A stretch of DNA of 64,000 nucleotides, taken from positions 31,731 to 95,730 of the forward strand of contig JAJZJZ010000002.1 of NCBI GenBank assembly GCA_021809755.1, in the 5' to 3' direction. The notes beneath the pieces were generated by a model. It was not told where the DNA came from. It ran no database searches and worked only from the letters and a program-made list of their open reading frames with translations. Source of the DNA: Thermoplasmata archaeon (GTDB taxonomy: Archaea; Thermoplasmatota; Thermoplasmata; Thermoplasmatales; Thermoplasmataceae). The translations under genes were made by a program, and so were the position numbers. Shown here one piece after another: positions 1 through 64,000 of the stretch (the first letter of the stretch is position 1; each line of letters opens with the position of its first letter).

Positions 1-1
1 A

Positions 2-700
2 CAGTCTTTGTTATATTCGGACTATGGAAGAAGAGTTGCAATAGCACATAATTTATTAAATGGAATTAGAAAAAATATGATCACACTTTTAAAGAAATTT
101 GGGAATAGTGGAGAGGATATCGTATTTGATTTAACAGATAACACTATTGAGAGTTTAATGCTTTCAGAAGCTAGAATGAGACGAATATACTACTCTAAGT
201 TGGATCAGCTTTTGCCTGAAGAATTCAGAATAATTACTCGAGAGAAAAGACCACCTACAAACTATGGTAATTCCCTACTTTCTTTTGGAAACTCTTTGCT
301 CTATTCAGAATTTGTAACTCAGGCGAGAAAGACTTCTATAAATATAACTATTCCATTTTATCATTCCCCAGAGTCTGGAAGATTTGCATTGGCATTGGAT
401 CTCTCGGAAGTTTTCAAACCAGGTTTAGTAGATCGACTTGTATTGAGTCTTGTAAAGCAGGGAATAATTAGGCCGAATGATGATCACTTCCATTCAATAG
501 GAAACGGAATCCTGCTGAATGAAAGGGGAAGGAAAGTTTTTGTTGAAAATTGGGAAAACTGGTTGGATTCTGCATCATATAATAATAAATTCAAGAGAAA
601 GATTTCGCATAGGGAGATGATTAGGATGGAAATCCACAAGTATGCCAAAGAGGTAGAAGGAATAGAGGATTATAAACCCATAAGACTGCCTGGTGATTAG
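2..700 (+). CDS. cas1: CRISPR-associated endonuclease Cas1, N-terminus outside window
   Basis: Cas1 is the metal-dependent integrase subunit of the Cas1-Cas2 complex that inserts new spacers at the leader end of an array. The frame is already open at base 2, so the TTG at 8 given by the ORF track is unlikely to be the real start; about 90-100 residues of a usual 320-330 should lie upstream. Visible Cas1 signatures are SEARMRRIYY (with the family's first acidic ligand), FGNSLLYSEF, and FYHSPESGRFALALDLSEVF with the conserved His and Asp/Glu cluster. It overlaps cas2 by 8 bases and is followed by the leader and array, the expected adaptation-module order. The CRISPR subtype cannot be decided because the interference genes are not in the window. 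Confidence 0.95.
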   Translation, partial: QSLLYSDYGRRVAIAHNLLNGIRKNMITLLKKFGNSGEDIVFDLTDNTIESLMLSEARMRRIYYSKLDQLLPEEFRIITREKRPPTNYGNSLLSFGNSLLYSEFVTQARKTSINITIPFYHSPESGRFALALDLSEVFKPGLVDRLVLSLVKQGIIRPNDDHFHSIGNGILLNERGRKVFVENWENWLDSASYNNKFKRKISHREMIRMEIHKYAKEVEGIEDYKPIRLPGD

Positions 701-956
701 AATGCATGTCATTATTGCTTATGATGTTACTGCAAACAGAACTGATAAATTTAAGAAAATTTGCCAGATATATCTCCTAAGAATTCAGAACAGTGTTTTT
801 GAAGGGGATCTAACTGAAGCTCAACTAATGAGAATTAAAGATATATTAGTTAAGGAAGTGAAAGAGGAGGAAACTGTAAGAATATGGTTAACTTCAAAGA
901 TCCTGAAGTCCATAAACATTGGAACTAGAAAGGATGTGGAAGATGGATTTATATAA
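693..956 (+). CDS. cas2: CRISPR-associated protein Cas2
   Basis: Cas2 is the small dimeric scaffold between two Cas1 dimers during spacer integration. At 87 residues it has normal family length, and it begins with the typical first strand MHVIIAYDVTANRTDKF, where the Asp after Tyr is the conserved position of the ferredoxin-like fold. The ORF track starts at ATG 693 (MIRMHVII); ATG 702 (MHVII) gives the more typical N-terminus and is equally possible. It overlaps cas1 by 8 bases, so the two are translationally coupled. It lies about 150 bases before the first repeat. Confidence 0.93.
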   Translation: MIRMHVIIAYDVTANRTDKFKKICQIYLLRIQNSVFEGDLTEAQLMRIKDILVKEVKEEETVRIWLTSKILKSINIGTRKDVEDGFI

Positions 957-1107
957 GAGTATGATTAGATCAGTTTAAGTACCAAAAATTAAAGAATCGG
1001 GAATAACCCCCATGTTGACATAAAAAGGATTTTATATGACTTTGATTAACCTTTCATCGGAAGGAAAAAACTTTAAATCTGTTATATATAGTTTTGTGAG
1101 ATTACTT
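957..1107 (+). promoter_or_regulatory. CRISPR leader
   Basis: A 151-base AT-rich stretch lies between the cas2 stop and the first repeat with no ORF. It carries a candidate archaeal TATA element (GTTATATATAG, about 1081-1091) some 20-25 bases before repeat 1, so transcription would start at the array edge. Its position next to cas1-cas2 makes repeat 1 the leader-proximal, most recently duplicated repeat. Confidence 0.75.
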
Positions 1108-1270
1108 GTCAGAAATTTACTCTATAAGAGATTGATACTCCCATGGATTAACTGAGACGATCTCGGTTCTGTCAATGCCAAACGAATTTTCCTCAAAAAC
1201 GCCAAAATAAAAATCCCCAAAAACGCCAATTGAAATTTCCCCATTTCATAACGGAGATGGGGGAATTGGC

Positions 1271-2464
1271 GTGTTTAGGGATGAGAGGTGGCATATGATA
1301 AGAAACATGGCGGAAAATGGGATGAAAATATCCGAGATAGCTAAGGAACTTAACATGGACAGAAAGACTGTGAAGAAATACGTAAAATCAAGAACTGTTC
1401 CCAAATACGGGCAGCGAAAGAAGACGGGATTGAAACTCGATCCATACAGGGATTACATTAGAGATCGAATCAACAAATACAATCTCTCAGCTGTAAGGAT
1501 TCTTGAAGAGATCAGGAAGAAGGGATATAATGGCGGATACTCCACACTGAAAACCTATTGCGCCACACTGAGAAAGGATCGTGCCATCAATGCGGTGATC
1601 AGATATGAAACAGAACCGGGAAGACAGGCACAGGTGGATTTCGGTGAATTCGGTCACATTGAGATTGATAAAGTGTGGAAGAAGCTCTATGCATTCTCAT
1701 ATATACTTGGATATTCACGGTATAGATATGTGGAATTCACTGTTGACATATCAACACAGAACCTCATCAAGATGCACCTCAATGCATTCAGGTATACCGG
1801 AGGAATACCTTCTGAAATTCTTTATGACAACATGAAACAGGTTGTCCTGGAGAGGAAGATCAAAACATCCGAATCGAAATTCAATGAAGCATTCATGAGG
1901 TTATCTGAACACTATGGGTTCACCGTGAGACTCTGCTGGCCTTATAGACCACAAACGAAGGGAAAGGTTGAACGTAACATTGGATATCTAAGGAGTAACT
2001 TCTTCAGCGGTCGTACTTTTGAATCTCTTCAGGATACAAATACACAGTGCAGTAAATGGCTTATTGAGGCAAACGGAAAGGTAAATACAACCACAGGGAA
2101 GATACCTTCAGATTCTGTAAAGGAAGAGATTCTGATCACCATGAACGGTATACCGGAATTCACTTACAGCATAACCAATACACGAAAGATATCAAGGGAA
2201 TGCTATGTCAATTACAATTCCAACAGGTATTCCGTTCCATGGAAATATGCGGGAAGAGAATGCACAGTAAAGGAAGAGAACGGAAAGATCCGAATACAAA
2301 TAGATTCTGAGATTGTTGAACATGAGATGCTTGCAGGGTCATTTGGAATATCCAGAAAGAAAGAACACTTTGACGGTCTTCTAAAGGCAATAAGGGATCA
2401 GAATGTGAAGAACTATTCCGTTGAAGTGCAGAAACGTGATCTGAAAGATTTCGAGGTGTTATAA
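1271..2464 (+). CDS. istA: IS21 transposase IstA
   Basis: This DDE integrase-type transposase cuts and joins IS21 ends together with the ATPase IstB. The N-terminal 45 residues form a helix-turn-helix (ISEIAKELNMDRKTVKKYV). The catalytic core follows, with Asp in QVDFGEFG, Asp in ILYDNMKQVV and Glu in KGKVERNIGYL. The C-terminal part (NSNRYSVPWKY) is the usual IstA beta domain. The 397-residue length is a little short but complete, and it aligns throughout with the copy at 57.4 kb. The GTG start at 1271 is chosen because both copies share the downstream RWHMI/DWHMI segment. Its stop is adjacent to the istB start. Confidence 0.95.
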   Translation: MFRDERWHMIRNMAENGMKISEIAKELNMDRKTVKKYVKSRTVPKYGQRKKTGLKLDPYRDYIRDRINKYNLSAVRILEEIRKKGYNGGYSTLKTYCATLRKDRAINAVIRYETEPGRQAQVDFGEFGHIEIDKVWKKLYAFSYILGYSRYRYVEFTVDISTQNLIKMHLNAFRYTGGIPSEILYDNMKQVVLERKIKTSESKFNEAFMRLSEHYGFTVRLCWPYRPQTKGKVERNIGYLRSNFFSGRTFESLQDTNTQCSKWLIEANGKVNTTTGKIPSDSVKEEILITMNGIPEFTYSITNTRKISRECYVNYNSNRYSVPWKYAGRECTVKEENGKIRIQIDSEIVEHEMLAGSFGISRKKEHFDGLLKAIRDQNVKNYSVEVQKRDLKDFEVL

Positions 2465-3226
2465 TTGGATATCTACGAAAGAGTTCATGAGTATCTGAAT
2501 CGTCTGGGTTTATCCGTAACTGAACAGATTATGGACAACTATCTGGAAACTGCAAAGAACAAACCGTTCATGGAGATTTTCGATCATCTCCTGGAACAGG
2601 AGGTGAAGAATCTGAAATCAAAGAAAGTGGAAATGAAATTGAACTATTCAGGTCTTCCCTTCAGGAAGACTTTGGAAACATTTGATTTCTCATTTCAACC
2701 ATCCATTGAGAGGAAGGTTATTGACGATCTCATGACCATGCGGTTCATTCACAATAAGGAGAATGTCGTGTTTCTGGGACCACCGGGTGTTGGCAAAACA
2801 CATTTATCTGTTGCACTTGGAATGCAGGCTGCCTTCTCTGATATATCCATATATTATATCACGGCGGTGAAGCTTGTTCAGATATTGAGAAAGGATTTCC
2901 TCTCATCGAAACTGTCATACCGTCTTGCAACCTATGCAAGGTTTCCGTTGATGATAGTTGATGAGATTGGATATCTTCCCCTTACAAGAGAAGAATCCAA
3001 TTTATTCTTCCAGTTTGTTTCATCAAGATATGAGAAGCATTCCACCATATACACCTCAAACAAATCGTTCTCAGAATGGGGTGAGGTACTTGGCGATTCT
3101 GTCATGGCATCTGCTGTCCTTGATCGTATTCTGCATCATTGCAGTGTGGTGAACATAAGAGGAGAATCATTCAGACTAAAAGAGAGAAAGAAGTTGGGCA
3201 ATACAAATATAAGTGAGATGAAATAA
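2465..3226 (+). CDS. istB: IS21 helper ATPase IstB
   Basis: IstB is the AAA+ ATPase (DnaC/DnaA-like) that prepares target DNA for IstA. Walker A is GPPGVGKTHLS around residue 105 and Walker B is LMIVDEIGYLPL around residue 162, followed by the family motif ESNLFFQFVSSRYE. At 253 residues it has normal length. The TTG start directly abuts the istA stop, indicating translational coupling. The istB fragment at 36.0-36.5 kb is nearly identical to it over most of its length; the copy at 58.6 kb is more diverged. Confidence 0.95.
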   Translation: MDIYERVHEYLNRLGLSVTEQIMDNYLETAKNKPFMEIFDHLLEQEVKNLKSKKVEMKLNYSGLPFRKTLETFDFSFQPSIERKVIDDLMTMRFIHNKENVVFLGPPGVGKTHLSVALGMQAAFSDISIYYITAVKLVQILRKDFLSSKLSYRLATYARFPLMIVDEIGYLPLTREESNLFFQFVSSRYEKHSTIYTSNKSFSEWGEVLGDSVMASAVLDRILHHCSVVNIRGESFRLKERKKLGNTNISEMK

Positions 3227-5207
3227 AATGATAGAAAATCTAAATATGAGTGGGGAAATTTATATTGGCGATTTTGGGGAATATTCAACTGGCGTTGACA
3301 GTTCCGGCTGTCAGAAATTTACTCTATAAGAGATTGATACGGGATTCCGTCAGATTCTCCGACAAATATTCTTCCGGTCAGAAATTTACTCTATAAGAGA
3401 TTGATACCAGTCGGTGCAGACAAACAACATGAATCCCCTCATAGTCAGAAATTTACTCTATAAGAGATTGATACAAAGATAAGGCCGAGGAATCTCATAA
3501 TAGATCTCTGGTCAGAAATTTACTCTATAAGAGATTGATACAATGCCTTCGAAGATCTGGTCTTTCATAATGTGCAGTCAGAAATTTACTCTATAAGAGA
3601 TTGATACATGAAAAAAGAGGAGGAACCATGAGGCATCTACTAAGTCAGAAATTTACTCTATAAGAGATTGATACCCAATCGGTATGTGCTTATTCTCAGT
3701 TCCATCCTTCGTCAGAAATTTACTCTATAAGAGATTGATACCTCATAGGATTGACAGCTGCCATAGTGATTGATTTGTCAGAAATTTACTCTATAAGAGA
3801 TTGATACGCACGAAATGCACACCGAAATCGGTATGGAGAAGATGTCAGAAATTTACTCTATAAGAGATTGATACATGTAACCATTCAGAAAAGTCATATT
3901 CGGTGTTGATGTCAGAAATTTACTCTATAAGAGATTGATACTACCCTCATTTCCCACATCAACGGAAAGCTTACCATGTCAGAAATTTACTCTATAAGAG
4001 ATTGATACAAAATTGATGAATAAAAAAATTATGGTGGGGATCAGTCAGAAATTTACTCTATAAGAGATTGATACTAAGGGAGATTATAAAGAAGCCATCT
4101 TTCTGGGGTTGTCAGAAATTTACTCTATAAGAGATTGATACCGATTCTCCTAACAACTCAATCATTATCTGATCTAGTCAGAAATTTACTCTATAAGAGA
4201 TTGATACCAGCTAAAGGCTACAATCCTAAGCGGAACTTTCTTGGTCAGAAATTTACTCTATAAGAGATTGATACTCCGGATCACATCCATCATGATTTCT
4301 TGTAGATCGGTCAGAAATTTACTCTATAAGAGATTGATACAGGGAGAATGGGCAGCGGTAAATCCACACTCCTAAGGTCAGAAATTTACTCTATAAGAGA
4401 TTGATACCTATTACCATTCCTCGTGCATGGAGTTCATAAGGAGTCAGAAATTTACTCTATAAGAGATTGATACAAGGGCAGTACATCCATGGTCTTTGAT
4501 ACAGTCGAGGTCAGAAATTTACTCTATAAGAGATTGATACCTAACAGAATACCCAATAAATATAGGAACAAACGCCGTCAGAAATTTACTCTATAAGAGA
4601 TTGATACAGGGCAAACACAATTCCCAGGGTGAGGAATACAAGGGTCAGAAATTTACTCTATAAGAGATTGATACCAGAGGAAGTGATCTTATCATCGGAA
4701 AGTGGCACATGTCAGAAATTTACTCTATAAGAGATTGATACGCACTGCACGGACAAACACCCTATCGCCAGCCTTAAGTCAGAAATTTACTCTATAAGAG
4801 ATTGATACGAAACACTTTAAGCTCTTGGGCAGGCTCGAGGAGCAGTCAGAAATTTACTCTATAAGAGATTGATACTCATCGAATGTCAATTGAAATGACA
4901 TTTTATGTCCCGTCAGAAATTTACTCTATAAGAGATTGATACATAAGCAGGATACCCAATTGCACAATGATCTAAAAGTCAGAAATTTACTCTATAAGAG
5001 ATTGATACGTGAATGTAACGGAATTTCCAACATCTGTTGGGTGTCAGAAATTTACTCTATAAGAGATTGATACCAGAACACTTTCACGGCTGCCGGAAAT
5101 GCAACTCTGTCAGAAATTTACTCTATAAGAGATTGATACTAGATGAAGCACACCGCATTAAATCGCTCAATTCGGGGTCAGAAATTTACTCTATAAGAGA
5201 TTGATAC

Positions 5208-5300
5208 CAGAGTAATCGCCGGTTGATAATTGTGCATTTTTGCCGGAATAAAAATGATCCAGGTCGCCGGTTTAATTTTGATCCATTTGCTCATCAGTAG
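5208..5300. mobile_element. Terminal fragment of a second IS21-like lineage at the distal end of the array
   Basis: Directly after the last repeat lie three imperfect tandem units of the form CGCCGGTT-n-ATTnTGATCC (TCGCCGGTTGATAATTG, TGCCGGAATAAAAATGATCC, TCGCCGGTTTAATTTTGATCC). Such multiple terminal repeats are characteristic of IS21-family ends, but the sequence differs from the two IS21 copies in this window. No associated istA or istB is present, so this is a remnant that may have removed the trailer-end part of the array. Confidence 0.5.
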
Positions 5301-5301
5301 A

Positions 5302-5640
5302 TCAAAAAGCACATCCAGAATTCCTATTTGACTCGACAATAATGGCAACAAAGGACTTGGCTCTAATCAGTTTTGACGCGATGAATATCCTCATGTTAAC
5401 AGCTATTATCTTCACTCTGGATACAAAGTTCATTAGAATCCATATGTTGTACAGAAGGATTGCCTGATAGAAATGTAACTGCCTGAGGTTATGCCTCTTG
5501 GATGTTGCTTTTGCAAGGAATTTCCGAATCATGCAATATTGTGTTTCTCTCCCTATCTCTTTCGGTACAGTTTTAAAATCTTCTTTGGTGGGATGTTCAC
5601 GTTTGTCACTAAACTCAGTTAAAATTATCATCAGTGTCAA
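5302..5640 (-). pseudogene. C-terminal fragment of an IS4/ISH3-like transposase
   Basis: The 112-residue ORF contains RETQYCMIRKFLAKATSKR followed by HFYQAILLYNIWILMNF, which matches the region after the catalytic Glu in archaeal IS4-type transposases (pattern IE-x-x-YR-x-IR-x-F-x-x-x-TSK, then LYNIW-x-L-x-N). The DDE core upstream is missing and the N-terminal 15-20 residues look unrelated, so this is a decayed tail rather than a working gene. I saw no clear terminal inverted repeats. Confidence 0.6.
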
Positions 5641-5696
5641 AAATAAGCTTATCTAAAGAGCTTTCCAGTAATTAAAGGGTCGATGATGAATAGAAC

Positions 5697-6917
5697 TCAA
5701 CTAACTTTCAATCCGCCTCTGTAAACAGAATTCACAATTCCACTTGCCCATTTATAAGGTATTTCACAGGGGTTATCAACATTTAAAATTAAAAAATTAG
5801 CCCTCTTTCCAGGTTCAATGGTTCCCATTCTGTCAATCGCTCCTAAGGATGCAGCAGAATTAATTGTTGCAGCATTAATCGCCTCGTTACTTGTCATACC
5901 ACAGTTCTTCACTGCAAGATGAATAGAGAAAAGCATGTTAGGGATAGGCGATAGAGGGGAGCAATCCGTTCCCAATGCAACAGGAACATTCCTGTCAATG
6001 AAGTTTCTAGCATTGGGAAACTTTTCATTAAGTGAAAATGCCGTTATGGGGAGCAAGGTAGCAATTACTCCATTTCTTTTCATGATTTCAATTCCATTCA
6101 TATCTGTTTTCAGAAGATGATCTGCAGAAATTATTTTGTGTTTATCGGATAACTTAAGGCATCCAATATTTGAAATTTCATCTGAATGGATTCTGATTTT
6201 AATTCCAAGTTTATCACACGCTTCAAAAAATCTATTGGTCTGTTCAGGGGTAAAGGCGCCTTCATCGCAGAAGCAATCTCCAAAATCCACCATTCCAGAG
6301 ATTTCAGGAAGCACCTTTTCAACGACGAAATCTGTGTAATGATCTCCATCAAATTCTGGTGGAATAGAATGCATTCCAAGAAAAGTGGTTACGACATCCA
6401 CAATTTCCATGGATTTCAATTTAACGGCAGCATTCAGAATAGCTCTCTCTGTATCCAGATCCAATCCGTAACCGGATTTTACTTCCAAACATGTTACCCC
6501 ACTTCTTATCTCCTGCTTTATCCTGCTCATGGAATCTTCAAGTATCTGATCAGAAGTTTTTCCTCTCGTGTCCCTGACAGTTTTCAGGATTCCATTTCCT
6601 TTCTTCAGGATATCAACATAAGTCTCTCCTCGTATCCTCTGGTAAAATTCTTCCGTTCTATTTCCTGAATACAGAATATGTGTATGTGAATCTACGAATC
6701 CCGGCAGAATCCCCAGGCCGGTGCAATCTATAACTTCTCCATTATTTTCGCTTAGGTAAGATTCAGCCACCCTGTTTGGAACAATTGATTTGATATTGCC
6801 GTTCTCCTCTATGATCGAGTGTTCATATGTGAGTTCCATATGATCCTGTTCCTTTCCCCTAAGAGGTCCATTGGCCTTTGTGGTTACAATAAATTTGGGA
6901 TTGTAAAACACTTTCAA
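5697..6917 (-). CDS. hutI: Imidazolonepropionase
   Basis: This is the third enzyme of histidine degradation, a cytosolic amidohydrolase that opens 4-imidazolone-5-propanoate to N-formimino-glutamate. The 406-residue protein has the HutI hallmarks: the metal-binding GFVDSHTHILYSGNRTEEFY, then KGNGILKTVRDTRG, the conserved CLEVKSGYGLDLDTE segment, a metal His in IRIHSDEIS, and the late Asp in VALGTDCSPLSPIPNM. Length fits the family. No other hut gene is in the window, so the rest of the pathway must lie elsewhere. It ends a run of minus-strand genes, with only 10 bases separating its start from the peptidase gene upstream. Confidence 0.95.
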   Translation of the reverse strand: MKVFYNPKFIVTTKANGPLRGKEQDHMELTYEHSIIEENGNIKSIVPNRVAESYLSENNGEVIDCTGLGILPGFVDSHTHILYSGNRTEEFYQRIRGETYVDILKKGNGILKTVRDTRGKTSDQILEDSMSRIKQEIRSGVTCLEVKSGYGLDLDTERAILNAAVKLKSMEIVDVVTTFLGMHSIPPEFDGDHYTDFVVEKVLPEISGMVDFGDCFCDEGAFTPEQTNRFFEACDKLGIKIRIHSDEISNIGCLKLSDKHKIISADHLLKTDMNGIEIMKRNGVIATLLPITAFSLNEKFPNARNFIDRNVPVALGTDCSPLSPIPNMLFSIHLAVKNCGMTSNEAINAATINSAASLGAIDRMGTIEPGKRANFLILNVDNPCEIPYKWASGIVNSVYRGGLKVS

Positions 6918-6927
6918 AACATCACCA

Positions 6928-7644
6928 TCAAAATATCACTCCTGAAAAATAAGAGAGGAATGTTGCAACAACGGATGCAAGAATTGGTACCATGAACGGT
7001 ATTCGATACATGGAATATTTTCTGTCTCCAAAAACTTTAGTGGAATATTTGACTGGGTTGAGATCTTCCTTAAACGGGGAATATATGAGGTACATCTTTC
7101 CGAAAGTTTTTTTGTTTATCATCCCCACAAAGGGAAACGACAGAGCTGACATGAAACCAAGATTCATTATGAGGAGAAAGGAAAGAGGGAATATGGAATT
7201 CAGGTCTGAATAATAAGATGCGGCAGATATGGATAATGGTGCAATACTTCCAAGGATTGCAATGATCCCCTTAATATCACCAATGCCAAAGAGCTTTTCC
7301 ATATAACCTGCCACAAACATCAGAGAAACAAGGGTAAGTGTGAATCCATAGAAGAATCCAATAAAGAAGATCAATACAATCGAAATCAAAAGAAAAACAA
7401 TTCCCATCAAGAAATAAATGGAAATATCTGTTCTAAGGAAGGTAAAAATAAACACCAATATGAGGAGTATAATGAAAATAGATGGAACCGATGCAGCGTA
7501 GTCAATCACAGCACCTGTTGCCATAAGAGGAATGAAGAGATACGATTTCACGGACCTCTTCTTTATATCAGAAACTGATCCTATGAACAGACTCACTAAG
7601 GCAACAATGATAATTGCAACCATTTCATAATCATTCAACTGCAT
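6928..7644 (-). CDS. A24-family prepilin/preflagellin peptidase-like membrane protease
   Basis: This is a polytopic membrane aspartyl protease of the type that cleaves class III signal peptides of archaellins and pilins (FlaK/PibD/EppA group). The first catalytic Asp is in GSVSDIKKRSV near residue 26 and the second is the GxGD motif KLFGIGDIKGI near residue 120; about six hydrophobic helices are visible. At 238 residues it is close to FlaK length. No pilin or archaellin genes are adjacent, so the substrate is not indicated. It lies between hutI and an MBL hydrolase on the same strand. Confidence 0.85.
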   Translation of the reverse strand: MQLNDYEMVAIIIVALVSLFIGSVSDIKKRSVKSYLFIPLMATGAVIDYAASVPSIFIILLILVFIFTFLRTDISIYFLMGIVFLLISIVLIFFIGFFYGFTLTLVSLMFVAGYMEKLFGIGDIKGIIAILGSIAPLSISAASYYSDLNSIFPLSFLLIMNLGFMSALSFPFVGMINKKTFGKMYLIYSPFKEDLNPVKYSTKVFGDRKYSMYRIPFMVPILASVVATFLSYFSGVIF

Positions 7645-7662
7645 ATTATCAGAACTCCAAAC

Positions 7663-8418
7663 TTACAGTTCATAGCATGAGGAACCCGTATCCTGAAGAG
7701 CGCATTCCATTGAACTGTATTTCATCTTACGGTTGTCCATAAAGGTCTTTACATGATTTAGGGCAAGCTCGGGGGTATTGTTTTCCCTGCTGATATGCAG
7801 AAGAAGAATCTTTGTCTTATTGGAAGCAATCTTTGACAGAGCTTCCCCAGTCTGCTCATTTGAAAGATGCCCGTATGGTCCAAGTATTCTCTTCTTCAAT
7901 TTCTCATGATACTTTCCATTCCTGAGCATCTCAACATCATGATTTGATTCCAGGGCAAGAATATCTGAATTTGACATTGGCTCGACCAGATCGTCAGGGA
8001 AATGTCCCATATCTGAAAACACGGATATCTTCTTCCCTTTGTATTCTATGACATAACCCACAGGATCAACGGCATCATGTGGAATCTTGTACGATTTAAT
8101 CAAAAAATTTCCAATAGCTGTTTCACCATTCATTCGGTAATATTTATCAACATTAAGGGCAAGTGCCGTCTTTTCCCTGAGATAGATATCAGCCTTAAGT
8201 TTCCTTGCAGCTGCATTAATCCCTGAACTATGGTCAGAGTGCTCATGGGTGACAAACACAGAGATATTCCTTTCAGAAAGACCAAGTTCGTCCATTCTTT
8301 TCTGAAATTTTATTGCTGAAATGCCGAAGTCAATGGTAATAATGTCATATTTATCCCAGATAATTGTGCAGTTTCCTCCACTGCCACTCCTGACAACACA
8401 AAACCCGCTTTCAATCAA
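7663..8418 (-). CDS. MBL-fold metallohydrolase (YycJ/WalJ-like)
   Basis: This is a cytosolic metallo-beta-lactamase-fold hydrolase. Zinc ligands are visible in FVTHEHSDHSSGINAA (HxHxDH) around residue 58, Asp in SVFSDMGHFPD, and LLLHISRENN near the C-terminus; GHLSNEQTGEAL is typical of the YycJ subgroup. At 251 residues it has normal length. The YycJ group is generally linked to DNA or RNA phosphodiester chemistry, but the substrate cannot be read from the sequence. Gene spacing (18 bases) suggests co-transcription with the downstream peptidase and possibly hutI. Confidence 0.9.
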   Translation of the reverse strand: MIESGFCVVRSGSGGNCTIIWDKYDIITIDFGISAIKFQKRMDELGLSERNISVFVTHEHSDHSSGINAAARKLKADIYLREKTALALNVDKYYRMNGETAIGNFLIKSYKIPHDAVDPVGYVIEYKGKKISVFSDMGHFPDDLVEPMSNSDILALESNHDVEMLRNGKYHEKLKKRILGPYGHLSNEQTGEALSKIASNKTKILLLHISRENNTPELALNHVKTFMDNRKMKYSSMECALQDTGSSCYEL

Positions 8419-8543
8419 TATTACACACTATGCAACACACAATAAAATATTATTGTTAAGCATTCACGTTTCCAGCACAGTCCAAAAAGAGTCATGGGAA
8501 CAAGTGGAAAAAATTACAATTCTTTGATCATAAGATCCATTAA

Positions 8544-8900
8544 TCATTTCCTCAGGTTACTTATCATTTTATTGTAATCATCCTCAGAAATCTCTCCCCT
8601 GGCATATCTCTCTTTCACTATCTTTTCGACATCGCTGTAATTATCCCTATGATGATTATCGCTGGAATCTCTGAACATCTCAAAGAAGAAATATATGAAG
8701 AGCAGAACAAAGATCACTGAAACTATTCCAATAATGGGCATAAAAATGATCATTCCGGTATATCCGCTACCCATCATTCCATAGGGTCCATAGGATCCAT
8801 TATATTTGTATCCACCGAATATTGCTGCCAAAGTCGCAACCACTGCCATAAGGACGATTAGTGCCATAACAATCCACAAAAACTTTTCCATCTTTTGCAT
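8544..8900 (-). CDS. Small membrane protein with C-terminal SHOCT domain
   Basis: The 118-residue protein has two hydrophobic helices (about 8-30 and 48-72), a Gly/Tyr-rich loop (GSYGPYGMMGSGYTG) and a C-terminal SHOCT motif (VKERYARGEISEDDYNKMISNL). SHOCT is a short helical oligomerisation module commonly found at the ends of membrane and signalling proteins. It lies 33 bases downstream of the membrane-anchored regulator at 8934-9452 and is probably co-transcribed with it. Specific function unknown. Confidence 0.85.
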   Translation of the reverse strand: MQKMEKFLWIVMALIVLMAVVATLAAIFGGYKYNGSYGPYGMMGSGYTGMIIFMPIIGIVSVIFVLLFIYFFFEMFRDSSDNHHRDNYSDVEKIVKERYARGEISEDDYNKMISNLRK

Positions 8901-8933
8901 GATTTATAATAATGCTGAAACAGTTCATAAGGT

Positions 8934-9452
8934 CTATCTGAAACGTGTTTCATCAAGAACAATTTCATTGGTAACACCCTTTCTCATTCTCACTATAATT
9001 CCCTTATTTTCAAGTGCTGTTAACGCTCTTGAAACGGATGCCTTTGACGTGTTGATTAAGGGAACCATTGCGCTCTGGAGCATTCTGTTTTCATGCGATT
9101 TTAGGAGGTGAATGATATCAAGTTCTGTCTCCGAAAACAATTTCCTGGCTGCTTTTTCATCTATAGAATCGCCTTCTGAAGATACCTTCTCACCGTAGTT
9201 TATTACGACAGGCCTTTTCGCCTGAATATTGTTGATCAAAGATGGCAATATCTTCCTTATACCCTCAATTGACCCAATTGATATGACAATATTTGCGCTC
9301 AATATGAAAAGGAAAAGTAACATCTGGATGCTGTCTATTTTTCCTCCAATATAAACGACAGCAGAAAAAATGGCAACAACCACGGCAATTATCATAACTG
9401 AAAGAAATAGGGAACCTGATAAGAATACCATTCTCCTTATTTTTTCATCCAT
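8934..9452 (-). CDS. Membrane-anchored winged-helix transcription regulator
   Basis: Two N-terminal membrane helices (about residues 8-32 and 38-62) are followed by a linker and a MarR/TrmB-like winged helix: FSETELDIIHLLKSHENRM, LINTSKASVSRALTALENKGII, then a basic wing MRKGVTNEIVL. The architecture, a sensor or tether in the membrane with a cytosolic DNA-binding tail, is seen in many archaeal regulators. A SHOCT membrane protein follows directly, suggesting a two-gene membrane regulatory unit. The inducing signal is not evident. Confidence 0.85.
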   Translation of the reverse strand: MDEKIRRMVFLSGSLFLSVMIIAVVVAIFSAVVYIGGKIDSIQMLLFLFILSANIVISIGSIEGIRKILPSLINNIQAKRPVVINYGEKVSSEGDSIDEKAARKLFSETELDIIHLLKSHENRMLQSAMVPLINTSKASVSRALTALENKGIIVRMRKGVTNEIVLDETRFR

Positions 9453-9730
9453 GGAACTTCACAATACCAGTCACGTATAATTGCGACAAGGATACATATC
9501 AAAGTGATACATCATTATTGTCCTCAAATCACTTCAAATCAAATCGCTAAAAGACTTCATATATAATTTTAGAAGGTTGAATGATGCATGCAAGTTTGTT
9601 CTGTATCAACGCTTTCCAATGAGAATTAATTGGCGATAGACTGAAATTGATCTACCAGAGAAAATTCTTGCTCATTTTCTATGGAAAATCAAATTTGTGC
9701 AACTTTGAAAGTTGTTTAAAGAGATAAGAT

Positions 9731-10474
9731 TTAATGAGATCGTAAATAATCACTCACTTCCGAAGCTACAACGTCAAAGGAAGGCGGGTTCAGCACCAGA
9801 GCTGGAATTTCTTTTTCCCACTGGGTTCTAAGCATTTTTATTCTTTTATCTGCCTCATCATAATTATATGTTTTTTTATAATATTCCATCTTCACAGAAA
9901 TCAATGAAAAATCCAATACCACATTTTTCTTTATTAGGAAATATATGTCGTAAAGATCCCTCGCCTGTTTTCTTGTCATAAGTGCCCTGATTTTTTCAGA
10001 AAATATCTCTTTCAGATCCATCTCGTTGACCATATATGGTCCCAGATCTCGGTAGATTGGCGTTATGTTATAATTTACAGGAGGTAGTAGCACACTTTCC
10101 CTTAAACTCACATCTATCCTGATTGTTTGCAAAGAAAGTGGTGTGTGAAACAGAGGGCCACGAATCTTTATTACATAATTGATCGATAAATTTCCACTTA
10201 ATTTTGAATATGAACTCGGATAGAATCTGTTAACTTCAGATAATGCACGTTCAATTTTTTCACCCCTAAATGCACCTGATGCTGTAAAATCAAGATCTTC
10301 AGAGAATCGGTTAAGACCATAGCATTTTTGGAGTGAAGTTTCTCCCTTGAAGACCAGTTCATTACCAATGTTTGCATAAATTCTAGAAAGAACAATATGC
10401 TGAAGATAATCCTTCTCTTTCTGGTACGCGTTGAATGATATTGGAGTATCGAGAAGCTCCTCTTTACTTAGCAT
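9731..10474 (-). CDS. abiEii: AbiEii/MenT-type nucleotidyltransferase toxin
   Basis: This is the toxin of a type IV-class AbiE system: a polymerase-beta-fold nucleotidyltransferase of the family that modifies tRNA or other targets. The conserved core GETSLQKCYGLNRFSEDLDF contains the nucleotide-binding G-E-T-S (usually GGTxL) and the DxD metal pair; KEIFSEKIRALMTRKQARDLYDIYFL carries the later conserved Lys and Asp. At 247 residues it has normal length. It overlaps the antitoxin gene by 11 bases and is the downstream member, the standard AbiE order. The motifs look intact. Confidence 0.93.
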   Translation of the reverse strand: MLSKEELLDTPISFNAYQKEKDYLQHIVLSRIYANIGNELVFKGETSLQKCYGLNRFSEDLDFTASGAFRGEKIERALSEVNRFYPSSYSKLSGNLSINYVIKIRGPLFHTPLSLQTIRIDVSLRESVLLPPVNYNITPIYRDLGPYMVNEMDLKEIFSEKIRALMTRKQARDLYDIYFLIKKNVVLDFSLISVKMEYYKKTYNYDEADKRIKMLRTQWEKEIPALVLNPPSFDVVASEVSDYLRSH

Positions 10475-11135
10475 AAGTTACCCTCCATCTTATATCTTTG
10501 AACTGACCTTTTCCCCCATAATTAACATATCTCTGAGATCTAAAAACCTTTAATTTTTCGCAATTATATCCAAATTTTTCAAGGAGGTGTCCAAGTCTGT
10601 TGATAATTGCACCTGATTGCATGCGCATGCCGTATTCCGTGAGCCTTTCAAAATTTACTCCATCTTTATTTTTCAGTACTTCCTCTACCTCACCTATGAA
10701 TGTGTTAAGATAGAGTGAGTCTATGATAGCTTTTTCAATCGTAGCAATCATACCAAGATCGGACCGTTCAAACCCGAATATCCTATCTTTGCGAAATCTG
10801 ATGAATACGATTCTGTTTTGTGCAATGGAAATTGCCCTATGTTGGACAGGGGAAACTACCTGAATTTCTGCGGGTATCTGAGTTGTTAAACCATGGAGAT
10901 AAAAAGCTGAAATTAGACTAATATACGAAGGAGAAACAACATGGGAGGCAATTTCTGAAATTTCCACATCGTCCAGATAGTAAACTCCCTTCTTGATCCT
11001 CTTTATATGTTGCATTGTGGAAAGGCGGTTTGACACATACTTCTCGGATTTTCCAAAAATCCTTGCAGCATCATGAATACTAAAAATTTTTAAATTCTGA
11101 TATTTAAGCTGATCAAAGAAATCCTCCTTTTTCAC
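10464..11135 (-). CDS. abiEi: AbiEi-type antitoxin / transcription regulator
   Basis: This antitoxin normally represses its own operon through an N-terminal winged helix and counters AbiEii through the C-terminal domain. Visible: FSIHDAARIFGKSEKYVSNRL (helix-turn-helix, residues 18-38), the wing IKKGVYYLDD, the family block PSYISLISAFYLHGLTTQIP, and IEKAIIDSLYL. At 223 residues it is complete. Just upstream of the start (11147-11158) there is a short inverted repeat ATAC-TTTC-GTAT that could be an operator. The decayed gene at 56.9-59.7 kb is a homolog. Confidence 0.92.
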   Translation of the reverse strand: MKKEDFFDQLKYQNLKIFSIHDAARIFGKSEKYVSNRLSTMQHIKRIKKGVYYLDDVEISEIASHVVSPSYISLISAFYLHGLTTQIPAEIQVVSPVQHRAISIAQNRIVFIRFRKDRIFGFERSDLGMIATIEKAIIDSLYLNTFIGEVEEVLKNKDGVNFERLTEYGMRMQSGAIINRLGHLLEKFGYNCEKLKVFRSQRYVNYGGKGQFKDIRWRVTYAK

Positions 11136-11399
11136 ATGATAACTATACTTTCGTATGTATTAAGCCATTCTATTATAGGTGTAACTGTATATGATTATTA
11201 ATTTGCCATTTCTTGTATGAGCAGTCACCATTATTATCATCTGGTATCTTTCAGTAAACTACCCAAAGCCCTCATAGGGGACTTGTTGCTGTAAGGGATT
11301 TGCGGATCAGGCCCAAATATTCACCGATTGACATTTCATTGTCAAGGCAGGGGAGTTTCTCTCACATCTGAAACATCGAATATTTCAGTTGATTTATAT

Positions 11400-13463
11400 T
11401 CATCTCGTCTCAGTCAGCCTTCTGAGTGATCTATTTATCTTGCCCCTGAGAAGAAGTGAATTCATTACCACAGATGAGGAACTCATACCCATGGCAAGAG
11501 CGGAAAGTATTGGAAGGAAAGAGTATATCGAAAGGCCTGCAAATGGTACAAGAACACCTGCAGCAATGGGAATCAGTGCAGTGTTGTAACCAAAAGCCCA
11601 ACCAATATTCTGTTTAACCTTTCCTATGGTTTTGTCGCCTATGATCTTTGCATAAACAACATGCATGAGATCGTTGTTCAGGAGAATTATGTCACCGCTC
11701 TCTCTGGCAATATCTGTACCCGAACCCATAGCAATGCCAACATCTGCAGTTTCCAGAGCAATGGAATCATTTATTCCGTCACCGGTAAATATGACATAAT
11801 CACCATTCATCTGGTATTTCTTAATTATATCTGCCTTATCTGAAGGCATCACCTCAGCATGAATATCCTCTATACCTATCTCAGAGGCAACCCTTTCTGC
11901 CTCTTCATAGGAATCCCCGGTTATCATAGATATACCTATACCCATTGCCTTTAGCCGCCTCACAGCTTCAGCAGCATTTTCTCTTATCTTATATGAAAGC
12001 TTGAAAATTCCAGATTCAACGCCATTGATCATGACTGCAACGGTTGATCCACCTTCCATCTTCTTTCTAATTATCTCAATATTCCTGCCCTGTGCAATTC
12101 CCTTTATTCCCTTACCTGGCATTTCCTCAACATCTGATACTTCCACAATTTGTGCTCCTTTCTCACCTGCCATTTTAACAATTGCCTTTGCAACAGGATG
12201 ATTTGAAGACATCTCCAGCGAAGCTGCCTGTGAGAGAACCTGATCAGGGGAATATCCCAATGAAGTTGAGAATTCCATAATTGTTGGTTCCGGCTCAGTC
12301 AGGGTTCCTGTCTTATCAAAAATTGCCCTGTTTGCCTTTGAGAGACGGTCAAGTGCGCTTGAATTCTTTATTATGATACCGTTCTCATACGATATATCCG
12401 ATGAGAGAAGAAGTGTAATTGGTCCGGCCAGGCCTATTGCACATGGACATGCGATTACCACAACAGAAACAAATGCAAGAACTGCTATGACTAATGGGAA
12501 GGCATATCCAACCGATGAAAGATAAAAATACCAGAATAGGGAGGCTAATATGGCAGTCACAATCACAATAGGAACAAAAACAGATGAAAATACGTCTGCT
12601 ATCCTCTGAACCTTGGCTCTTCCCGATGCAGCCCGCTGAATGAGTTCATATATCTGGTTTACCGTGCTGTCTCTGCCGGTCCTTGTAACCTTAATTCGAA
12701 GTATACCATTGAGATTTTTGGTTCCTGATGATACGCTATCGGGCGCTTCCCTTGTAACAGGTTCCTGTTCCCCTGTTAACATGGATTCGTCAATGTCACT
12801 TTTCCCCTGATATATTTCTCCATCCACGGGTATGACCTCACCCGGTTTCACGAGTATGAGATTTCCGGTTTTTACCTGTCCCGTGGGAATTGTTGAAATT
12901 TCTCCATTCTCCTTTATGATCGTTGTATTTCCGGGAATCATGCCAATAAGCTTTCCTGCAGCCTTATTGGCTCTTATTTTAGTACTATTCTCAATGAAAT
13001 TTCCGGTGAGAATCAGGGTTATTATGAAAGCAGATGCATCAAAATACACATCTGATTGTGGAATTGTGCCGGGAAGCAATGTGATATATGCTGAGAAGAA
13101 GAATGCTGTTAGGGTACCCATGGAAACAAGCAGATCCATATTGGCAGTCTTTCCCCTTATTGAATGGTATGCACCGTCATAGAACCCATATCCGGAATAA
13201 AACTGTACCGGCAATGTCAAGAGAAGGAGAATATAATTTCTGTCTGTGAATGAAGAAGAAACGAGATAGGTAATAATAATAATTGAAACTGCAAGGGGCC
13301 AGCTTACAACGAGCCTTCTTTTCAGGGTGAGGGCTGCCTTTTCCGGCGATTCGTATTTATACTGGCACTCCTTAGAACAGAAGAGATACTTTTGGCTGTC
13401 CAGAACGGAATATATGGGAGAATCGTCTGGTACATACATACCGCAGACAGGATCTGTTGGCAT
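11400..13463 (-). CDS. Copper-type P1B ATPase with N-terminal YHS domain
   Basis: This is a membrane heavy-metal efflux pump (CopA/CopB group). An N-terminal YHS metal-binding domain (DPVCGMYVPDD, then FCSKECQYKY, residues 4-40) replaces the usual HMA domain. Then come paired membrane helices, the actuator loop with LTGEQEPV, the ion channel motif CPCAIGLAGP that marks Cu+/Ag+ pumps, the phosphorylation site DKTGTLTEPE, and the hinge FTGDGINDSIAL. At 687 residues it is full length. It starts 9 bases after the stop of a tiny YHS protein, so the two form an operon. Copper resistance would suit a metal-rich acidic habitat (inference). Confidence 0.95.
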   Translation of the reverse strand: MPTDPVCGMYVPDDSPIYSVLDSQKYLFCSKECQYKYESPEKAALTLKRRLVVSWPLAVSIIIITYLVSSSFTDRNYILLLLTLPVQFYSGYGFYDGAYHSIRGKTANMDLLVSMGTLTAFFFSAYITLLPGTIPQSDVYFDASAFIITLILTGNFIENSTKIRANKAAGKLIGMIPGNTTIIKENGEISTIPTGQVKTGNLILVKPGEVIPVDGEIYQGKSDIDESMLTGEQEPVTREAPDSVSSGTKNLNGILRIKVTRTGRDSTVNQIYELIQRAASGRAKVQRIADVFSSVFVPIVIVTAILASLFWYFYLSSVGYAFPLVIAVLAFVSVVVIACPCAIGLAGPITLLLSSDISYENGIIIKNSSALDRLSKANRAIFDKTGTLTEPEPTIMEFSTSLGYSPDQVLSQAASLEMSSNHPVAKAIVKMAGEKGAQIVEVSDVEEMPGKGIKGIAQGRNIEIIRKKMEGGSTVAVMINGVESGIFKLSYKIRENAAEAVRRLKAMGIGISMITGDSYEEAERVASEIGIEDIHAEVMPSDKADIIKKYQMNGDYVIFTGDGINDSIALETADVGIAMGSGTDIARESGDIILLNNDLMHVVYAKIIGDKTIGKVKQNIGWAFGYNTALIPIAAGVLVPFAGLSIYSFLPILSALAMGMSSSSVVMNSLLLRGKINRSLRRLTETR

Positions 13464-13472
13464 TCATCCCAC

Positions 13473-13613
13473 TTATCTGCTGTGCTTTAAAGGATTCTTG
13501 TCAAATTCTGCCTTGCATTGCGCACTGCAGAAGTAAAATTTCTTACCCTGGAATTCGCTCTGGAATTCAGTGGACTCTTTTACTTTCATCCCGCAAATTA
13601 CATCTTTTGCCAT
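13473..13613 (-). CDS. 46-residue YHS-domain protein (missed by the ORF track)
   Basis: Reading the minus strand from ATG at 13613 gives MAKDVICGMKVKEST, then KKFYFCSAQCKAEFDKNP and a TAA stop, a stand-alone YHS domain with the conserved Cys-Gly-Met and Cys-x3-Cys pairs. Such small YHS proteins bind copper or related metals and accompany copper ATPases. The ATPase gene starts 9 bases downstream and has its own YHS domain of the same type, so this could act as a metal donor or buffer for the pump (inference). Confidence 0.85.
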   Translation of the reverse strand: MAKDVICGMKVKESTEFQSEFQGKKFYFCSAQCKAEFDKNPLKHSR

Positions 13614-14850
13614 GCTTATGCAATGCTAATTGCATTCTTAACAGTTGCGGAATATTCCTCAGTGACATCCTCCCCCGAACTAACGCATTAAGCTTTCCGA
13701 TTCAGAGACTGGATTTTCCATACAGGTATTGATCCAATCTCCACAGGCTTTATCAGTCGAGTAGAGAGCAAGCGCGGTAATCTGAGTAGACCTAATTTTA
13801 ATCCAGACATCCCGTCTGGATGGTTTCTTCAGTTTCCGTTTCCAGCTCCCCCTCTAAGATTCCGGACTGAGGCTTTTCGTCTATCCGGCTCCAAGTCTGG
13901 CCACGGTGGATTTCTCCACGACATAACATGCACCCTTCCCTTTCGGTTTGATGCGTGCTTAGCCTCCAATTGACGGTTCGAACATCTCTTCCATCCTCAC
14001 TCAGGCGGGTGGAAGGCATAAGGTCTTGTAGCCCTTTCGGGCAATAACCTGTTCCTCCGTTTTCTCAAAGGCAGCCAGTACCCACAGACCCTTTCCTCTT
14101 CTCCGTTATTATCAGGAGTGTCATCGGTACTACGATCTGATCCGCCAGGCCTTGAACGACCAGTGAGGTTGGCTTTACGCATTCCCTACCGGCCATCTTT
14201 GCCCAAGGTCTTTCCCCACTTTGCACATTATGCCTTGTATCCATGCTATCGCCCTTACACCGGAGTGTTTCTCATGCACATATACCCGTTTCACATGAGA
14301 ATTCTGCCTTCGTCCGAATCCGACAGACTCGACACACTCAATAACACGTAACCATCTTTGACTGTGCGTGCTGGATGTTACGATGCTGCAGCGTTCGCTT
14401 AATGCTATGGCCTGGATACTTGCTAACCCTTCTGGATGGTCTGGTCTTACGACTTCAAGGGTATTGTCACCGAAGCTTGCATGTGATATGTTACCATATT
14501 CACATGTTCGGTCAGCTACATTGATATCAGGTTCTTTCAATGGTCATTTCCTCCATGACTGGCTTAATGTGGTTATGGGCTGCACCGAATGCCCATCCTC
14601 ATCTTTATTTGACCAATTTTTTATTTGCATGCGGATGCATTCATCTTTAAGCAGATCATGAAACCACAAACATTACATCATGCTTGAAATTCCCAATTCA
14701 AAACACATCATAATGTCATGGGGCTCGTGTAAATTTGCGGAAACACATGGAAATAAAATTAATTTGCATACATTCATCTAAATGCCAAAAAAAGAAAATT
14801 AATTCTTGTCAGATCCTGTTGGAAATTTGAAATTTAAATTCCGGACCCAT
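13614..14850. other. Gene-poor 1.2-kb segment with a GC-rich core; identity unresolved
   Basis: No ORF here has recognisable domains. The core (about 13800-14560) is visibly richer in G and C than its surroundings and is full of overlapping ORFs on both strands, none with convincing codon use. Minus-strand ORFs (13798-14019, 13997-14182, 14175-14540) follow one another in different frames. Near 13655-13700 the minus strand resembles the IS605-type right end seen at 35.85 kb. A degraded mobile element or a structured RNA are the two readings I can offer; I cannot choose between them. Confidence 0.4.
13660..13705 (-). mobile_element. Possible decayed IS200/IS605 (TnpB-type) right end
   Basis: The minus strand contains AATGCGTTAG followed by TTCGGGGGAGGATGTCACTG. 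This parallels the segment TGCGTTAGCTGGGGGAGG plus ATCACCC at 35.87 kb, where the full hairpin of an IS605-like end is preserved. Here the left arm of the stem is lost. The similarity is short, so this is tentative. Confidence 0.35.
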
Positions 14851-15318
14851 TCAAGGTGTAATTTTTTTAAGTATTTGCCCAATGCTCAACATTAACGCCA
14901 TTAAAACAGCGGTTGAAGCTTTATAATCCTCATCCATAATGAATTTTCTTATCTTAGGAGAATATTTTTTTGGGTTATGAACGGCTTCCTGAACGTTGTC
15001 TGTTATGGTTTCAAAATTGAACATGAACCCCTTAATAAGGTCAGAGTTCTTTTCTGATGCCATGGCGCCCATAATGGAAATAGATACATTCATTGTTTTC
15101 ATTAAGGCTATTGTAAATTCTTTTGATGAAAAGAACTTTCCGAAGAAGTCCACATCTGTGGGTAAATAGTTATTGGAAACAGATTTCATCAGGTCAACTA
15201 TGTCTGCGTCCTGCAGCTTCTCAAGAATTTCGAGCAATGAATCTATTACTTCCGCGTTTTTCTCAATTCTGGAAAGAACTGTTTCTGTTGCATCCTTTTT
15301 TATCTCTTTTCCTGGCAT
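14851..15318 (-). CDS. DUF1641 domain protein
   Basis: The 155-residue protein matches the DUF1641 style: DSLLEILEKLQDADIVDLMKSV followed by a helical, mildly hydrophobic core and no signal peptide. DUF1641 genes are often found with sulfide:quinone-type flavoproteins, TusA and DsrE proteins, or with formate dehydrogenase or heterodisulfide-reductase-like complexes, usually as an accessory subunit of unknown activity. Here it is the last gene of the DsrE-TusA-SQR set, 96 bases below the flavoprotein gene. Confidence 0.8.
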   Translation of the reverse strand: MPGKEIKKDATETVLSRIEKNAEVIDSLLEILEKLQDADIVDLMKSVSNNYLPTDVDFFGKFFSSKEFTIALMKTMNVSISIMGAMASEKNSDLIKGFMFNFETITDNVQEAVHNPKKYSPKIRKFIMDEDYKASTAVLMALMLSIGQILKKITP

Positions 15319-15414
15319 TTACATCACTCCCCTAAGCATGGCGCTAAAATAGGTATCTGCTGAAGTCCATTTCAAAAGGTAATCCAGTTTGCTCTGGGCA
15401 GCTGCTCTTGGAGG

Positions 15415-16455
15415 CTAGTTGTATGAGAAATAGAGGGTCATTGCTTTCTCATCTCCAGTTACCGTGGTACAGGCAACCGCGCCATCATATTCATCATCCG
15501 ATATAAATCCCGATATTTCGGATGCTATTTTAGAGGCCAAATATTCCGACTCAAAATGAGCAGTCGCTCCTGCCTTTGATATGGGCAGATTAGTTGCATC
15601 ACCAATAACAAACACGTTATCATAATTGCCATATGTAAGTTTGTGTTTGTCAACATCTATATACCCAACTTCATCTGCAAGTCCTGATTTGGTTATAACT
15701 TCCTGACCTTTGTGTGGAGGGACAAGGACCAGCAAATCATATGGTAATTCTTCACCCTCAAGTGAATTAATTTTTCTGGCTCCTGAATCTATGCTTTCCA
15801 CATTGAACATTGTGTGATACTGAATATTTTTCTCATCGAAGAGCTTTTCAATATACACCGCCACGTTTTCAATGGTAAAGACACGATTAGGAGGAAAGAT
15901 ATAGTGGATCTCAGTGTCTTTAAGGATACCTCTTTTGTTGAGATATCTATAAAGCTGGAATGTAAATTCATATGGCGCGGGCGGGCACTGATATGGTATA
16001 CTTGAAGGTCCTATGACAATTTTGCCACCATTGAAGCCTGCGAGTTTTTTCTTAAGTTCTAGTGAGCCTTCTAAGGAATAGAAGTGGTGTGCCTCAGAGG
16101 CAAAGTTTGGGATATCCTCAGGAACTAATCTGTCTCCTGTCGCAATTATTAGATAGTCGTATGTATGTTCTTTTCCGGATTTGGTCGAGACCTTTTTGTT
16201 CTGTACATCAATGTTGGATATTGTATCCTTGACGTAGTTTATACCATAATTGAAAAGAAATTCTGGTTTTTTAACGCTGTCCTGATATCTTTTCATACCA
16301 AGTGGAATGTGAATTCCATCAGGCTTAAAATAATGAAATTTAGAATTGCCAATTACCGTTATATCTGCATCTTCAGTCGGAATCAAAAATCTCAGTTTGT
16401 TGGAAATGATGGTTCCAGCTGCTCCATCGCCAAGAACCAGTATCCTATTGCTCAT
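15415..16455 (-). CDS. Sulfide:quinone oxidoreductase-like FAD flavoprotein
   Basis: This belongs to the two-dinucleotide-binding-domain flavoprotein family. The N-terminal FAD Rossmann motif is RILVLGDGAAGTIISNKL; the second FAD contact is DNVFVIGDATNLPISKAGATA near residue 285. A Cys in IPYQCPPAPYEFTF occupies the position of the redox Cys conserved in SQR-type enzymes. The 346 residues are shorter than canonical SQR (about 380-430), so the C-terminal membrane-binding part may be reduced. With TusA and DsrE directly upstream and DUF1641 downstream, a role in sulfide or polysulfide oxidation is likely; the exact electron acceptor is not visible. Confidence 0.85.
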   Translation of the reverse strand: MSNRILVLGDGAAGTIISNKLRFLIPTEDADITVIGNSKFHYFKPDGIHIPLGMKRYQDSVKKPEFLFNYGINYVKDTISNIDVQNKKVSTKSGKEHTYDYLIIATGDRLVPEDIPNFASEAHHFYSLEGSLELKKKLAGFNGGKIVIGPSSIPYQCPPAPYEFTFQLYRYLNKRGILKDTEIHYIFPPNRVFTIENVAVYIEKLFDEKNIQYHTMFNVESIDSGARKINSLEGEELPYDLLVLVPPHKGQEVITKSGLADEVGYIDVDKHKLTYGNYDNVFVIGDATNLPISKAGATAHFESEYLASKIASEISGFISDDEYDGAVACTTVTGDEKAMTLYFSYN

Positions 16456-16460
16456 TCACT

Positions 16461-16706
16461 TCACCCTTTGGTTTTTTTCATGACGATCTCGTAATATCCT
16501 TCGTGTTCGAATACGCCTATAAGTTCATTGTTTGACTTTTTTATCCACGCACTGGCATCTCTTTTGGTTCCACTATCGGTGGAATAAACAGATATAATAT
16601 CATTCAATTTGGCAGATTTATACGCTTTGATTAACTCCATCAGTGGACCTGGGCAGAAAGAGCCCCTCGCATCTATTATTTTTGTCGGCTTTATTTTTTC
16701 TTCCAT
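16461..16706 (-). CDS. tusA: TusA/SirA-family sulfur carrier
   Basis: This small cytosolic sulfur-transfer protein carries persulfide on a conserved Cys. The family motif is [18 protein letters not shown] (CPGP at about residue 18), and the 81 residues match the usual size. The gene lies 18 bases below dsrE and 5 bases above the SQR-like gene, so the three are surely co-transcribed. In archaea such TusA-DsrE pairs shuttle sulfane sulfur in thiosulfate or tetrathionate metabolism. Confidence 0.92.
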
Positions 16707-16724
16707 ATTTTCACCTCCTTATCA

Positions 16725-17135
16725 TTAAATGAAGAATGTCATAGAATCTTTAGAGAGTGAGACAAACTCATTTACTCCTATGATATCATCTACAATTGGA
16801 TCCAAATCTTCTTTTTTCATTTCAAGCAGATCAGCAAACATTGCACAGCCATAGACCTTAATGTTTCCAACCTCCTTGGCATTTTTCAACATAGTTATCC
16901 AGTTCGGTACCTTTTTTTGTTTCATCAGGGCGAAAACTTTATCCTTCATTTTCTGTCCATCAAAACTCAGATCAGGGGGAGTTTTATCATTTTTAATTGT
17001 CCTTGTAAGTCCCCAAAAAGTGACAAAAATCTGTACCTCAAGATCGTTGGCCACAGCACCAGAGGCAATAATTGCCGCAGCCATTAGCTTATCTTCCGTT
17101 CCAGAGAATGCTATAATTGACATCTTATCAGTCAT
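16725..17135 (-). CDS. DsrE/DsrF-family sulfurtransferase-like protein
   Basis: The 136-residue protein has the DsrE fold signature: an N-terminal strand and helix MSIIAFSGTEDKLMAAAIIASGA, then LEVQIFVTFWGLTRTIK, and a conserved Cys in IKVYGCAMFADLLEM that would carry the persulfide. It is the first gene of the minus-strand sulfur operon (DsrE-TusA-SQR-DUF1641). A TATA-like element lies about 30 bases upstream of its ATG. Confidence 0.88.
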   Translation of the reverse strand: MTDKMSIIAFSGTEDKLMAAAIIASGAVANDLEVQIFVTFWGLTRTIKNDKTPPDLSFDGQKMKDKVFALMKQKKVPNWITMLKNAKEVGNIKVYGCAMFADLLEMKKEDLDPIVDDIIGVNEFVSLSKDSMTFFI

Positions 17136-17160
17136 AATACAACTATTTGATAATTTACAA

Positions 17161-17173
17161 AATATATTTAAGT
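17161..17173 (-). promoter_or_regulatory. TATA element of the DsrE-TusA-SQR operon
   Basis: On the minus strand the sequence CTTAAATATATT sits 26-38 bases upstream of the DsrE ATG (17135), fitting an archaeal TATA box with a very short or absent leader. Confidence 0.55.
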
Positions 17174-17421
17174 AAAATGCCTAATTTTCAAGCTTAAAGA
17201 TTTAATAATCAACACGTGTTCTAACTAAATCAAAATGTGCATAATTCTAATATAGACATAGTGTAAATCGGCTTCCAGAACGTATATAATCAATTATTCT
17301 ATTTATATTGAAAATAACCTCAGGAAAAATGAATTTCAATCTGGATAGCGGATCAATTTATGTTTCAAAAAGGTGATTGGTCGTCTAAAAATAAAAGGAA
17401 GCGCTTTGCCTCAATTGCTTA

Positions 17422-17448
17422 ACCTTATGAAAGATTTCATCATAAGGT
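17422..17448. promoter_or_regulatory. Perfect 9-base inverted repeat before the HxlR gene
   Basis: ACCTTATGA and TCATAAGGT form perfect arms separated by 9 bases, and the right arm ends 3 bases before the ATG of the HxlR-type regulator at 17452. The position is ideal for autoregulation by a dimeric winged-helix protein; an RNA hairpin covering the start is the alternative. Confidence 0.6.
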
Positions 17449-17451
17449 TAT

Positions 17452-17823
17452 ATGGGAGAAATTCCTACGCCGGACCGGAACAATATTACTATAATGCACG
17501 ACGGTGGAGATATCAGTATAACGAAGTCAGAGGGAGTACTCAAAATTCTGGGAAAGAAATACTCATTGTTGATTATCGGTATTCTTGGAAATAACACTGC
17601 AATGAGTTTCAACGACATAAAGAAGTCCGTTGGTTGTCCCCGATCAAATCTCCTGTCCCTACGACTTAAAGAGATGAGCAATGCTGGCATTATGAAAAGA
17701 AATGTCATGGATTCACACCCGGTTTCCGTTAAATATTCCCTGACAGAGAATGGGAAGGAACTTAGAGAAAATCTCATTCCGTTGTTCAAATGGATCGAAT
17801 GCAATTGTTACCCGAAATTGTGA
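17452..17823 (+). CDS. HxlR-family winged-helix regulator
   Basis: The 123-residue protein follows the HxlR pattern: ILGKKYSLLIIGILGN (helix 1), MSFNDIKKSVGCPRSNLLSLRLKEMSNAGIM (helix-turn-helix) and a wing ending VKYSLTENGKELRENL. There is one Cys in the recognition helix region (VGCPRSN), a position often used for redox or electrophile sensing in this family. It sits between the minus-strand sulfur operon and the plus-strand MFS/TauE genes, so it may control either. A perfect inverted repeat precedes its start. Confidence 0.88.
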   Translation: MGEIPTPDRNNITIMHDGGDISITKSEGVLKILGKKYSLLIIGILGNNTAMSFNDIKKSVGCPRSNLLSLRLKEMSNAGIMKRNVMDSHPVSVKYSLTENGKELRENLIPLFKWIECNCYPKL

Positions 17824-18087
17824 CAATGAGTTCGGTCCAAGAAGAACCTTCACCCACAAGAGGCAATTTAAGATGTTAAACTAAGTTCAGTATTCCGCTC
17901 TATCCTGTTTAATAATTTGTTAGCATTGCTTTTATGGAGATATATGATTCATTCAGGACAAAATCGATGCGTTCTTCAATTAGGCTTCTCCCAGAACCAC
18001 GTAAATTACCGCAAAGAAGGATTAATTAAGCCACCTCTAATCGATTCCTTTCACCAGTTTTCATCTCGGTATCGAGGCTGAGCCAAG

Positions 18088-19314
18088 ATGAAAACGCAAG
18101 ACACGAAGCGGATAAGAGTTCTGATCTGGGTAACTCTTGCTGAAGTTCTTGCAATGAGCCTGTGGTTCAGTGCCTCAGCAGTGTCAAGCACACTTACTAC
18201 TGTTATGAACCTTTCTCATTATCAGGTACCATGGATTACCGCATCGGTTCAGATCGGGTTCGTTGTAGGGGCGATGTTGAGTGCAATCTTCGGCATACAG
18301 GATCGATTAAATCCCCGCCTAATGTTCCCAGCATCTGCAGTTCTGGCATCGGTTTTTAATTTGCTTTTTGTGTTTGAGGTACATATAGTTATACTTGGGT
18401 TTATCCTGCGGTTCCTCACCGGCATGTTTCTAGCAGGAATCTATCCAGTCGCCGTACAGTTCATATCTGCATGGTTCCCAAAGGGAAAGGGGTTGGCCAT
18501 GGGAATTTTGATAGGCGGGCTTACCCTCGGATCAGCGCTTCCAGAGTTCGTAGTTGGGCTATCTTTTGCAGGGACATGGCAAACATTCATCATGATAAGC
18601 TCAGGTTTGGCATTCGTGGCGGCTCTAATTTCAATCTTAACATTTCATGACCCACCAATGATTGTACGGCCGCAGAGGTTTTCATGGAGAAGTATTTCAA
18701 AAATTATAAAAAACAGATCTTTGATGTATGATAATTTTGGGTATTTTGGCCACATGTGGGAACTATACGCAATGTGGACATGGATACCGACCTTTTTGTA
18801 TCTCAGCTGGAATAATTATTTTACCGGACAGGCACTGTTGGAATATTCCACAATTGCCGCATTCGCTTCCATAGGAATAGCGGGGATAATAGGTGCCGTT
18901 GCCGGAGGATATATTGCCGATAAAGTTGGAAGAACTGCTGAAACAGCAGGATCAATGTTCATAAGTGGATTGTGCTCCGTGATCATAGGATTTACATATG
19001 GTGACATTCCGGCTATTACCTTCGCAATTGCATTCATCTGGGGGATAACCGTAATATCAGATTCCGCACAGTTTTCCACTGCCGTTACAGAGCTTGCTTC
19101 CAATGAATATGTGGGAAGTGCCCTCACATTTCAGATGGCCGTGGGATTCCTCCTTACCGTTGGTTCGATTGACCTTATTGGTTATATAGTTCCGGTTATA
19201 GGATGGAATTTTGCATTCTCCCTGTTGAGTATTGGGCCGCTCATTGGGATCATTAGCATGCTGAAGTTGAGGAAAAGGCCCGATTCAACTCTAATGGCAT
19301 TCGGGAGGAGGTGA
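18088..19314 (+). CDS. Major facilitator superfamily transporter
   Basis: Twelve hydrophobic helices over 408 residues, starting TLAEVLAMSLWFSASAV, with the MFS loop motif GGYIADKVGRTAE after the central loop. The N-terminal LWFSASAV segment is typical of the nitrate/cyanate/oxyanion-like MFS branch. The gene overlaps the downstream TauE-type gene by 4 bases and lies beside sulfur-transfer genes, so an inorganic or organic sulfur anion is a plausible substrate (inference only). ATG at 18088 gives the first helix immediately. Confidence 0.88.
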   Translation: MKTQDTKRIRVLIWVTLAEVLAMSLWFSASAVSSTLTTVMNLSHYQVPWITASVQIGFVVGAMLSAIFGIQDRLNPRLMFPASAVLASVFNLLFVFEVHIVILGFILRFLTGMFLAGIYPVAVQFISAWFPKGKGLAMGILIGGLTLGSALPEFVVGLSFAGTWQTFIMISSGLAFVAALISILTFHDPPMIVRPQRFSWRSISKIIKNRSLMYDNFGYFGHMWELYAMWTWIPTFLYLSWNNYFTGQALLEYSTIAAFASIGIAGIIGAVAGGYIADKVGRTAETAGSMFISGLCSVIIGFTYGDIPAITFAIAFIWGITVISDSAQFSTAVTELASNEYVGSALTFQMAVGFLLTVGSIDLIGYIVPVIGWNFAFSLLSIGPLIGIISMLKLRKRPDSTLMAFGRR

Positions 19315-20081
19315 GCGGAATAATAGAAAGCATTGGGATTTTTACCCTCATAGGAATAATAACAGGCATTCTTACGGGAATAACAGGATCGAGTGGTGTT
19401 ATAATTGTTGTTCCCAGCATGACGTTCCTTGGATATTCATTTCACATAGCGGTGGGTACGAGTCTGTTTGTCGATGTGATCACAACAGCTTCAGTAGTTT
19501 ATGTTTATACAAAAGGGAAAAAGATAGAGTGGCGCATAGGGCTCATTCTTGGAGGGGGTGCCTTAATAGGGGCACAAATCGGTGCCCATGTTGCAATCTT
19601 CATTAGCGATACTCCGCTTGAAATAATATTCACTATGGTTGCACTCATAATGGCACGGCAGTCGTTCCAAAGGGGAAAAAAGGGATTGAATATCAGGCAT
19701 CGTGATATTTCGCATCCAAATTGTCTTGGATTTTTAATCAGCTTACCAATAGGTATTATGACCGGAACGCTTGGAACCAGCGGTGGCATAATGTTCATAG
19801 CAGTCATGATGCTTTTATATTCACTGGATGCCAAGACCATGGTGGGAACTGCCACTCTATCCATGTTTGTTTCAGCAATGAGCGGTACCGCCGGTTATCT
19901 CGTACTCAACAGCGTTGATATAATCGGGGGATTAATCATAGGGGTTATATCACTAGTTTCCGGACTATATTTTGCGAGAAGAGCTCTTGGAATGGAAGAT
20001 AAAACTATCTATTATTTCCTTGGATCCGTGTTTATAATAGTTGCATTTCTCGAGGCGGTCAAGCTTGGCACAAATATTTAG
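19311..20081 (+). CDS. TauE/SafE-family sulfite/anion exporter
   Basis: The 256-residue protein has seven to eight membrane helices and the family's two Gly-rich repeats: GILTGITGSSGVIIVVPSM near the start and GIMTGTLGTSGGIMFIAVM in the second half. TauE/SafE proteins export sulfite, sulfoacetate or related anions. The GTG start overlaps the MFS stop by 4 bases and is preceded by GGGAGGAG, a strong ribosome site. Pairing with the MFS gene suggests an import/export unit linked to the adjacent sulfur operon. Confidence 0.9.
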   Translation: MSGIIESIGIFTLIGIITGILTGITGSSGVIIVVPSMTFLGYSFHIAVGTSLFVDVITTASVVYVYTKGKKIEWRIGLILGGGALIGAQIGAHVAIFISDTPLEIIFTMVALIMARQSFQRGKKGLNIRHRDISHPNCLGFLISLPIGIMTGTLGTSGGIMFIAVMMLLYSLDAKTMVGTATLSMFVSAMSGTAGYLVLNSVDIIGGLIIGVISLVSGLYFARRALGMEDKTIYYFLGSVFIIVAFLEAVKLGTNI

Positions 20082-20352
20082 ATTAACATGGTACATTCTA
20101 TAGTCGGACCAAAAACATAAAATCAGGGGGAATAGGAATTGAATGAATATATCGTATGCACCAGTGAAAGTATCACTTTTCCGATTCATCAACAGTATAA
20201 GAACATCCTAATACCACTAAGGGTGTATAATTTTCCCCTCTCAAATGTTAAAATAGGTCAAATATTCAGGGATAATGCGAATTTTAGGCATTATACAAGA
20301 GTTTACAATATTTAATAGCAAAACGTTTTAAATATTGACATGTTGCTTATAT

Positions 20353-21288
20353 ATGCTGGTAAGAGACATAGATCGAAAACTCGACATGCGGGTAATCCTC
20401 CGTCTAAGGCAAAACACCGAACTTTTCAATCTCACCAGGGAATTGAAAGGGAAATTCCCAGTATTCTTATTCAACCGCAACGAAGAAACATGGATGAGCA
20501 CATATTTTCCCAAGGAACAAAAAAACCAGAGGCTTGAAATCGTTCTGAAAACACTTCAGGGAATTGAAAAAGAAAACTCTTTTGTCATAGATTCAAGGAT
20601 AAACAATGTCAAAGACCTCAGGATTGTGAACAAGCTCATTGAAATCCCTTCATTTATTATCAACAGATCAGACATGAACAACGGCTTCCTGAATATATAT
20701 GCCAGATTCCACAGTACACACTTGCCCGATGTATCAGAGAACCTCTCAGCTTATACTGGCGATTTGGAAAATTCCAGAGTTGAATGGCTCGGACCGAATC
20801 CTGGAATAATAAAGACAATGGATCTCATAAATTCTGAATATCCCGTGTCGCTTGTCACTTATGTTGTAAAGCTTGAGGGGGAAAACAAAGCCTTGTCCGA
20901 ACTTGCAAATAACGCGAATACATTGGTTGAAATTAAGAACAGCCAGATGAGTGATGGCAAATTCCAGGCTGTGATGTACAGCAATTCAGATTTAACCAAA
21001 TTAATAAAAGGAATTAATGTGATATCAAAGGAGGACGGTATCTTTGAAATGCCCCTGACCGATGAAATTCTGGAGTTAGTGAGAGATGCATCAAACCGTG
21101 ATCACATAATGAGGCTGAGGTTCTTTATCAAACCAAAGGATGGAAATCTTGAAGTTACAGTTTTTCTCCCAAGTTCATTGCTCTATGAATATTATTCAGT
21201 TCTTTATAATTTAACAAGGAAGATGGGTGGAAGAATCATTACAAAATATATATTGCCATACACACCAGATGTCTGGGATTTCATTTAG
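20353..21288 (+). CDS. Hypothetical protein, about 311 residues, no family recognised
   Basis: I do not recognise this protein. It is soluble, mixed alpha/beta, with no signal peptide or membrane segment. The ORF track starts at TTG 20335; I prefer ATG 20353 (MLVRDIDRKLDMRV) because TTTTAAATAT at about 20327-20336 would act as a TATA box for a leaderless start there. The C-terminal third (IMRLRFFIKPKDGNLEVTV) has the look of a ligand or regulatory domain. Neighbours on both sides are separate transcription units. Confidence 0.75.
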   Translation: MLVRDIDRKLDMRVILRLRQNTELFNLTRELKGKFPVFLFNRNEETWMSTYFPKEQKNQRLEIVLKTLQGIEKENSFVIDSRINNVKDLRIVNKLIEIPSFIINRSDMNNGFLNIYARFHSTHLPDVSENLSAYTGDLENSRVEWLGPNPGIIKTMDLINSEYPVSLVTYVVKLEGENKALSELANNANTLVEIKNSQMSDGKFQAVMYSNSDLTKLIKGINVISKEDGIFEMPLTDEILELVRDASNRDHIMRLRFFIKPKDGNLEVTVFLPSSLLYEYYSVLYNLTRKMGGRIITKYILPYTPDVWDFI

Positions 21289-21477
21289 CCAGTCAAGTGT
21301 TATGGAGTCATAACACATGTGCTAATGAAAAGTTTATATTATTGGGTATTGCCCAGTCTGCAGAGATCATGGTAATTTTTCATTTCAAGAGAGTGACAAT
21401 GGAAAAGAACTCATATGCAATAGATTCGCGCGAGATATAGAGTAAAGCTAATTAATCATCTTGCACATTGCTATTCA

Positions 21478-24021
21478 ATGTCCTTTACAGGTTCAAAAAC
21501 GAGATTCATTGTTTCCATCATATCCATAGCCATTGTCCTTGTCATGATAAGTGTATCATTTGCAGGCATTCCGCCATTTTACAAACTGCTGAATCCAGCC
21601 ACCGGCATTATGGCACCCGGTCCATTACCTTATTCCCCTGGAGAGAAGAACCTTACAGTAAATGTAAATGGTGAAACATCAAATATTATTGTAAACATGC
21701 AATCCGATGGTTTCATAGGCATTGCTTCCAATAATACAAGAGGTGTCTATTATGAGCAGGGATACCTTGAAGCAAAATACCGTCTTGAAGAGATGACAAT
21801 TCTTGAACTGACTGCTCAGGGAAACCTTTCAAGCGTTGTTGGTCCATCAGTAGTATCCATGGACGTATTCTACAGAGAATTGATGGATAACCAGGTTGCA
21901 CAGGAGGAACTCAACAATCTATCAAGAACAGGTACCACATATCTGGCTCTTCAATATTTCGTTGAAGGTATTAATGCATACATCTCCAATCTGAATCCTG
22001 CTCAACTGCCCATACTGTTCAAGGTTCTCTCATTTTCTCCACAACTCTGGACAATAAAAGATGTTCTGGAGGTACAGCAGCTATTTCTCTGGGAAAACAG
22101 TGCAGGCGGTCTCGATCCAATATACTTCAATTACGCACTGGAAAAGATGCCGGAAAATGTGGTGAAGGCCTTATATCCGGCCTACCCTGCAGGGGTCCAG
22201 AATCCTATTGTACCATATTCTGTTAATCCATCCGTTTATAATGAACATGGGGACATTTCGAACCTTAGTCTTTACAATGCATCATGGTCTAATTACACCA
22301 AGCCGTTCACCAATATGGGAACATCTTCTGCAAACGTCGGCGGGCTTTCACTTTCGCAATTGCTGACAAGCATGAGATACCCATACAAAGATTTCGGCAG
22401 CAATGACTGGGCAGTTAACGGCCCCCTTACTAATAATCAGTCAGCCCTCATAGCGAATGATCCACATCTTACCACAAGCGTTCCTTCCATATGGATGGGT
22501 TTCCAGCTTGTGTCTCCAGGGCAGAATGTTGTTGGCGTGGTATTCCCAGGATTTCCCGGGGTTATTCTGGGGCACAATCCAAATGTTGGATGGGGGGCAA
22601 CAAACGGACAGGTTCAGGAGACCTATTTTTACGAAGAGTCGGTTAATGAGTCAAGACCATGGTACTATTATTCTAACAACTCATGGGTTCATTTTACAAT
22701 TTACAACGAAACCATAAATGTTAAGGGGGCTCACAGTGTTCAAATAGAAGTTAAAAGGGCTAATAACGGGGTTCTCGTTCAGAATGGATGCTTCCCCATA
22801 GCCATGGACTGGACAGGATTGTCACCATCCTATGAAATATCATTCTTCCTCCATATTGATAAGACAGGCAGCGTAATGCAGTTTCAGCAAAACGCTTCAA
22901 AATACTTTAAGGTAGCAATACAGAACTGGGCTGTTGCCGACATATATGGAAACATCGGTATCTTTCCATATGGAGATTACCCTATCATTGAAAAGGGGAA
23001 TCCAAGGGGTATTCTACCAGGTACTGGAGGATATAACTGGGTTGGCTTTATTCCAATCAATCAGGAGCCATATCTTTACAACCCATCAAGAGGCTATGTA
23101 TTCTCCGCAAACCAGATAACCGTTTCAAGCAATTATCCTTATTACGTTGGTTGGGACTACGAATCCGGATACAGAGCAGATGAAATTCATCTTCTGTTAA
23201 ATTCAACAAAAGGCTTTGATACAGCCAAAATGGAGGCCGTTCAATTAACAATTCACGATTATACAACAAACATATTCCTACCCAAGCTTATTAGCGCAAT
23301 GAAGGAGACAGGTTTCGGGAACTCAACCATATACAATGAACTCCAGAACTGGAACGGTAACATGACAATTAATTCCACGGCCGCAACAATATATTACTAC
23401 TGGATACAGAATTTTGTAAATGATGTTTTCTCTCCTTATATGACCTATTATAATATCACAGCATCTGAGGGTCTTGGTCAGGTATCATTCTTCCTTGGAA
23501 GTGACGACTATTACCATGGGCCACTAATAGAAGATTTGGTGAACTGGACAATGAACTATCCCGATGTTCAGTGGTTCTCAAACCCGGTAACCGGAGTTCA
23601 TGAAACAGCCACAAGCCAGATGATGCTTGCACTCAACAAAACCTTATCATACCTAAATAATAAATACGGAAAAATTTCAAATTCATGGCAGTGGGGGGAT
23701 ATTCATAAACGCTATCTGTCAAGTCTCTTTGGAATCAACTCATTCAACACATCTGAAATACCTGCTGCAGGAGACGGCAACACAATCAATGCAGCATATG
23801 GAACAATTTCCGACTTTGGTCCATCATGGAGAATGGTTGCAAACATGTCGCATGCATATACCAGCGTTGGAATATACCCGGGGGGAATATCGGAGAATCC
23901 CATAAGCCAGTATTATGAAAACGATTTCGTCCCATGGAACGATGGCATTTACTACCGGTTGATCCCGTTGACAGCACCTGCACAGTTCTTCTATATGTAT
24001 CCGGGAGGTGAAAGTCCATGA
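21478..24021 (+). CDS. Penicillin acylase family Ntn hydrolase (peptidase S45), secreted
   Basis: This 847-residue exported enzyme of the S45 family matures autocatalytically and hydrolyses amides such as acylated amino acids or acyl-homoserine lactones. An N-terminal hydrophobic segment (residues 8-28) serves as signal or anchor. The catalytic Ser is residue 308 in FGSNDWAVNGPLT, the expected GSNxW site where the beta chain would start. The beta-chain signatures ALIANDPHL and PGFPGVILGHNPNVGWGATN follow. The length is typical of archaeal homologs. A small membrane protein overlaps its 3' end by 4 bases. The natural substrate is not indicated. Confidence 0.92.
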   Translation: MSFTGSKTRFIVSIISIAIVLVMISVSFAGIPPFYKLLNPATGIMAPGPLPYSPGEKNLTVNVNGETSNIIVNMQSDGFIGIASNNTRGVYYEQGYLEAKYRLEEMTILELTAQGNLSSVVGPSVVSMDVFYRELMDNQVAQEELNNLSRTGTTYLALQYFVEGINAYISNLNPAQLPILFKVLSFSPQLWTIKDVLEVQQLFLWENSAGGLDPIYFNYALEKMPENVVKALYPAYPAGVQNPIVPYSVNPSVYNEHGDISNLSLYNASWSNYTKPFTNMGTSSANVGGLSLSQLLTSMRYPYKDFGSNDWAVNGPLTNNQSALIANDPHLTTSVPSIWMGFQLVSPGQNVVGVVFPGFPGVILGHNPNVGWGATNGQVQETYFYEESVNESRPWYYYSNNSWVHFTIYNETINVKGAHSVQIEVKRANNGVLVQNGCFPIAMDWTGLSPSYEISFFLHIDKTGSVMQFQQNASKYFKVAIQNWAVADIYGNIGIFPYGDYPIIEKGNPRGILPGTGGYNWVGFIPINQEPYLYNPSRGYVFSANQITVSSNYPYYVGWDYESGYRADEIHLLLNSTKGFDTAKMEAVQLTIHDYTTNIFLPKLISAMKETGFGNSTIYNELQNWNGNMTINSTAATIYYYWIQNFVNDVFSPYMTYYNITASEGLGQVSFFLGSDDYYHGPLIEDLVNWTMNYPDVQWFSNPVTGVHETATSQMMLALNKTLSYLNNKYGKISNSWQWGDIHKRYLSSLFGINSFNTSEIPAAGDGNTINAAYGTISDFGPSWRMVANMSHAYTSVGIYPGGISENPISQYYENDFVPWNDGIYYRLIPLTAPAQFFYMYPGGESP

Positions 24022-24383
24022 ACAAAAAAGTGTTATTTCTTCTTGCTTATGCTGTAAATCTCATTTCATCTCTCCTTCTTGCGGTATATGGATTATGGTA
24101 TCTTATCTTCATTCCCGCTTTGGCAATAGGGCTTATTTTTGCAGGCAGAGAATTCAAAGCATCCATTGCCGGTATATTTGGTGCCATAGGTGTCTTTTTT
24201 TCCATACTTGTTTACCAACCGGGATTTAGGATAGGGGAAGCATCCCTGCTTGCAGGAATAATAGGAATTCCCTTCGGTCCTGTTATTGTCATTCTGATTA
24301 TGCTTGTAATATCATTCCTTCTTGTATTTCTTGGAACAGAAATTGGTTGCTCAACAAGGAACTGGAAAGTGCAGAAGGTGTGA
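24018..24383 (+). CDS. Small four-helix membrane protein
   Basis: The 121-residue protein has about four hydrophobic helices and a short basic C-terminus. It starts with ATG overlapping the stop of the penicillin-acylase gene (ATGA), so it is co-translated with it. No family is recognised. It may help anchor or export the enzyme, but that rests only on gene order. Confidence 0.8.
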   Translation: MNKKVLFLLAYAVNLISSLLLAVYGLWYLIFIPALAIGLIFAGREFKASIAGIFGAIGVFFSILVYQPGFRIGEASLLAGIIGIPFGPVIVILIMLVISFLLVFLGTEIGCSTRNWKVQKV

Positions 24384-24569
24384 ATCTCAGGAATTTATCA
24401 CAAATTACAATTACAATTTCTTATTCGAGTAGAAGAAATATAATCTATTTATCTTAAGGCCATTCTGTTCTTCTTCTCATCAAAAGATAGATAAAAACAG
24501 CAATTTTAATAATTCAAAGACTTTTCCATTCTTTCAATTACAGAGAATTTTGGTATCGATTAGTAACAT

Positions 24570-25175
24570 ATGATTTACTTGAACGGTTACTCATACGTCA
24601 GTAACTATAATTCCAGTAGCGTCTCTGTCATAGCCGGCACAACAAATAAGGTTGTTTCAAATATTACGGTGGGATTAGATCCTATTGGGGCAGTCTTCGA
24701 TTCGTTGAATGGTTACATATACGTTACAAAAGGAAATTCATTTAACGTTTCTAGTCAAACAAGCCCTTATTGCGGCAGCCTTTCAGTGATAAATGGTTCA
24801 ACCAATAGCGTTGTTTCAGCAATTAACTTAGGATCGGACCCGATCGGTTCAACCTTTGACTCAGAAAACGGTTACATATATGTTTCAATTTCAGATACAG
24901 GCGAAATCTGCATAATAAACGGTTCAACAAACTGTGTTATTTCGGACATTCAAGTTGGAGTGAATCCATATGGGGTGGCATTTGATTCTTCCAATGGCTA
25001 TCCATATGTAACAAACTTCGGTTCAGGATCTGTAAGCATTATATACATCGAGAGTCCTTTTAAATCACCCGACCCTCCTGATCTGGGAACATATGCCCTA
25101 ATTGGCGGGGTTATTGCTACTGCAGGAATACTCACTACAGTTGTACTGATAAGGAGGAGAAAAAGCACTCCTTAA
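24570..25175 (+). CDS. YVTN beta-propeller surface protein, apparently N-terminally truncated
   Basis: The 201 residues contain about three to four YVTN-type propeller repeats (GYIYVT/GYIYVS, SVINGSTNSVVSAINLGSDP, GVAFDSSNGYPYVTN), then a Pro-rich linker and a C-terminal membrane anchor (TYALIGGVIATAGILTTVVLI) with basic residues. Such proteins are cell-surface displays in Thermoplasmatales and usually have a signal peptide and seven or more repeats. Here stops precede the ATG in frame and no signal peptide is present, so the gene is probably a truncated remnant of a larger one. Confidence 0.75.
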   Translation: MIYLNGYSYVSNYNSSSVSVIAGTTNKVVSNITVGLDPIGAVFDSLNGYIYVTKGNSFNVSSQTSPYCGSLSVINGSTNSVVSAINLGSDPIGSTFDSENGYIYVSISDTGEICIINGSTNCVISDIQVGVNPYGVAFDSSNGYPYVTNFGSGSVSIIYIESPFKSPDPPDLGTYALIGGVIATAGILTTVVLIRRRKSTP

Positions 25176-25748
25176 TCTATTTGAGATTTTTTAGCCAAAA
25201 TTAAGGTTTCCGTTACGCAAGTTAGGGCCAACATTCTGAAGAGGTTAAGTGAGCGTCTTAGAAAAGAATACCTCTGATAAACAGGAAGGCTAAGACAGAG
25301 GTATTACTCTCAATGATGAGAAACTACCATATTAAAAAAAGAGATAAGGATGCAATTTCTTAGACCTTTCTTTATGGATAGGTCTATATTCGATTAATAT
25401 TATTTATAGGAGAGATGAGACAGAGCATAGTGAATCAAGCAACCTTTATCGATGAGAAATACTAACTACCTTATGTCATCCTTCTATTCCGCAATTCTTT
25501 CTCCAATATAATTCCTCATCTACATATAAATACTGGAGTTAGGGTGTGTTTATTTTATCGCTTTCTTCAATTTTATTTCATGAAGGTAATAGCTGTGTTT
25601 CTTTGAAATATGGAATTCATGCATTAATCAGGGGGTTAAGTGACCGCCATAAAAAGAAGAAATTGCAAATCATATAACGGATAAACTTGCGGGTTAGAGA
25701 TTAAAAACATTGTTAAATATAATATCATATTATTGAACTGTATTTGTA
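25176..25748. other. 573-base intergenic region, no feature recognised
   Basis: AT-rich, many stops in all frames, no tRNA, CRISPR repeat or IS end seen. The phrase GGTTAAGTGA appears twice (about 25243 and 25632) in similar surroundings, which is too little to call a repeat family. Confidence 0.5.
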
Positions 25749-26141
25749 ATGAAGTCTAAGATTAGAGTCGAATTCTCAGCAGAGCAAATAACAGTAGGAG
25801 ATAGGAAATATGATCCTAAAAATTGCACTATTAAGGGTATTAAGGGAAAGAACAGAGCTGCTGGATACCTTTCCATAGCTCTCATAGCTATCACTTCATT
25901 CTTGACTTTCATATTTTTAATGAAAATTCTTCACCTAAGTGAAGCATCAATCTATTATTCAATCCTATTCAGTTCCACGGTCTTTATTGCTGTTCTTTGT
26001 TCAATATACATATATATTAATTATGTATTGAATTATCTTGGAATTTATTGTGATGGGAGATTAATATTTAAAGTTGGAAACATCCGACGCAACCGCAAAA
26101 TTAAAAGAACGATTGTAGATGTTTTTGAAAAAAATAGTTAA
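25749..26141 (+). CDS. DUF6232-like small membrane protein
   Basis: An N-terminal strand-rich stretch (IRVEFSAEQITVGDRKYDPKN) precedes two membrane helices (about residues 42-62 and 72-94) and a basic tail. The layout, a short sensor-like beta segment then two helices, resembles DUF6232 proteins and the 129-residue protein at 60070-60459, although pairwise similarity is weak. No operon partner is nearby. Function unknown. Confidence 0.65.
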   Translation: MKSKIRVEFSAEQITVGDRKYDPKNCTIKGIKGKNRAAGYLSIALIAITSFLTFIFLMKILHLSEASIYYSILFSSTVFIAVLCSIYIYINYVLNYLGIYCDGRLIFKVGNIRRNRKIKRTIVDVFEKNS

Positions 26142-26851
26142 ATCTAAGCTATGGGACATAGAGACTATTATTATGACAATCATTTTAACTCTATTTTGTC
26201 AGCTCCCCTCTCTTTACATTATCTGCCTTTTCTGCTCGATTGCCTTAAAAGAAATCGGCCCTCATTGATCGCAATCTGAGATTTCCTCTTCAGTGACCCA
26301 CCAGCTCAGGTTTCATCTTTTTTGTGATTTGTCAAACCACATGCTTTCCTAAACATTTCCTGTATCTTGTAAATGTGTCTGTTACACTGGTTGACTCGAC
26401 TATAGGTTTCCCTTGATGAGGTTTTTCGATTTTCTGGAAGAATAAATATTTATCTTCATCCCCCTTAGCAATGTCACTCATTCATATTCATTTGTTATGA
26501 TTTCTCAAAGAAAACACCACGCGTAATGAACAACCAAATCACCACTCCAAGCATTGTAAGTGGAAAGAATTAGTTGGCGATTTTGGTAAATATTCAATTG
26601 GCGTTGCCACTACGAATACATGAGGAAAATAGGAGTTAGAATCATTAAAACCAAACCGCAATGATGCATGGGATGTGACCATCTGAGAACCATATGATTA
26701 AAATGGTCACCTACAGTTCTATGAGGGGAACTTGACTAAACCTCCACCCTGACCTGGATGTCGGGTTTTGTTAAGAGAAATCTATCCAGTCCTCTACCCT
26801 ACCTCATCATAGGAAAATTCCTTAATTTTATTAAAAACATAGAAAGGAAGT
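26142..26851. other. Gene-free stretch with mobile-element debris
   Basis: No intact gene. The segment contains the solitary IS21 end at 26571-26609 and otherwise short broken frames. Together with the two transposase fragments to the right it marks a site of repeated insertion and loss. Confidence 0.5.
26571..26609 (+). mobile_element. Solitary IS21 right-end remnant
   Basis: TTGGCGATTTTGGTAAATATTC followed by AATTGGCGTTGCCA closely matches the right end of IS21 copy 1 (TTGGCGATTTTGGGGAATATTC, then ACTGGCGTTGACA at 3265-3300). No transposase gene or left end accompanies it, and the terminal TGACA is mutated to TGCCA. Confidence 0.75.
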
Positions 26852-27011
26852 GTTTCCATATCTTAAGTATCCAAATGTGGCTAAGACATCAGTTAAAGCG
26901 CAACAGCATTTCTCCATACAGTCATGGCTCTTCAAGCGTTGGTTCAAGACAAAAGAAGGATCATTGAACACATCATTCTGGTATTATCGCTATTTATCAA
27001 TAGGAATGTGA
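26852..27011 (+). pseudogene. Possible degenerate plus-strand gene tail
   Basis: In one plus-strand frame the segment reads FPYLKYPNVAKTSVKAQQHF and then SIQSWLFKRWFKTKEGSLNT before a TGA. The upstream frame is broken by several stops. It looks like the end of a lost gene, perhaps a transposase, since an IS21 remnant and a transposase fragment lie on either side. I could not name the family. Confidence 0.3.
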
Positions 27012-27061
27012 CAATGTAAATCAAGCTATGGCGGCAAAAGACTATTAGTATTCTGATCATT

Positions 27062-27517
27062 TTAAGCTGATTGTACCAGTTCTATTCTCCTCGCAATAGC
27101 TGCTTTTTCCATTACTTCGTCTGAAAATGGACCCGTTCTCAGTGTTCCCGATATGAGACTTTCTTTTCCTTTGTCCACAAGCTCAAGAATCTTCTTTCTT
27201 GTCATTGGATGAATCATATTCTTTCTCAATCCTCTCCTGTAACTTGCAAATTTGGAAGCTACATTAACTGATCCGAATACCAGTTTCACGTATTCAGGTA
27301 TTCCAAGATTCTGGAATATTGCAAGTTTATCGCCATTACGGGAAAGGAGTCTTCCCGTTGCAAGATTGCCTGTTCTTTTCCTTACATTGCGCCTGATCTT
27401 GCGGAAGAACTGTTCCATCGAATTGTTTGTCCTCGGTATTGTACCTTCCTTATTCTGTGCGAACAGATGCTTTTCCCATTTCTCGTATGCAGATATAATC
27501 TGTTTAGCGATATCCAT
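27062..27517 (-). pseudogene. C-terminal fragment of a transposase
   Basis: The 151-residue ORF contains PRTNNSMEQFFRKIRRNVRKRTGN, the late catalytic-Glu region of a DDE transposase (asparagine-rich, then Glu, then basic residues and a TG). The N-terminal DNA-binding domain and first two acidic residues are missing, and the frame opens only about 15 codons further upstream before a stop. It is an inactive fragment; the IS family is uncertain. Confidence 0.65.
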
Positions 27518-27656
27518 CTTGAAATGTTTTTCGCATATTGGGACAAAAATGAAAATTAATTAAGAAGCAGACCAATGTTCAAAATATTTGATTTCTATCC
27601 CTTCAACGGGAGGGAACAGTAAGCATCTACAAATAATAATATCACATCCATGAAAG

Positions 27657-30600
27657 GTGGACTCTGATAATGATATCGCGGTGATGCACGGAACCTGCCG
27701 TATCACCGAGACGGGGATGAGTTTCTTCTTCTGGTCGGAAATTTCTGGCGCAAGGAAGCGAAAAGGTATGGTGATCCACCCGTTCTCCAATAGCGCGAAA
27801 AACACTTTCAGCCTTCTTCATCGTGCAGGCGTCCTGAATGAAAGTGCCATAAAATACGAAAAACTGAAAGCATATTTCCCATCATCCGATGATTTGCCCT
27901 TGCCTTCAGGAGAACTTTCCGGTCTCGTTCAGGAGGCAAGTAGTGGCGAGAATGCTGTTTACCTGATGAGAGAATGGGAAGTACCTGTGGTCATGCTTGG
28001 GATCGACGATGCATTCAGCGCACTTCTAAGCATGAATGATAATTCCGCCGAGATCGGGGTTATTATGGGGAGCGACCTGAAGTTCTGGGAATCAGTGGCT
28101 GCTTTTGCCTTCAAACTTATGAATGAACAGAAATTTCTCCCTGCAGTAGTAGAGGAAGGACCTTCTGTAAGATCAAAGTGGGTCCCTCTTCTTGAAACAA
28201 ATGAGGATCAGAGTGGGCTTTATGAGATCATAAAGAACATGCCCGGGGTATGTCTCGCCTTCAATCACGATGAGGTCAATGCGGAAACCATGGTTAGAAT
28301 GTTTCTCTCATCAATCGTTGATAGTATTTGCAGGAAATTTGCTGCCATAAGGCATAATATTCCAGGTGAAAAAAGTACCGCCGGGGATACAATGAAATGG
28401 GTTGTGTCACTCTCCTCCCGTAATTCCCTTATAACATATAACAGGAGCCTTGTAATACAGAAGATCTCTTCATGGACCAGAAGGATACAGAGCAGGATTG
28501 AGTTCCCGATGAGGATGTGCTTTGATCTCGTTCCGCCACCCAATGACAGTAGCACATGGATTCTCAGGTTCATGGTCCAATCGAAAAGTGATCCAAGCCT
28601 CTTGATACCGTTCAGCAGAATATGGAATAGGAAGGATCTTGAGGCGTTGTCAATAATCAGGAAATTCTCAGAGTTTCCAGAAGAATTCCTGCTTCAATCG
28701 TTGGGTGTGGCACAATCCATATTTCCGCTTGTAAGAAAGAGCCTTCAATCGCAAAATCCCAGTGAGGTTGAACTATCTGCCGACGAGGTTTTCAAATTCC
28801 TCAAGAACTATAGTGGCATCCTGGGGGAGGCTGGCTTCGGTATTCTATTTCCTGACTGGTGGGGCAAAGCAGAAAGGAAGCTCGGTGTGAAGATCAAGGC
28901 TGCGCCAGCCTCCGGATCTGGGAAGGTTGGTCTCAACGCACTGATCAGCTATAATCTTGAAATTGTTGTTGATGGCGAGCCAATCTCGCCCGAAGACCTG
29001 GAGAAACTTTCCAGGCTGAAGGCGCCTCTGGTTCAGATAGGGAAGAAATGGGTAGAAGTTGATCAGGACAGGCTTAAGAAGATCCTGAAACTGATGAGCG
29101 AAAACAAGCAAGATCTCCCCCTGATGGATCTGCTTTCAATGGATGCGGAAAAGGGTAGCATACCCATAGTTGATATCTCTGGTGAAGGATGGGTCGGCAA
29201 GGTGCTCAACGGGAATACAAAACTCAAGACCATGAAAGAGCCTGAAAACTTTGTGGGCAAACTCAGAGAATACCAGAAGAGCGGGGCTTCATGGCTCACC
29301 TTCATGACCGGGATTGGAATGGGCTGCTGCCTTGCGGATGACATGGGCCTCGGAAAGACCATAGAGGTTATAGCTTTCCTTCTGGAAAGAAGAAGGAAGA
29401 CAAAGAAAACCGGTGTTTCCCTGATTGTTTGCCCGACATCAGTGATAAGCAACTGGGCGCACGAAATCAGGAAATTCTCACCATCTTTAAAGGTGGGAGT
29501 GCATCATGGTCTTTCACGAAGTAAGGATGCTGAATTCATGGAAAAACTGGAAGACTTTGACATAATTATGACGTCTTATGCGCTACTCCAGCGTGATATA
29601 GAGTTTCTCTCAAAGGTTGCATGGGATGGCGTGATCGCCGATGAAGCACAGTATGTGAAGAACTATTCTTCAAAGCAGAGCAAAGCCCTCCGCGCACTGA
29701 AAGCGGGATACCGTTTGGCACTCACCGGTACACCCATAGAAAACAGGCTTGAGGATCTCAGGTCTATCTTCGATTTCATAAACCCGGGATATCTTGGTGG
29801 CGAGAAAAGGTTCAGGGAACTCTTCTCCAGTCCAATAGAAAACGAGGGAAACGAGGAAGCTGCCAGTACACTGACCAGACTCGTGAATCCGTTCATTCTG
29901 CGACGGGTAAAGTCTGACAGGAAAATAATATCAGATCTTCCAGAAAAGGATGAGATGAAAGCCTATGTTCCGGTGACGGAGGAGCAGGCATCGCTCTACG
30001 ACGCAACCGTGAGTTCCATGATGGATGCGATTGCTGAGAAAGAAGGGATTGAAAGGAAGGGAATAATACTCTCAACGATAACCAAGCTGAAAAGACTCTT
30101 AGATCACCCGTCAATGGTTTCAGGGGACTCAGATCGGCGCATAGACAGGTCACAGAAGCTCATACGACTCATGGAAATGCTCCAGGAAATACATGGGAGC
30201 GGTGAAAAGACACTCATCTTCACGCAGTATGTGGAAGCCGGGAAGATAATTAAGGAAGCCATAATCAAGAGATTTCAGGAGGAAGCACTCTTCATGAGCG
30301 GAAGCACTCCCCGGATCATGAGGGAGCAGATGGTAGAGAGATTCCAGAATCCCGATGGTCCCAGAATTTTCGTTATATCTTTGAAGGCTGGCGGATTTGG
30401 TATCAATCTTACCGCTGCAAGCAACGTGATCCATTTTGACAGGTGGTGGAATCCATCGGTTGAGGATCAGGCAACGGATCGGGCTTACAGAATAGGGCAG
30501 TCCAAACTGGTACACGTTTACAAGTTCGTATCAACCGGAACGATTGAGGAAAAAATAGATGAGATAATAGAGGGAAAAAGTTCTCTCAGGAAGAAGATAG

Positions 30601-30704
30601 TGGGGACTTCGGACGAAGCATGGATGACGGAGCTTACGGGCAATGAGCTGAAGAATGTTTTTACGCTGAGAAGGGAGATCGTCACCGACGGAAGCGATCG
30701 GTAG
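27657..30704 (+). CDS. SNF2-family DNA translocase
   Basis: The 1015-residue protein is a SWI2/SNF2 ATPase of the prokaryotic type. The first 500 residues hold the family-specific N-terminal region (VMHGTCRITETGMSFFFWSE) and associated domain. The motor follows: motif I CLADDMGLGKTIEVIAFL, motif II VIADEAQYVKN, motif III LTGTPIENRLEDLRSIFDF, motif V SLKAGGFGINLTAASNVIHF and motif VI DRAYRIGQSKLVHVYKF. Such enzymes remodel protein-DNA complexes during repair or transcription; homologs are known from Sulfolobus. It abuts a SWIM zinc-finger gene, the common partner. The start may be GTG 27657 or ATG 27684 (MHGTCR); the latter fits family N-termini. Confidence 0.95.
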   Translation: MDSDNDIAVMHGTCRITETGMSFFFWSEISGARKRKGMVIHPFSNSAKNTFSLLHRAGVLNESAIKYEKLKAYFPSSDDLPLPSGELSGLVQEASSGENAVYLMREWEVPVVMLGIDDAFSALLSMNDNSAEIGVIMGSDLKFWESVAAFAFKLMNEQKFLPAVVEEGPSVRSKWVPLLETNEDQSGLYEIIKNMPGVCLAFNHDEVNAETMVRMFLSSIVDSICRKFAAIRHNIPGEKSTAGDTMKWVVSLSSRNSLITYNRSLVIQKISSWTRRIQSRIEFPMRMCFDLVPPPNDSSTWILRFMVQSKSDPSLLIPFSRIWNRKDLEALSIIRKFSEFPEEFLLQSLGVAQSIFPLVRKSLQSQNPSEVELSADEVFKFLKNYSGILGEAGFGILFPDWWGKAERKLGVKIKAAPASGSGKVGLNALISYNLEIVVDGEPISPEDLEKLSRLKAPLVQIGKKWVEVDQDRLKKILKLMSENKQDLPLMDLLSMDAEKGSIPIVDISGEGWVGKVLNGNTKLKTMKEPENFVGKLREYQKSGASWLTFMTGIGMGCCLADDMGLGKTIEVIAFLLERRRKTKKTGVSLIVCPTSVISNWAHEIRKFSPSLKVGVHHGLSRSKDAEFMEKLEDFDIIMTSYALLQRDIEFLSKVAWDGVIADEAQYVKNYSSKQSKALRALKAGYRLALTGTPIENRLEDLRSIFDFINPGYLGGEKRFRELFSSPIENEGNEEAASTLTRLVNPFILRRVKSDRKIISDLPEKDEMKAYVPVTEEQASLYDATVSSMMDAIAEKEGIERKGIILSTITKLKRLLDHPSMVSGDSDRRIDRSQKLIRLMEMLQEIHGSGEKTLIFTQYVEAGKIIKEAIIKRFQEEALFMSGSTPRIMREQMVERFQNPDGPRIFVISLKAGGFGINLTAASNVIHFDRWWNPSVEDQATDRAYRIGQSKLVHVYKFVSTGTIEEKIDEIIEGKSSLRKKIVGTSDEAWMTELTGNELKNVFTLRREIVTDGSDR

Positions 30705-31571
30705 ATGGCACAGCGCAGATACAGTCACTCATACTATCCGTATTATAGGCCCAGCACACCAAGAAAGGCGGAGGGAGGAATGAAGATAAAGTCCAGTAGA
30801 GGTGAGATTGGGGGAAAGTGGTGGTCGAAGAGATTTCTTTCCATCCTGAGTTCATACGGTTGGGACAGTAGACTTGAGAGGGGGAGAAGATATGCAAGAT
30901 CAGGACAGGTCCTGAGAATCAATATGGGAAATGGAACAGTGCAGGCAGAGGTTCAGGGATCAAGAAGTACTCCCTATAAGATAGAGATAGCTTTTCCGCT
31001 GGCAGGAGAGGAGTCATGGGCCGAGATTTTCTCATACCTGATGGAAAAGCCAGAGATTATTTCACACATGCTCACGGGTGAATTGTTACCTGAAGTTGAG
31101 GAAGCCTTCAGGAAGGCCAGGTCACCAATGATCCCGGAAAAGTCCAGTGAGATCACCATGAACTGCAACTGTCCGGATTACGCAAACCCCTGTAAGCACA
31201 TTGCCGCGGTCTTTTATGTCCTGGCGGATTACCTGGATGAGGATCCATTCCTGCTTTTCCAGCTCAAGGGCAAGAAGAAGGACGAGGTGATGAAATCAAT
31301 ATGGGAGAAGAAGGAGGCGCAGGTTCCAGATGTCAATATAAAAAACACGAAGGAAGTCGGGGAGATTTCCGCGGAATCTTTATCAAGATTCTGGGGTTCG
31401 CATTCTGTAAGCGTAAAACCAGTGGTGAGCGGTAATATCCCATCGATATCTCCACTCAAAAAGTATCCCTTGCCGGATGATTTCAACGATCCGCTTGTTA
31501 TATCTATCCTTACAGGATATTACGATGAGATTGGAAAAGGAATACAGAAACTCAATGTCAAAAGTCAATAA
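30705..31571 (+). CDS. SWIM zinc-finger protein, partner of the SNF2 ATPase
   Basis: The 288-residue protein has the SWIM motif CxC-xn-CxH in MNCNCPDYANPCKHIAAVFY (about residues 147-167). Upstream is a basic region with GRRYARSGQVLRI, typical of this family. The gene starts directly after the SNF2 stop, so the two proteins are made together; SWIM domains are thought to contact DNA or mediate protein contacts for the SNF2 motor. The tail is variable. Confidence 0.9.
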   Translation: MAQRRYSHSYYPYYRPSTPRKAEGGMKIKSSRGEIGGKWWSKRFLSILSSYGWDSRLERGRRYARSGQVLRINMGNGTVQAEVQGSRSTPYKIEIAFPLAGEESWAEIFSYLMEKPEIISHMLTGELLPEVEEAFRKARSPMIPEKSSEITMNCNCPDYANPCKHIAAVFYVLADYLDEDPFLLFQLKGKKKDEVMKSIWEKKEAQVPDVNIKNTKEVGEISAESLSRFWGSHSVSVKPVVSGNIPSISPLKKYPLPDDFNDPLVISILTGYYDEIGKGIQKLNVKSQ

Positions 31572-31634
31572 GTTAGGATGGGTAAATTTCTTCATCAAGT
31601 TTGGGGGTTCATTTCTTAAATTCGGTTTCTTGCT

Positions 31635-32033
31635 ATGATTAATTCTTCACGGATCAGGGAATTACAATATTTGAGCAAGAAAGCTCTGACTTTCAGGGAG
31701 GAGATGAATTGTGAAACCTTATGTTTCGCAAAGACACTAAGATTCAGACACGAAACTCCTCCTGTGAAAAACCATGAGAAAGTCGTGCATGAAAATCCCC
31801 ATGCAATGATTGAACCTATGGGACTTCTACATGAGGTTGGGGACGTCTCCGTTCCGCAGTCTGAGCAGAGGAATGGGGTGAAGGCATATCCCGATTGCAT
31901 ACAGTCAGGGATGTATGCAAGTGGAGCACCGATACCCACAGAGATGCAACTTTCAGGTCTGGAAAGACGTCAAAACTCGGTAATATGTTCTTGCAAAACC
32001 GTCCGAACCGTGAGGAATGAAAGCGAAAACTAA
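31635..32033 (+). pseudogene. Probable C-terminal relic of an IS605-type TnpB gene
   Basis: The ORF's second half (IQSGMYASGAPIPTEMQLSG, then NSVICSCKTVRTVRNESEN) resembles the tail found after the zinc ribbon in archaeal TnpB/OrfB proteins. The N-terminal half has no RuvC motif. About 25-60 bases beyond the stop, CCTCCAATGCCTTAGCTGAGAGGAG looks like a worn version of the IS605-type end hairpin at 35.87 kb. This identification is by resemblance only. Confidence 0.4.
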
Positions 32034-32215
32034 GCAACGATGATAACCTCCAATGCCTTAGCTGAGAGGAGTATGTCGGTGGTTCACATTATATCAGGCT
32101 TTGTTTTTCATTTATGGGCATCTCTTAATGCACGGAGGGAAGTTCCGAAAATCACATAGCTCGAGACCCAAAGAATATCACTCTAAGGCTATTTCTTAAT
32201 TTTCTCATAAATGAC
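32034..32215 (+). mobile_element. Possible IS605-type right end after the TnpB relic
   Basis: The segment carries CTTAGCTGAGAGGAGTATG followed by GGTTCACATT, which parallels the hairpin-plus-tail pattern GCGTTAGCTGGGGGAGG and ATCACCC at 35.87 kb. The rest of the stretch holds no gene. Confidence 0.3.
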
Positions 32216-33184
32216 CTATTGCTTCCTAGCCAGATAGGACAATCGCCTGTTACGGTTTCTCTGAGTGAGCCACGAAATTAGCCTTCCAAATCTTCCCATT
32301 AAAGGGGGAATTGGGTTATCCCATCCTTCAAGTTTACGAATCAGGGAAGCCACAGCGCCGGGATTACCTGTCATCTTTGCTGCGTATCTATCTGCGCTTC
32401 CGTTTTGATTAAGAGCCATAAATCCAATTATTAACGGGGAAAATATAATCTCGATCAGTAACAGGACGCCGACAATAGGAAGGATGATGATGCCAAGGTT
32501 TGGAAATCCACCCATCAAGATATAAGCAAAAATGTCAGCTTCAAAAGCGAAGACAGTTGCAATCAGGTATACTATTCTGGTGTTTTCGCCGTGGGAGTAT
32601 TTGAAGAATGAATAGGCAAGTAAAGCGTCCGTTTCATCTGGAGATAGTGTTTCTATTAACGAATCAAGCAAAAATATCTTCCTTTCCTTTAGCGTGATAG
32701 CAATCTTTTTCCGGCGGAAATCTGTAAACTGAGAAAGATAGACAGAGGGAATACCTTTGTCGTTGCTTTCAAGCATTGTGGCTATCCTTTCAGTCAGTTC
32801 CGCACTGTAAACCCCACTGGGAAATGTCGGGCCAGCCTTTGTCTTCAAATAATGGGCAATGGCGTATGAAGCAGCAAATATGGACCCGGTTAAAATTACG
32901 ATTCCGATGACCTGCTTTTCCAGCAGTGATGGTAAATATACAAGCGTTGACACCAAGGTTGCTACAGTTCCCTCAAACAGGTATAATGCTAAGAATACGG
33001 TAGTTCTGGACTTTATGCTGTTTCTCAGTAGCCACACCTCAAGATAAGAAGAAACCAGAAGTGAAGACCATATGACGGGAAGAAGATAGATGAGCTGAAG
33101 CAATCTGCTTTCACCAACCCCTATTAGAATGATCAGTGGGATACTCATTGGTATACTGGCAAAATTGTCTGGACTCCTTCGCAT
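32216..33184 (-). CDS. M48-like integral membrane protein lacking the HExxH zinc site
   Basis: The 322-residue protein has four N-terminal membrane helices and a cytosolic part laid out like an M48 (HtpX/Ste24) peptidase: KIFLLDSLIETLSPDETDALLAYSF followed later by NGSADRYAAKMTGNPGAVASL, the second family motif that normally supplies a zinc-binding acidic residue. Where M48 enzymes have HExxH, this one reads AYSFFKYSHG, so both His and the Glu are gone. It is probably a catalytically dead homolog or has acquired another role. It is monocistronic as far as I can see. Confidence 0.7.
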   Translation of the reverse strand: MRRSPDNFASIPMSIPLIILIGVGESRLLQLIYLLPVIWSSLLVSSYLEVWLLRNSIKSRTTVFLALYLFEGTVATLVSTLVYLPSLLEKQVIGIVILTGSIFAASYAIAHYLKTKAGPTFPSGVYSAELTERIATMLESNDKGIPSVYLSQFTDFRRKKIAITLKERKIFLLDSLIETLSPDETDALLAYSFFKYSHGENTRIVYLIATVFAFEADIFAYILMGGFPNLGIIILPIVGVLLLIEIIFSPLIIGFMALNQNGSADRYAAKMTGNPGAVASLIRKLEGWDNPIPPLMGRFGRLISWLTQRNRNRRLSYLARKQ

Positions 33185-33369
33185 TATGTTTGAAACGTTT
33201 AAATTATATAAACATTGGTTCAGAAGCTATGGCGACACCTATATTAGATTAACGAGGAATACAAAAGGGGGTGGAACTCCCGTTAGAAAATGATATACAT
33301 CCTTTTGATTGCTATAGGTGTTTCCCCTAATTTTGGTTCTTTTTTGACGTTTATGTTGATAATGGTAGT

Positions 33370-34842
33370 TCAGTCCTTATATCTGGCAAGCGTATATGCA
33401 AAGAAGAACGGTATGATCATCCATAAAATGCCGGCTATTATGAGGGTTGGGCTGATGATTCCGTATGCAGCAGGGTTGATTGTCTCAGCACCAAAAAGTC
33501 CGAACTTATCTGTAAACATTGCCTGCACCAGACTTGAATATCCGGCGGGGCTTGCATAATCAAAGGCAATGTTTGCAAGAATATATGCAGAGGTGCTTGA
33601 CGATACATTCAGGGCAGAAAGTACAGCTACAGGTATAATTCCCCAGAACAGATCAAAAACTATAAACACTCCTATGGAACCCCCAAGCAGTGTGCTTTGG
33701 GATTTCACAACATGTGAAAAGAAATAAACAATGGCCAGAAACGCAGTACCCTCAACGACATACGTCCATAGAAAATACAGGCTGAAATAAACTGAAAGAT
33801 ACATACCAAAGTAGTGGTGTATTATCAGGGAGGAAAAAATCACTGATAACGTCACTGCTATTATTATAGCTATCACATTGGATGTAAATCTGGAGATGAT
33901 GACACCTCCTCTGGTTACTGGTCTTTTCATCACGGATTCAAGCACACCGCTTGTCCGGTCCCTGCCATAGGTCAGATACCCCGCAAATATTGCAAGGATT
34001 GGAATCAGAAAACCCAGTATTTGGGAAGTTCCCGAAAATACAAGAATCTGTAGGGAGCTCTGTGTCATGGGCACATAATCTGTAAGCGGCCCTATAACGT
34101 AAACATATTGCGGCTTAATCATAGAGAATACCTGAAAAACGTCACTATTATTCTTTGCCACAACTGCATAAGTATTATTTATATCTCCATAGGTTACACT
34201 TGGGAAAAAGGATTTAACAACAAAATTTGACGCATTGAATTTAAACGAATAATTTTTTGCAGCAGAGTACTGAGATTCCCCAATAGAGTAATTTGAAACA
34301 TAAATTCCAATCTGCGGTGCTGATGATCCGTTACTGCCTACATACAGCATCAGGAAGCCTAAACTGCTGGTGTTATACGGATTCACGATCCCGGGAATCA
34401 CGCTGAAACCGGAAAACCTTTCCTTTGGATCAACTTGATATTCTGTCTGGGTAGTTGTTTTTGAGCTCCTCAAAGTAGAATAGGTATAGTTAACGCTAAT
34501 AACAATTGATGATTTAGAGGTATTTACTTGAAATGTTGCATTGGCAAAGCCCTTCAAACCTGTTTTTACCGAATGAAAGGTGCCATTATATTCAAAATGT
34601 GCAATCACTCCGCTGGATGGTTCTCCATATGCATTATGAGCAAATCCCACCATTGTGATATTTGTACCTTTAATATAATAACCGTAGTTTAAGCTTGACT
34701 TAGCAAAGATTGAAGGAGGTGAGTTGAAAGTAACAGAAGACTCATAGGCCAGTAGCGAGGAAAAGCCAACTATGGCTATGATAAGAATTATAACAAACTT
34801 ACTTGTCAGTGTTCTCCTAATTTCGTAAATTATTGGTTTTAT
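33370..34842 (-). CDS. ABC-2-type exporter permease, apparently starting at AUA
   Basis: This is the membrane subunit of an ABC exporter, with an N-terminal helix, a large extracytoplasmic domain of about 200 residues, and a C-terminal block of five or six helices. The ORF track starts at 34653, but the same frame continues upstream and encodes KPIIYEIRRTLTSKFVIILI, a classic first cytosolic segment plus helix. The first in-frame codon after the upstream stops is ATA at 34842; it overlaps the ATPase stop and lies 5 bases after GGTGAT, a good ribosome site. No ATG, GTG or TTG is available there (a CTG occurs 11 codons later). I therefore extend the gene to the ATA codon. Confidence 0.8.
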   Translation of the reverse strand: MKPIIYEIRRTLTSKFVIILIIAIVGFSSLLAYESSVTFNSPPSIFAKSSLNYGYYIKGTNITMVGFAHNAYGEPSSGVIAHFEYNGTFHSVKTGLKGFANATFQVNTSKSSIVISVNYTYSTLRSSKTTTQTEYQVDPKERFSGFSVIPGIVNPYNTSSLGFLMLYVGSNGSSAPQIGIYVSNYSIGESQYSAAKNYSFKFNASNFVVKSFFPSVTYGDINNTYAVVAKNNSDVFQVFSMIKPQYVYVIGPLTDYVPMTQSSLQILVFSGTSQILGFLIPILAIFAGYLTYGRDRTSGVLESVMKRPVTRGGVIISRFTSNVIAIIIAVTLSVIFSSLIIHHYFGMYLSVYFSLYFLWTYVVEGTAFLAIVYFFSHVVKSQSTLLGGSIGVFIVFDLFWGIIPVAVLSALNVSSSTSAYILANIAFDYASPAGYSSLVQAMFTDKFGLFGAETINPAAYGIISPTLIIAGILWMIIPFFFAYTLARYKD

Positions 34843-35756
34843 CGATCATCACCTATCAATTTGAAAAAGAACTCCTCAAGACTTTCCCCCATCGGGTTGA
34901 ATTTCCTCAACCTGAAACCTGATTTCATGAGTTCTTCTGAGATGTCAACGATCCTTTCATCACTTATTGTCAAGTTTCTCACAGTCAATTCATTACCAGA
35001 TACTTCAACGTCACCATATTTCTCAAGCAACTTTTCACATTCAATACTATAATTATCTACAACTATATGGAGAACGGTATTTCCAAGAGATTTCATTTCA
35101 AATCTGCTTAGTACCCTTATCAATTTCCCATGATCTACTATGGCCACTCTGTCCGCAAGATCCTCTATCTCGTTCAATATGTGGGATGACAGAAGGATGG
35201 CTTTTCCTTCTTTCTTCATCCCAAGAATAAGTTTCCTTACGAAGAGAACCCCCTCTGGATCGAGACCATTTAGGGTCTCGTCAAAAAGAATATTTTGTGG
35301 ATCCCCAATAATTGATTCCGCGATCGCAAATCTCTTCTTCATTCCCTGAGAGAAGTTCCTCAACTTCTTGTCAACATGTTCTGACAATCCAACATTTTCA
35401 AGCAGCTCGTTGATTCTTCTTTCAACGTTAATGTCTCCAAATCTGTAAAATCCCGCATAGTACCTCATAAGTTGAAGTGGTTTCGCATTCATCTCAAAAT
35501 TTGGTTGTTCTGGAATCCACCCAACGCCTTCCTCTGCCTTAATCTTTTCACTTACAATATCAAAGCCATCAACTGTTATTTTGCCAGATGTGGGAATTAT
35601 TATTCCAGAACACATTCTTATTGTAGTGGTTTTTCCTGCTCCGTTTAAACCTACAAGACCGAGAATTTCCCCATCTCTCAAATCTAGTTTAAGATGATCA
35701 ACTGCAAGCGCAGTCTTTGATGAAAATGATTTACTTACCGTCTCTATGTTTATCAT
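34839..35756 (-). CDS. ABC exporter ATP-binding subunit
   Basis: The 305-residue ATPase has Walker A GLVGLNGAGKTTTIRM near residue 38, the Q-loop region GWIPEQPNFEMNAKP, signature NFSQGMKKRFAIAESI, Walker B NILFDETLNGLDPEG and the switch His in LLSSHILNEIEDLADR. A C-terminal domain of about 90 residues follows, as in the CcmA/DrrA exporter group. It pairs with the permease gene directly downstream, whose first codon overlaps this stop. Exported substrate unknown. Confidence 0.93.
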   Translation of the reverse strand: MINIETVSKSFSSKTALAVDHLKLDLRDGEILGLVGLNGAGKTTTIRMCSGIIIPTSGKITVDGFDIVSEKIKAEEGVGWIPEQPNFEMNAKPLQLMRYYAGFYRFGDINVERRINELLENVGLSEHVDKKLRNFSQGMKKRFAIAESIIGDPQNILFDETLNGLDPEGVLFVRKLILGMKKEGKAILLSSHILNEIEDLADRVAIVDHGKLIRVLSRFEMKSLGNTVLHIVVDNYSIECEKLLEKYGDVEVSGNELTVRNLTISDERIVDISEELMKSGFRLRKFNPMGESLEEFFFKLIGDDR

Positions 35757-35849
35757 TCAACTCCCCCTGAAATCCCCTCCATCAGAAAAGGATAATTAAC
35801 CTAACTGCAAACACCTTCACATGCATTAGAAATTAAGGCTTAAGTCTTG

Positions 35850-35910
35850 CCATGGGTGATTTCCTCCCCCAGCTAACGCAGGGGGCTTCCCGTTTCATTG
35901 ACCGGAGTTA
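35850..35910 (-). mobile_element. Solitary IS200/IS605-type right end with hairpin
   Basis: The minus strand reads GAAGCCCCCTGCGTTAGCTG followed by GGGGAGG and ATCACCC, forming a CCCCC-loop-GGGGG stem. Such a hairpin followed by a short conserved tail is the right end of TnpB-bearing IS605 elements, where it also forms the end of the guide RNA scaffold. No tnpB or tnpA is adjacent, so this is a relic. It lies just outside the IS21 remnant that starts at 35933. Confidence 0.55.
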
Positions 35911-35932
35911 CCATTGCTGGTAGAGCTTCAAT

Positions 35933-36515
35933 TGTCAACGCCAATCAACTTTTTTCCAAAAACGCCAATTGAATATTTTCCACCCGTATTTAGATTTTCT
36001 TTCACTCCTTTTTCACCTCATTTATTATGACATTTCCAGTTCTTTTACGATCTTTCAGTCTGTATGATTCTCCTCTTATGTTCACAACATTGCAATGATG
36101 CAGAATACGATCAAGGACAGCAGATGCCATGACAGAATCGCCAAGTACCTCACCCCATTCTGAGAACGATTTGTTTGAGGTGTATATGGTGGAATGCTTC
36201 TCATATCTTGATGAAACAAACTGGAAGAATAAATTGGATTCTTCTCTTGTAAGGGGAAGATATCCAATCTCATCAACTATCATCAACGGAAACCTTGCAT
36301 AGGTTGCAAGACGGTATGACAGTTTCGATGAGAGGAAATCCTTTCTCAATATCTGGACAAGCTTAACCGCCGTGATATAATATATGGATATATCAGAGAA
36401 AGCAGCCTGCATTCCAAGTGCAACGGATAAATGTGTTTTACCAACACCCGGTGGTCCAAGGAATACCACATTCTCATTATTGTGAATGAACCGCATGGTC
36501 ATGAGATCGTTGATA
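35933..36515 (-). mobile_element. Truncated IS21 remnant (right end plus istB fragment)
   Basis: The segment begins TGTCAACGCCAATC (inverted right end with a second AACGCCAATTGAATATT repeat) and runs into the 3' two-thirds of istB, stopping abruptly near 36515. Neither istA nor the left end remains. The retained protein sequence is almost the same as that of copy 1, so it derives from the same subfamily. Confidence 0.85.
36002..36502 (-). pseudogene. istB: istB fragment, N-terminus lost
   Basis: The 166 residues keep Walker A (GPPGVGKTHLSVALG) and Walker B (LMIVDEIGYLPLTREESNLF) but lack the first 80-90 residues; the homology begins at NDLMTMRFIHN and the sequence upstream is unrelated. The C-terminal end (SYRLKDRKRTGN) differs from copy 1 and is closer to copy 2, hinting at recombination between subtypes. 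Not expected to work without istA. Confidence 0.88.
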
Positions 36516-36796
36516 TGCTCCCTTTATTACTTGTACAGTATTAACGAGATATTATAATCATCATCCTATGGTTATATTGGTCATTCTGACGGCATTCAAC
36601 TTTAACATTTGAGTAAATTGTTTCTTTAAAGATATATTCAATCAAGGATCAATAGTTCCCTATCTATCTAATATAACATTGAATGTATTAATCAGATCAA
36701 TATATTTCTGACGCTTTGAAGAAAAAGTCTCTCAAAGGCCTATTTTAAAAGAAAAATGGTATTTTGGTCTCCTGTAAATATGATTCACAGATCATC

Positions 36797-38176
36797 TCAT
36801 TTCTCGGGACTATCAGATACAGAAAACTCGGCAATAACACTATCTTGAGGGATTGAATGTTTCTGATTTATTTCTTCTTGGAAATCAGATATTGAAGATT
36901 TGTTATACACGCTTTCCTGTAGTATCCCTTTTAATACCATGCTTATGGCATAAATTGATAGGTATGAAGCGGTAAAAACGAATGCGCCAACAACTATTAC
37001 TGCAAAGGACTCAAGTCCGAGCTGATAAAGCGCCGCAAAACCTCCGCCAAAAAGTAGACCATTTGGAAGATTTGAGGCTCCGGATGCACCTGCAAATGCG
37101 GTTTGTGTAAAAAATGCTATCATAAGAAGACCAAATATTCCTCCAACGGTATGACCCGGAAGTACTCCGACCGGATCGGTATACCATTTTGGCTTGGAAA
37201 ATATTCTCTCTGCAAATACAAATATGGGCCCGCTTATGAGACCAATAATAACTGCACTTCCCGGACTCACATATCCTGCCAGAGGTGTTATGACAATGAG
37301 TCCCATTAGAACACCGTTCACACCATATAAGACTCCAGGATCCTCTTTGGAAATGAGGAATTTCGTCGCCATGGTTGAAACCATTGCGGATGCAGCAGCC
37401 AGAAATGTGGTTATTACCACTATCACGGTTTCATTTGTAAAAGCGAGTTCACTTCCTGGATTAAAGCCAAACCAGCCAACCCATAGAAGAAGAATTGAAA
37501 GCGTTAACCAGCCGGAATTCAAATTTATCTTTTCTACCAATGACTGTTTTAATCCTCTCCTCTTTTCTTCCTGCCATATTCTAATCATTATGGCAATTGC
37601 AGCGAACCCTGCAGCCGCATGCACCACCAACCCTCCCGCAAAGTCACGAACTCCCATCGTATACAACCAGCCGGTTGGATTCCAAATCCACGCTGCCGGC
37701 AATGTCCATATTAATGCAAAGTAGATTATTGCAAATATCATGAAAGCAGATAATTTAATCTTACGGAGCACCACAACGGCAACAAGTGCAAGTGTTACAG
37801 ATGCGAAAGCAGTCTCAAAGAGAAAATATGTACCCAATGACAAGCCAGTATCAAAGAACTTTGTTCCGGTAAGCCAGAAAACGCTGGTCAATGATCCTGA
37901 AACGGTGGTAGAAAACATGCCGAGGAATATGTTGCTGTAAAAGGGATTTCCGATTACTCCACCGATGGTTGGAGCGAAGGCGATATTGAATCCTATCAAT
38001 CCCATAAAGAACAATGCAAACCCCGTGATAATGAGGGTCTTGTATAGACTTCTGTCCATCCTGTGGCCAAGTTCACCAATTTCAAGAAATCCAACCGATA
38101 TTGTCATGGTAAACACGAGAAGACCTGCAATCAAAACCCAGAGATTATTTATTAGATCAGTTTGCATCAAAATCAC
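36797..38176 (-). CDS. amt: Ammonium transporter (Amt family)
   Basis: The 459-residue membrane protein has about 11 helices and Amt signatures such as VRDFAGGLVVHAAAGFAAIAI (the pore region with the first conserved His), LLWVGWFGFNPGSELAF and LPGHTVGGIFGLLMIAFF with the second His. It conducts ammonia/ammonium across the membrane. The soluble C-terminal tail of some 35 residues (SISDFQEEINQKHSIP) is longer than usual and Ser/Glu rich. No GlnB/GlnK gene follows, unlike the common amt-glnK pair. ATG 38167 (MQTDLINN) is a possible alternative start. Confidence 0.95.
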   Translation of the reverse strand: MILMQTDLINNLWVLIAGLLVFTMTISVGFLEIGELGHRMDRSLYKTLIITGFALFFMGLIGFNIAFAPTIGGVIGNPFYSNIFLGMFSTTVSGSLTSVFWLTGTKFFDTGLSLGTYFLFETAFASVTLALVAVVVLRKIKLSAFMIFAIIYFALIWTLPAAWIWNPTGWLYTMGVRDFAGGLVVHAAAGFAAIAIMIRIWQEEKRRGLKQSLVEKINLNSGWLTLSILLLWVGWFGFNPGSELAFTNETVIVVITTFLAAASAMVSTMATKFLISKEDPGVLYGVNGVLMGLIVITPLAGYVSPGSAVIIGLISGPIFVFAERIFSKPKWYTDPVGVLPGHTVGGIFGLLMIAFFTQTAFAGASGASNLPNGLLFGGGFAALYQLGLESFAVIVVGAFVFTASYLSIYAISMVLKGILQESVYNKSSISDFQEEINQKHSIPQDSVIAEFSVSDSPEK

Positions 38177-38420
38177 TTACGTCGGGGAATTAGGGATGAT
38201 TATTTTAAATATCGTGTTGAATTATTAGTCACTTTTATGTTGATGCAGTTTCATATTCAATTTCACCAGACATGTGTGGAAGAAAGCCATAGATGGACAA
38301 TGTCTAAATTATGATGAATAACGCCGGAAAAACCGGAATGAGAAATAATGCCTGTATGGCAGAAGACACAGCTATGGAAATTTATTCCATATTTGTTTGG
38401 ATTCTTAGAAGCCACATTGT

Positions 38421-38687
38421 TCAACAGGTCAATTCTTTATGCCTGAGATAGAGGAATAATGCGAGGATAGAGGGGATTAAGCCCACTGCAATATTGCTCA
38501 TGAATTGTGCAATAAAACTTGACGCCTCAATATATCATGATTGTGATAGGTATTGTGCAGAAAGAATCATGTTTGTCATCGTGAAACCGACGTAAAATCC
38601 TATGGCGGTCAGACTATCCCCTAAACCTAAGACAGGAAGCGGTCCCACAAATGTGTAAGGTTGTGTATTCAAATTAGGGTGAAAATT
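38421..38687 (-). pseudogene. Remnant of a small-carrier-like membrane protein
   Basis: One minus-strand frame reads YTFVGPLPVLGLGDSLTAIG, continues through a second hydrophobic segment ILSAQYLSQS, meets a TGA, and then continues in frame as SFIAQFMSNIAVGLIPSILA before RHKEL and a stop. Hydrophobic segments and glycine pattern suggest the tail of a transporter that has lost its N-terminus and gained a stop. Family not identified. Confidence 0.45.
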
Positions 38688-38727
38688 TTAAAATTGGCAA
38701 TCCTCTGCAAATTGAAAAGTAGTTTCC

Positions 38728-39480
38728 TTATGCCTCTTCTAACCATTTGCTTATACATTTTTGTACGTCATCAAAGTCTGGTAATACGCCCAGGATTATT
38801 TGTTTCAATTCCCTTTTATACGTTTTGCCTGTCTGGTCCAATCTTTTCATAAATTCATCGAAGTCAAAGTGCGTATGGTAATAGTCAAGCTTCTTGTTTA
38901 CCAATACCTGGTCAAACTTAATCTTCTTTTTATAAATCAGATAATAGAGATCGTTTACATCCCTGGCTTTTTCACGTGTAAGTATTGCTCTAATCTTTTC
39001 TGCTCCCACCTCATCAAGATTCATTCCTTGGACTACCTTGACTGGAATATCGTATTGTGGAAAGTCTGCCATCAGGGATATCTTTGGAAGAATAATATCC
39101 TCCCTCGAGCTGATTTCCACATATACGATGCATCTGTCCTTTTCAGTGGTATTAAGGGGGCCGTTAATCATGAATCTTGCAGATAGACCAAGATTGTTAT
39201 CTTTCATGATCTTAAATTCATTTTCGTAACCGTATAAATTCAAAGATCTGGAAACAAATTCAGGTAGCGTTTTCTTTATGGGAGCTGCAGCAGTGAAATC
39301 CAAATCCTCAGAAAATCTGTTCAGGCCATGAAAAATCCACAGATACGTTCCCCCTTTAAACACGAGAGGGTAATCGGAGACTATTGTGAGAATCAGACTC
39401 TGCACATAGTGCTTTTCCTGCTGCCATGGCCTCATGCCTGATAGTTTTGACAATTCTATTATTCTCTTTGAGTTGATCAT
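38728..39480 (-). CDS. abiEii: AbiEii/MenT-type nucleotidyltransferase toxin (locus 2)
   Basis: The 250-residue protein has the complete motif set: GGTYLWIFHGLNRFSEDLDF with GGT and DxD, and EVGAEKIRAILTREKARDVNDLYYL. It is the downstream gene of a two-gene operon and overlaps its antitoxin by 4 bases (ATGA). It is homologous to the toxin at 9731-10474 but clearly diverged, so it is not a recent duplication. Confidence 0.92.
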   Translation of the reverse strand: MINSKRIIELSKLSGMRPWQQEKHYVQSLILTIVSDYPLVFKGGTYLWIFHGLNRFSEDLDFTAAAPIKKTLPEFVSRSLNLYGYENEFKIMKDNNLGLSARFMINGPLNTTEKDRCIVYVEISSREDIILPKISLMADFPQYDIPVKVVQGMNLDEVGAEKIRAILTREKARDVNDLYYLIYKKKIKFDQVLVNKKLDYYHTHFDFDEFMKRLDQTGKTYKRELKQIILGVLPDFDDVQKCISKWLEEA

Positions 39481-40049
39481 CCAACCGCCTCCAGCAGCTT
39501 CAATCTTCCTTTGCCTTTGAATTTCTCCAAATAAGGCTTAAATTCTAACATCTCTTTGCTCCCAGTATATGGATCAATATCTTTTTTGGAAAAATAATTG
39601 AGGTAGTATCCATCCAGAAGCGCTTTTTCTACAGTTGCAACAAAGCAGTAACTTCTCCCTATTTTGTGGCGTTCATAACCAAACATGAGTGCCGAAGGAA
39701 TCTTATGATATACCAGACCGAGGCCGACAAGCACGATGGAGTTCACGGGAGTTACAGATTGGACACTGTGCGGAGCCTGCTGCAGTACATTGTGAAACAG
39801 CAAAGCCGAGTGCAGTGATATATATGATGGTTCAATTAACTGAGAAGCTATCACTAGATCATTGGCTGCAAAAGAAATTTTTCCTCTTACCAAAGGAATA
39901 GCAAGACCACTTTTCCATAGGCGAGTCAGATAAACTGAAGCAGTGGTGTGATTTTTACCTGTTAAATTGGATAGCTGAGATGTTGTGTATACTGCCCTTT
40001 CAGACTCCAGAGCCATTTCCCTAATTTTATAAAGCGTAAGTTCTTTCAT
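39477..40049 (-). CDS. abiEi: AbiEi-type antitoxin (locus 2)
   Basis: The 190-residue protein has an N-terminal helix-turn-helix (YTTSQLSNLTGKNHTTASVYLTRLWKSGLA), the family block EPSYISLHSALLFHNVLQQAP, and VEKALLDGYYLNYF. It is expected to neutralise the overlapping toxin and to repress the operon. It is about 30 residues shorter than the antitoxin at 10464-11135, mainly at the C-terminus. Confidence 0.9.
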   Translation of the reverse strand: MKELTLYKIREMALESERAVYTTSQLSNLTGKNHTTASVYLTRLWKSGLAIPLVRGKISFAANDLVIASQLIEPSYISLHSALLFHNVLQQAPHSVQSVTPVNSIVLVGLGLVYHKIPSALMFGYERHKIGRSYCFVATVEKALLDGYYLNYFSKKDIDPYTGSKEMLEFKPYLEKFKGKGRLKLLEAVG

Positions 40050-40740
40050 TGTTATCAGTCTGTTTATACAATATTGTTAATGTGGGATGACCATATAAGC
40101 TTAATCGATCTGCCGACAAGAATCTGGATTACATTTAATGAAATTGCCTGGATTAATGAATAACCCGCAGGGAGATAGAAACATCCTTCGGCATCATGAA
40201 GAACGATCTCGAGGGGGACAAGACATGACTGCAAATTCATGATTCGGTCAGGGGGATATCCTCAGAATTTTCACGGTATTATATCTCCATTAAGGTATTC
40301 TCAACATCTTGACGGAGAAAGGTCTCAATGGAAAGCCATTGACCAGTGAGTTTCATCCAGAGTTGCTCAACACAAATTTGATCAATCATTGCTTAAAAAC
40401 AATATTCTAATGGATACCAAAGCAAGCGGAGAAGACGGAAGAGATTATGCGGATAAAGTTATTCTAAAAGATTCTGAGGAGCAAGCTTTTTACAGAGATA
40501 CTTGTTCTCAGGAAAGTTGAATGTTATTTTAAGATTCAGGATCGTAAAATCCAACCACTATTTCCTTCGCAATTTTCCTTTTTCGGTTACAGACATGGAT
40601 TCTAAATTTTTCTGAGAAGGTGTATGGAGTATCGGGATATTTGGTATCGGTTGTGAAATCATCGGAACATCATGACTTGGTACCAGTATGGCAGATTAAC
40701 CATAGATATACTTTAATATAGCTACGGTTGATCAACTATA
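40050..40740. other. 691-base divergent intergenic region between two AbiE loci
   Basis: No ORF with recognisable content and no RNA gene seen. It must hold the promoters of both loci. At the right edge TTTAATATAG (about 40712-40721) looks like a TATA box for the gene at 40741. The middle could be decayed coding sequence but I could not align it to anything. Confidence 0.5.
40727..40736. promoter_or_regulatory. Palindrome between TATA box and start of AbiE locus 3
   Basis: GTTGATCAAC is a perfect 10-base palindrome lying 4 bases before the ATG at 40741 and just after the TATA-like element. Its location suits an operator for the AbiEi-like regulator encoded downstream. Confidence 0.45.
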
Positions 40741-41385
40741 ATGAAAATTCCATTGGCAAATCAACTGAAGAAAAGGCAGCAGGTTGAAACCGCGTTTCTT
40801 CAGGATGAAATCATAAGAATCATATATATGACCACAGAGGATTTGGTTTTGCATGGCGGGACGGCTATTTGGAGATGTTATTCTAGTAAGAGATTTTCTG
40901 AAGACCTTTACTTTTACTCATCCTCATTCCCAACTCTCACTAAACAGTTTGAAAAAAGGGCATCATCTCAAGGGCTTATGATTACAAAAATAAAGGATAC
41001 GGGCAATGTTATAGTTTCCACTGTTTCAAACGGCAAAACAAGCGTGAAACTTGAGGTAAATCATGTAAGAAAGGTAGAAGGAACAATAACAACATATGAA
41101 CTCACAGACGGTACGGAAATAGAAATACTAAGTCTCACACCTGATCAATTTATAGAAGAGAAAATTAACGCATATAGTGACAGGCGTTACATTAGAGACA
41201 TATACGACATTTACCACCTGGTTAAATCATGCCGTATACTGGAATCTACCCGAACAAATCTTAGACAATTTTTGCAGAATATTCAGCATCCTGTGGATGA
41301 ACCCATTCTCAAGTCAATCGTTTATATGGGGCTTGCGCCAACCTTTGATCGCATGGTTAACGAGATAGGGAGAAACATTGCATGA
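40741..41385 (+). CDS. AbiEii-type nucleotidyltransferase with altered metal motif (locus 3)
   Basis: The 214-residue protein shows GGTAIWRCYSSKRFSEDLYF. The GGT and first Asp are present, but the second Asp of the DxD pair, conserved in the other two copies (SEDLDF), is Tyr here (codon TAC instead of GAC). The later motif FIEEKINAYSDRRYIRDIYDIYHL is intact. Loss of one metal ligand would be expected to weaken or abolish transfer activity. Gene order is toxin first, antitoxin second, the reverse of the other two loci, with an ATGA overlap. Confidence 0.88.
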   Translation: MKIPLANQLKKRQQVETAFLQDEIIRIIYMTTEDLVLHGGTAIWRCYSSKRFSEDLYFYSSSFPTLTKQFEKRASSQGLMITKIKDTGNVIVSTVSNGKTSVKLEVNHVRKVEGTITTYELTDGTEIEILSLTPDQFIEEKINAYSDRRYIRDIYDIYHLVKSCRILESTRTNLRQFLQNIQHPVDEPILKSIVYMGLAPTFDRMVNEIGRNIA

Positions 41386-41972
41386 AGTTCATGAAGCAGT
41401 TTATAGAGGAGTTCAGCAAAAAGCCTGCCTTTGGAATTGATGAAGTTAAGACGTTCATTAGGAGGAGAAATGCATCTGAGGGATATCACAAACTTCTGAT
41501 TCAGAACTTGCTTAAATCAGGTCGGATTTACAAAATAACCAGGGGTGCCTATACGTTCTACGACGAAGTACAATATGTCGGATTTGCTTTTCCTCCATTC
41601 TACTATGGCCTTGAGGATGCCCTTTCATTAAGGGGATTATGGGAACAGGAAACCAACCCTGTTATTATAACACCAAGAAAAGTGAGGAATGGGATTAGGC
41701 AATTCGACTCCCGTAACTATCTCGTGAGACGAATTAAGAGAGATATGTTCTTCGGATATACACTATTGAAATATGAACAATTTTACATCCCGGTATCTGA
41801 CATAGAAAAAACCTTGATCGATCTGGTTTATTTTGATATAAGAATACCAGATGAAATTATTTCCACCGTGATCAAGAAAATGAATCGGGAAACTTTCAAT
41901 AGCTACCTGACAGAATTACCGCAATATCTCTCAAACCGGATTAGAATTATTGTTCGCAAAAAGAAATGGTGA
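41382..41972 (+). CDS. AbiEi-like antitoxin / regulator (locus 3)
   Basis: The 196-residue protein has an N-terminal winged helix (FGIDEVKTFIRRRNASEGYHKLLIQNLLKSGRIYKITRGAYTF) and the AbiEi central block FAFPPFYYGLEDALSLRGLW, then VSDIEKTLIDLVYF. It belongs to a different branch from the antitoxins at 10.5 and 39.5 kb. It is translationally coupled to the upstream toxin-like gene. It may control the divergent region through the palindrome at 40727. Confidence 0.87.
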   Translation: MKFMKQFIEEFSKKPAFGIDEVKTFIRRRNASEGYHKLLIQNLLKSGRIYKITRGAYTFYDEVQYVGFAFPPFYYGLEDALSLRGLWEQETNPVIITPRKVRNGIRQFDSRNYLVRRIKRDMFFGYTLLKYEQFYIPVSDIEKTLIDLVYFDIRIPDEIISTVIKKMNRETFNSYLTELPQYLSNRIRIIVRKKKW

Positions 41973-42149
41973 AGTGAAAGCAGTTACTCCTTTACGATTG
42001 GTGACCATTCCAAGTTGAGCAATAGATCGAAAATATATCTCTTCAGACTGATATGCATCAGTTAAATCTGCACATCTCCTGCCCTATCAAATCGATCATA
42101 TTAGATCGCCCCTATTGTTTTCTTCTTGTTTTTAAGAACGACTGGGTAT

Positions 42150-42509
42150 TCAAATCCTCATAGTATCAGTTCTGAAGTCCAGTTTCAGTCCAATCATTTG
42201 AAGTATTTCCACTCCAATTATAGCTGGAAAATCTATATTTTCGAGAATTATAAATTCCGGTTCAGGAATTATAATCCCATTCAGTTTTAGATACTCGAAT
42301 GTCAATGAACCATGTAATTCCTTGGACGATGACCCTGGTATAGAAACAGGAATTTCACTGTAAGACATAAATCCAAGTTGTTCTGGTCTAATTCCACTGG
42401 GTAATACAGCATTTATGTAGTTACCTTCAGCTCCAGAATCTATCAATGCGGAGAATTTGGCACTCTTGCTTGTGCCCTTTACTTCAATCTGTTCGATGAT
42501 CAATCCCAT
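42150..42509 (-). CDS. Retropepsin-like aspartyl protease domain protein
   Basis: The 119-residue protein has the clan AA pattern: FSALIDSGAEGNYINAVLP with the DSGA active site near residue 22, a flap-like middle, and FPAIIGVEILQMIGLKLDF, which corresponds to the second hydrophobic psi-loop (hydrophobic-hydrophobic-G-x-x-hydrophobic-L). One domain of this size would work as a homodimer. It follows an 83-residue gene by 14 bases, forming a small two-gene unit inside the toxin-antitoxin cluster. Biological substrate unknown. Confidence 0.8.
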   Translation of the reverse strand: MGLIIEQIEVKGTSKSAKFSALIDSGAEGNYINAVLPSGIRPEQLGFMSYSEIPVSIPGSSSKELHGSLTFEYLKLNGIIIPEPEFIILENIDFPAIIGVEILQMIGLKLDFRTDTMRI

Positions 42510-42523
42510 GTGAAAGAGTGTCC

Positions 42524-42775
42524 TTATGTCGGGTTCTCTTTGAATGCCTCAACCTTTCTGGTAGAATCATTTATCACCAATGAGGCAATAATTCCTGCCT
42601 TTTGCTTTTTATCCCCAACTTCTATGTCTCTTGAATAGACAACAATAACACTCCAATAGCCCTGATAGAATTTTGCAGATGCAATCCTAGCTGGTCCGTC
42701 TATACCCAAATCCTTAAGGTGTTTTTCGACAACGAGTCTCACATCCTTAATATCCATCTGGACTTCCTGATCCAT
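42524..42775 (-). CDS. Hypothetical 83-residue protein upstream of the retropepsin-like gene
   Basis: A small alpha/beta protein: a helix with LVVEKHLKDLGIDGPAR, then strands SAKFYQGYWSVIVVYSRD and IIASLVINDSTRKVEAF. No family recognised. It is very likely co-transcribed with the aspartyl protease-like gene. A regulatory or substrate role is possible but unsupported. ATG 42757 is a second candidate start. Confidence 0.7.
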   Translation of the reverse strand: MDQEVQMDIKDVRLVVEKHLKDLGIDGPARIASAKFYQGYWSVIVVYSRDIEVGDKKQKAGIIASLVINDSTRKVEAFKENPT

Positions 42776-43003
42776 ACTATATACATTATTGTGTCTTTAA
42801 TAAACATTGTTTTGGATTGCCGTCATTAGATTTTCTATCAAAAATGCAATTCGAGAACAAAGTTTTAAGTTTTGATAAATATAATTATCTTCAAGATACT
42901 ATATTTATGGGTCCGACCTGATTTAGACGTATGTCATATGAAGCAATACCAAGTTGAAATATTAAATGAAAAGCCTTATACCTTAAATTCTATTAGACAA
43001 ATT

Positions 43004-43219
43004 ATGAGATTCACGGTGGTCCTGGAAAAAGATGAGGACGGGGTATACGTAGCCACAGTTCCAGCTTTACCCGGATGCATATCAGATGGCAACAGTGTAG
43101 AAGAGGCTATGTCAAACATAAAGGAGGCTATTCGTGGATTTATAGAGGACATGAAAGCGGACGGAGAGACTATTCCTCACGATATAGACATAATCGGAAA
43201 TGTTGAACTGAATGCCTAA
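43004..43219 (+). CDS. hicB: HicB-family antitoxin
   Basis: The 71-residue protein is a minimal HicB: MRFTVVLEKDEDGVYVATVP followed by LPGCISDGNSVEEAMSNIKEAI, the partially degraded RNase H-like fold that binds HicA. The ORF track starts at 42872, but family N-termini begin at the strand MRFTVV, and CTTAAATTC about 20 bases upstream of ATG 43004 fits a TATA box for a leaderless start. It overlaps hicA by 8 bases. The usual C-terminal DNA-binding domain is absent. Confidence 0.9.
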   Translation: MRFTVVLEKDEDGVYVATVPALPGCISDGNSVEEAMSNIKEAIRGFIEDMKADGETIPHDIDIIGNVELNA

Positions 43220-43433
43220 ACTCCCCTCCGTCTCTGGTAAGGATGCAGTAAAAGCTCTTTCTAAAGTTGGATTTGAATTCAGGCGGCAGGTTGGTAGTCA
43301 TATGATACTGAAGCGAGAACTGGATGGAAAGAGAGTAGCGATTCCTAACCATGATGAATTACCTAAAGGTACGCTGAGAGCAATAATCCGGCAGTGCGAT
43401 CTTACTGTTGAGGAGTTTGCCAAATTGCTGTAA
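43212..43433 (+). CDS. hicA: HicA-family mRNA interferase toxin
   Basis: The 73-residue protein has the double-stranded RNA-binding-like HicA fold: LPSVSGKDAVKALSKVGFEF, the catalytic His in QVGSHMILKREL, and PNHDELPKGTLRAIIRQ. HicA cleaves mRNA when not held by HicB. All usual motifs are present. It is the downstream gene of the pair (antitoxin first). Confidence 0.93.
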   Translation: MPKLPSVSGKDAVKALSKVGFEFRRQVGSHMILKRELDGKRVAIPNHDELPKGTLRAIIRQCDLTVEEFAKLL

Positions 43434-43502
43434 AATCTCATGAATTTCAAAATCCATAATTCAAAGCAATTGGATTGAGATTAGTAGATCGACTATTCTT
43501 CG

Positions 43503-43982
43503 TCACTGGGCTTCTTTTTTCCTTTTTGAAACATAATCTCCAGGTATCATCTGAAATGCAATGTTGGCTCTGTTCCATGAGTTTATGCTTATTACCGCTC
43601 CAGTTAGTTCGACGAGTTCAACCTCGTTAAATTCTTTACTGACTTCCTCAAACAGTTCATTGGTGATGTGATTTTCAGAAATTAGAGTAACCGCCTCAGT
43701 CCACTTAAGTGCCATTTTTTCACGGTTCGTAAACTGTGGAGATTCTTGCCATGCATTTAGAAGAAAAATCCTCTGAGGAGATTCGCCAGATTCCATCGCA
43801 TCCTTGGTATGCATATCTAGGCACCATGCGCATCCATTTATTTGGGATGCCCTTATTTCTACCAAGTCTAGAAGGCCTCTTTCTAGGTTGCTATTAGCCA
43901 GGTATCTTGAAAAGCCAAGCATTGCACTATACAGTCCGGGAGACACTGTTTTATAATTCGTTCTCTTAAACATGAAATCCAA
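43503..43982 (-). CDS. AhpD/carboxymuconolactone decarboxylase-family peroxidase-like protein
   Basis: The 159-residue protein has the AhpD-like motif EIRASQINGCAWCLDMHTKDA (CxxC-x3-H, near residues 50-58), which supports thiol-based reduction of alkyl hydroperoxides. Later segments FTNREKMALKWTEAVTLISEN and AVISINSWNRANIAFQMIPG match the CMD fold. Length fits. It stands alone on the minus strand downstream of hicBA. Role: peroxide defence, by family. Confidence 0.9.
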   Translation of the reverse strand: MDFMFKRTNYKTVSPGLYSAMLGFSRYLANSNLERGLLDLVEIRASQINGCAWCLDMHTKDAMESGESPQRIFLLNAWQESPQFTNREKMALKWTEAVTLISENHITNELFEEVSKEFNEVELVELTGAVISINSWNRANIAFQMIPGDYVSKRKKEAQ

Positions 43983-44469
43983 AGAGTTATTCCTGATTAT
44001 GATTTAACAATGATGATGTCGCATTTTCGTTGACGTCCAACTACGGGCTGTAAGACACTGGAGTTCATAAAGAGCGCAAACAATTTATTTTCTTGTTTCG
44101 TGGAAATCTATTCTATCCACTTCCCGTTTTCTTATCCACTTTATCAACCAAAAGTTGACAATGTCTAGCAATTAGGCATGGAACTACACAAAATACAGGA
44201 TGATATCTTTTCAAAGACTTTGTCCTTGATTGGTTTGGTTCCCTATTGTGAGAGAAGACCAACTTCTTAGCAATCATCACTTTTTTATTAGACTTTCGCT
44301 AACCAATGGGTATTTGTCAGGTAATCTTGTTAGTCCTACGGCTACGACTTTTCAGGCATTCTTGCGTTATTCTTGTAGCTTATTTTTTAGAGACTTGGTA
44401 CACTTGGAGTCAAGAATCTCAAAGTACTTCAGGGATGTATTATCTTATGGACTTACTTATAACTGTAAA
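43983..44469. other. 487-base intergenic stretch, no feature recognised
   Basis: Between the AhpD-like gene and the tRNA. The ORFs at 44230-44496 and 44306-44530 run into the tRNA and are not credible genes. A 30-codon ORF begins ATGGAACTACAC near 44178 but has no recognisable content. Confidence 0.5.
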
Positions 44470-44541
44470 TGGGCCCGACCGGATTCGAACCGGTGACCTT
44501 CTCCGTGTCAGGGAGACATCATACCGCTAGACTACGAGCCC
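44470..44541 (-). tRNA. tRNA-Val (anticodon GAC)
   Basis: The minus strand folds as a tRNA: acceptor GGGCTCG pairing with CGGGCCC, D arm TAGTCTAGCGGTATGA, anticodon stem TCTCC/GGAGA around loop CTGACAC with anticodon GAC, and T arm GCCGGTTCGAATCCGGT-type (ACCGGTTCGAATCCGGT). No intron and no encoded CCA. The discriminator base is A, as expected for valine. Confidence 0.95.
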
Positions 44542-44634
44542 TTTAGGGTTGATAAAATAAGGGTTATTTATGTTTTCTAAAGGTTTATTCTTCATCTGGA
44601 GGAGCTACAAACAAACTAATATTCACATATTCAT

Positions 44635-45486
44635 ATGGCGTATATGGAAAATATCATTTACCTTCATGGGGGCGTTGGAGGGCATACCGACTATTCTGAA
44701 AGAGTTCGTGGTTATGCAATGAATTCCATGACAGGAGATTCACTTGAATCAGCCATACATGGAGTTTTGCAGCTGGAAGATGACCCTGATTTCAATGCAG
44801 GAACCGGATCTTATCCCAGAATAGATGGTAGTATTCAGATGGATGCTGCTGTGATGACTGAGAAGACATTCGGATCTGTAATAGCAATAGAACACGTTAG
44901 AAATCCTGTTCTTGTGGCAAGAGATGTAATGGAGAAATCACCGCATGTTATGATGTCCGGAGACGGTGCAATTGAATTCGCAAGGAAAATGGGTCACGGA
45001 TTCTATGATGTATCAACAGAGAGAACCTTGGAAAGGCACATAAAAATGCTAACCAAGATTAAGGAGGGAACTGACAGCCTCAATGATAAAGAAAAATTTA
45101 TCAGGGATATTCTTGGATTTGGGGAAAGTACAGGTGATACTGTAGGGGCTATTGCAAGGATTAATGGAAAATTCGCTGTTGCTGTTTCAACCGGAGGATC
45201 GGTTCCAATGCTCAGGGGTAGGGTAGGAGATACTCCAATAATCGGTTGTGGCTTTTATTGTGGGCCAAAGGGAGGGATTGTAACAACCGGCATAGGCGAG
45301 GAGATTGCCAAAAGAATGCTTTGTTACAATATATATAATCAAATAGGTTCCGATTCGCTGAAAAACATACTTGACGATGCAGTAAAGGATTTTGGCGATA
45401 TTCTTGTGGGAATTATCGCTGTTACACGAGATGAATATGCAAGCTCTGCTAATGGCAACATGTCCACAGGAATCCATATATTTTGA
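44635..45486 (+). CDS. Isoaspartyl peptidase/L-asparaginase (Ntn hydrolase, plant type)
   Basis: The 283-residue proenzyme is expected to split itself before a catalytic Thr in GFGESTGDTVGAIARINGKF (around residue 168), giving alpha and beta chains. Other family marks are the start IIYLHGGVGGH, AIHGVLQLEDDPDFNAGTGS and VSTGGSVPMLRGRVGDTPIIGCG. It hydrolyses beta-aspartyl peptides or asparagine in the cytosol. ATG 44644 (MENIIYLHGG) is a possible alternative start. It precedes egsA by 49 bases, but egsA has its own TATA box. Confidence 0.92.
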   Translation: MAYMENIIYLHGGVGGHTDYSERVRGYAMNSMTGDSLESAIHGVLQLEDDPDFNAGTGSYPRIDGSIQMDAAVMTEKTFGSVIAIEHVRNPVLVARDVMEKSPHVMMSGDGAIEFARKMGHGFYDVSTERTLERHIKMLTKIKEGTDSLNDKEKFIRDILGFGESTGDTVGAIARINGKFAVAVSTGGSVPMLRGRVGDTPIIGCGFYCGPKGGIVTTGIGEEIAKRMLCYNIYNQIGSDSLKNILDDAVKDFGDILVGIIAVTRDEYASSANGNMSTGIHIF

Positions 45487-45500
45487 AAAAGGGGCGTGTC

Positions 45501-45512
45501 AAAATTTATATG
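45501..45512 (+). promoter_or_regulatory. TATA element of egsA
   Basis: AAAATTTATATG ends 23 bases before the egsA ATG at 45536, the spacing expected for an archaeal TATA box driving a nearly leaderless transcript. Confidence 0.55.
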
Positions 45513-45535
45513 CTGCAATCCAATGATAGTGAGAT

Positions 45536-46594
45536 ATGGAGTTTGAAAAGTTCCGGACCATGCAGTTCCCAAGGGACATTTATGTAGGTCACGGCGTTCT
45601 TTCACAGATCAAGAATATTGCCAAACGAAATATACGTGAGGGAACAGTTGTTATTATTACTGGAGAAAACACCATCAAACTTGCAGGCAATGAGGTCTCA
45701 AATCATCTCTCAGACGCATCAATCGACAATCATATTATCGTTACAGGCGGTGCTACATATGAAAACCTTGAGTCATGCATATCGCAATCCAAGGAATTCA
45801 ATGCCGGCCTTATGGTTGGAGTAGGAGGAGGAAGCAAGATCGACCTTGCCAAGAAAATTGCATATATTTTGAATATTCCATTTGTTAGCGTCCCAACAAC
45901 ACCAAGCCACGATGGCATTGCATCTCCCAGAGCTTCAATTAAAAAGGATGGATGGTCAGTTTCTGAACAAGCTGCAATGCCTGTTTCCATAATAGCAGAT
46001 ACATCCATAATGGTAAAGGTTCCATTCAAATATCTGGCTGCAGGGGCTGCAGATGTAATTTCAAACGAAACTGCAATACTCGACTGGAAACTTGCAAACA
46101 GGATCAAAGGTGAGGAGTTCAGCAGCAGTGCAGCAGCAATAGCTGAATATGCTGCAAAGGAACTTATTGAGAAGGCGCATCTAATTCTTCCTGGAGTAGA
46201 GGAGTCGGTATGGCTTGTAGTTAAGCAGATACTCGCATCCGGAACATCCATGGCAATAGCATCATCATCGAGACCTGCCAGTGGCAGCGAACATCTCATA
46301 GCTCACAACCTTGAAAATCTTACTCCCGGAAAAGCTATTCATGGGGAGCAGTGTGCAATAGGTTCCGTAGTATCCATGTTCCTTCATGGAGGAGATTGGA
46401 AATCTCTGGTTTCAACATATTCAAAATTTGGTTTGTCCGTTAAGGCAAAGGATTATGGAATTCCTGAGGATTTAATGATTGAGGCTGTGAGAACTGCTCA
46501 CAGAATAAGGAAGGAAAGATATACTATTTTAGGAGAAGTAGATTTAAGCAGAGAAGCATCTCAAAACGCTCTCTATATAACTGGAATACTTTAA
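45536..46594 (+). CDS. egsA: sn-glycerol-1-phosphate dehydrogenase
   Basis: This enzyme reduces dihydroxyacetone phosphate to sn-glycerol-1-phosphate, fixing the backbone stereochemistry of archaeal membrane lipids. The 352-residue protein shows the nucleotide-binding GLMVGVGGGSKIDLAKKIAY, the signature FVSVPTTPSHDGIASPRASI with a metal-binding Asp region, and metal His residues in SGSEHLIAHNLE and AIHGEQCAIGSV. Full length. It is followed closely by the UPF0179 and YchF-type genes, likely one transcription unit. Confidence 0.96.
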   Translation: MEFEKFRTMQFPRDIYVGHGVLSQIKNIAKRNIREGTVVIITGENTIKLAGNEVSNHLSDASIDNHIIVTGGATYENLESCISQSKEFNAGLMVGVGGGSKIDLAKKIAYILNIPFVSVPTTPSHDGIASPRASIKKDGWSVSEQAAMPVSIIADTSIMVKVPFKYLAAGAADVISNETAILDWKLANRIKGEEFSSSAAAIAEYAAKELIEKAHLILPGVEESVWLVVKQILASGTSMAIASSSRPASGSEHLIAHNLENLTPGKAIHGEQCAIGSVVSMFLHGGDWKSLVSTYSKFGLSVKAKDYGIPEDLMIEAVRTAHRIRKERYTILGEVDLSREASQNALYITGIL

Positions 46595-46608
46595 GGTGGT
46601 AATTGTTT

Positions 46609-47046
46609 ATGTCAAAAATTTCGCTCATTGGAGTTGATCAGGCACGGGAGGGTAACATCTTCACATTTGTTACTCCTCTGCAAACGTGCGGGGAATGCAG
46701 GATAAAGAATGTATGCTTCAATCTTGAAGCTGGAAAAACCTACCGGATTTCAAAGGTAAGGGAGAAAGTCAATCCCTGCTTTGTTTATAACCAGGGGAAG
46801 GTGTCCACAATTGAGGTAGAGGAAGTTGAAGAATCTCTCAATATAAGATATGGTAACAGGCTTCAGGAAGGATCCACGATCAACGTTTCAGGAATGAAAT
46901 GTGATCATTTGTCATGCCCGGAGATAGAGACCTGCAATCTCATCCATAAGAAGGATTCAATGAAAGTTACGGTTGATAGGATCACTGAAAAGATCGACTG
47001 TCCAAAGGGATATGACATGAGAAGAGTTTCTGTAAAGATCCTTTGA
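46609..47046 (+). CDS. UPF0179 family protein
   Basis: The 145-residue protein is an archaeal UPF0179 member of unknown activity. It is Cys-rich: TCGECRIKNVCFNLEAG, NPCFVYNQG, KCDHLSCPEIETCNL and IDCPKGYDMRR, suggesting a metal or Fe-S site. The ORF track starts at TTG 46603; I choose ATG 46609 because AAGGTGGT ends 8 bases before it, good ribosome-site spacing. The YchF-like gene begins 1 base after its stop. Confidence 0.9.
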   Translation: MSKISLIGVDQAREGNIFTFVTPLQTCGECRIKNVCFNLEAGKTYRISKVREKVNPCFVYNQGKVSTIEVEEVEESLNIRYGNRLQEGSTINVSGMKCDHLSCPEIETCNLIHKKDSMKVTVDRITEKIDCPKGYDMRRVSVKIL

Positions 47047-47047
47047 A

Positions 47048-48211
47048 ATGTCTCTGAAGATAGGAATCATTGGGAAGCCCAATTCAGGCAAATCAACCCT
47101 TTTTTCTGCACTCACTGGAACAGCGGTTGCCATAGGAAATTATCCTTTTACCACAACCAGCACGGAAGTGGGGGTAGCATATATAACAAATAAGTGTCCT
47201 CATTTAGAGATTAATGTTCCGTGCAATCCCAATTATGGAAGATGCCTGAACGGAATCAGGGAAATACCCATAGAGATTGCAGATGTTCCAGGTCTTGTGG
47301 AGGGTGCAAGTCAGGGAAAGGGCATGGGTAACCAGTTTCTTGACAGTGTGAGTGATCTCAATGCAATAGTAAATCTGGTAAACCCAATGGGCGATGACGG
47401 GAAACCCCTCACCCCGGAAGGCATTGAAAAAGCTGCCTCAGAAACAGAGAATGAAATCTTCACATGGTTTGCATCAAGGATTTCCAGAGACTGGCAGAGA
47501 TTTGCGAAAAAAGAGGATGCAACAGATTCACCACTGGATGAGAAACTCATCACAAAGATGTCTTTTTTTGGGATTAACAGGGAGCAGATTAAGATTGTAC
47601 TTTCCAGGGAATCTTTTCCACATGCGCTTTCAGCATGGTCAGAAGATGATTTTATGAATTTTTCCAGATCCGTTTTCAAGCACATCAAGCCTGTTATCCG
47701 GGTTGTAAACAAAGGAGATCTGATTCATGATGTGAATACAATGGAAAGGTTGCCGGAAATGGGATATTCCATCATAAGCGCTGATTATGAGCTTTCAATA
47801 TGGAAGGCACTAAATCATGGACTCATTGATTCTCCTGAATCCATAAAACCTAAGGAAAATGCCAGTTCTGCACAGAAAAACGCACTATCCCAGATATCAT
47901 CACTCTTCTCAAGTGGAAAAATATTGAGAATTTCCAGTATGTTTAGTAGGATAATATACGATTATCTGCAATATATTGTTGTATACCCAGTATACGATGA
48001 ATCAAAATGGACTGATAAAAAGGGGAAGGTTCTTCCCGATGCTTTTCTTATGAAACATTCATCGACAGCGGAAGATCTTGCCTATATGATCCACACGGAT
48101 ATTGGCGAAGGTTTCATAAGGGCTGTTGATGGTCGAACAAGAATGATACTTGGAAGGAATTATGAATTGAAAGATCGGGATGTTATAAGGATCGTATCAA
48201 AGACGAAATAG
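47048..48211 (+). CDS. YchF/Obg-family GTP/ATP-binding protein with TGS domain
   Basis: The 387-residue protein starts KIGIIGKPNSGKSTLFSALTG (G1 P-loop), followed by NYPFTTTSTEVGVAY (switch I), IEIADVPGLVEGASQGKG (G3) and a NKGD-type G4 (VVNKGDLI), with a C-terminal TGS domain (KVLPDAFLMKHSSTAEDLAYMIHTDIGEGFI). It belongs to the archaeal branch related to YchF and Obg, associated with ribosomes and translation. It is tightly linked to the UPF0179 gene upstream. Confidence 0.93.
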   Translation: MSLKIGIIGKPNSGKSTLFSALTGTAVAIGNYPFTTTSTEVGVAYITNKCPHLEINVPCNPNYGRCLNGIREIPIEIADVPGLVEGASQGKGMGNQFLDSVSDLNAIVNLVNPMGDDGKPLTPEGIEKAASETENEIFTWFASRISRDWQRFAKKEDATDSPLDEKLITKMSFFGINREQIKIVLSRESFPHALSAWSEDDFMNFSRSVFKHIKPVIRVVNKGDLIHDVNTMERLPEMGYSIISADYELSIWKALNHGLIDSPESIKPKENASSAQKNALSQISSLFSSGKILRISSMFSRIIYDYLQYIVVYPVYDESKWTDKKGKVLPDAFLMKHSSTAEDLAYMIHTDIGEGFIRAVDGRTRMILGRNYELKDRDVIRIVSKTK

Positions 48212-48259
48212 TTATACTATTTCAATAATACTTTTTAAGTTGTATTCCCTTATCATTCA

Positions 48260-48706
48260 ATGGACCAAAAGGAAACCGCTCTGGGTACAGTCATAGTTTT
48301 AATAGGCATTCTGTTCATATTGCTCAGAAATTATTATGTTGCCGTGGTACTCATAATCGTGGGCGGTTACTTTCTTTATAGAGGTATCAGGAGTCCATCA
48401 GATGGTCAGATAGCAAAGCGAGCTAATTCATTGATTTATAATGAGATTTACAAAAAGGGTATAGATAAAATCAGATCTGGGACTATGAATGTGACTGAGG
48501 AGCAATTCAGCAGCGTTATGGAAAAGATAGCCTGGATATTTGGCAGGCAATCCCTCATGCCGCAAATAGGATTCGATGCAGTTTATCTTCACTACCAGAA
48601 GGAATCAGATGCTGCGGAAAATCTTGAGAGACTCCAACGAGAGGGAATAAAAGCCTCAATAGTGCAGGATAAGTCAGACTGGCAAATAATGATTGAATTC
48701 AAATAA
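48260..48706 (+). CDS. Small membrane protein with cytosolic tail, family unknown
   Basis: The 148-residue protein has two closely spaced N-terminal hydrophobic segments (about residues 8-24 and 26-42) and a soluble tail (FDAVYLHYQKESDAAENLERLQREGIKASIVQD) that looks like a small alpha/beta domain. No family is recognised. A TATA-like TTTTTAAGTTG lies about 25 bases before the ATG, so it has its own promoter. Confidence 0.75.
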   Translation: MDQKETALGTVIVLIGILFILLRNYYVAVVLIIVGGYFLYRGIRSPSDGQIAKRANSLIYNEIYKKGIDKIRSGTMNVTEEQFSSVMEKIAWIFGRQSLMPQIGFDAVYLHYQKESDAAENLERLQREGIKASIVQDKSDWQIMIEFK

Positions 48707-48790
48707 AGCATGAGATTGGGTAATAATAACTATTTTAGATTGGTTCTAGTTGATTTAATTTAAAACACATATTATATATAATTATTATTT

Positions 48791-49600
48791 ATGCTGGAAT
48801 TTATGGGTCAACCCAATATTGGAAATACCTTACGCTGTTCCTTTTGTCTTGGAATGAACACTGTTAATGATACAATATGCAGCACTTGTGGAAAGCCTTT
48901 ACATAGTGTTGCCAGTACCATCCCTGTGGAAACTTATGCAGAAGTGAATAACAGTGTGAGGTTTGATGAAGATATATCAAATACGATTACGGGTTTATTA
49001 TTGTTAGCAATTGGAACAGCAATTGCCTGGGTACCCATAGTTAAGTACTTAGGCTTAATTCTTAATTTTGTTGGAGTGATCCTCATATTTTTGAATCGTA
49101 AAGAGTTCAATTCCAGGCACAGCACATACGTGGTTCTATCCATAGTTATATATGTCACATCTTTTATAACTGTATTTTACTCGTCTTCCACAACAACCGT
49201 CGTAGGTTCATATTATTCCTCAGGCCTTGCCCAGAAAGAAACATTGATCATGAATCAACTTAAAGGAGAAATAATTGCTGCCGTCTTAAGCGCAATCATA
49301 GGCTCAATAGCCTATTTCTTTATCACAATTGCATTACAGGATGCTTTGGGTAAATTGCTTCTGGCATGCGGTCTAGTCTCCTCATTTATTATTGAACTGT
49401 TAATGGGGAGTATACTTTATGATTCCATATCCACAATAGTCAACAATGCATTTTCCGGCGTTACTTATAATTCAGCGCCAATAAAGTCGCTAATAAACAA
49501 TTTAACAGTTCTATCATTGCTTGGAATAATTCCCGATATACTCTTCGCTGTAGCCTATTTAAGACTACGTAGCGTGTTGGATGATGAAATCATTGCATGA
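48791..49600 (+). CDS. Zinc-ribbon multi-pass membrane protein (DUF996-like), paralog A
   Basis: An N-terminal zinc ribbon (LRCSFCLGMNTVNDTICSTCGKP, two CxxC pairs) is joined to six hydrophobic helices; the first after the linker reads ISNTITGLLLLAIGTAIAWVP. The membrane part resembles DUF996-type proteins. It is a tandem paralog of the next gene. Start may be ATG 48791 or 48803 (MGQPNIG). Function unknown. Confidence 0.82.
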   Translation: MLEFMGQPNIGNTLRCSFCLGMNTVNDTICSTCGKPLHSVASTIPVETYAEVNNSVRFDEDISNTITGLLLLAIGTAIAWVPIVKYLGLILNFVGVILIFLNRKEFNSRHSTYVVLSIVIYVTSFITVFYSSSTTTVVGSYYSSGLAQKETLIMNQLKGEIIAAVLSAIIGSIAYFFITIALQDALGKLLLACGLVSSFIIELLMGSILYDSISTIVNNAFSGVTYNSAPIKSLINNLTVLSLLGIIPDILFAVAYLRLRSVLDDEIIA

Positions 49601-49821
49601 ACGAAAAAAATTAATTTTTTCTGTTTTAAAATCAAATTCATCCGGGATTTCTATTTTATAATATGTCTGTTCACAGAAGTAAATTTAAGGGTGCAATTCA
49701 ATACTTCATAGGGGATTAGATATTATATTCAAACTGATAAATCTGTATCTTTACTTACTTCAATAGATTAATTTTGCTATGATAAAATTATATATATCCT
49801 GATTATCAACACCAGAAATTT

Positions 49822-50649
49822 ATGGATAATAAAAACAATGAGCAAACCATTCGCTGCCCCTATTGCATGGCTACAAATCCAATAACTGCTGCAATTTGCG
49901 AAACTTGCGGTAAATCTTTAACGGAGGCGCCTCAAAACAATTTAGCAATGGCAGATTCTAAGGTAAACAATAATGTAAAGTTCGAAGGCGATATATCTAA
50001 TACAATTACTGGGCTCCTTTTGCTTGGAATTGGGACAGGTATAGCATGGATTCCATACATTCAATATTTAGGATTTTTGCTTAATTTTATAGGAGTCATT
50101 TTAATTTTCCTAAACAGGCATAACTTTGAATCAAAACATTCTACCTTTGTAATATTATCCATAATTATTTACGTGTTTTCCATTATCATTGGAGTAATTG
50201 CAGGTGTGGCCGGTACTCTGAGCATAGTTTCTAGTACTATCACCTCTTCAACCGTCTCTCAGAGCACGATCACATCTGAAATTCAGAGTATAATAATATC
50301 AACAATAATAGCAGGAATGATTGGTTCATTAGCTTATTTCACAATAACATACGGTCTGCAAGATGAGAAGGGTAAATTAATTCTGTTAATCGGTATGATT
50401 TCATATTTTATTGTGGAAGTCATTGTAGGTTCCATATTGTACAGTTCACTGACATCGACTGTCAAAAGCATATTTTCATCAGGTTCTCTAAACCAATCCA
50501 AATTAGAAGCTTTCTCTACAACTATCTCAATATATGCTATGTTAGCAGTAATACCCCTTGTAATTTACGCATTTGCATATTTGAGAATCCGGTCAATAAT
50601 AGGAAAGGAGGCGGGATATGGGAAAAACGATGATTCTGCACCAGCGTGA
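49822..50649 (+). CDS. Zinc-ribbon multi-pass membrane protein (DUF996-like), paralog B
   Basis: The 275-residue protein repeats the plan of paralog A: IRCPYCMATNPITAAICETCGKS ribbon, the linker, then ISNTITGLLLLGIGTGIAWIP and further helices, with a Ser/Thr-rich outer loop (SSTITSSTVSQSTITSE). The middle helices are conserved between the two while the outer loops differ. The pair probably arose by tandem duplication. A TATA-like AAATTATATATCC lies about 25 bases upstream of the ATG. Confidence 0.82.
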   Translation: MDNKNNEQTIRCPYCMATNPITAAICETCGKSLTEAPQNNLAMADSKVNNNVKFEGDISNTITGLLLLGIGTGIAWIPYIQYLGFLLNFIGVILIFLNRHNFESKHSTFVILSIIIYVFSIIIGVIAGVAGTLSIVSSTITSSTVSQSTITSEIQSIIISTIIAGMIGSLAYFTITYGLQDEKGKLILLIGMISYFIVEVIVGSILYSSLTSTVKSIFSSGSLNQSKLEAFSTTISIYAMLAVIPLVIYAFAYLRIRSIIGKEAGYGKNDDSAPA

Positions 50650-50776
50650 TTTTTTAAGTGTAATAGAGAGAAAATTGAATATTGCAAATTAAGAACATTG
50701 CATCCCAAAAGGATTTATATTCTCCTCTCATTTACCGGTTTACCTATCTCTGATAGTAATTTAAGATCATATTAAA

Positions 50777-50782
50777 GGTGAT
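50777..50782 (+). promoter_or_regulatory. Ribosome binding site deciding the rpsL TTG start
   Basis: GGTGAT ends 3 bases before the TTG at 50786. It matches the anti-Shine-Dalgarno of archaeal 16S rRNA and supports the non-ATG start. Confidence 0.6.
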
Positions 50783-50785
50783 TTA

Positions 50786-51214
50786 TTGGCAAATGGAGAA
50801 AATGCAGGAACAAAGCTGAAGAACGACAGGGAAAAATTCCGCTGGTCAGACAGTAAGTATAAGAAGAGAATATTACAGCTAAAGAAAAAGAGTGATCCGC
50901 TTGAGGGTGCACCACAGGCAAGGGGAATCGTTATTGAAAAGATTGGTATTGAAGCAAAACAGCCCAATTCAGCCATAAGAAAGTGCGTCAAACTTCAGCT
51001 TATTAAGAATGGAAGGCAAATAACAGCTTTCGCACCAGGAGATGGTGCAATAAATTACATTGATGAACATGATGAAGTTCTCGTTGAAGGAATAAGGGGA
51101 AGACAGGGAAGAAGTAAGGGAGATATCCCAGGAGTAAGGTATAAGGTTGTTCAGGTAAATGGAATCGCATTGAACGAGCTTGTAAGGGGAAGAAAAGAGA
51201 AAACGGTGAGGTAA
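50786..51214 (+). CDS. rpsL: 30S ribosomal protein uS12
   Basis: The 142-residue archaeal-type uS12 lies in the decoding centre of the small subunit. Conserved stretches are [27 protein letters not shown] and [18 protein letters not shown], including the invariant QPNSAIRK loop and the PGVRYKVV C-terminal block. The start is TTG, preceded by GGTGAT. uS7 follows after 1 base. Neither NusA/eL30 genes upstream nor elongation factor genes downstream are present, unlike many archaea. Confidence 0.97.
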
Positions 51215-51215
51215 A

Positions 51216-51779
51216 TTGGATATCAAATTATTTGGGCATTATGAAATTGCTGGCATAGAAATCCATGATCAGGGGCTTTCAAATTATATTAACCTGAATT
51301 CGTATCTGAATTTACATACTGGTGGAAGATTTTCGAACTATTCTGCTGGAAAACGCAATGTCAATACTATAGAAAGATTTCTGAACAAGCTCATGAGAAC
51401 TGAAAACTGGACAGGGAAAAAGTACAGTGCCTATAGGGTCCTGAGAGAATCCTTTGAAATAATCGAGAAAAAGACAAAACTAAACCCAGTTCAGGTGTTC
51501 GTAAATGCCATTGAAAACGCTGCACCAAGGGAAGAGGTTACCAGATTGAAATATGGTGGAATAGCAGTTCCAAAGGCTGTGGATGTTTCCCCGTCTAGAA
51601 GAGTAGACGTAGCATTAAGAAACATAGCATTGGGGGCAACCAACGCTTCTTATAAAAAGAAAAAATCTATTGAGGCATGCCTTGCAGATGAGCTTATACA
51701 GGCATCTAAGAACGACGCAACATCATTCTCCGTGAACAAAAAAGAGGAGATTGAGAGAATAGCGGCTTCAGCAAGATAA
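51216..51779 (+). CDS. rpsG: 30S ribosomal protein uS7
   Basis: The 187-residue uS7 nucleates the head of the small subunit. It shows [53 protein letters not shown] and [28 protein letters not shown]. The TTG start is 1 base after the uS12 stop, and GGTGAGG overlapping that stop can serve as ribosome site. A T-rich tract follows the stop (TAATTTTTAAATTATC), a possible terminator. Confidence 0.97.
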
Positions 51780-51949
51780 TTTTTAAATTATCTTCACTTT
51801 TTACTTTTGAAACATTCATAGGAATATGTTAAATTTATAAAAATAGTCAATAAGAGAAATAGTGGAAGATTGCAGAACAATCTATAACAAATTTTTAAAT
51901 TATGATTAAACTTGACAAATTTTAGCAGTGTAAACCGTTAGGAGGAAAT

Positions 51950-52102
51950 TCACTTAACTTTCTGCAACTTTTTTTCCATTTCCTTCAATTCTTCCTGAAG
52001 TTGCTTATTCATAGGGTTTTTGTGTATTTTCTGCTTTAACTCCTCTATTTTCAATTCTATACTCTTGTTCTTTCTGGTAAGGTCTCTTTTCCCAAGTCCC
52101 AT
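51950..52102 (-). CDS. 50-residue coiled-coil protein (missed by the ORF track)
   Basis: The minus strand from ATG at 52102 encodes MGLGKRDLTRKNKSIELKIE, then LKQKIHKNPMNKQLQEELKE and a Lys-rich end before TGA. It is almost entirely helical, with heptad-like Leu/Ile spacing and many Lys and Glu. Codon use is regular and the frame is clean, so I think it is real. No family is recognised. It sits alone between rpsG and the SHOCT genes. Confidence 0.6.
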   Translation of the reverse strand: MGLGKRDLTRKNKSIELKIEELKQKIHKNPMNKQLQEELKEMEKKLQKVK

Positions 52103-52248
52103 AAATATCTAAAATTATATTATAAACACAGATATTATCTTATCTAAACCAGAATAAGTAAATGTGAATAGAGGAATCATATTTTACAAGGCACTTCATT
52201 CTTTCAAGCAAACCTTTAAAACAAACTTGGCTTTCCCTATTGATTTAA

Positions 52249-52863
52249 ATGAGATCAGACAGGAATCTTTCAAACATCAAAACTGAACTCTTAATAGCTA
52301 TGATATTTCTAATCTTAACACTTATTGCATCATTAATCTTCATTATTATTTTCAGTATTTTGGTAATATCAGTATTAGGGAACCCTAATATAAACGGACC
52401 CCCCATCTTTTTTTCAGGTTTTGGTTTTATAGGGCTAGTGTTTTTCATTCCAGCTCTTATTGTCCTATTAAGGGTAAGGGAAATGCAAGATGCTGTTAAT
52501 AACGGAGATATTGAGAAATTAAAATCTCTAAATTCTCTTGCAATAGCAATAATAGCACTTATTCTGACAGGAATCATTCCGGGAATTATGTTATTGATAG
52601 CATACAGTGAAATCAACCAGTTTAATACAGAAACGAGTCAAGTTGATCCTATGGAGAGAATCAATGGCCTTAAGAAAATGCTAGATGAGGGTATAATCGG
52701 ACCCCAAGAATTTGAGTCCAAAAAAGCAACCATACTTAAGACTGCAAACCCGGTGGATAGTAAGATAGAGGATATGAGGAAACTTAAAGAAATGAGAGAT
52801 CAGGGTCTTCTGACAGCAGATGAATATGAAAAAATGAAGAAACAACTTCTATCCAAATATTAA
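52249..52863 (+). CDS. Membrane protein with two SHOCT-like segments, paralog A
   Basis: The 204-residue protein has three membrane helices (about 15-43, 50-72 and 92-115) and a cytosolic tail with two SHOCT-type motifs: RINGLKKMLDEGIIGPQEFESKK and RKLKEMRDQGLLTADEYEKMKKQLLSKY. The tandem gene downstream has the same plan and the same C-terminal KVLSKY/QLLSKY ending. Likely a scaffold or sensor in the membrane; function unknown. Confidence 0.85.
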   Translation: MRSDRNLSNIKTELLIAMIFLILTLIASLIFIIIFSILVISVLGNPNINGPPIFFSGFGFIGLVFFIPALIVLLRVREMQDAVNNGDIEKLKSLNSLAIAIIALILTGIIPGIMLLIAYSEINQFNTETSQVDPMERINGLKKMLDEGIIGPQEFESKKATILKTANPVDSKIEDMRKLKEMRDQGLLTADEYEKMKKQLLSKY

Positions 52864-52985
52864 TTAGCTTTCTTAATTTCATAAAATAAGAATAATATTA
52901 ATAGATCAACGCAATCCATAAGGTATAGGTTAGAATAGTTTAAGAAAGTTTTATAAGAATTAGATCTAATTACCTCCGATTTAAA

Positions 52986-53594
52986 ATGAACGATAAAAGT
53001 AAACCGATCTATTCGAACTTAGGAATTGCAGAAATCTTCCTCTGGATTTCCATCATTCTCTCGGCATTTTTTGCAATATTCTTTTCCATAATGCTTACAT
53101 TGTCATATTATGGTATACGCTCAAGGTTTGAAACAGAAGCAGTACTCATTCTTGGCATAATTGGATTCTTCTTCGTTGGGGCAACCATAGAGACACTTGT
53201 CATCGTTAGAAAAATGAGGGAAGCAATAATGAACAATGATATCGTTACCCTTAAAGCCCTCAATTCAAAGTCAATATCCATCATAGCACTTTTTCTGGGA
53301 GGAATAATACCTGGAATCATTCTTCTTTATTTGCACAAAAGGATCAATGCACTTGAAGAAACTGATTCCAGGATCGATTCAGTGGAGAAGATTGAGGGCC
53401 TTTTACAAATGTATAAAGAAGAGTTAATCTCAAAGGATGAATTTCTCGAAAGAAAAAATGCCATTCTTGGAAACATCGATCCGGTTCAGCTCAATATTGC
53501 TAACTTGAGGCAAATTAAGGAACTTTTTGGTAAAGGCGAAATAAGTCAGGATGAGTACGACGAGCTAAGGAAGAAGGTGCTTTCAAAATATTAA
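52986..53594 (+). CDS. Membrane protein with two SHOCT-like segments, paralog B
   Basis: The 202-residue protein parallels paralog A: three helices, then KIEGLLQMYKEELISKDEFLERKNAIL and RQIKELFGKGEISQDEYDELRKKVLSKY. The loop between helices 2 and 3 (VRKMREAIMNNDIVTLKALNSKSI) is closely related to paralog A (VREMQDAVNNGDIEKLKSLNSLAI). It has its own TATA-like AAGTTTTATAAG about 30 bases before the ATG. Confidence 0.85.
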   Translation: MNDKSKPIYSNLGIAEIFLWISIILSAFFAIFFSIMLTLSYYGIRSRFETEAVLILGIIGFFFVGATIETLVIVRKMREAIMNNDIVTLKALNSKSISIIALFLGGIIPGIILLYLHKRINALEETDSRIDSVEKIEGLLQMYKEELISKDEFLERKNAILGNIDPVQLNIANLRQIKELFGKGEISQDEYDELRKKVLSKY

Positions 53595-53794
53595 GGTATT
53601 TTAAAAGTTACTGGTCTCCCATCAATATCATTTTGTTTTGTTGTTAGTGTTCAAGCAGAGGAATAGTCATGGCTCATACGAAGAAGTGAAAAATAGAGAT
53701 ATCCAGCACCATGATCGCATAACGAAACTAAAGGAACGAGGCAGGATTCTCCGAAACATGTTCCTATTATACTTCTCTTTTATATTCTTCTATT

Positions 53795-55726
53795 ATGAAT
53801 GTTAAAGTAAACTCCAGCGAGACTGGAATTATGAAGGTATCCATCGGAGAACCTTTTGAATACCTTAAGACAAATTTTGTTGGCGGCCTTGAGAATGAAA
53901 TTAAATCATTGAGTGAATTTGGCATTGAAGTTGAAATACGTGAAGTTCAGACTGAAATATCAATTCCGCTGGATCCATTAGATCACATATTGGGATTGGG
54001 AGAAAAAGCGTTTCCAGTAGAAAGAAAGAGAACAAAAAGTGTCTTATGGAATAGCGACGCATATGCGTATTCTATGTATTCGGATCCACTATATTGCTCA
54101 ATACCTTTTTTCATAAAAATATCCAATAATGGCGATTATGGTATTTTTATAAATTATCCCGGTAAGCTCATATTTGATTGTGGTATTTCAAGCTACAATA
54201 AAATAAGGATTCAAAGTTCATCTTTAGCATTGGCTTTTTATATCATAGGAGGGAAGACCCCCGAAGAGATTGTGGAAAAATATTCAAGCCTAACAGGTAA
54301 ACCATTTCTTATACCTAAATGGGCGCTGGAACACCAAATATCACGCTATTCATATTACCCGGACAATACCATCATTTCAATGCTGGAAAGATACCGAGAT
54401 GAATTAGGTGTTAATTCTGTAGGTTCTATTTATCTTGATATTGACTATATGGATCATTATAAACTGTTTACAATAGATGAAAAGAAATTCCCGGATATTA
54501 AGGCTTTTTTGAAAAGGGTTCAAGGAATGGGGGTGAAGGTAATTCCTATCATTGATCCGGGAATAAAGGCTGAACAGGGATATGATCAATTTCAGACTGG
54601 AATAGGAAGCTATGTGGAAACTGTGAAGAAGGAAATCTATACCGGTAGCGTATGGCCGGGAAAGTGCGCATTCCCTGACTTTTTTAGTGAAAAGGGAAAA
54701 TCATTCTGGAAGAAAGAAGTGGAGAAGTTCATGGAAAACGGCTTCGATGGAATATGGCTCGATATGAACGAACCTGCTGTTCAGGATGAAAAAACAGGTA
54801 CATTTCCTGAAGATCTCATACATTCTGTGAATGGTAAAGAAATGAAACACAGTGAACTTCACAATGCCTATGCGCTTGCAGAAGCTGAGGCAACATCCTC
54901 TGCTCTTGGAAAAAACAAATTCATATTAAGTAGGGCAGGCTATTCAGGAATACAAAAATACGCCGCAATATGGACTGGTGACGGCACATCATCATCTGAA
55001 AACATGGCACTTCAGATCCCAATACTCACAGGATTGAGCATATCAGGTGTTCCATATGTGGGATGTGACCTTGGAGGTTTCCTAGGATATACAACTCCAG
55101 AAATGCTGCTTAGATTCTACCAAATGGCACTTCTCTTTCCAATATACAGGAATCATAAATCGAATACTGGAAATGATCAGGAACTGTATATTTTTCCAGA
55201 CCACATAAAAGAAAAATTTAGACAAATTCTTGCCTTGCGCCATGCACTTGTTCCATTTCTGCACTGGAAAAGCGTCAAAGCAGTGGAAAGAGGAACGCCA
55301 ATTATCAGGCCACTTGCATTTAATTATCCTGAAATCGAGTCGCTGTTTACCATAAATGATGAATATATGGCTGGAAAAGAGCTTCTTCTTGCTCCAATTG
55401 TAAATGGTAACAATGAAGAACGTTATATCACACTTCCACCCGGGAAATGGTACTCATTTGAACATGCGAAAGTCTACGAAGGGAGTTCAACATTCAATTA
55501 TACTGGGGAATTGCCCCTTTTTCAGAATAAGGACACCTGTATAATTGCCGGAGAAAGGTTGTACATTTTTGGTGAAGTAAATGAAAGGGTATTTTTCAAA
55601 GGAAAGTGGATTAATGTTACCATGGATAATGATTCGGTTTACATTGATGGAAATAAAGCACAGGAAAACGAATATGTAATAATAAACAGGGGTCAAGATG
55701 TTTATTTAAAAGACCTGACTCAATAG
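53795..55726 (+). CDS. malA: Alpha-glucosidase, glycoside hydrolase family 31
   Basis: The 643-residue enzyme releases glucose from alpha-glucans and maltose. The GH31 nucleophile Asp is in FDGIWLDMNEPAVQ (WxDMNEP) and the acid/base Asp in IWTGDGTSSSENM. Upstream are the family's N-terminal beta-sandwich (DHILGLGEKAFPVERK) and the (beta/alpha)8 entry YLDIDYMDHYKLFTID. No signal peptide, so probably cytosolic, as for the MalA enzymes of acidophilic archaea. It is monocistronic, and its 3' end overlaps a convergent membrane gene by 7 bases. Confidence 0.94.
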   Translation: MNVKVNSSETGIMKVSIGEPFEYLKTNFVGGLENEIKSLSEFGIEVEIREVQTEISIPLDPLDHILGLGEKAFPVERKRTKSVLWNSDAYAYSMYSDPLYCSIPFFIKISNNGDYGIFINYPGKLIFDCGISSYNKIRIQSSSLALAFYIIGGKTPEEIVEKYSSLTGKPFLIPKWALEHQISRYSYYPDNTIISMLERYRDELGVNSVGSIYLDIDYMDHYKLFTIDEKKFPDIKAFLKRVQGMGVKVIPIIDPGIKAEQGYDQFQTGIGSYVETVKKEIYTGSVWPGKCAFPDFFSEKGKSFWKKEVEKFMENGFDGIWLDMNEPAVQDEKTGTFPEDLIHSVNGKEMKHSELHNAYALAEAEATSSALGKNKFILSRAGYSGIQKYAAIWTGDGTSSSENMALQIPILTGLSISGVPYVGCDLGGFLGYTTPEMLLRFYQMALLFPIYRNHKSNTGNDQELYIFPDHIKEKFRQILALRHALVPFLHWKSVKAVERGTPIIRPLAFNYPEIESLFTINDEYMAGKELLLAPIVNGNNEERYITLPPGKWYSFEHAKVYEGSSTFNYTGELPLFQNKDTCIIAGERLYIFGEVNERVFFKGKWINVTMDNDSVYIDGNKAQENEYVIINRGQDVYLKDLTQ

Positions 55727-56217
55727 AACTGCAATGCAACTGCAAGTATTGTGATTACTACCATGAGGAGAAGCGTGATATAAGAAAATAGATGTGAGGT
55801 CTTTCTTAATTTTCTCAACCCTTCCATATTGCCCTCCTGTGCCATTTTCATTATTCTTTTTCCATGGTACATATTGTTGGCATACATCAGAAGAACCATG
55901 GCTACCACCACAATTCCCTTTACGAAAAGTATCTGGCCACCCTCTGTGTAAAGGAGCGCGTTTATGAAATTTGGGCCAAGGTACCATGTTGCATTGTATA
56001 AGCCGGTCAATATCAAAATTATGATTGATGCATTGGTGAAAACTGCAAATCTCTTTCCGATTCTTCCCACGATCCGAGTACGCAGCTTTTCATCATCTGT
56101 TATTTTGAAGGATTCCGGATAAACTACCAACCATATGAAAAATGATCCTCCTATGAAAAAGATTGCAGTGAAAATATGTATCCACAGAATGATCAGATCA
56201 ATTAATGTATTTGACAT
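55720..56217 (-). CDS. CopD-like integral membrane protein
   Basis: The 165-residue protein has four membrane helices and the layout of CopD/DUF2269-type proteins: a His in the first helix (LIILWIHIFTAIFFIGGSFFIW), RIVGRIGKRFAVFTNASI, and a His in the last part (LRKTSHLFSYITLL). Conserved His residues within helices suggest metal or heme contact. It follows the PadR gene by 4 bases and is presumably under its control. Confidence 0.75.
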   Translation of the reverse strand: MSNTLIDLIILWIHIFTAIFFIGGSFFIWLVVYPESFKITDDEKLRTRIVGRIGKRFAVFTNASIIILILTGLYNATWYLGPNFINALLYTEGGQILFVKGIVVVAMVLLMYANNMYHGKRIMKMAQEGNMEGLRKLRKTSHLFSYITLLLMVVITILAVALQFY

Positions 56218-56221
56218 TCAA

Positions 56222-56728
56222 TCAGTCCCCATTCTGCTTATCGACACTTCTCTCCCCTTTCATTTGCTCTATGAGTTCAAGAACATCAGTTTTAAAGTGT
56301 TGAAGTCTTTCCTGCCTGTTCTTCTTGGTAAGTATGAACGCTGATTTTACTATTTCCACTATAACCTCTGATACCTGATCTATTGCCTCGTTTAATATTC
56401 TTGAATCTTCCAGATCCGCAAGAATTTCCGGGAAAATGATATCCCTGTTCATAGAGGTAGCCAGCATCTTATTCCTGATGTTTTCTCTGAACTCTCTGAG
56501 GTTTTTCACATAGCTTTTTCCCTTGTCAGTAAGGAAGTAAACCTTTGATTTGCCTTCCTTTTCATGGCGAACCAAATCTTCTGCTTCCAGTGCTTTCAAA
56601 AGAGGTCTTATTGTTCCACCGGAAACGGAAGTTCCATCCCACTTGATCCTTCTGGATAGCTCATAGCCATTCATTGGTTTAAGTGAAAGGATGAAAAGTG
56701 TGCTATCAAAATATTCGCCATAACTCAT
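56222..56728 (-). CDS. PadR-family transcription regulator
   Basis: The protein has the PadR winged helix: FDSTLFILSLKPMNGYELSRRI, GGTIRPLLKALEAEDLVRHEKEGKSKVYFLTDKGK, then an extended helical dimerisation region. The ORF track starts at 56848, but the first 40 residues there are hydrophobic nonsense; ATG 56728 (MSYGEYFDS) fits PadR N-termini, giving 168 residues. A perfect inverted repeat abuts this start. The CopD-like gene is 4 bases downstream. Confidence 0.88.
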   Translation of the reverse strand: MSYGEYFDSTLFILSLKPMNGYELSRRIKWDGTSVSGGTIRPLLKALEAEDLVRHEKEGKSKVYFLTDKGKSYVKNLREFRENIRNKMLATSMNRDIIFPEILADLEDSRILNEAIDQVSEVIVEIVKSAFILTKKNRQERLQHFKTDVLELIEQMKGERSVDKQNGD

Positions 56729-56729
56729 A

Positions 56730-56743
56730 TATCGATTTCGATA
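56730..56743. promoter_or_regulatory. Inverted repeat abutting the PadR start
   Basis: TATCGA-TT-TCGATA is a perfect 14-base palindrome ending 1 base before the PadR ATG (minus strand). It is a strong candidate for autoregulatory binding. Confidence 0.55.
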
Positions 56744-57423
56744 ATAGTTTAAGAACATATAAACCATGGTTTTTTCCCCGCGATATATAAAAACAAAAAA
56801 AACAGGAACTGTAAAAGCAATCTGTTCAAGCGCATAATGTTGAAGCAAGGAACTAAAAAAATAGATAAACGAAGAAGGATAAATGGAATATTATCGTGAT
56901 TATTTGTTCAATTACGCGAATTCAAGCAATTTTTCAAGCGTGTTAACAACATATGAATTTTCCGGTAGTGGGTTCACAAGATATGATAATTCCGAGGACC
57001 ACTTCATTAAGTTCAAAGCTTCTCTGATCTTTTCTCTAAAACGATTCGTATTGAATTGTGCAAAGCCGCATCAAAAGCTTCCTTCACATAAGAAAACGCT
57101 GGTTTATTCAGGTAAAGTGAGTCAAGAATTCCCTTTTCTATTGAGGCAATGTAAAAGTTTTGAATTTTCTCAAATCCAAAAAATCTTTAACTGTCAACTG
57201 TTCTGAATTCTATTCCGTTGTCTCCAAGATTAATCTCCCTGTGTCTCTTCAAGGATATAACACTGTATGTGTTTATGATCTGCTCAATGACAGAATAATA
57301 TTAAAATGCTGCAAACAGGCTAATATATGATGGAATGTAAACGCCCATTCAAATTTACCCATTTTCGCCCATTGAAAAGTATCCAGAAAAGGCAATTGAA
57401 TATTTACCACTCCATACATTTTC

Positions 57424-58638
57424 ATGCTGGAGATTGTAAATGCGCTAAAAGCGGAGGATTGGCATATGATTAAATCAATGAAAGAACAGGGAATGAGCAT
57501 AAGTGAGATAGCAAGGAGAACTGGTGCAAGCAGGAAAACTGTTAGGAAATACATCGCAATGGAAAAACCTGCGAAATACAGCAGAGGGGGGAGACAGTCC
57601 GTCATTGCCCCTTACACCGATTATGTAAGGAGTAGGATTGACAAATATAACCTCTCTGCTGTCAGGATATATGAAGAGATCAGGGAAAAAGGTTATCCTG
57701 GGTCATACACAACTGTCAAGAGGCTATGCAGGGAACTGCGCAAGGACCGCAGGATACAGGCTGTATACAGGTATGAGACTGAACCTGGAAAACAGTCCCA
57801 GGTCGATTTCGGTGAATTCGGTCACATTGAAATTGATGGAAAGCAAAGAAAACTCTACGCCTTCTCCATGATACTTGGATATTCCAGGATGAGGTATGTG
57901 AAATTCACCACTGACATCTCAACAGAGAATGTCATTAAGATACACCTCAATGCATTTTCATTCTATGGTGGATTCACTGACACGATACTATACGACAACA
58001 TGAAGCAGATCGTCATAGACCGGAAGATAAAGGCATCTGAATCGACATTCAACCAGAAGTTCCTAGATTTTGCAGAGTACTATGGCATAGTCATAAGGTT
58101 ATGCTATCCCTACAGGCCTGAAACAAAGGGGAAGATTTAGAATACAATCAAATATCTGAGGTACAATTTCTTCAATGGAAGGACTTTCACCGATCTCAAT
58201 GATGTAAACATACAGTGCGCAGGGTGGCTGAATAAGGTAAACTCACAGGTACATGGAACAACACATGAAATACCCTTGGAAAGGCTGAAGAAAGAATCAC
58301 TCAATCCGGTATCTGCAGTACCGGCATACATGACAAGGAAGGAGGAGATCCGCAAGGTCTCAAGGGATTGTTATATATCATACAAGGGAAACAGGTATTC
58401 CGTCCCTTGGAAATATTCGGGAAGAGAATGCAGAATAGTTGAGGAATCTTCCATTCTAAAGATAGAGATCGATTCCAGTATTGTTGCCGAACATGGAATT
58501 CTCACAGGAACAGGAAGGACGTCAAGGAAGAAGGAACATTTTGAAGGATTGCTTAAGGCCATAAGGGAAGAGAATTCCGCCATATATGAGCAGAAAGTGG
58601 AAGAGAGGAACCTGAAGACATATGACGGGGTGATCTGA
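57424..58638 (+). pseudogene. istA: istA with a stop codon at the catalytic Glu
   Basis: The reading frame is continuous from ATG 57424 to the TGA at 58638 except for one TAG at 58138-58140. In copy 1 the same place reads KGKVERNIGYLR; here it is KGKI, stop, NTIKYLR, so the stop falls exactly where the third DDE residue belongs. The first two catalytic Asp residues (QVDFGEFG, ILYDNMKQIV) remain. The ORF track splits this gene into 57424-58140 and 58276-58638. The truncated product should be inactive. Confidence 0.92.
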
Positions 58639-59396
58639 TGGATTCATATGAAAGAGTTCATGAGTATCTTTCAAAACTTGGTCTCACAAGAATGGAAAGC
58701 ATCATTGATTCATACCTTGAAGCATCCCATGACAGAGCGGTAATGGACATACTGGATCACCTTCTTTCAGAAGAGCTGAAACATAAGGTCTCAAAGAAGA
58801 CAGAGAACATGCTTAACTGGTCCGGTTTTCCCTTCAGGAAGACGCTGGATGATTTCGATTTCTCATTTCAACCATCCATTGACAGATCTGTCATTGATGA
58901 ACTCATGACCATGAGATATTTACACAACACCGAGAATGTTGTTTTTCTTGGTCCGCCGGGTGTGGGGAAGACACATCTGTCAGTAGCACTGGGAATGAGG
59001 GCAATCATGTCGGATATCCCGGTTTATTATACATCTGCAATGAAACTTATCCAGACACTTAAGAGAGACTATGATCTCAAGAGGCTGGAATACAGGATAA
59101 AGACATATTCAAGGTTCAGGCTCATGATAGTGGACGAGATCGGTTACCTTCCCCTGACCAGAAAGGAATCGAACCTGTTCTTCCAGTTTGTTTCATCAAG
59201 ATATGAGAAGCGTTCCACCATATACACATCCAACAAGTCATTCTCAGAGTGGGGTGAGATATTAGGGGATCAGGTCATTGCGGCAACTGTCCTTGACAGG
59301 ATACTGCACCACTGTGTGGTGGTGAATATAAGGGGAGAATCCTATAGGCTGAAGGACAGAAGAAAGAGTTCTTTACCAACAATGAAAAAGGAGTGA
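58638..59396 (+). CDS. istB: IS21 helper ATPase IstB, copy 2
   Basis: The 252-residue AAA+ ATPase has Walker A GPPGVGKTHLSVALG and Walker B LMIVDEIGYLPLTRKESNLFF, both intact. The ATG overlaps the istA TGA by one base. It differs from copy 1 mainly in residues 10-50 and in the C-terminal 20 residues. Without a working IstA in the same element it could act only in trans. Confidence 0.93.
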   Translation: MDSYERVHEYLSKLGLTRMESIIDSYLEASHDRAVMDILDHLLSEELKHKVSKKTENMLNWSGFPFRKTLDDFDFSFQPSIDRSVIDELMTMRYLHNTENVVFLGPPGVGKTHLSVALGMRAIMSDIPVYYTSAMKLIQTLKRDYDLKRLEYRIKTYSRFRLMIVDEIGYLPLTRKESNLFFQFVSSRYEKRSTIYTSNKSFSEWGEILGDQVIAATVLDRILHHCVVVNIRGESYRLKDRRKSSLPTMKKE

Positions 59397-59707
59397 TAAA
59401 ATGAAGACAAGTATAAATACAACTGGGGAATTTTACTTGGCCGATTTTGGGTATTTTTCAATGAGCGTTTACATGGAAAAACAACTTGATAAGCAATTTC
59501 ATAGAGGTTAACCACCTTTGATGAATCGATAAAATAAAGTCCACGTTCAATTCTCTTTACTTTCCTGTTTGAAGATAATATCTTTGAAACATATTCTTTT
59601 GGTTTTTTCATCAGGATGACTGTATCGTTTATGGTGAATACATTCTTGCCATGCAACTGTAACTCTTCAAGTATATCCTGAACTTTATTATATACTGTTA
59701 ATGGCAA

Positions 59708-60069
59708 TCGTTAGATCCATTGATAAAGTTAGTATAACATAATACCCACAAATCTGGTGCTACTGTTACAAATGACTGAAACTTAATATGACATAAGCTA
59801 ATTTTCCGTTGAAACTTAAAAATATTGAATGGGATGAATATATTTAAAGGAAATCAAGTATGGAGATCACGTTTGGGAGGAGAAGAAGGCGTTGTATCTG
59901 AACATGAGAACGGGAACTGTGAAAAAAATTGCAGAAAATAGGCTGTGGAAAGATTTTTAAAAAAGACAGCAATCTTCTAGTCATGAAATATTTTAGAGTT
60001 CAGAATTATAATTGGTATACCTTCAACATGAATAAAATATGAAAGGTTCTAAGCTATACAAATACAAAA
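59708..60069. other. 362-base intergenic region, no feature recognised
   Basis: Upstream of the AbiEi pseudogene and downstream of the DUF6232-like gene. AT-rich, with a small purine-rich patch (GGAGAAGAAGGCG near 59879). No RNA gene or IS end was found. Confidence 0.45.
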
Positions 60070-60459
60070 TTATTTAGAGGAAAACTCTACCTTTCCTGCT
60101 ATTGAAATTATTTTATCTATTACTGGTCTTCTCTCCCTTGAATAGCGTAATCCTATATTTCTATTGTCACCAAGTGAAATAGTAGCATAATTGATGAAGT
60201 ATTTAAATAATATCTTCGTAAATAAAAGCGTAAAACTTATTGTATAAATTGCTAAAAGTGGGAGAAAGTACGTGGCTATGTAAATCTGCTTCAAAGATTC
60301 AAACATAAGAGTGGAAAGCAAAATATATACAAATATCAGAAAAATAAGGTATGTGTTACCTCTATATTTATTTAGTTCTTTTAGAGTAACTTTTATGTTA
60401 TCTGCTACGTAAGCTTTACCTTGGATAATAACCTTATTTTCTGATATTTCGACTTCCAT
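60070..60459 (-). CDS. DUF6232-like small membrane protein
   Basis: N-terminal strands (MEVEISENKVIIQGKAYVADN) lead into two membrane helices (about residues 38-58 and 62-90) and a basic tail. The ORF track starts at 60480, but AAGGTGG followed by five As precedes ATG 60459 at good ribosome-site spacing, and MEVEIS is the better N-terminus. The ribosome site overlaps the stop of the upstream 235-residue gene, so the two are translated together. Its layout matches that of the protein at 25749-26141. Confidence 0.72.
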   Translation of the reverse strand: MEVEISENKVIIQGKAYVADNIKVTLKELNKYRGNTYLIFLIFVYILLSTLMFESLKQIYIATYFLPLLAIYTISFTLLFTKILFKYFINYATISLGDNRNIGLRYSRERRPVIDKIISIAGKVEFSSK

Positions 60460-60469
60460 TTTTTCCACC

Positions 60470-61177
60470 TTATGCTGCACCCAATGCCCCTAAATAGGCA
60501 GCCCCTAAACCCGCTAACGTACTAAGCACTGCGGCACCCAGAGTTATTGACACCCCTGCTTCGGCAGCAGCGTCACTAGCAGCAACCAATGCACTAGCGC
60601 CAGTGTAAAGACCAACCAAAAACCCTGCAACCCAAGCAACTGCTGTTGAACCTACCAAAGCTTGGTGACCAACAGATGCATTGACAAGATCAGCGATTCC
60701 TGTGATTATCCAGCCCATTCCTGTTGCATACATTGCGTTAATCATGGACTGTATAGCATTTCCGTGAGATGGACTCCAGAAAGCGTAGTAGTAATAGACA
60801 TATGCTGATGATGAGCTAATCGAAGAACCAGATTCGAAATAGCTCGTGGCGGTTCCAACCTCGTTCAGCATCAAAGAACCTCCAAATGCCGCATAAAATC
60901 CAAAAAATAGCATTGTTACCAGCAACACACCAATAATCATGCCTATTCGCTTTCGGTTCATTTTCTTGCGTTTGACATCTACTGATCCATCAGTTCCTTG
61001 TGAAATAAGGTAAACGCAATTATCTTCTTGCCTTTTATTTAAGATATTGCTAATACCATATTTCTCCATACCTATGACAAAACTTGTCTCTGTCATATTA
61101 CTCTTTAGTTTATTATAATATATAATACTTTCATTTTGCATAACAGTCAAATCATGGCTGATACAACCATTCTGCAT
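60470..61177 (-). CDS. Hypothetical protein with Gly/Ala-rich hydrophobic C-terminal half
   Basis: Residues 1-70 are soluble; a membrane helix follows (IGMIIGVLLVTMLFFGFYAAF), then a Ser/Tyr-rich stretch (SGSSISSSSAYVYYYYAFW), and finally about 90 residues of small hydrophobic helices (VAWVAGFLVGLYTGASALVA, GVSITLGAAVLSTLAGLGAA). No family is recognised. It is upstream of, and coupled to, the DUF6232-like gene and divergent from an RDD-SpoIIM gene. Start uncertain; several ATGs lie within the first 40 codons. Confidence 0.65.
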   Translation of the reverse strand: MQNGCISHDLTVMQNESIIYYNKLKSNMTETSFVIGMEKYGISNILNKRQEDNCVYLISQGTDGSVDVKRKKMNRKRIGMIIGVLLVTMLFFGFYAAFGGSLMLNEVGTATSYFESGSSISSSSAYVYYYYAFWSPSHGNAIQSMINAMYATGMGWIITGIADLVNASVGHQALVGSTAVAWVAGFLVGLYTGASALVAASDAAAEAGVSITLGAAVLSTLAGLGAAYLGALGAA

Positions 61178-61285
61178 TACGTTTTATTGGAAATGAGAAA
61201 CGAATAAAGATCAGTTGAAAAATAATTCTCATGTGGGGCTTATAGGAAAAGTCTTTTATGTATTCAAAAATTAAGAAGCCATCTG

Positions 61286-62713
61286 GTGAACTTTCATTTG
61301 GTATCTCAAGAAAAGAAATTGATACTATATTATGAACCTTCCGATTATTTTTCGAGGTTTCTATCCTATATTGTGGATTTGTTTTTCATAATGTCAATAG
61401 TCACATTGGTTGAAGTATATTTTTTTAACGAACCTCCCATTATCTATCAATTTCCATATTATTATTTGTACACGCATAATTCTATACAAAGACTATTGCT
61501 AAACAACAATGGTCTAGATTTTCTTCTCCTTTTTCTTTTGATTAATTTTTTTTATTATCTTTTTACTTATTTCTTAGGTTACACCATTGGTGGAATTCTT
61601 CTAAACATGAGGGTAAAATACTTCGAAAAAACTAAAGTCAGTATGGTGAAATTAAATTCGAAGTTAAGTCCTTTAGAGAAGTTAGAGAAAGCAATGGTTA
61701 AATCCATTTCAATGACAATACCATTTATGCCCATAATCGATAACATTCTATCGAAAAATGGAGTAAAATATACAGATAGACTCATCCAATCCATAACAGT
61801 GATCCCTGTATATATGAAACCAATGAATGGCTTAAGTGGTTTGGGTAAAAATAAGATGGTTGCAAAAGTCAAAAGTAGACTTATCACTTATAACGAATTT
61901 ATAGAATATCATAAAATTGACACTAAAAAGGATAGGAGTAACATAAAGAATAGAATCGCCAGAATGAATACAAATGAAAAAATATCTATGGACCCCGCAC
62001 ACTCTAGAAGAGTTTATGACATACTTAAAATGAAGATATTTTATCTTACTGGATTTCCTAAAATTAATTTAAACAATGAAACCCCAGAACAAAATGGCAT
62101 ATACAAAGTTATTAGGAGGCAATATTTTTCAATCTTCTATATAGGTCTGCTTACCTATTTTATTCCATTTATAACAGCAATATTGGTTGGGATACACACA
62201 ACAAACGTTTCAACATTCCCCACACCTTTGCCCTTGGCGACAAACAAGTATTCTCCAGCCAATGGGTATGCTGGTCTTCAGCAAAGTTTGTTTAATAACA
62301 ACATTGAAATTGACCTAAAATTTTTTATTTTAGGTGGAATCTCAATGTTTTTCCTTTCGTACCTCGGTATATATTCATCAGTTTATATACCAAATCTCAT
62401 CATAGCAAGCTCCTTACATTCACAATATTGGTATTATTTGATTTTCGCTGTTGTTCCTCAAGCAATCCCAGAAGCGCTCGGTTACGTCTTTGGAATCAGT
62501 GCAGGCCTTTATTTATCTAAAATTCTCGTAGATTCTTTTATTTCATATGTAAGAGGTGTTGAATCAGGTACTTTCTTGGGATTAATTTATGAAAATCTAG
62601 AACAGTTTTTTATATATTTTGCAATATCATTTTTTCTAATTCTTTTCGCTTCTTATATTGAAGCATATGTCACATCATATCTTCTCAATCATTTATATTT
62701 CGTAAGGTCTTAG
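61286..62713 (+). CDS. RDD domain-SpoIIM (DUF95) fusion membrane protein
   Basis: The 475-residue protein joins an N-terminal RDD domain (FSRFLSYIVDLFFIMSIV near residue 20, then FLGYTIGGILLNMRVKYFEK) to a C-terminal SpoIIM/DUF95 domain (LFNNNIEIDLKFFILGGISM, then YYLIFAVVPQAIPEALGYVFGISAGLYL, with the family's Pro-x-x-x-Pro-Glu turn). RDD and SpoIIM genes are often neighbours in prokaryotes, but a fusion is less usual. SpoIIM-type proteins also accompany circular bacteriocin genes. It begins in the track at 61286 (TTG); the divergent Gly/Ala-rich gene shares its upstream region. Confidence 0.78.
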   Translation: MNFHLVSQEKKLILYYEPSDYFSRFLSYIVDLFFIMSIVTLVEVYFFNEPPIIYQFPYYYLYTHNSIQRLLLNNNGLDFLLLFLLINFFYYLFTYFLGYTIGGILLNMRVKYFEKTKVSMVKLNSKLSPLEKLEKAMVKSISMTIPFMPIIDNILSKNGVKYTDRLIQSITVIPVYMKPMNGLSGLGKNKMVAKVKSRLITYNEFIEYHKIDTKKDRSNIKNRIARMNTNEKISMDPAHSRRVYDILKMKIFYLTGFPKINLNNETPEQNGIYKVIRRQYFSIFYIGLLTYFIPFITAILVGIHTTNVSTFPTPLPLATNKYSPANGYAGLQQSLFNNNIEIDLKFFILGGISMFFLSYLGIYSSVYIPNLIIASSLHSQYWYYLIFAVVPQAIPEALGYVFGISAGLYLSKILVDSFISYVRGVESGTFLGLIYENLEQFFIYFAISFFLILFASYIEAYVTSYLLNHLYFVRS

Positions 62714-62896
62714 AAGGCAGTGTAGGAGGCCACTCTTAGTTTCCACTATGACTTTGGAATCTCCCAACCTTTTTGATGCGATTACAGTTTCTCTAGTTTC
62801 AAAGAACAAATCGTCCCCTCTCTTCAGGGTCACATCATTTCTCGCAAAGCCACTGTTCGGTATAATTCTTTCATAGTAGTGAATAATAAAATACAT
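62693..62896 (-). CDS. Small protein of 67 residues, family unknown
   Basis: The ORF encodes IIPNSGFARNDVTLKRGDDL and then VIASKRLGDSKVIVETKSGL, alternating strands typical of a small beta-barrel or SH3-like fold. Codon use is reasonable and ATATATG-type sequence about 20-30 bases before the ATG could be a TATA box. It overlaps the 3' end of the RDD-SpoIIM gene by 21 bases, convergently. It could still be a chance ORF. Confidence 0.5.
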   Translation of the reverse strand: MYFIIHYYERIIPNSGFARNDVTLKRGDDLFFETRETVIASKRLGDSKVIVETKSGLLHCLLRPYEI

Positions 62897-62951
62897 TTTT
62901 TAATGTTAACATATATCACGGAATATATATATGGTTTAGTTCAGACCTTGA

Positions 62952-64000
62952 TGAAAAGAATAAAAGAATATTTGAATAGAGAATCGATCCGCGGAAAGAT
63001 GAGTTCGATCATTGAATCTGCAAGAGCCAATAAGAAGAAGACCTTTGCGATCATTGCAGCGGTTGTAATGATTATATCGGGTTCAGCCTACATAATTAAT
63101 TTCCTAAACCATAACAATAATTCAGTTTCCATCAATCTGGATGTTTCTCTTACAGGTTCAATACCGAATATGTCTGCAGGAACGGATATTAAGGTAGGAG
63201 GAATAAATTCATTTGCCCTAGGCACAACTTCTCCTTCGTCCTATGTGAACAATTTCATACTCACTCCATCAAACGCAACATTTCTAATCACTGCTGTAAA
63301 TTCTTCATTATCAACTTTTAATACTCAATATGTTGCTAATAATGCAACCACCAATTCAACACTTCTCTCAATGATAAGTCAGCAGCAGAGCTTTATGCCA
63401 ATAAACGACAGATCGATGGATATTGTGTTTGATCATTCACTGAATAATTCATGGGATTATTCAATTCCTTTTACCGATCTTTACAATAATCTGTCACAGG
63501 GATGGAGAGAAATGCACTTTGATGCAATTGCATCTCTCTCCATATATGGCCTATACAATTTTGTTTTTAATAACCATGTTTATGCATACTACTATTACAA
63601 TGCAATAGACTATAACCCATATTCAAGAACGAATACATTGTCAATAGAACCAAAATTCAATCTGTCAAAACCCTTCATGGTCAAATCCCTTCAATCGCCT
63701 GGAATAAGTAAAATCCATCCCGGAAGGATCATAGGTTCTGGAGGAGGTAGCAGTTGCAGATCATATTCAACTGTAATGACCGTATATGCAAATACAATGA
63801 CAGTACCATTTCCACTTGCAATCCTAAGTGGCGATGTTTCTAGCATCCCCGCAATGAGTGATACCAGCACTTCTATCCTGCAATCCCTGTCATATCAGGG
63901 AGTCTCAACAATACCATTTTCAGATCAATACACAACCAGTGACAACCCAACATGGTCTTCCAACCATGTGAATGTAACAAATTCTTCAGGGAGCACTACC
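62952..64000 (+). CDS. Large membrane-anchored surface protein, 3' end outside window (missed by the ORF track)
   Basis: From ATG 62952 the frame stays open to the last base (about 349 codons). The start is basic (MKRIKEYLNRESIRGKMSSI), then one membrane helix (KKTFAIIAAVVMIISGSAYII), then an extracytoplasmic region rich in Asn, Ser, Thr and Tyr with many N-x-S/T sequons (NNS, NMS, NAT, NSS, NLS, NVT). Large proteins of this kind are common on the surface of wall-less Thermoplasmatales and are probably glycosylated. A segment GSGGGSSCRSYSTVMTV holds the only Cys I noted. Confidence 0.82.

Follow-up and report, generated by a model that had tools for sequence, protein, structure and literature searches.

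The 64,000-nucleotide stretch of DNA analysed here (the window) comes from an uncultured Thermoplasmata-type archaeon and carries a pair of ABC exporter genes on its minus strand. The upstream gene encodes the ATPase (76% identical to its ortholog in genome G061), and the downstream gene encodes a permease of the ABC-2 exporter class, as defined by an ABC2_membrane domain adjoining an ABC ATPase gene. The two genes meet in a four-base overlap (ATAA) that combines the upstream stop codon with the downstream start position. The features discussed below are the following; the Shine-Dalgarno (SD) duplex energies assume the standard archaeal anti-SD sequence, as no 16S rRNA gene was found in the assembly.

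34839..35756, minus strand: ABC transporter ATPase, 305 aa (Pfam ABC_tran, PF00005, 3.3e-26)
33370..34842, minus strand: ABC-2 type permease, 490 codons from ATA plus stop (Pfam ABC2_membrane_2, PF12679, 3.5e-17; 36 orthologs at 35-75% identity)
34841-34839, minus strand: ATPase stop codon TAA
34839..34842, minus strand: ATAA stop/start overlap (NTGA in most orthologs)
34840..34842, minus strand: ATA at the conserved initiator position (NTG in 36/36 orthologs)
34848..34854, minus strand: SD-type AGGTGAT (duplex -9.3 kcal/mol, register 4)
34807..34809, minus strand: CTG, codon 12, a possible weak fallback start after AGGAGA (-7.0 kcal/mol, register -1)
34651..34653, minus strand: ATG, codon 64, the first in-frame canonical codon, inside the conserved domain (SD -4.0 kcal/mol, register 9)

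Behind the permease, a 322-aa protein with hydrophobic segments and without a Pfam match is encoded at 32216-33184 (minus strand), and no homolog of it was found beside the orthologous ABC pairs fetched. An IstB-like ATPase fragment (36002-36523, minus strand), located some 250 bp upstream from the operon, lacks about 84 N-terminal profile positions and is a remnant of an IS21 element.

The ATPase/permease junction

On the minus strand, at about 34853-34831, the junction reads AGGTGAT GATCG ATA AAA CCA ATA. The ATPase frame ends as TTG ATA GGT GAT GAT CGA TAA, and the permease frame runs TGA TGA TCG ATA AAA CCA ATA ATT TAC GAA, so that it is closed on its 5' side by TGA TGA, followed by TCG and then ATA. 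The ATA begins 5 nt after GGTGAT. No ATG, GTG, or TTG is present in the permease frame between ATA and codon 64, and there is thus no nearby canonical substitute start. An earlier note on this DNA had described a permease frame reaching 63 codons upstream of its first ATG (34653), with an ATA in initiator position that overlaps the ATPase stop 5 nt after GGTGAT; its coordinates and spacing agree with the sequence throughout, the TAA of the overlap occupying 34841-34839 and the ATA falling in a column that is conserved among orthologs.

Two arrangements that would dispense with an ATA start were rejected. A fusion of ATPase and permease by frameshift or read-through is incompatible with the TGA TGA just 5' in the permease frame, and read-through of the TAA leads into another frame. 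A start at the out-of-frame ATG at 34849 followed by an indel or frameshift (M-I-D-K, with one base skipped into P-I-I-Y) does not fit either, as the distance from SD to start equals that in the nearest ortholog, without any indel.

In a census of 58 non-overlapping open reading frames of at least 120 codons within the window, a canonical start was missing from the first 22 codons in two, namely the permease, with a run of 63 codons, and a transposase fragment split by a nonsense codon, with 45. Calculated from the codon usage of the permease itself, 63 codons in a row without a start have p ~0.03, and by itself this run is only mildly unusual. Elsewhere in the window, an IS21-type istA transposase gene (57403-58635, plus strand) is split by one in-frame TAG (58138-58140) at a position that holds Glu in homologous copies, and the istB behind it (58638-59393) is intact.

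Orthologs and candidate start codons

Searches of relatives and of genome contigs delivered 36 permease orthologs with at least 35% identity, and those with organism titles are Thermoplasmata/Thermoplasmatota metagenome-assembled genomes. All 36 begin exactly at the ATA column with an NTG codon (ATG in 27, GTG in 5, TTG in 4, any other codon in none), which makes the ATA observation solid. The start of the orthologs lies nearly always within NTGA, most often as a four-base overlap with the ATPase stop TGA. The nearest ortholog (JAMDAM010000010.1, 75% identity) has GTGA at the junction, and the SD spacing is the same there (GGTGATAAACA GTG) as in the window (GGTGATGATCG ATA). Among the orthologs compared, ATA at the start column is confined to this genome, and a non-canonical start conserved in relatives, as in regulatory cases such as ccpN, was not found. 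A substitution of the start codon in one lineage is well supported by this comparison.

The earlier note had proposed this ortholog comparison, expecting ATG, and had explained the codon by a single base change from ATG. ATG indeed predominates, and a single G-to-A transition in an ATGA overlap would have two effects: TGA becomes TAA at the end of the ATPase gene, where the change is silent, and ATG becomes ATA at the permease start. Such a change accounts for the ATA, but ATG as the immediate ancestor is uncertain: with GTGA in the nearest ortholog, the codon may have reached ATA in two steps.

The codons downstream of the ATA are under clear constraint. Compared with the nearest ortholog, dN is 0.089 for codons 2-64, 0.171 for codons 65-490, and 0.157 for the ATPase, while dS is saturated. 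The N-terminal stretch is 81% identical to the nearest ortholog. Of its positions, 26 are conserved in 90% or more of the closer orthologs, and its residues 14-32 form the first hydrophobic segment. The low dN and the membrane segment identify the stretch as genuine coding sequence, as the earlier note had assumed when it called the first segment typical. It is scarcely credible that translation begins at the ATG at 34653 (codon 64). The frame has no canonical codon before that ATG, and an automatic gene caller would put the start there, but its SD is poor (-4.0 kcal/mol at register 9) and the product would lose the first membrane segment together with 63 conserved residues found in all orthologs. 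Given the strong constraint on codons 2-64 and the membrane segment that they encode, this ATG is not the ancestral or real start. Gene callers would nevertheless cut the permease by 63 codons at this place and miss its first membrane segment.

A start at the CTG of codon 12 (34809-34807) would shorten the permease by 11 residues and keep the first membrane segment. It has an SD-like AGGAGA upstream (-7.0 kcal/mol), but its register of -1 lies outside the range of 2-5 in which most strong SDs of the window fall, and AGGAGA itself represents the Arg-Arg codons of the IKPIIYEIRRT motif, the 11 preceding residues that are among the most conserved. Furthermore, the codon varies among orthologs (CTT, CTA, CTG), and we regard this start as very improbable. 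The SDs of eight scored permease orthologs range from -8.3 to -10.8 kcal/mol at registers 2-5. As the SD in front of the ATA (-9.3 kcal/mol, register 4) is better than those of the CTG and of the ATG at codon 64, any initiation should take place at the ATA.

Condition of the gene and of the assembly

Genome G000, to which the window belongs, is a draft metagenome assembly in 179 contigs, with 86% completeness and 2.25% contamination, and species-level collections yielded no conspecific sequence. The ATA could thus be a consensus or assembly error, or the base of a minority strain, with ATG as the true codon, since a single base accounts for everything. On the other hand, no frameshift or stop was noted in the non-transposon genes of the window, and wrong bases are generally uncommon in consensus sequences from assemblies. 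We judge such an error to be quite unlikely.

If the base is real, the permease may be a recent null allele, in which the start has been lost, essentially no permease is made, and decay is just beginning, with too little time for further lesions. Several observations are in keeping with this. The orthologs in two genomes, G031 (G031:C125, L016) and G009 (G009:C13, L028/L054), are each split into two frames, which suggests either repeated loss of the exporter or assembly errors and indicates that the permease is sometimes dispensable. Moreover, no permease ortholog was found in the three other genomes of the genus, and an intact distant paralog is present on contig C86 of the same genome (L002/L003, G000:C86:1163-2713; 27-32% identity to the permease), which has an ordinary ATG start. 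At otherwise conserved permease sites, seven changes have occurred in the window lineage compared with none in the nearest ortholog. The ATPase, however, shows the same tilt (four changes at conserved sites versus none), so that the effect looks lineage-wide and nothing in it is specific to the permease. The permease frame of 490 codons is also intact, without a stop or frameshift. In relative-rate counts with five outgroups, the window gene and its nearest ortholog gave 26-34 versus 22-30 changes for the permease and 19-27 versus 11-16 for the ATPase, revealing no excess decay of the permease beside its partner. Neither additional frame lesions nor a protein rate above that of the partner gene, the usual marks of a pseudogene, were therefore seen; a very recent loss could look the same and would leave no trace, because dS is saturated. 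AUA initiation has also seldom been zero where it was measured. A complete null is in our view fairly unlikely.

Possible initiation at AUA

Throughout the genome, SD-spaced ATGA is enriched (GGTGA-N4-6-ATGA occurs 91 times versus 27 times in the reversed control), whereas GGTGA-N4-6-ATAA is not (93 versus 93). Of 30 such ATAA loci viewed in context together with the permease, the permease alone combines a long upstream frame ending there, a long downstream frame, and no in-frame upstream extension. These results led us to reject AUA as a general start codon of the genome, and the permease ATA is an isolated case. A search for initiator tRNA (GGGCTNATAACCC) delivered one gene with anticodon CAT, which speaks against an altered initiator tRNA.

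With its start codon altered, the permease is probably synthesised in small amounts, if it is synthesised at all. We give slightly more than an even chance to a recent and real mutation of the start codon that has left weak, coupled initiation at the AUA. In this scenario, the ancestral NTG start inside the NTGA overlap with the ATPase stop would have mutated to give ATAA. Ribosomes ending ATPase synthesis would stop within the same four bases, where they would be held by the intact AGGTGAT, and could re-initiate at the AUA, the ordinary CAU initiator tRNA pairing there with a mismatch at the third position. Production of the full-length permease would then fall far below the normal rate. The substitution relative to the orthologs, its conserved position, the SD and its spacing, the N-terminal constraint, and the lack of other lesions argue for this model and are each documented by the sequence comparisons; the lack of genome-wide enrichment of ATAA after SDs argues against weak initiation. 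The reality of the base, the coupling, and the occurrence of some initiation are inferences.

Work on other organisms bears on these steps. In archaea, four-base overlaps impose strict translational coupling by termination-reinitiation in most of the gene pairs tested (PMC6728339, PMC10666635). In Staphylococcus aureus, the AUA starts of ccpN and citZ yield about 10% of AUG expression, and ccpN reaches as much as 30% in rich medium (PMC13009471). For AUU, another near-cognate codon, PMC10666635 cites a value of about 0.3% from an experiment covering all 64 codons. Against the model, archaeal aIF1 destabilises initiation complexes on non-AUG mRNA (PMC6237735, citing work on S. solfataricus). 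From this action of aIF1, the coupling, and the low AUA rates, a reduced and possibly very low synthesis of full-length permease would be expected.

The further proposal that this is a natural AUA-initiated archaeal gene, working at a reduced level through termination-reinitiation at the AUAA overlap, is tentative and would rank below an even chance. If true, post-termination archaeal ribosomes would tolerate a start codon that is rejected by de novo, aIF1-policed initiation. If the base is genuine, the locus offers a natural test of archaeal AUA initiation in a stop/start overlap behind a strong SD. It also points to an evolutionary cost of NTGA overlaps, in which a base change without consequence for the upstream stop can abolish the downstream start. 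Modest but clear-cut, it is a natural example of start-codon loss and an archaeal candidate for a known kind of event.

A limited full-text literature search found no archaeal precedent for an AUA start, which is weak evidence. The archaeal four-base overlap pairs resemble the ATPase/permease pair in geometry, in encoding subunits of one complex, and in the upstream SD; the AUA start half (AUAA) is not among the forms named for such overlaps in the excerpts of PMC6728339 and PMC10666635. The GTC start of Streptomyces sigR (PMC5472188) is likewise a non-NTG start that lowers synthesis, but it is described there as regulatory and under IF3 control, whereas the permease ATA is a change in one lineage that shows no sign of having been selected for. 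Natural AUA start codons are known in bacteria from S. aureus infC, ccpN, and citZ (PMC13009471), where the AUA also occupies the initiator position behind a strong SD. That of citZ is a strain-lineage change (PMC13009471) and, like that of the permease, restricted to one lineage. The S. aureus cases are bacterial and backed by ribosome profiling and/or reporters, whereas the permease is a sequence-based archaeal candidate; infC and ccpN are, moreover, regulatory, whereas the permease is an exporter gene with a presumably coupled stop/start overlap.
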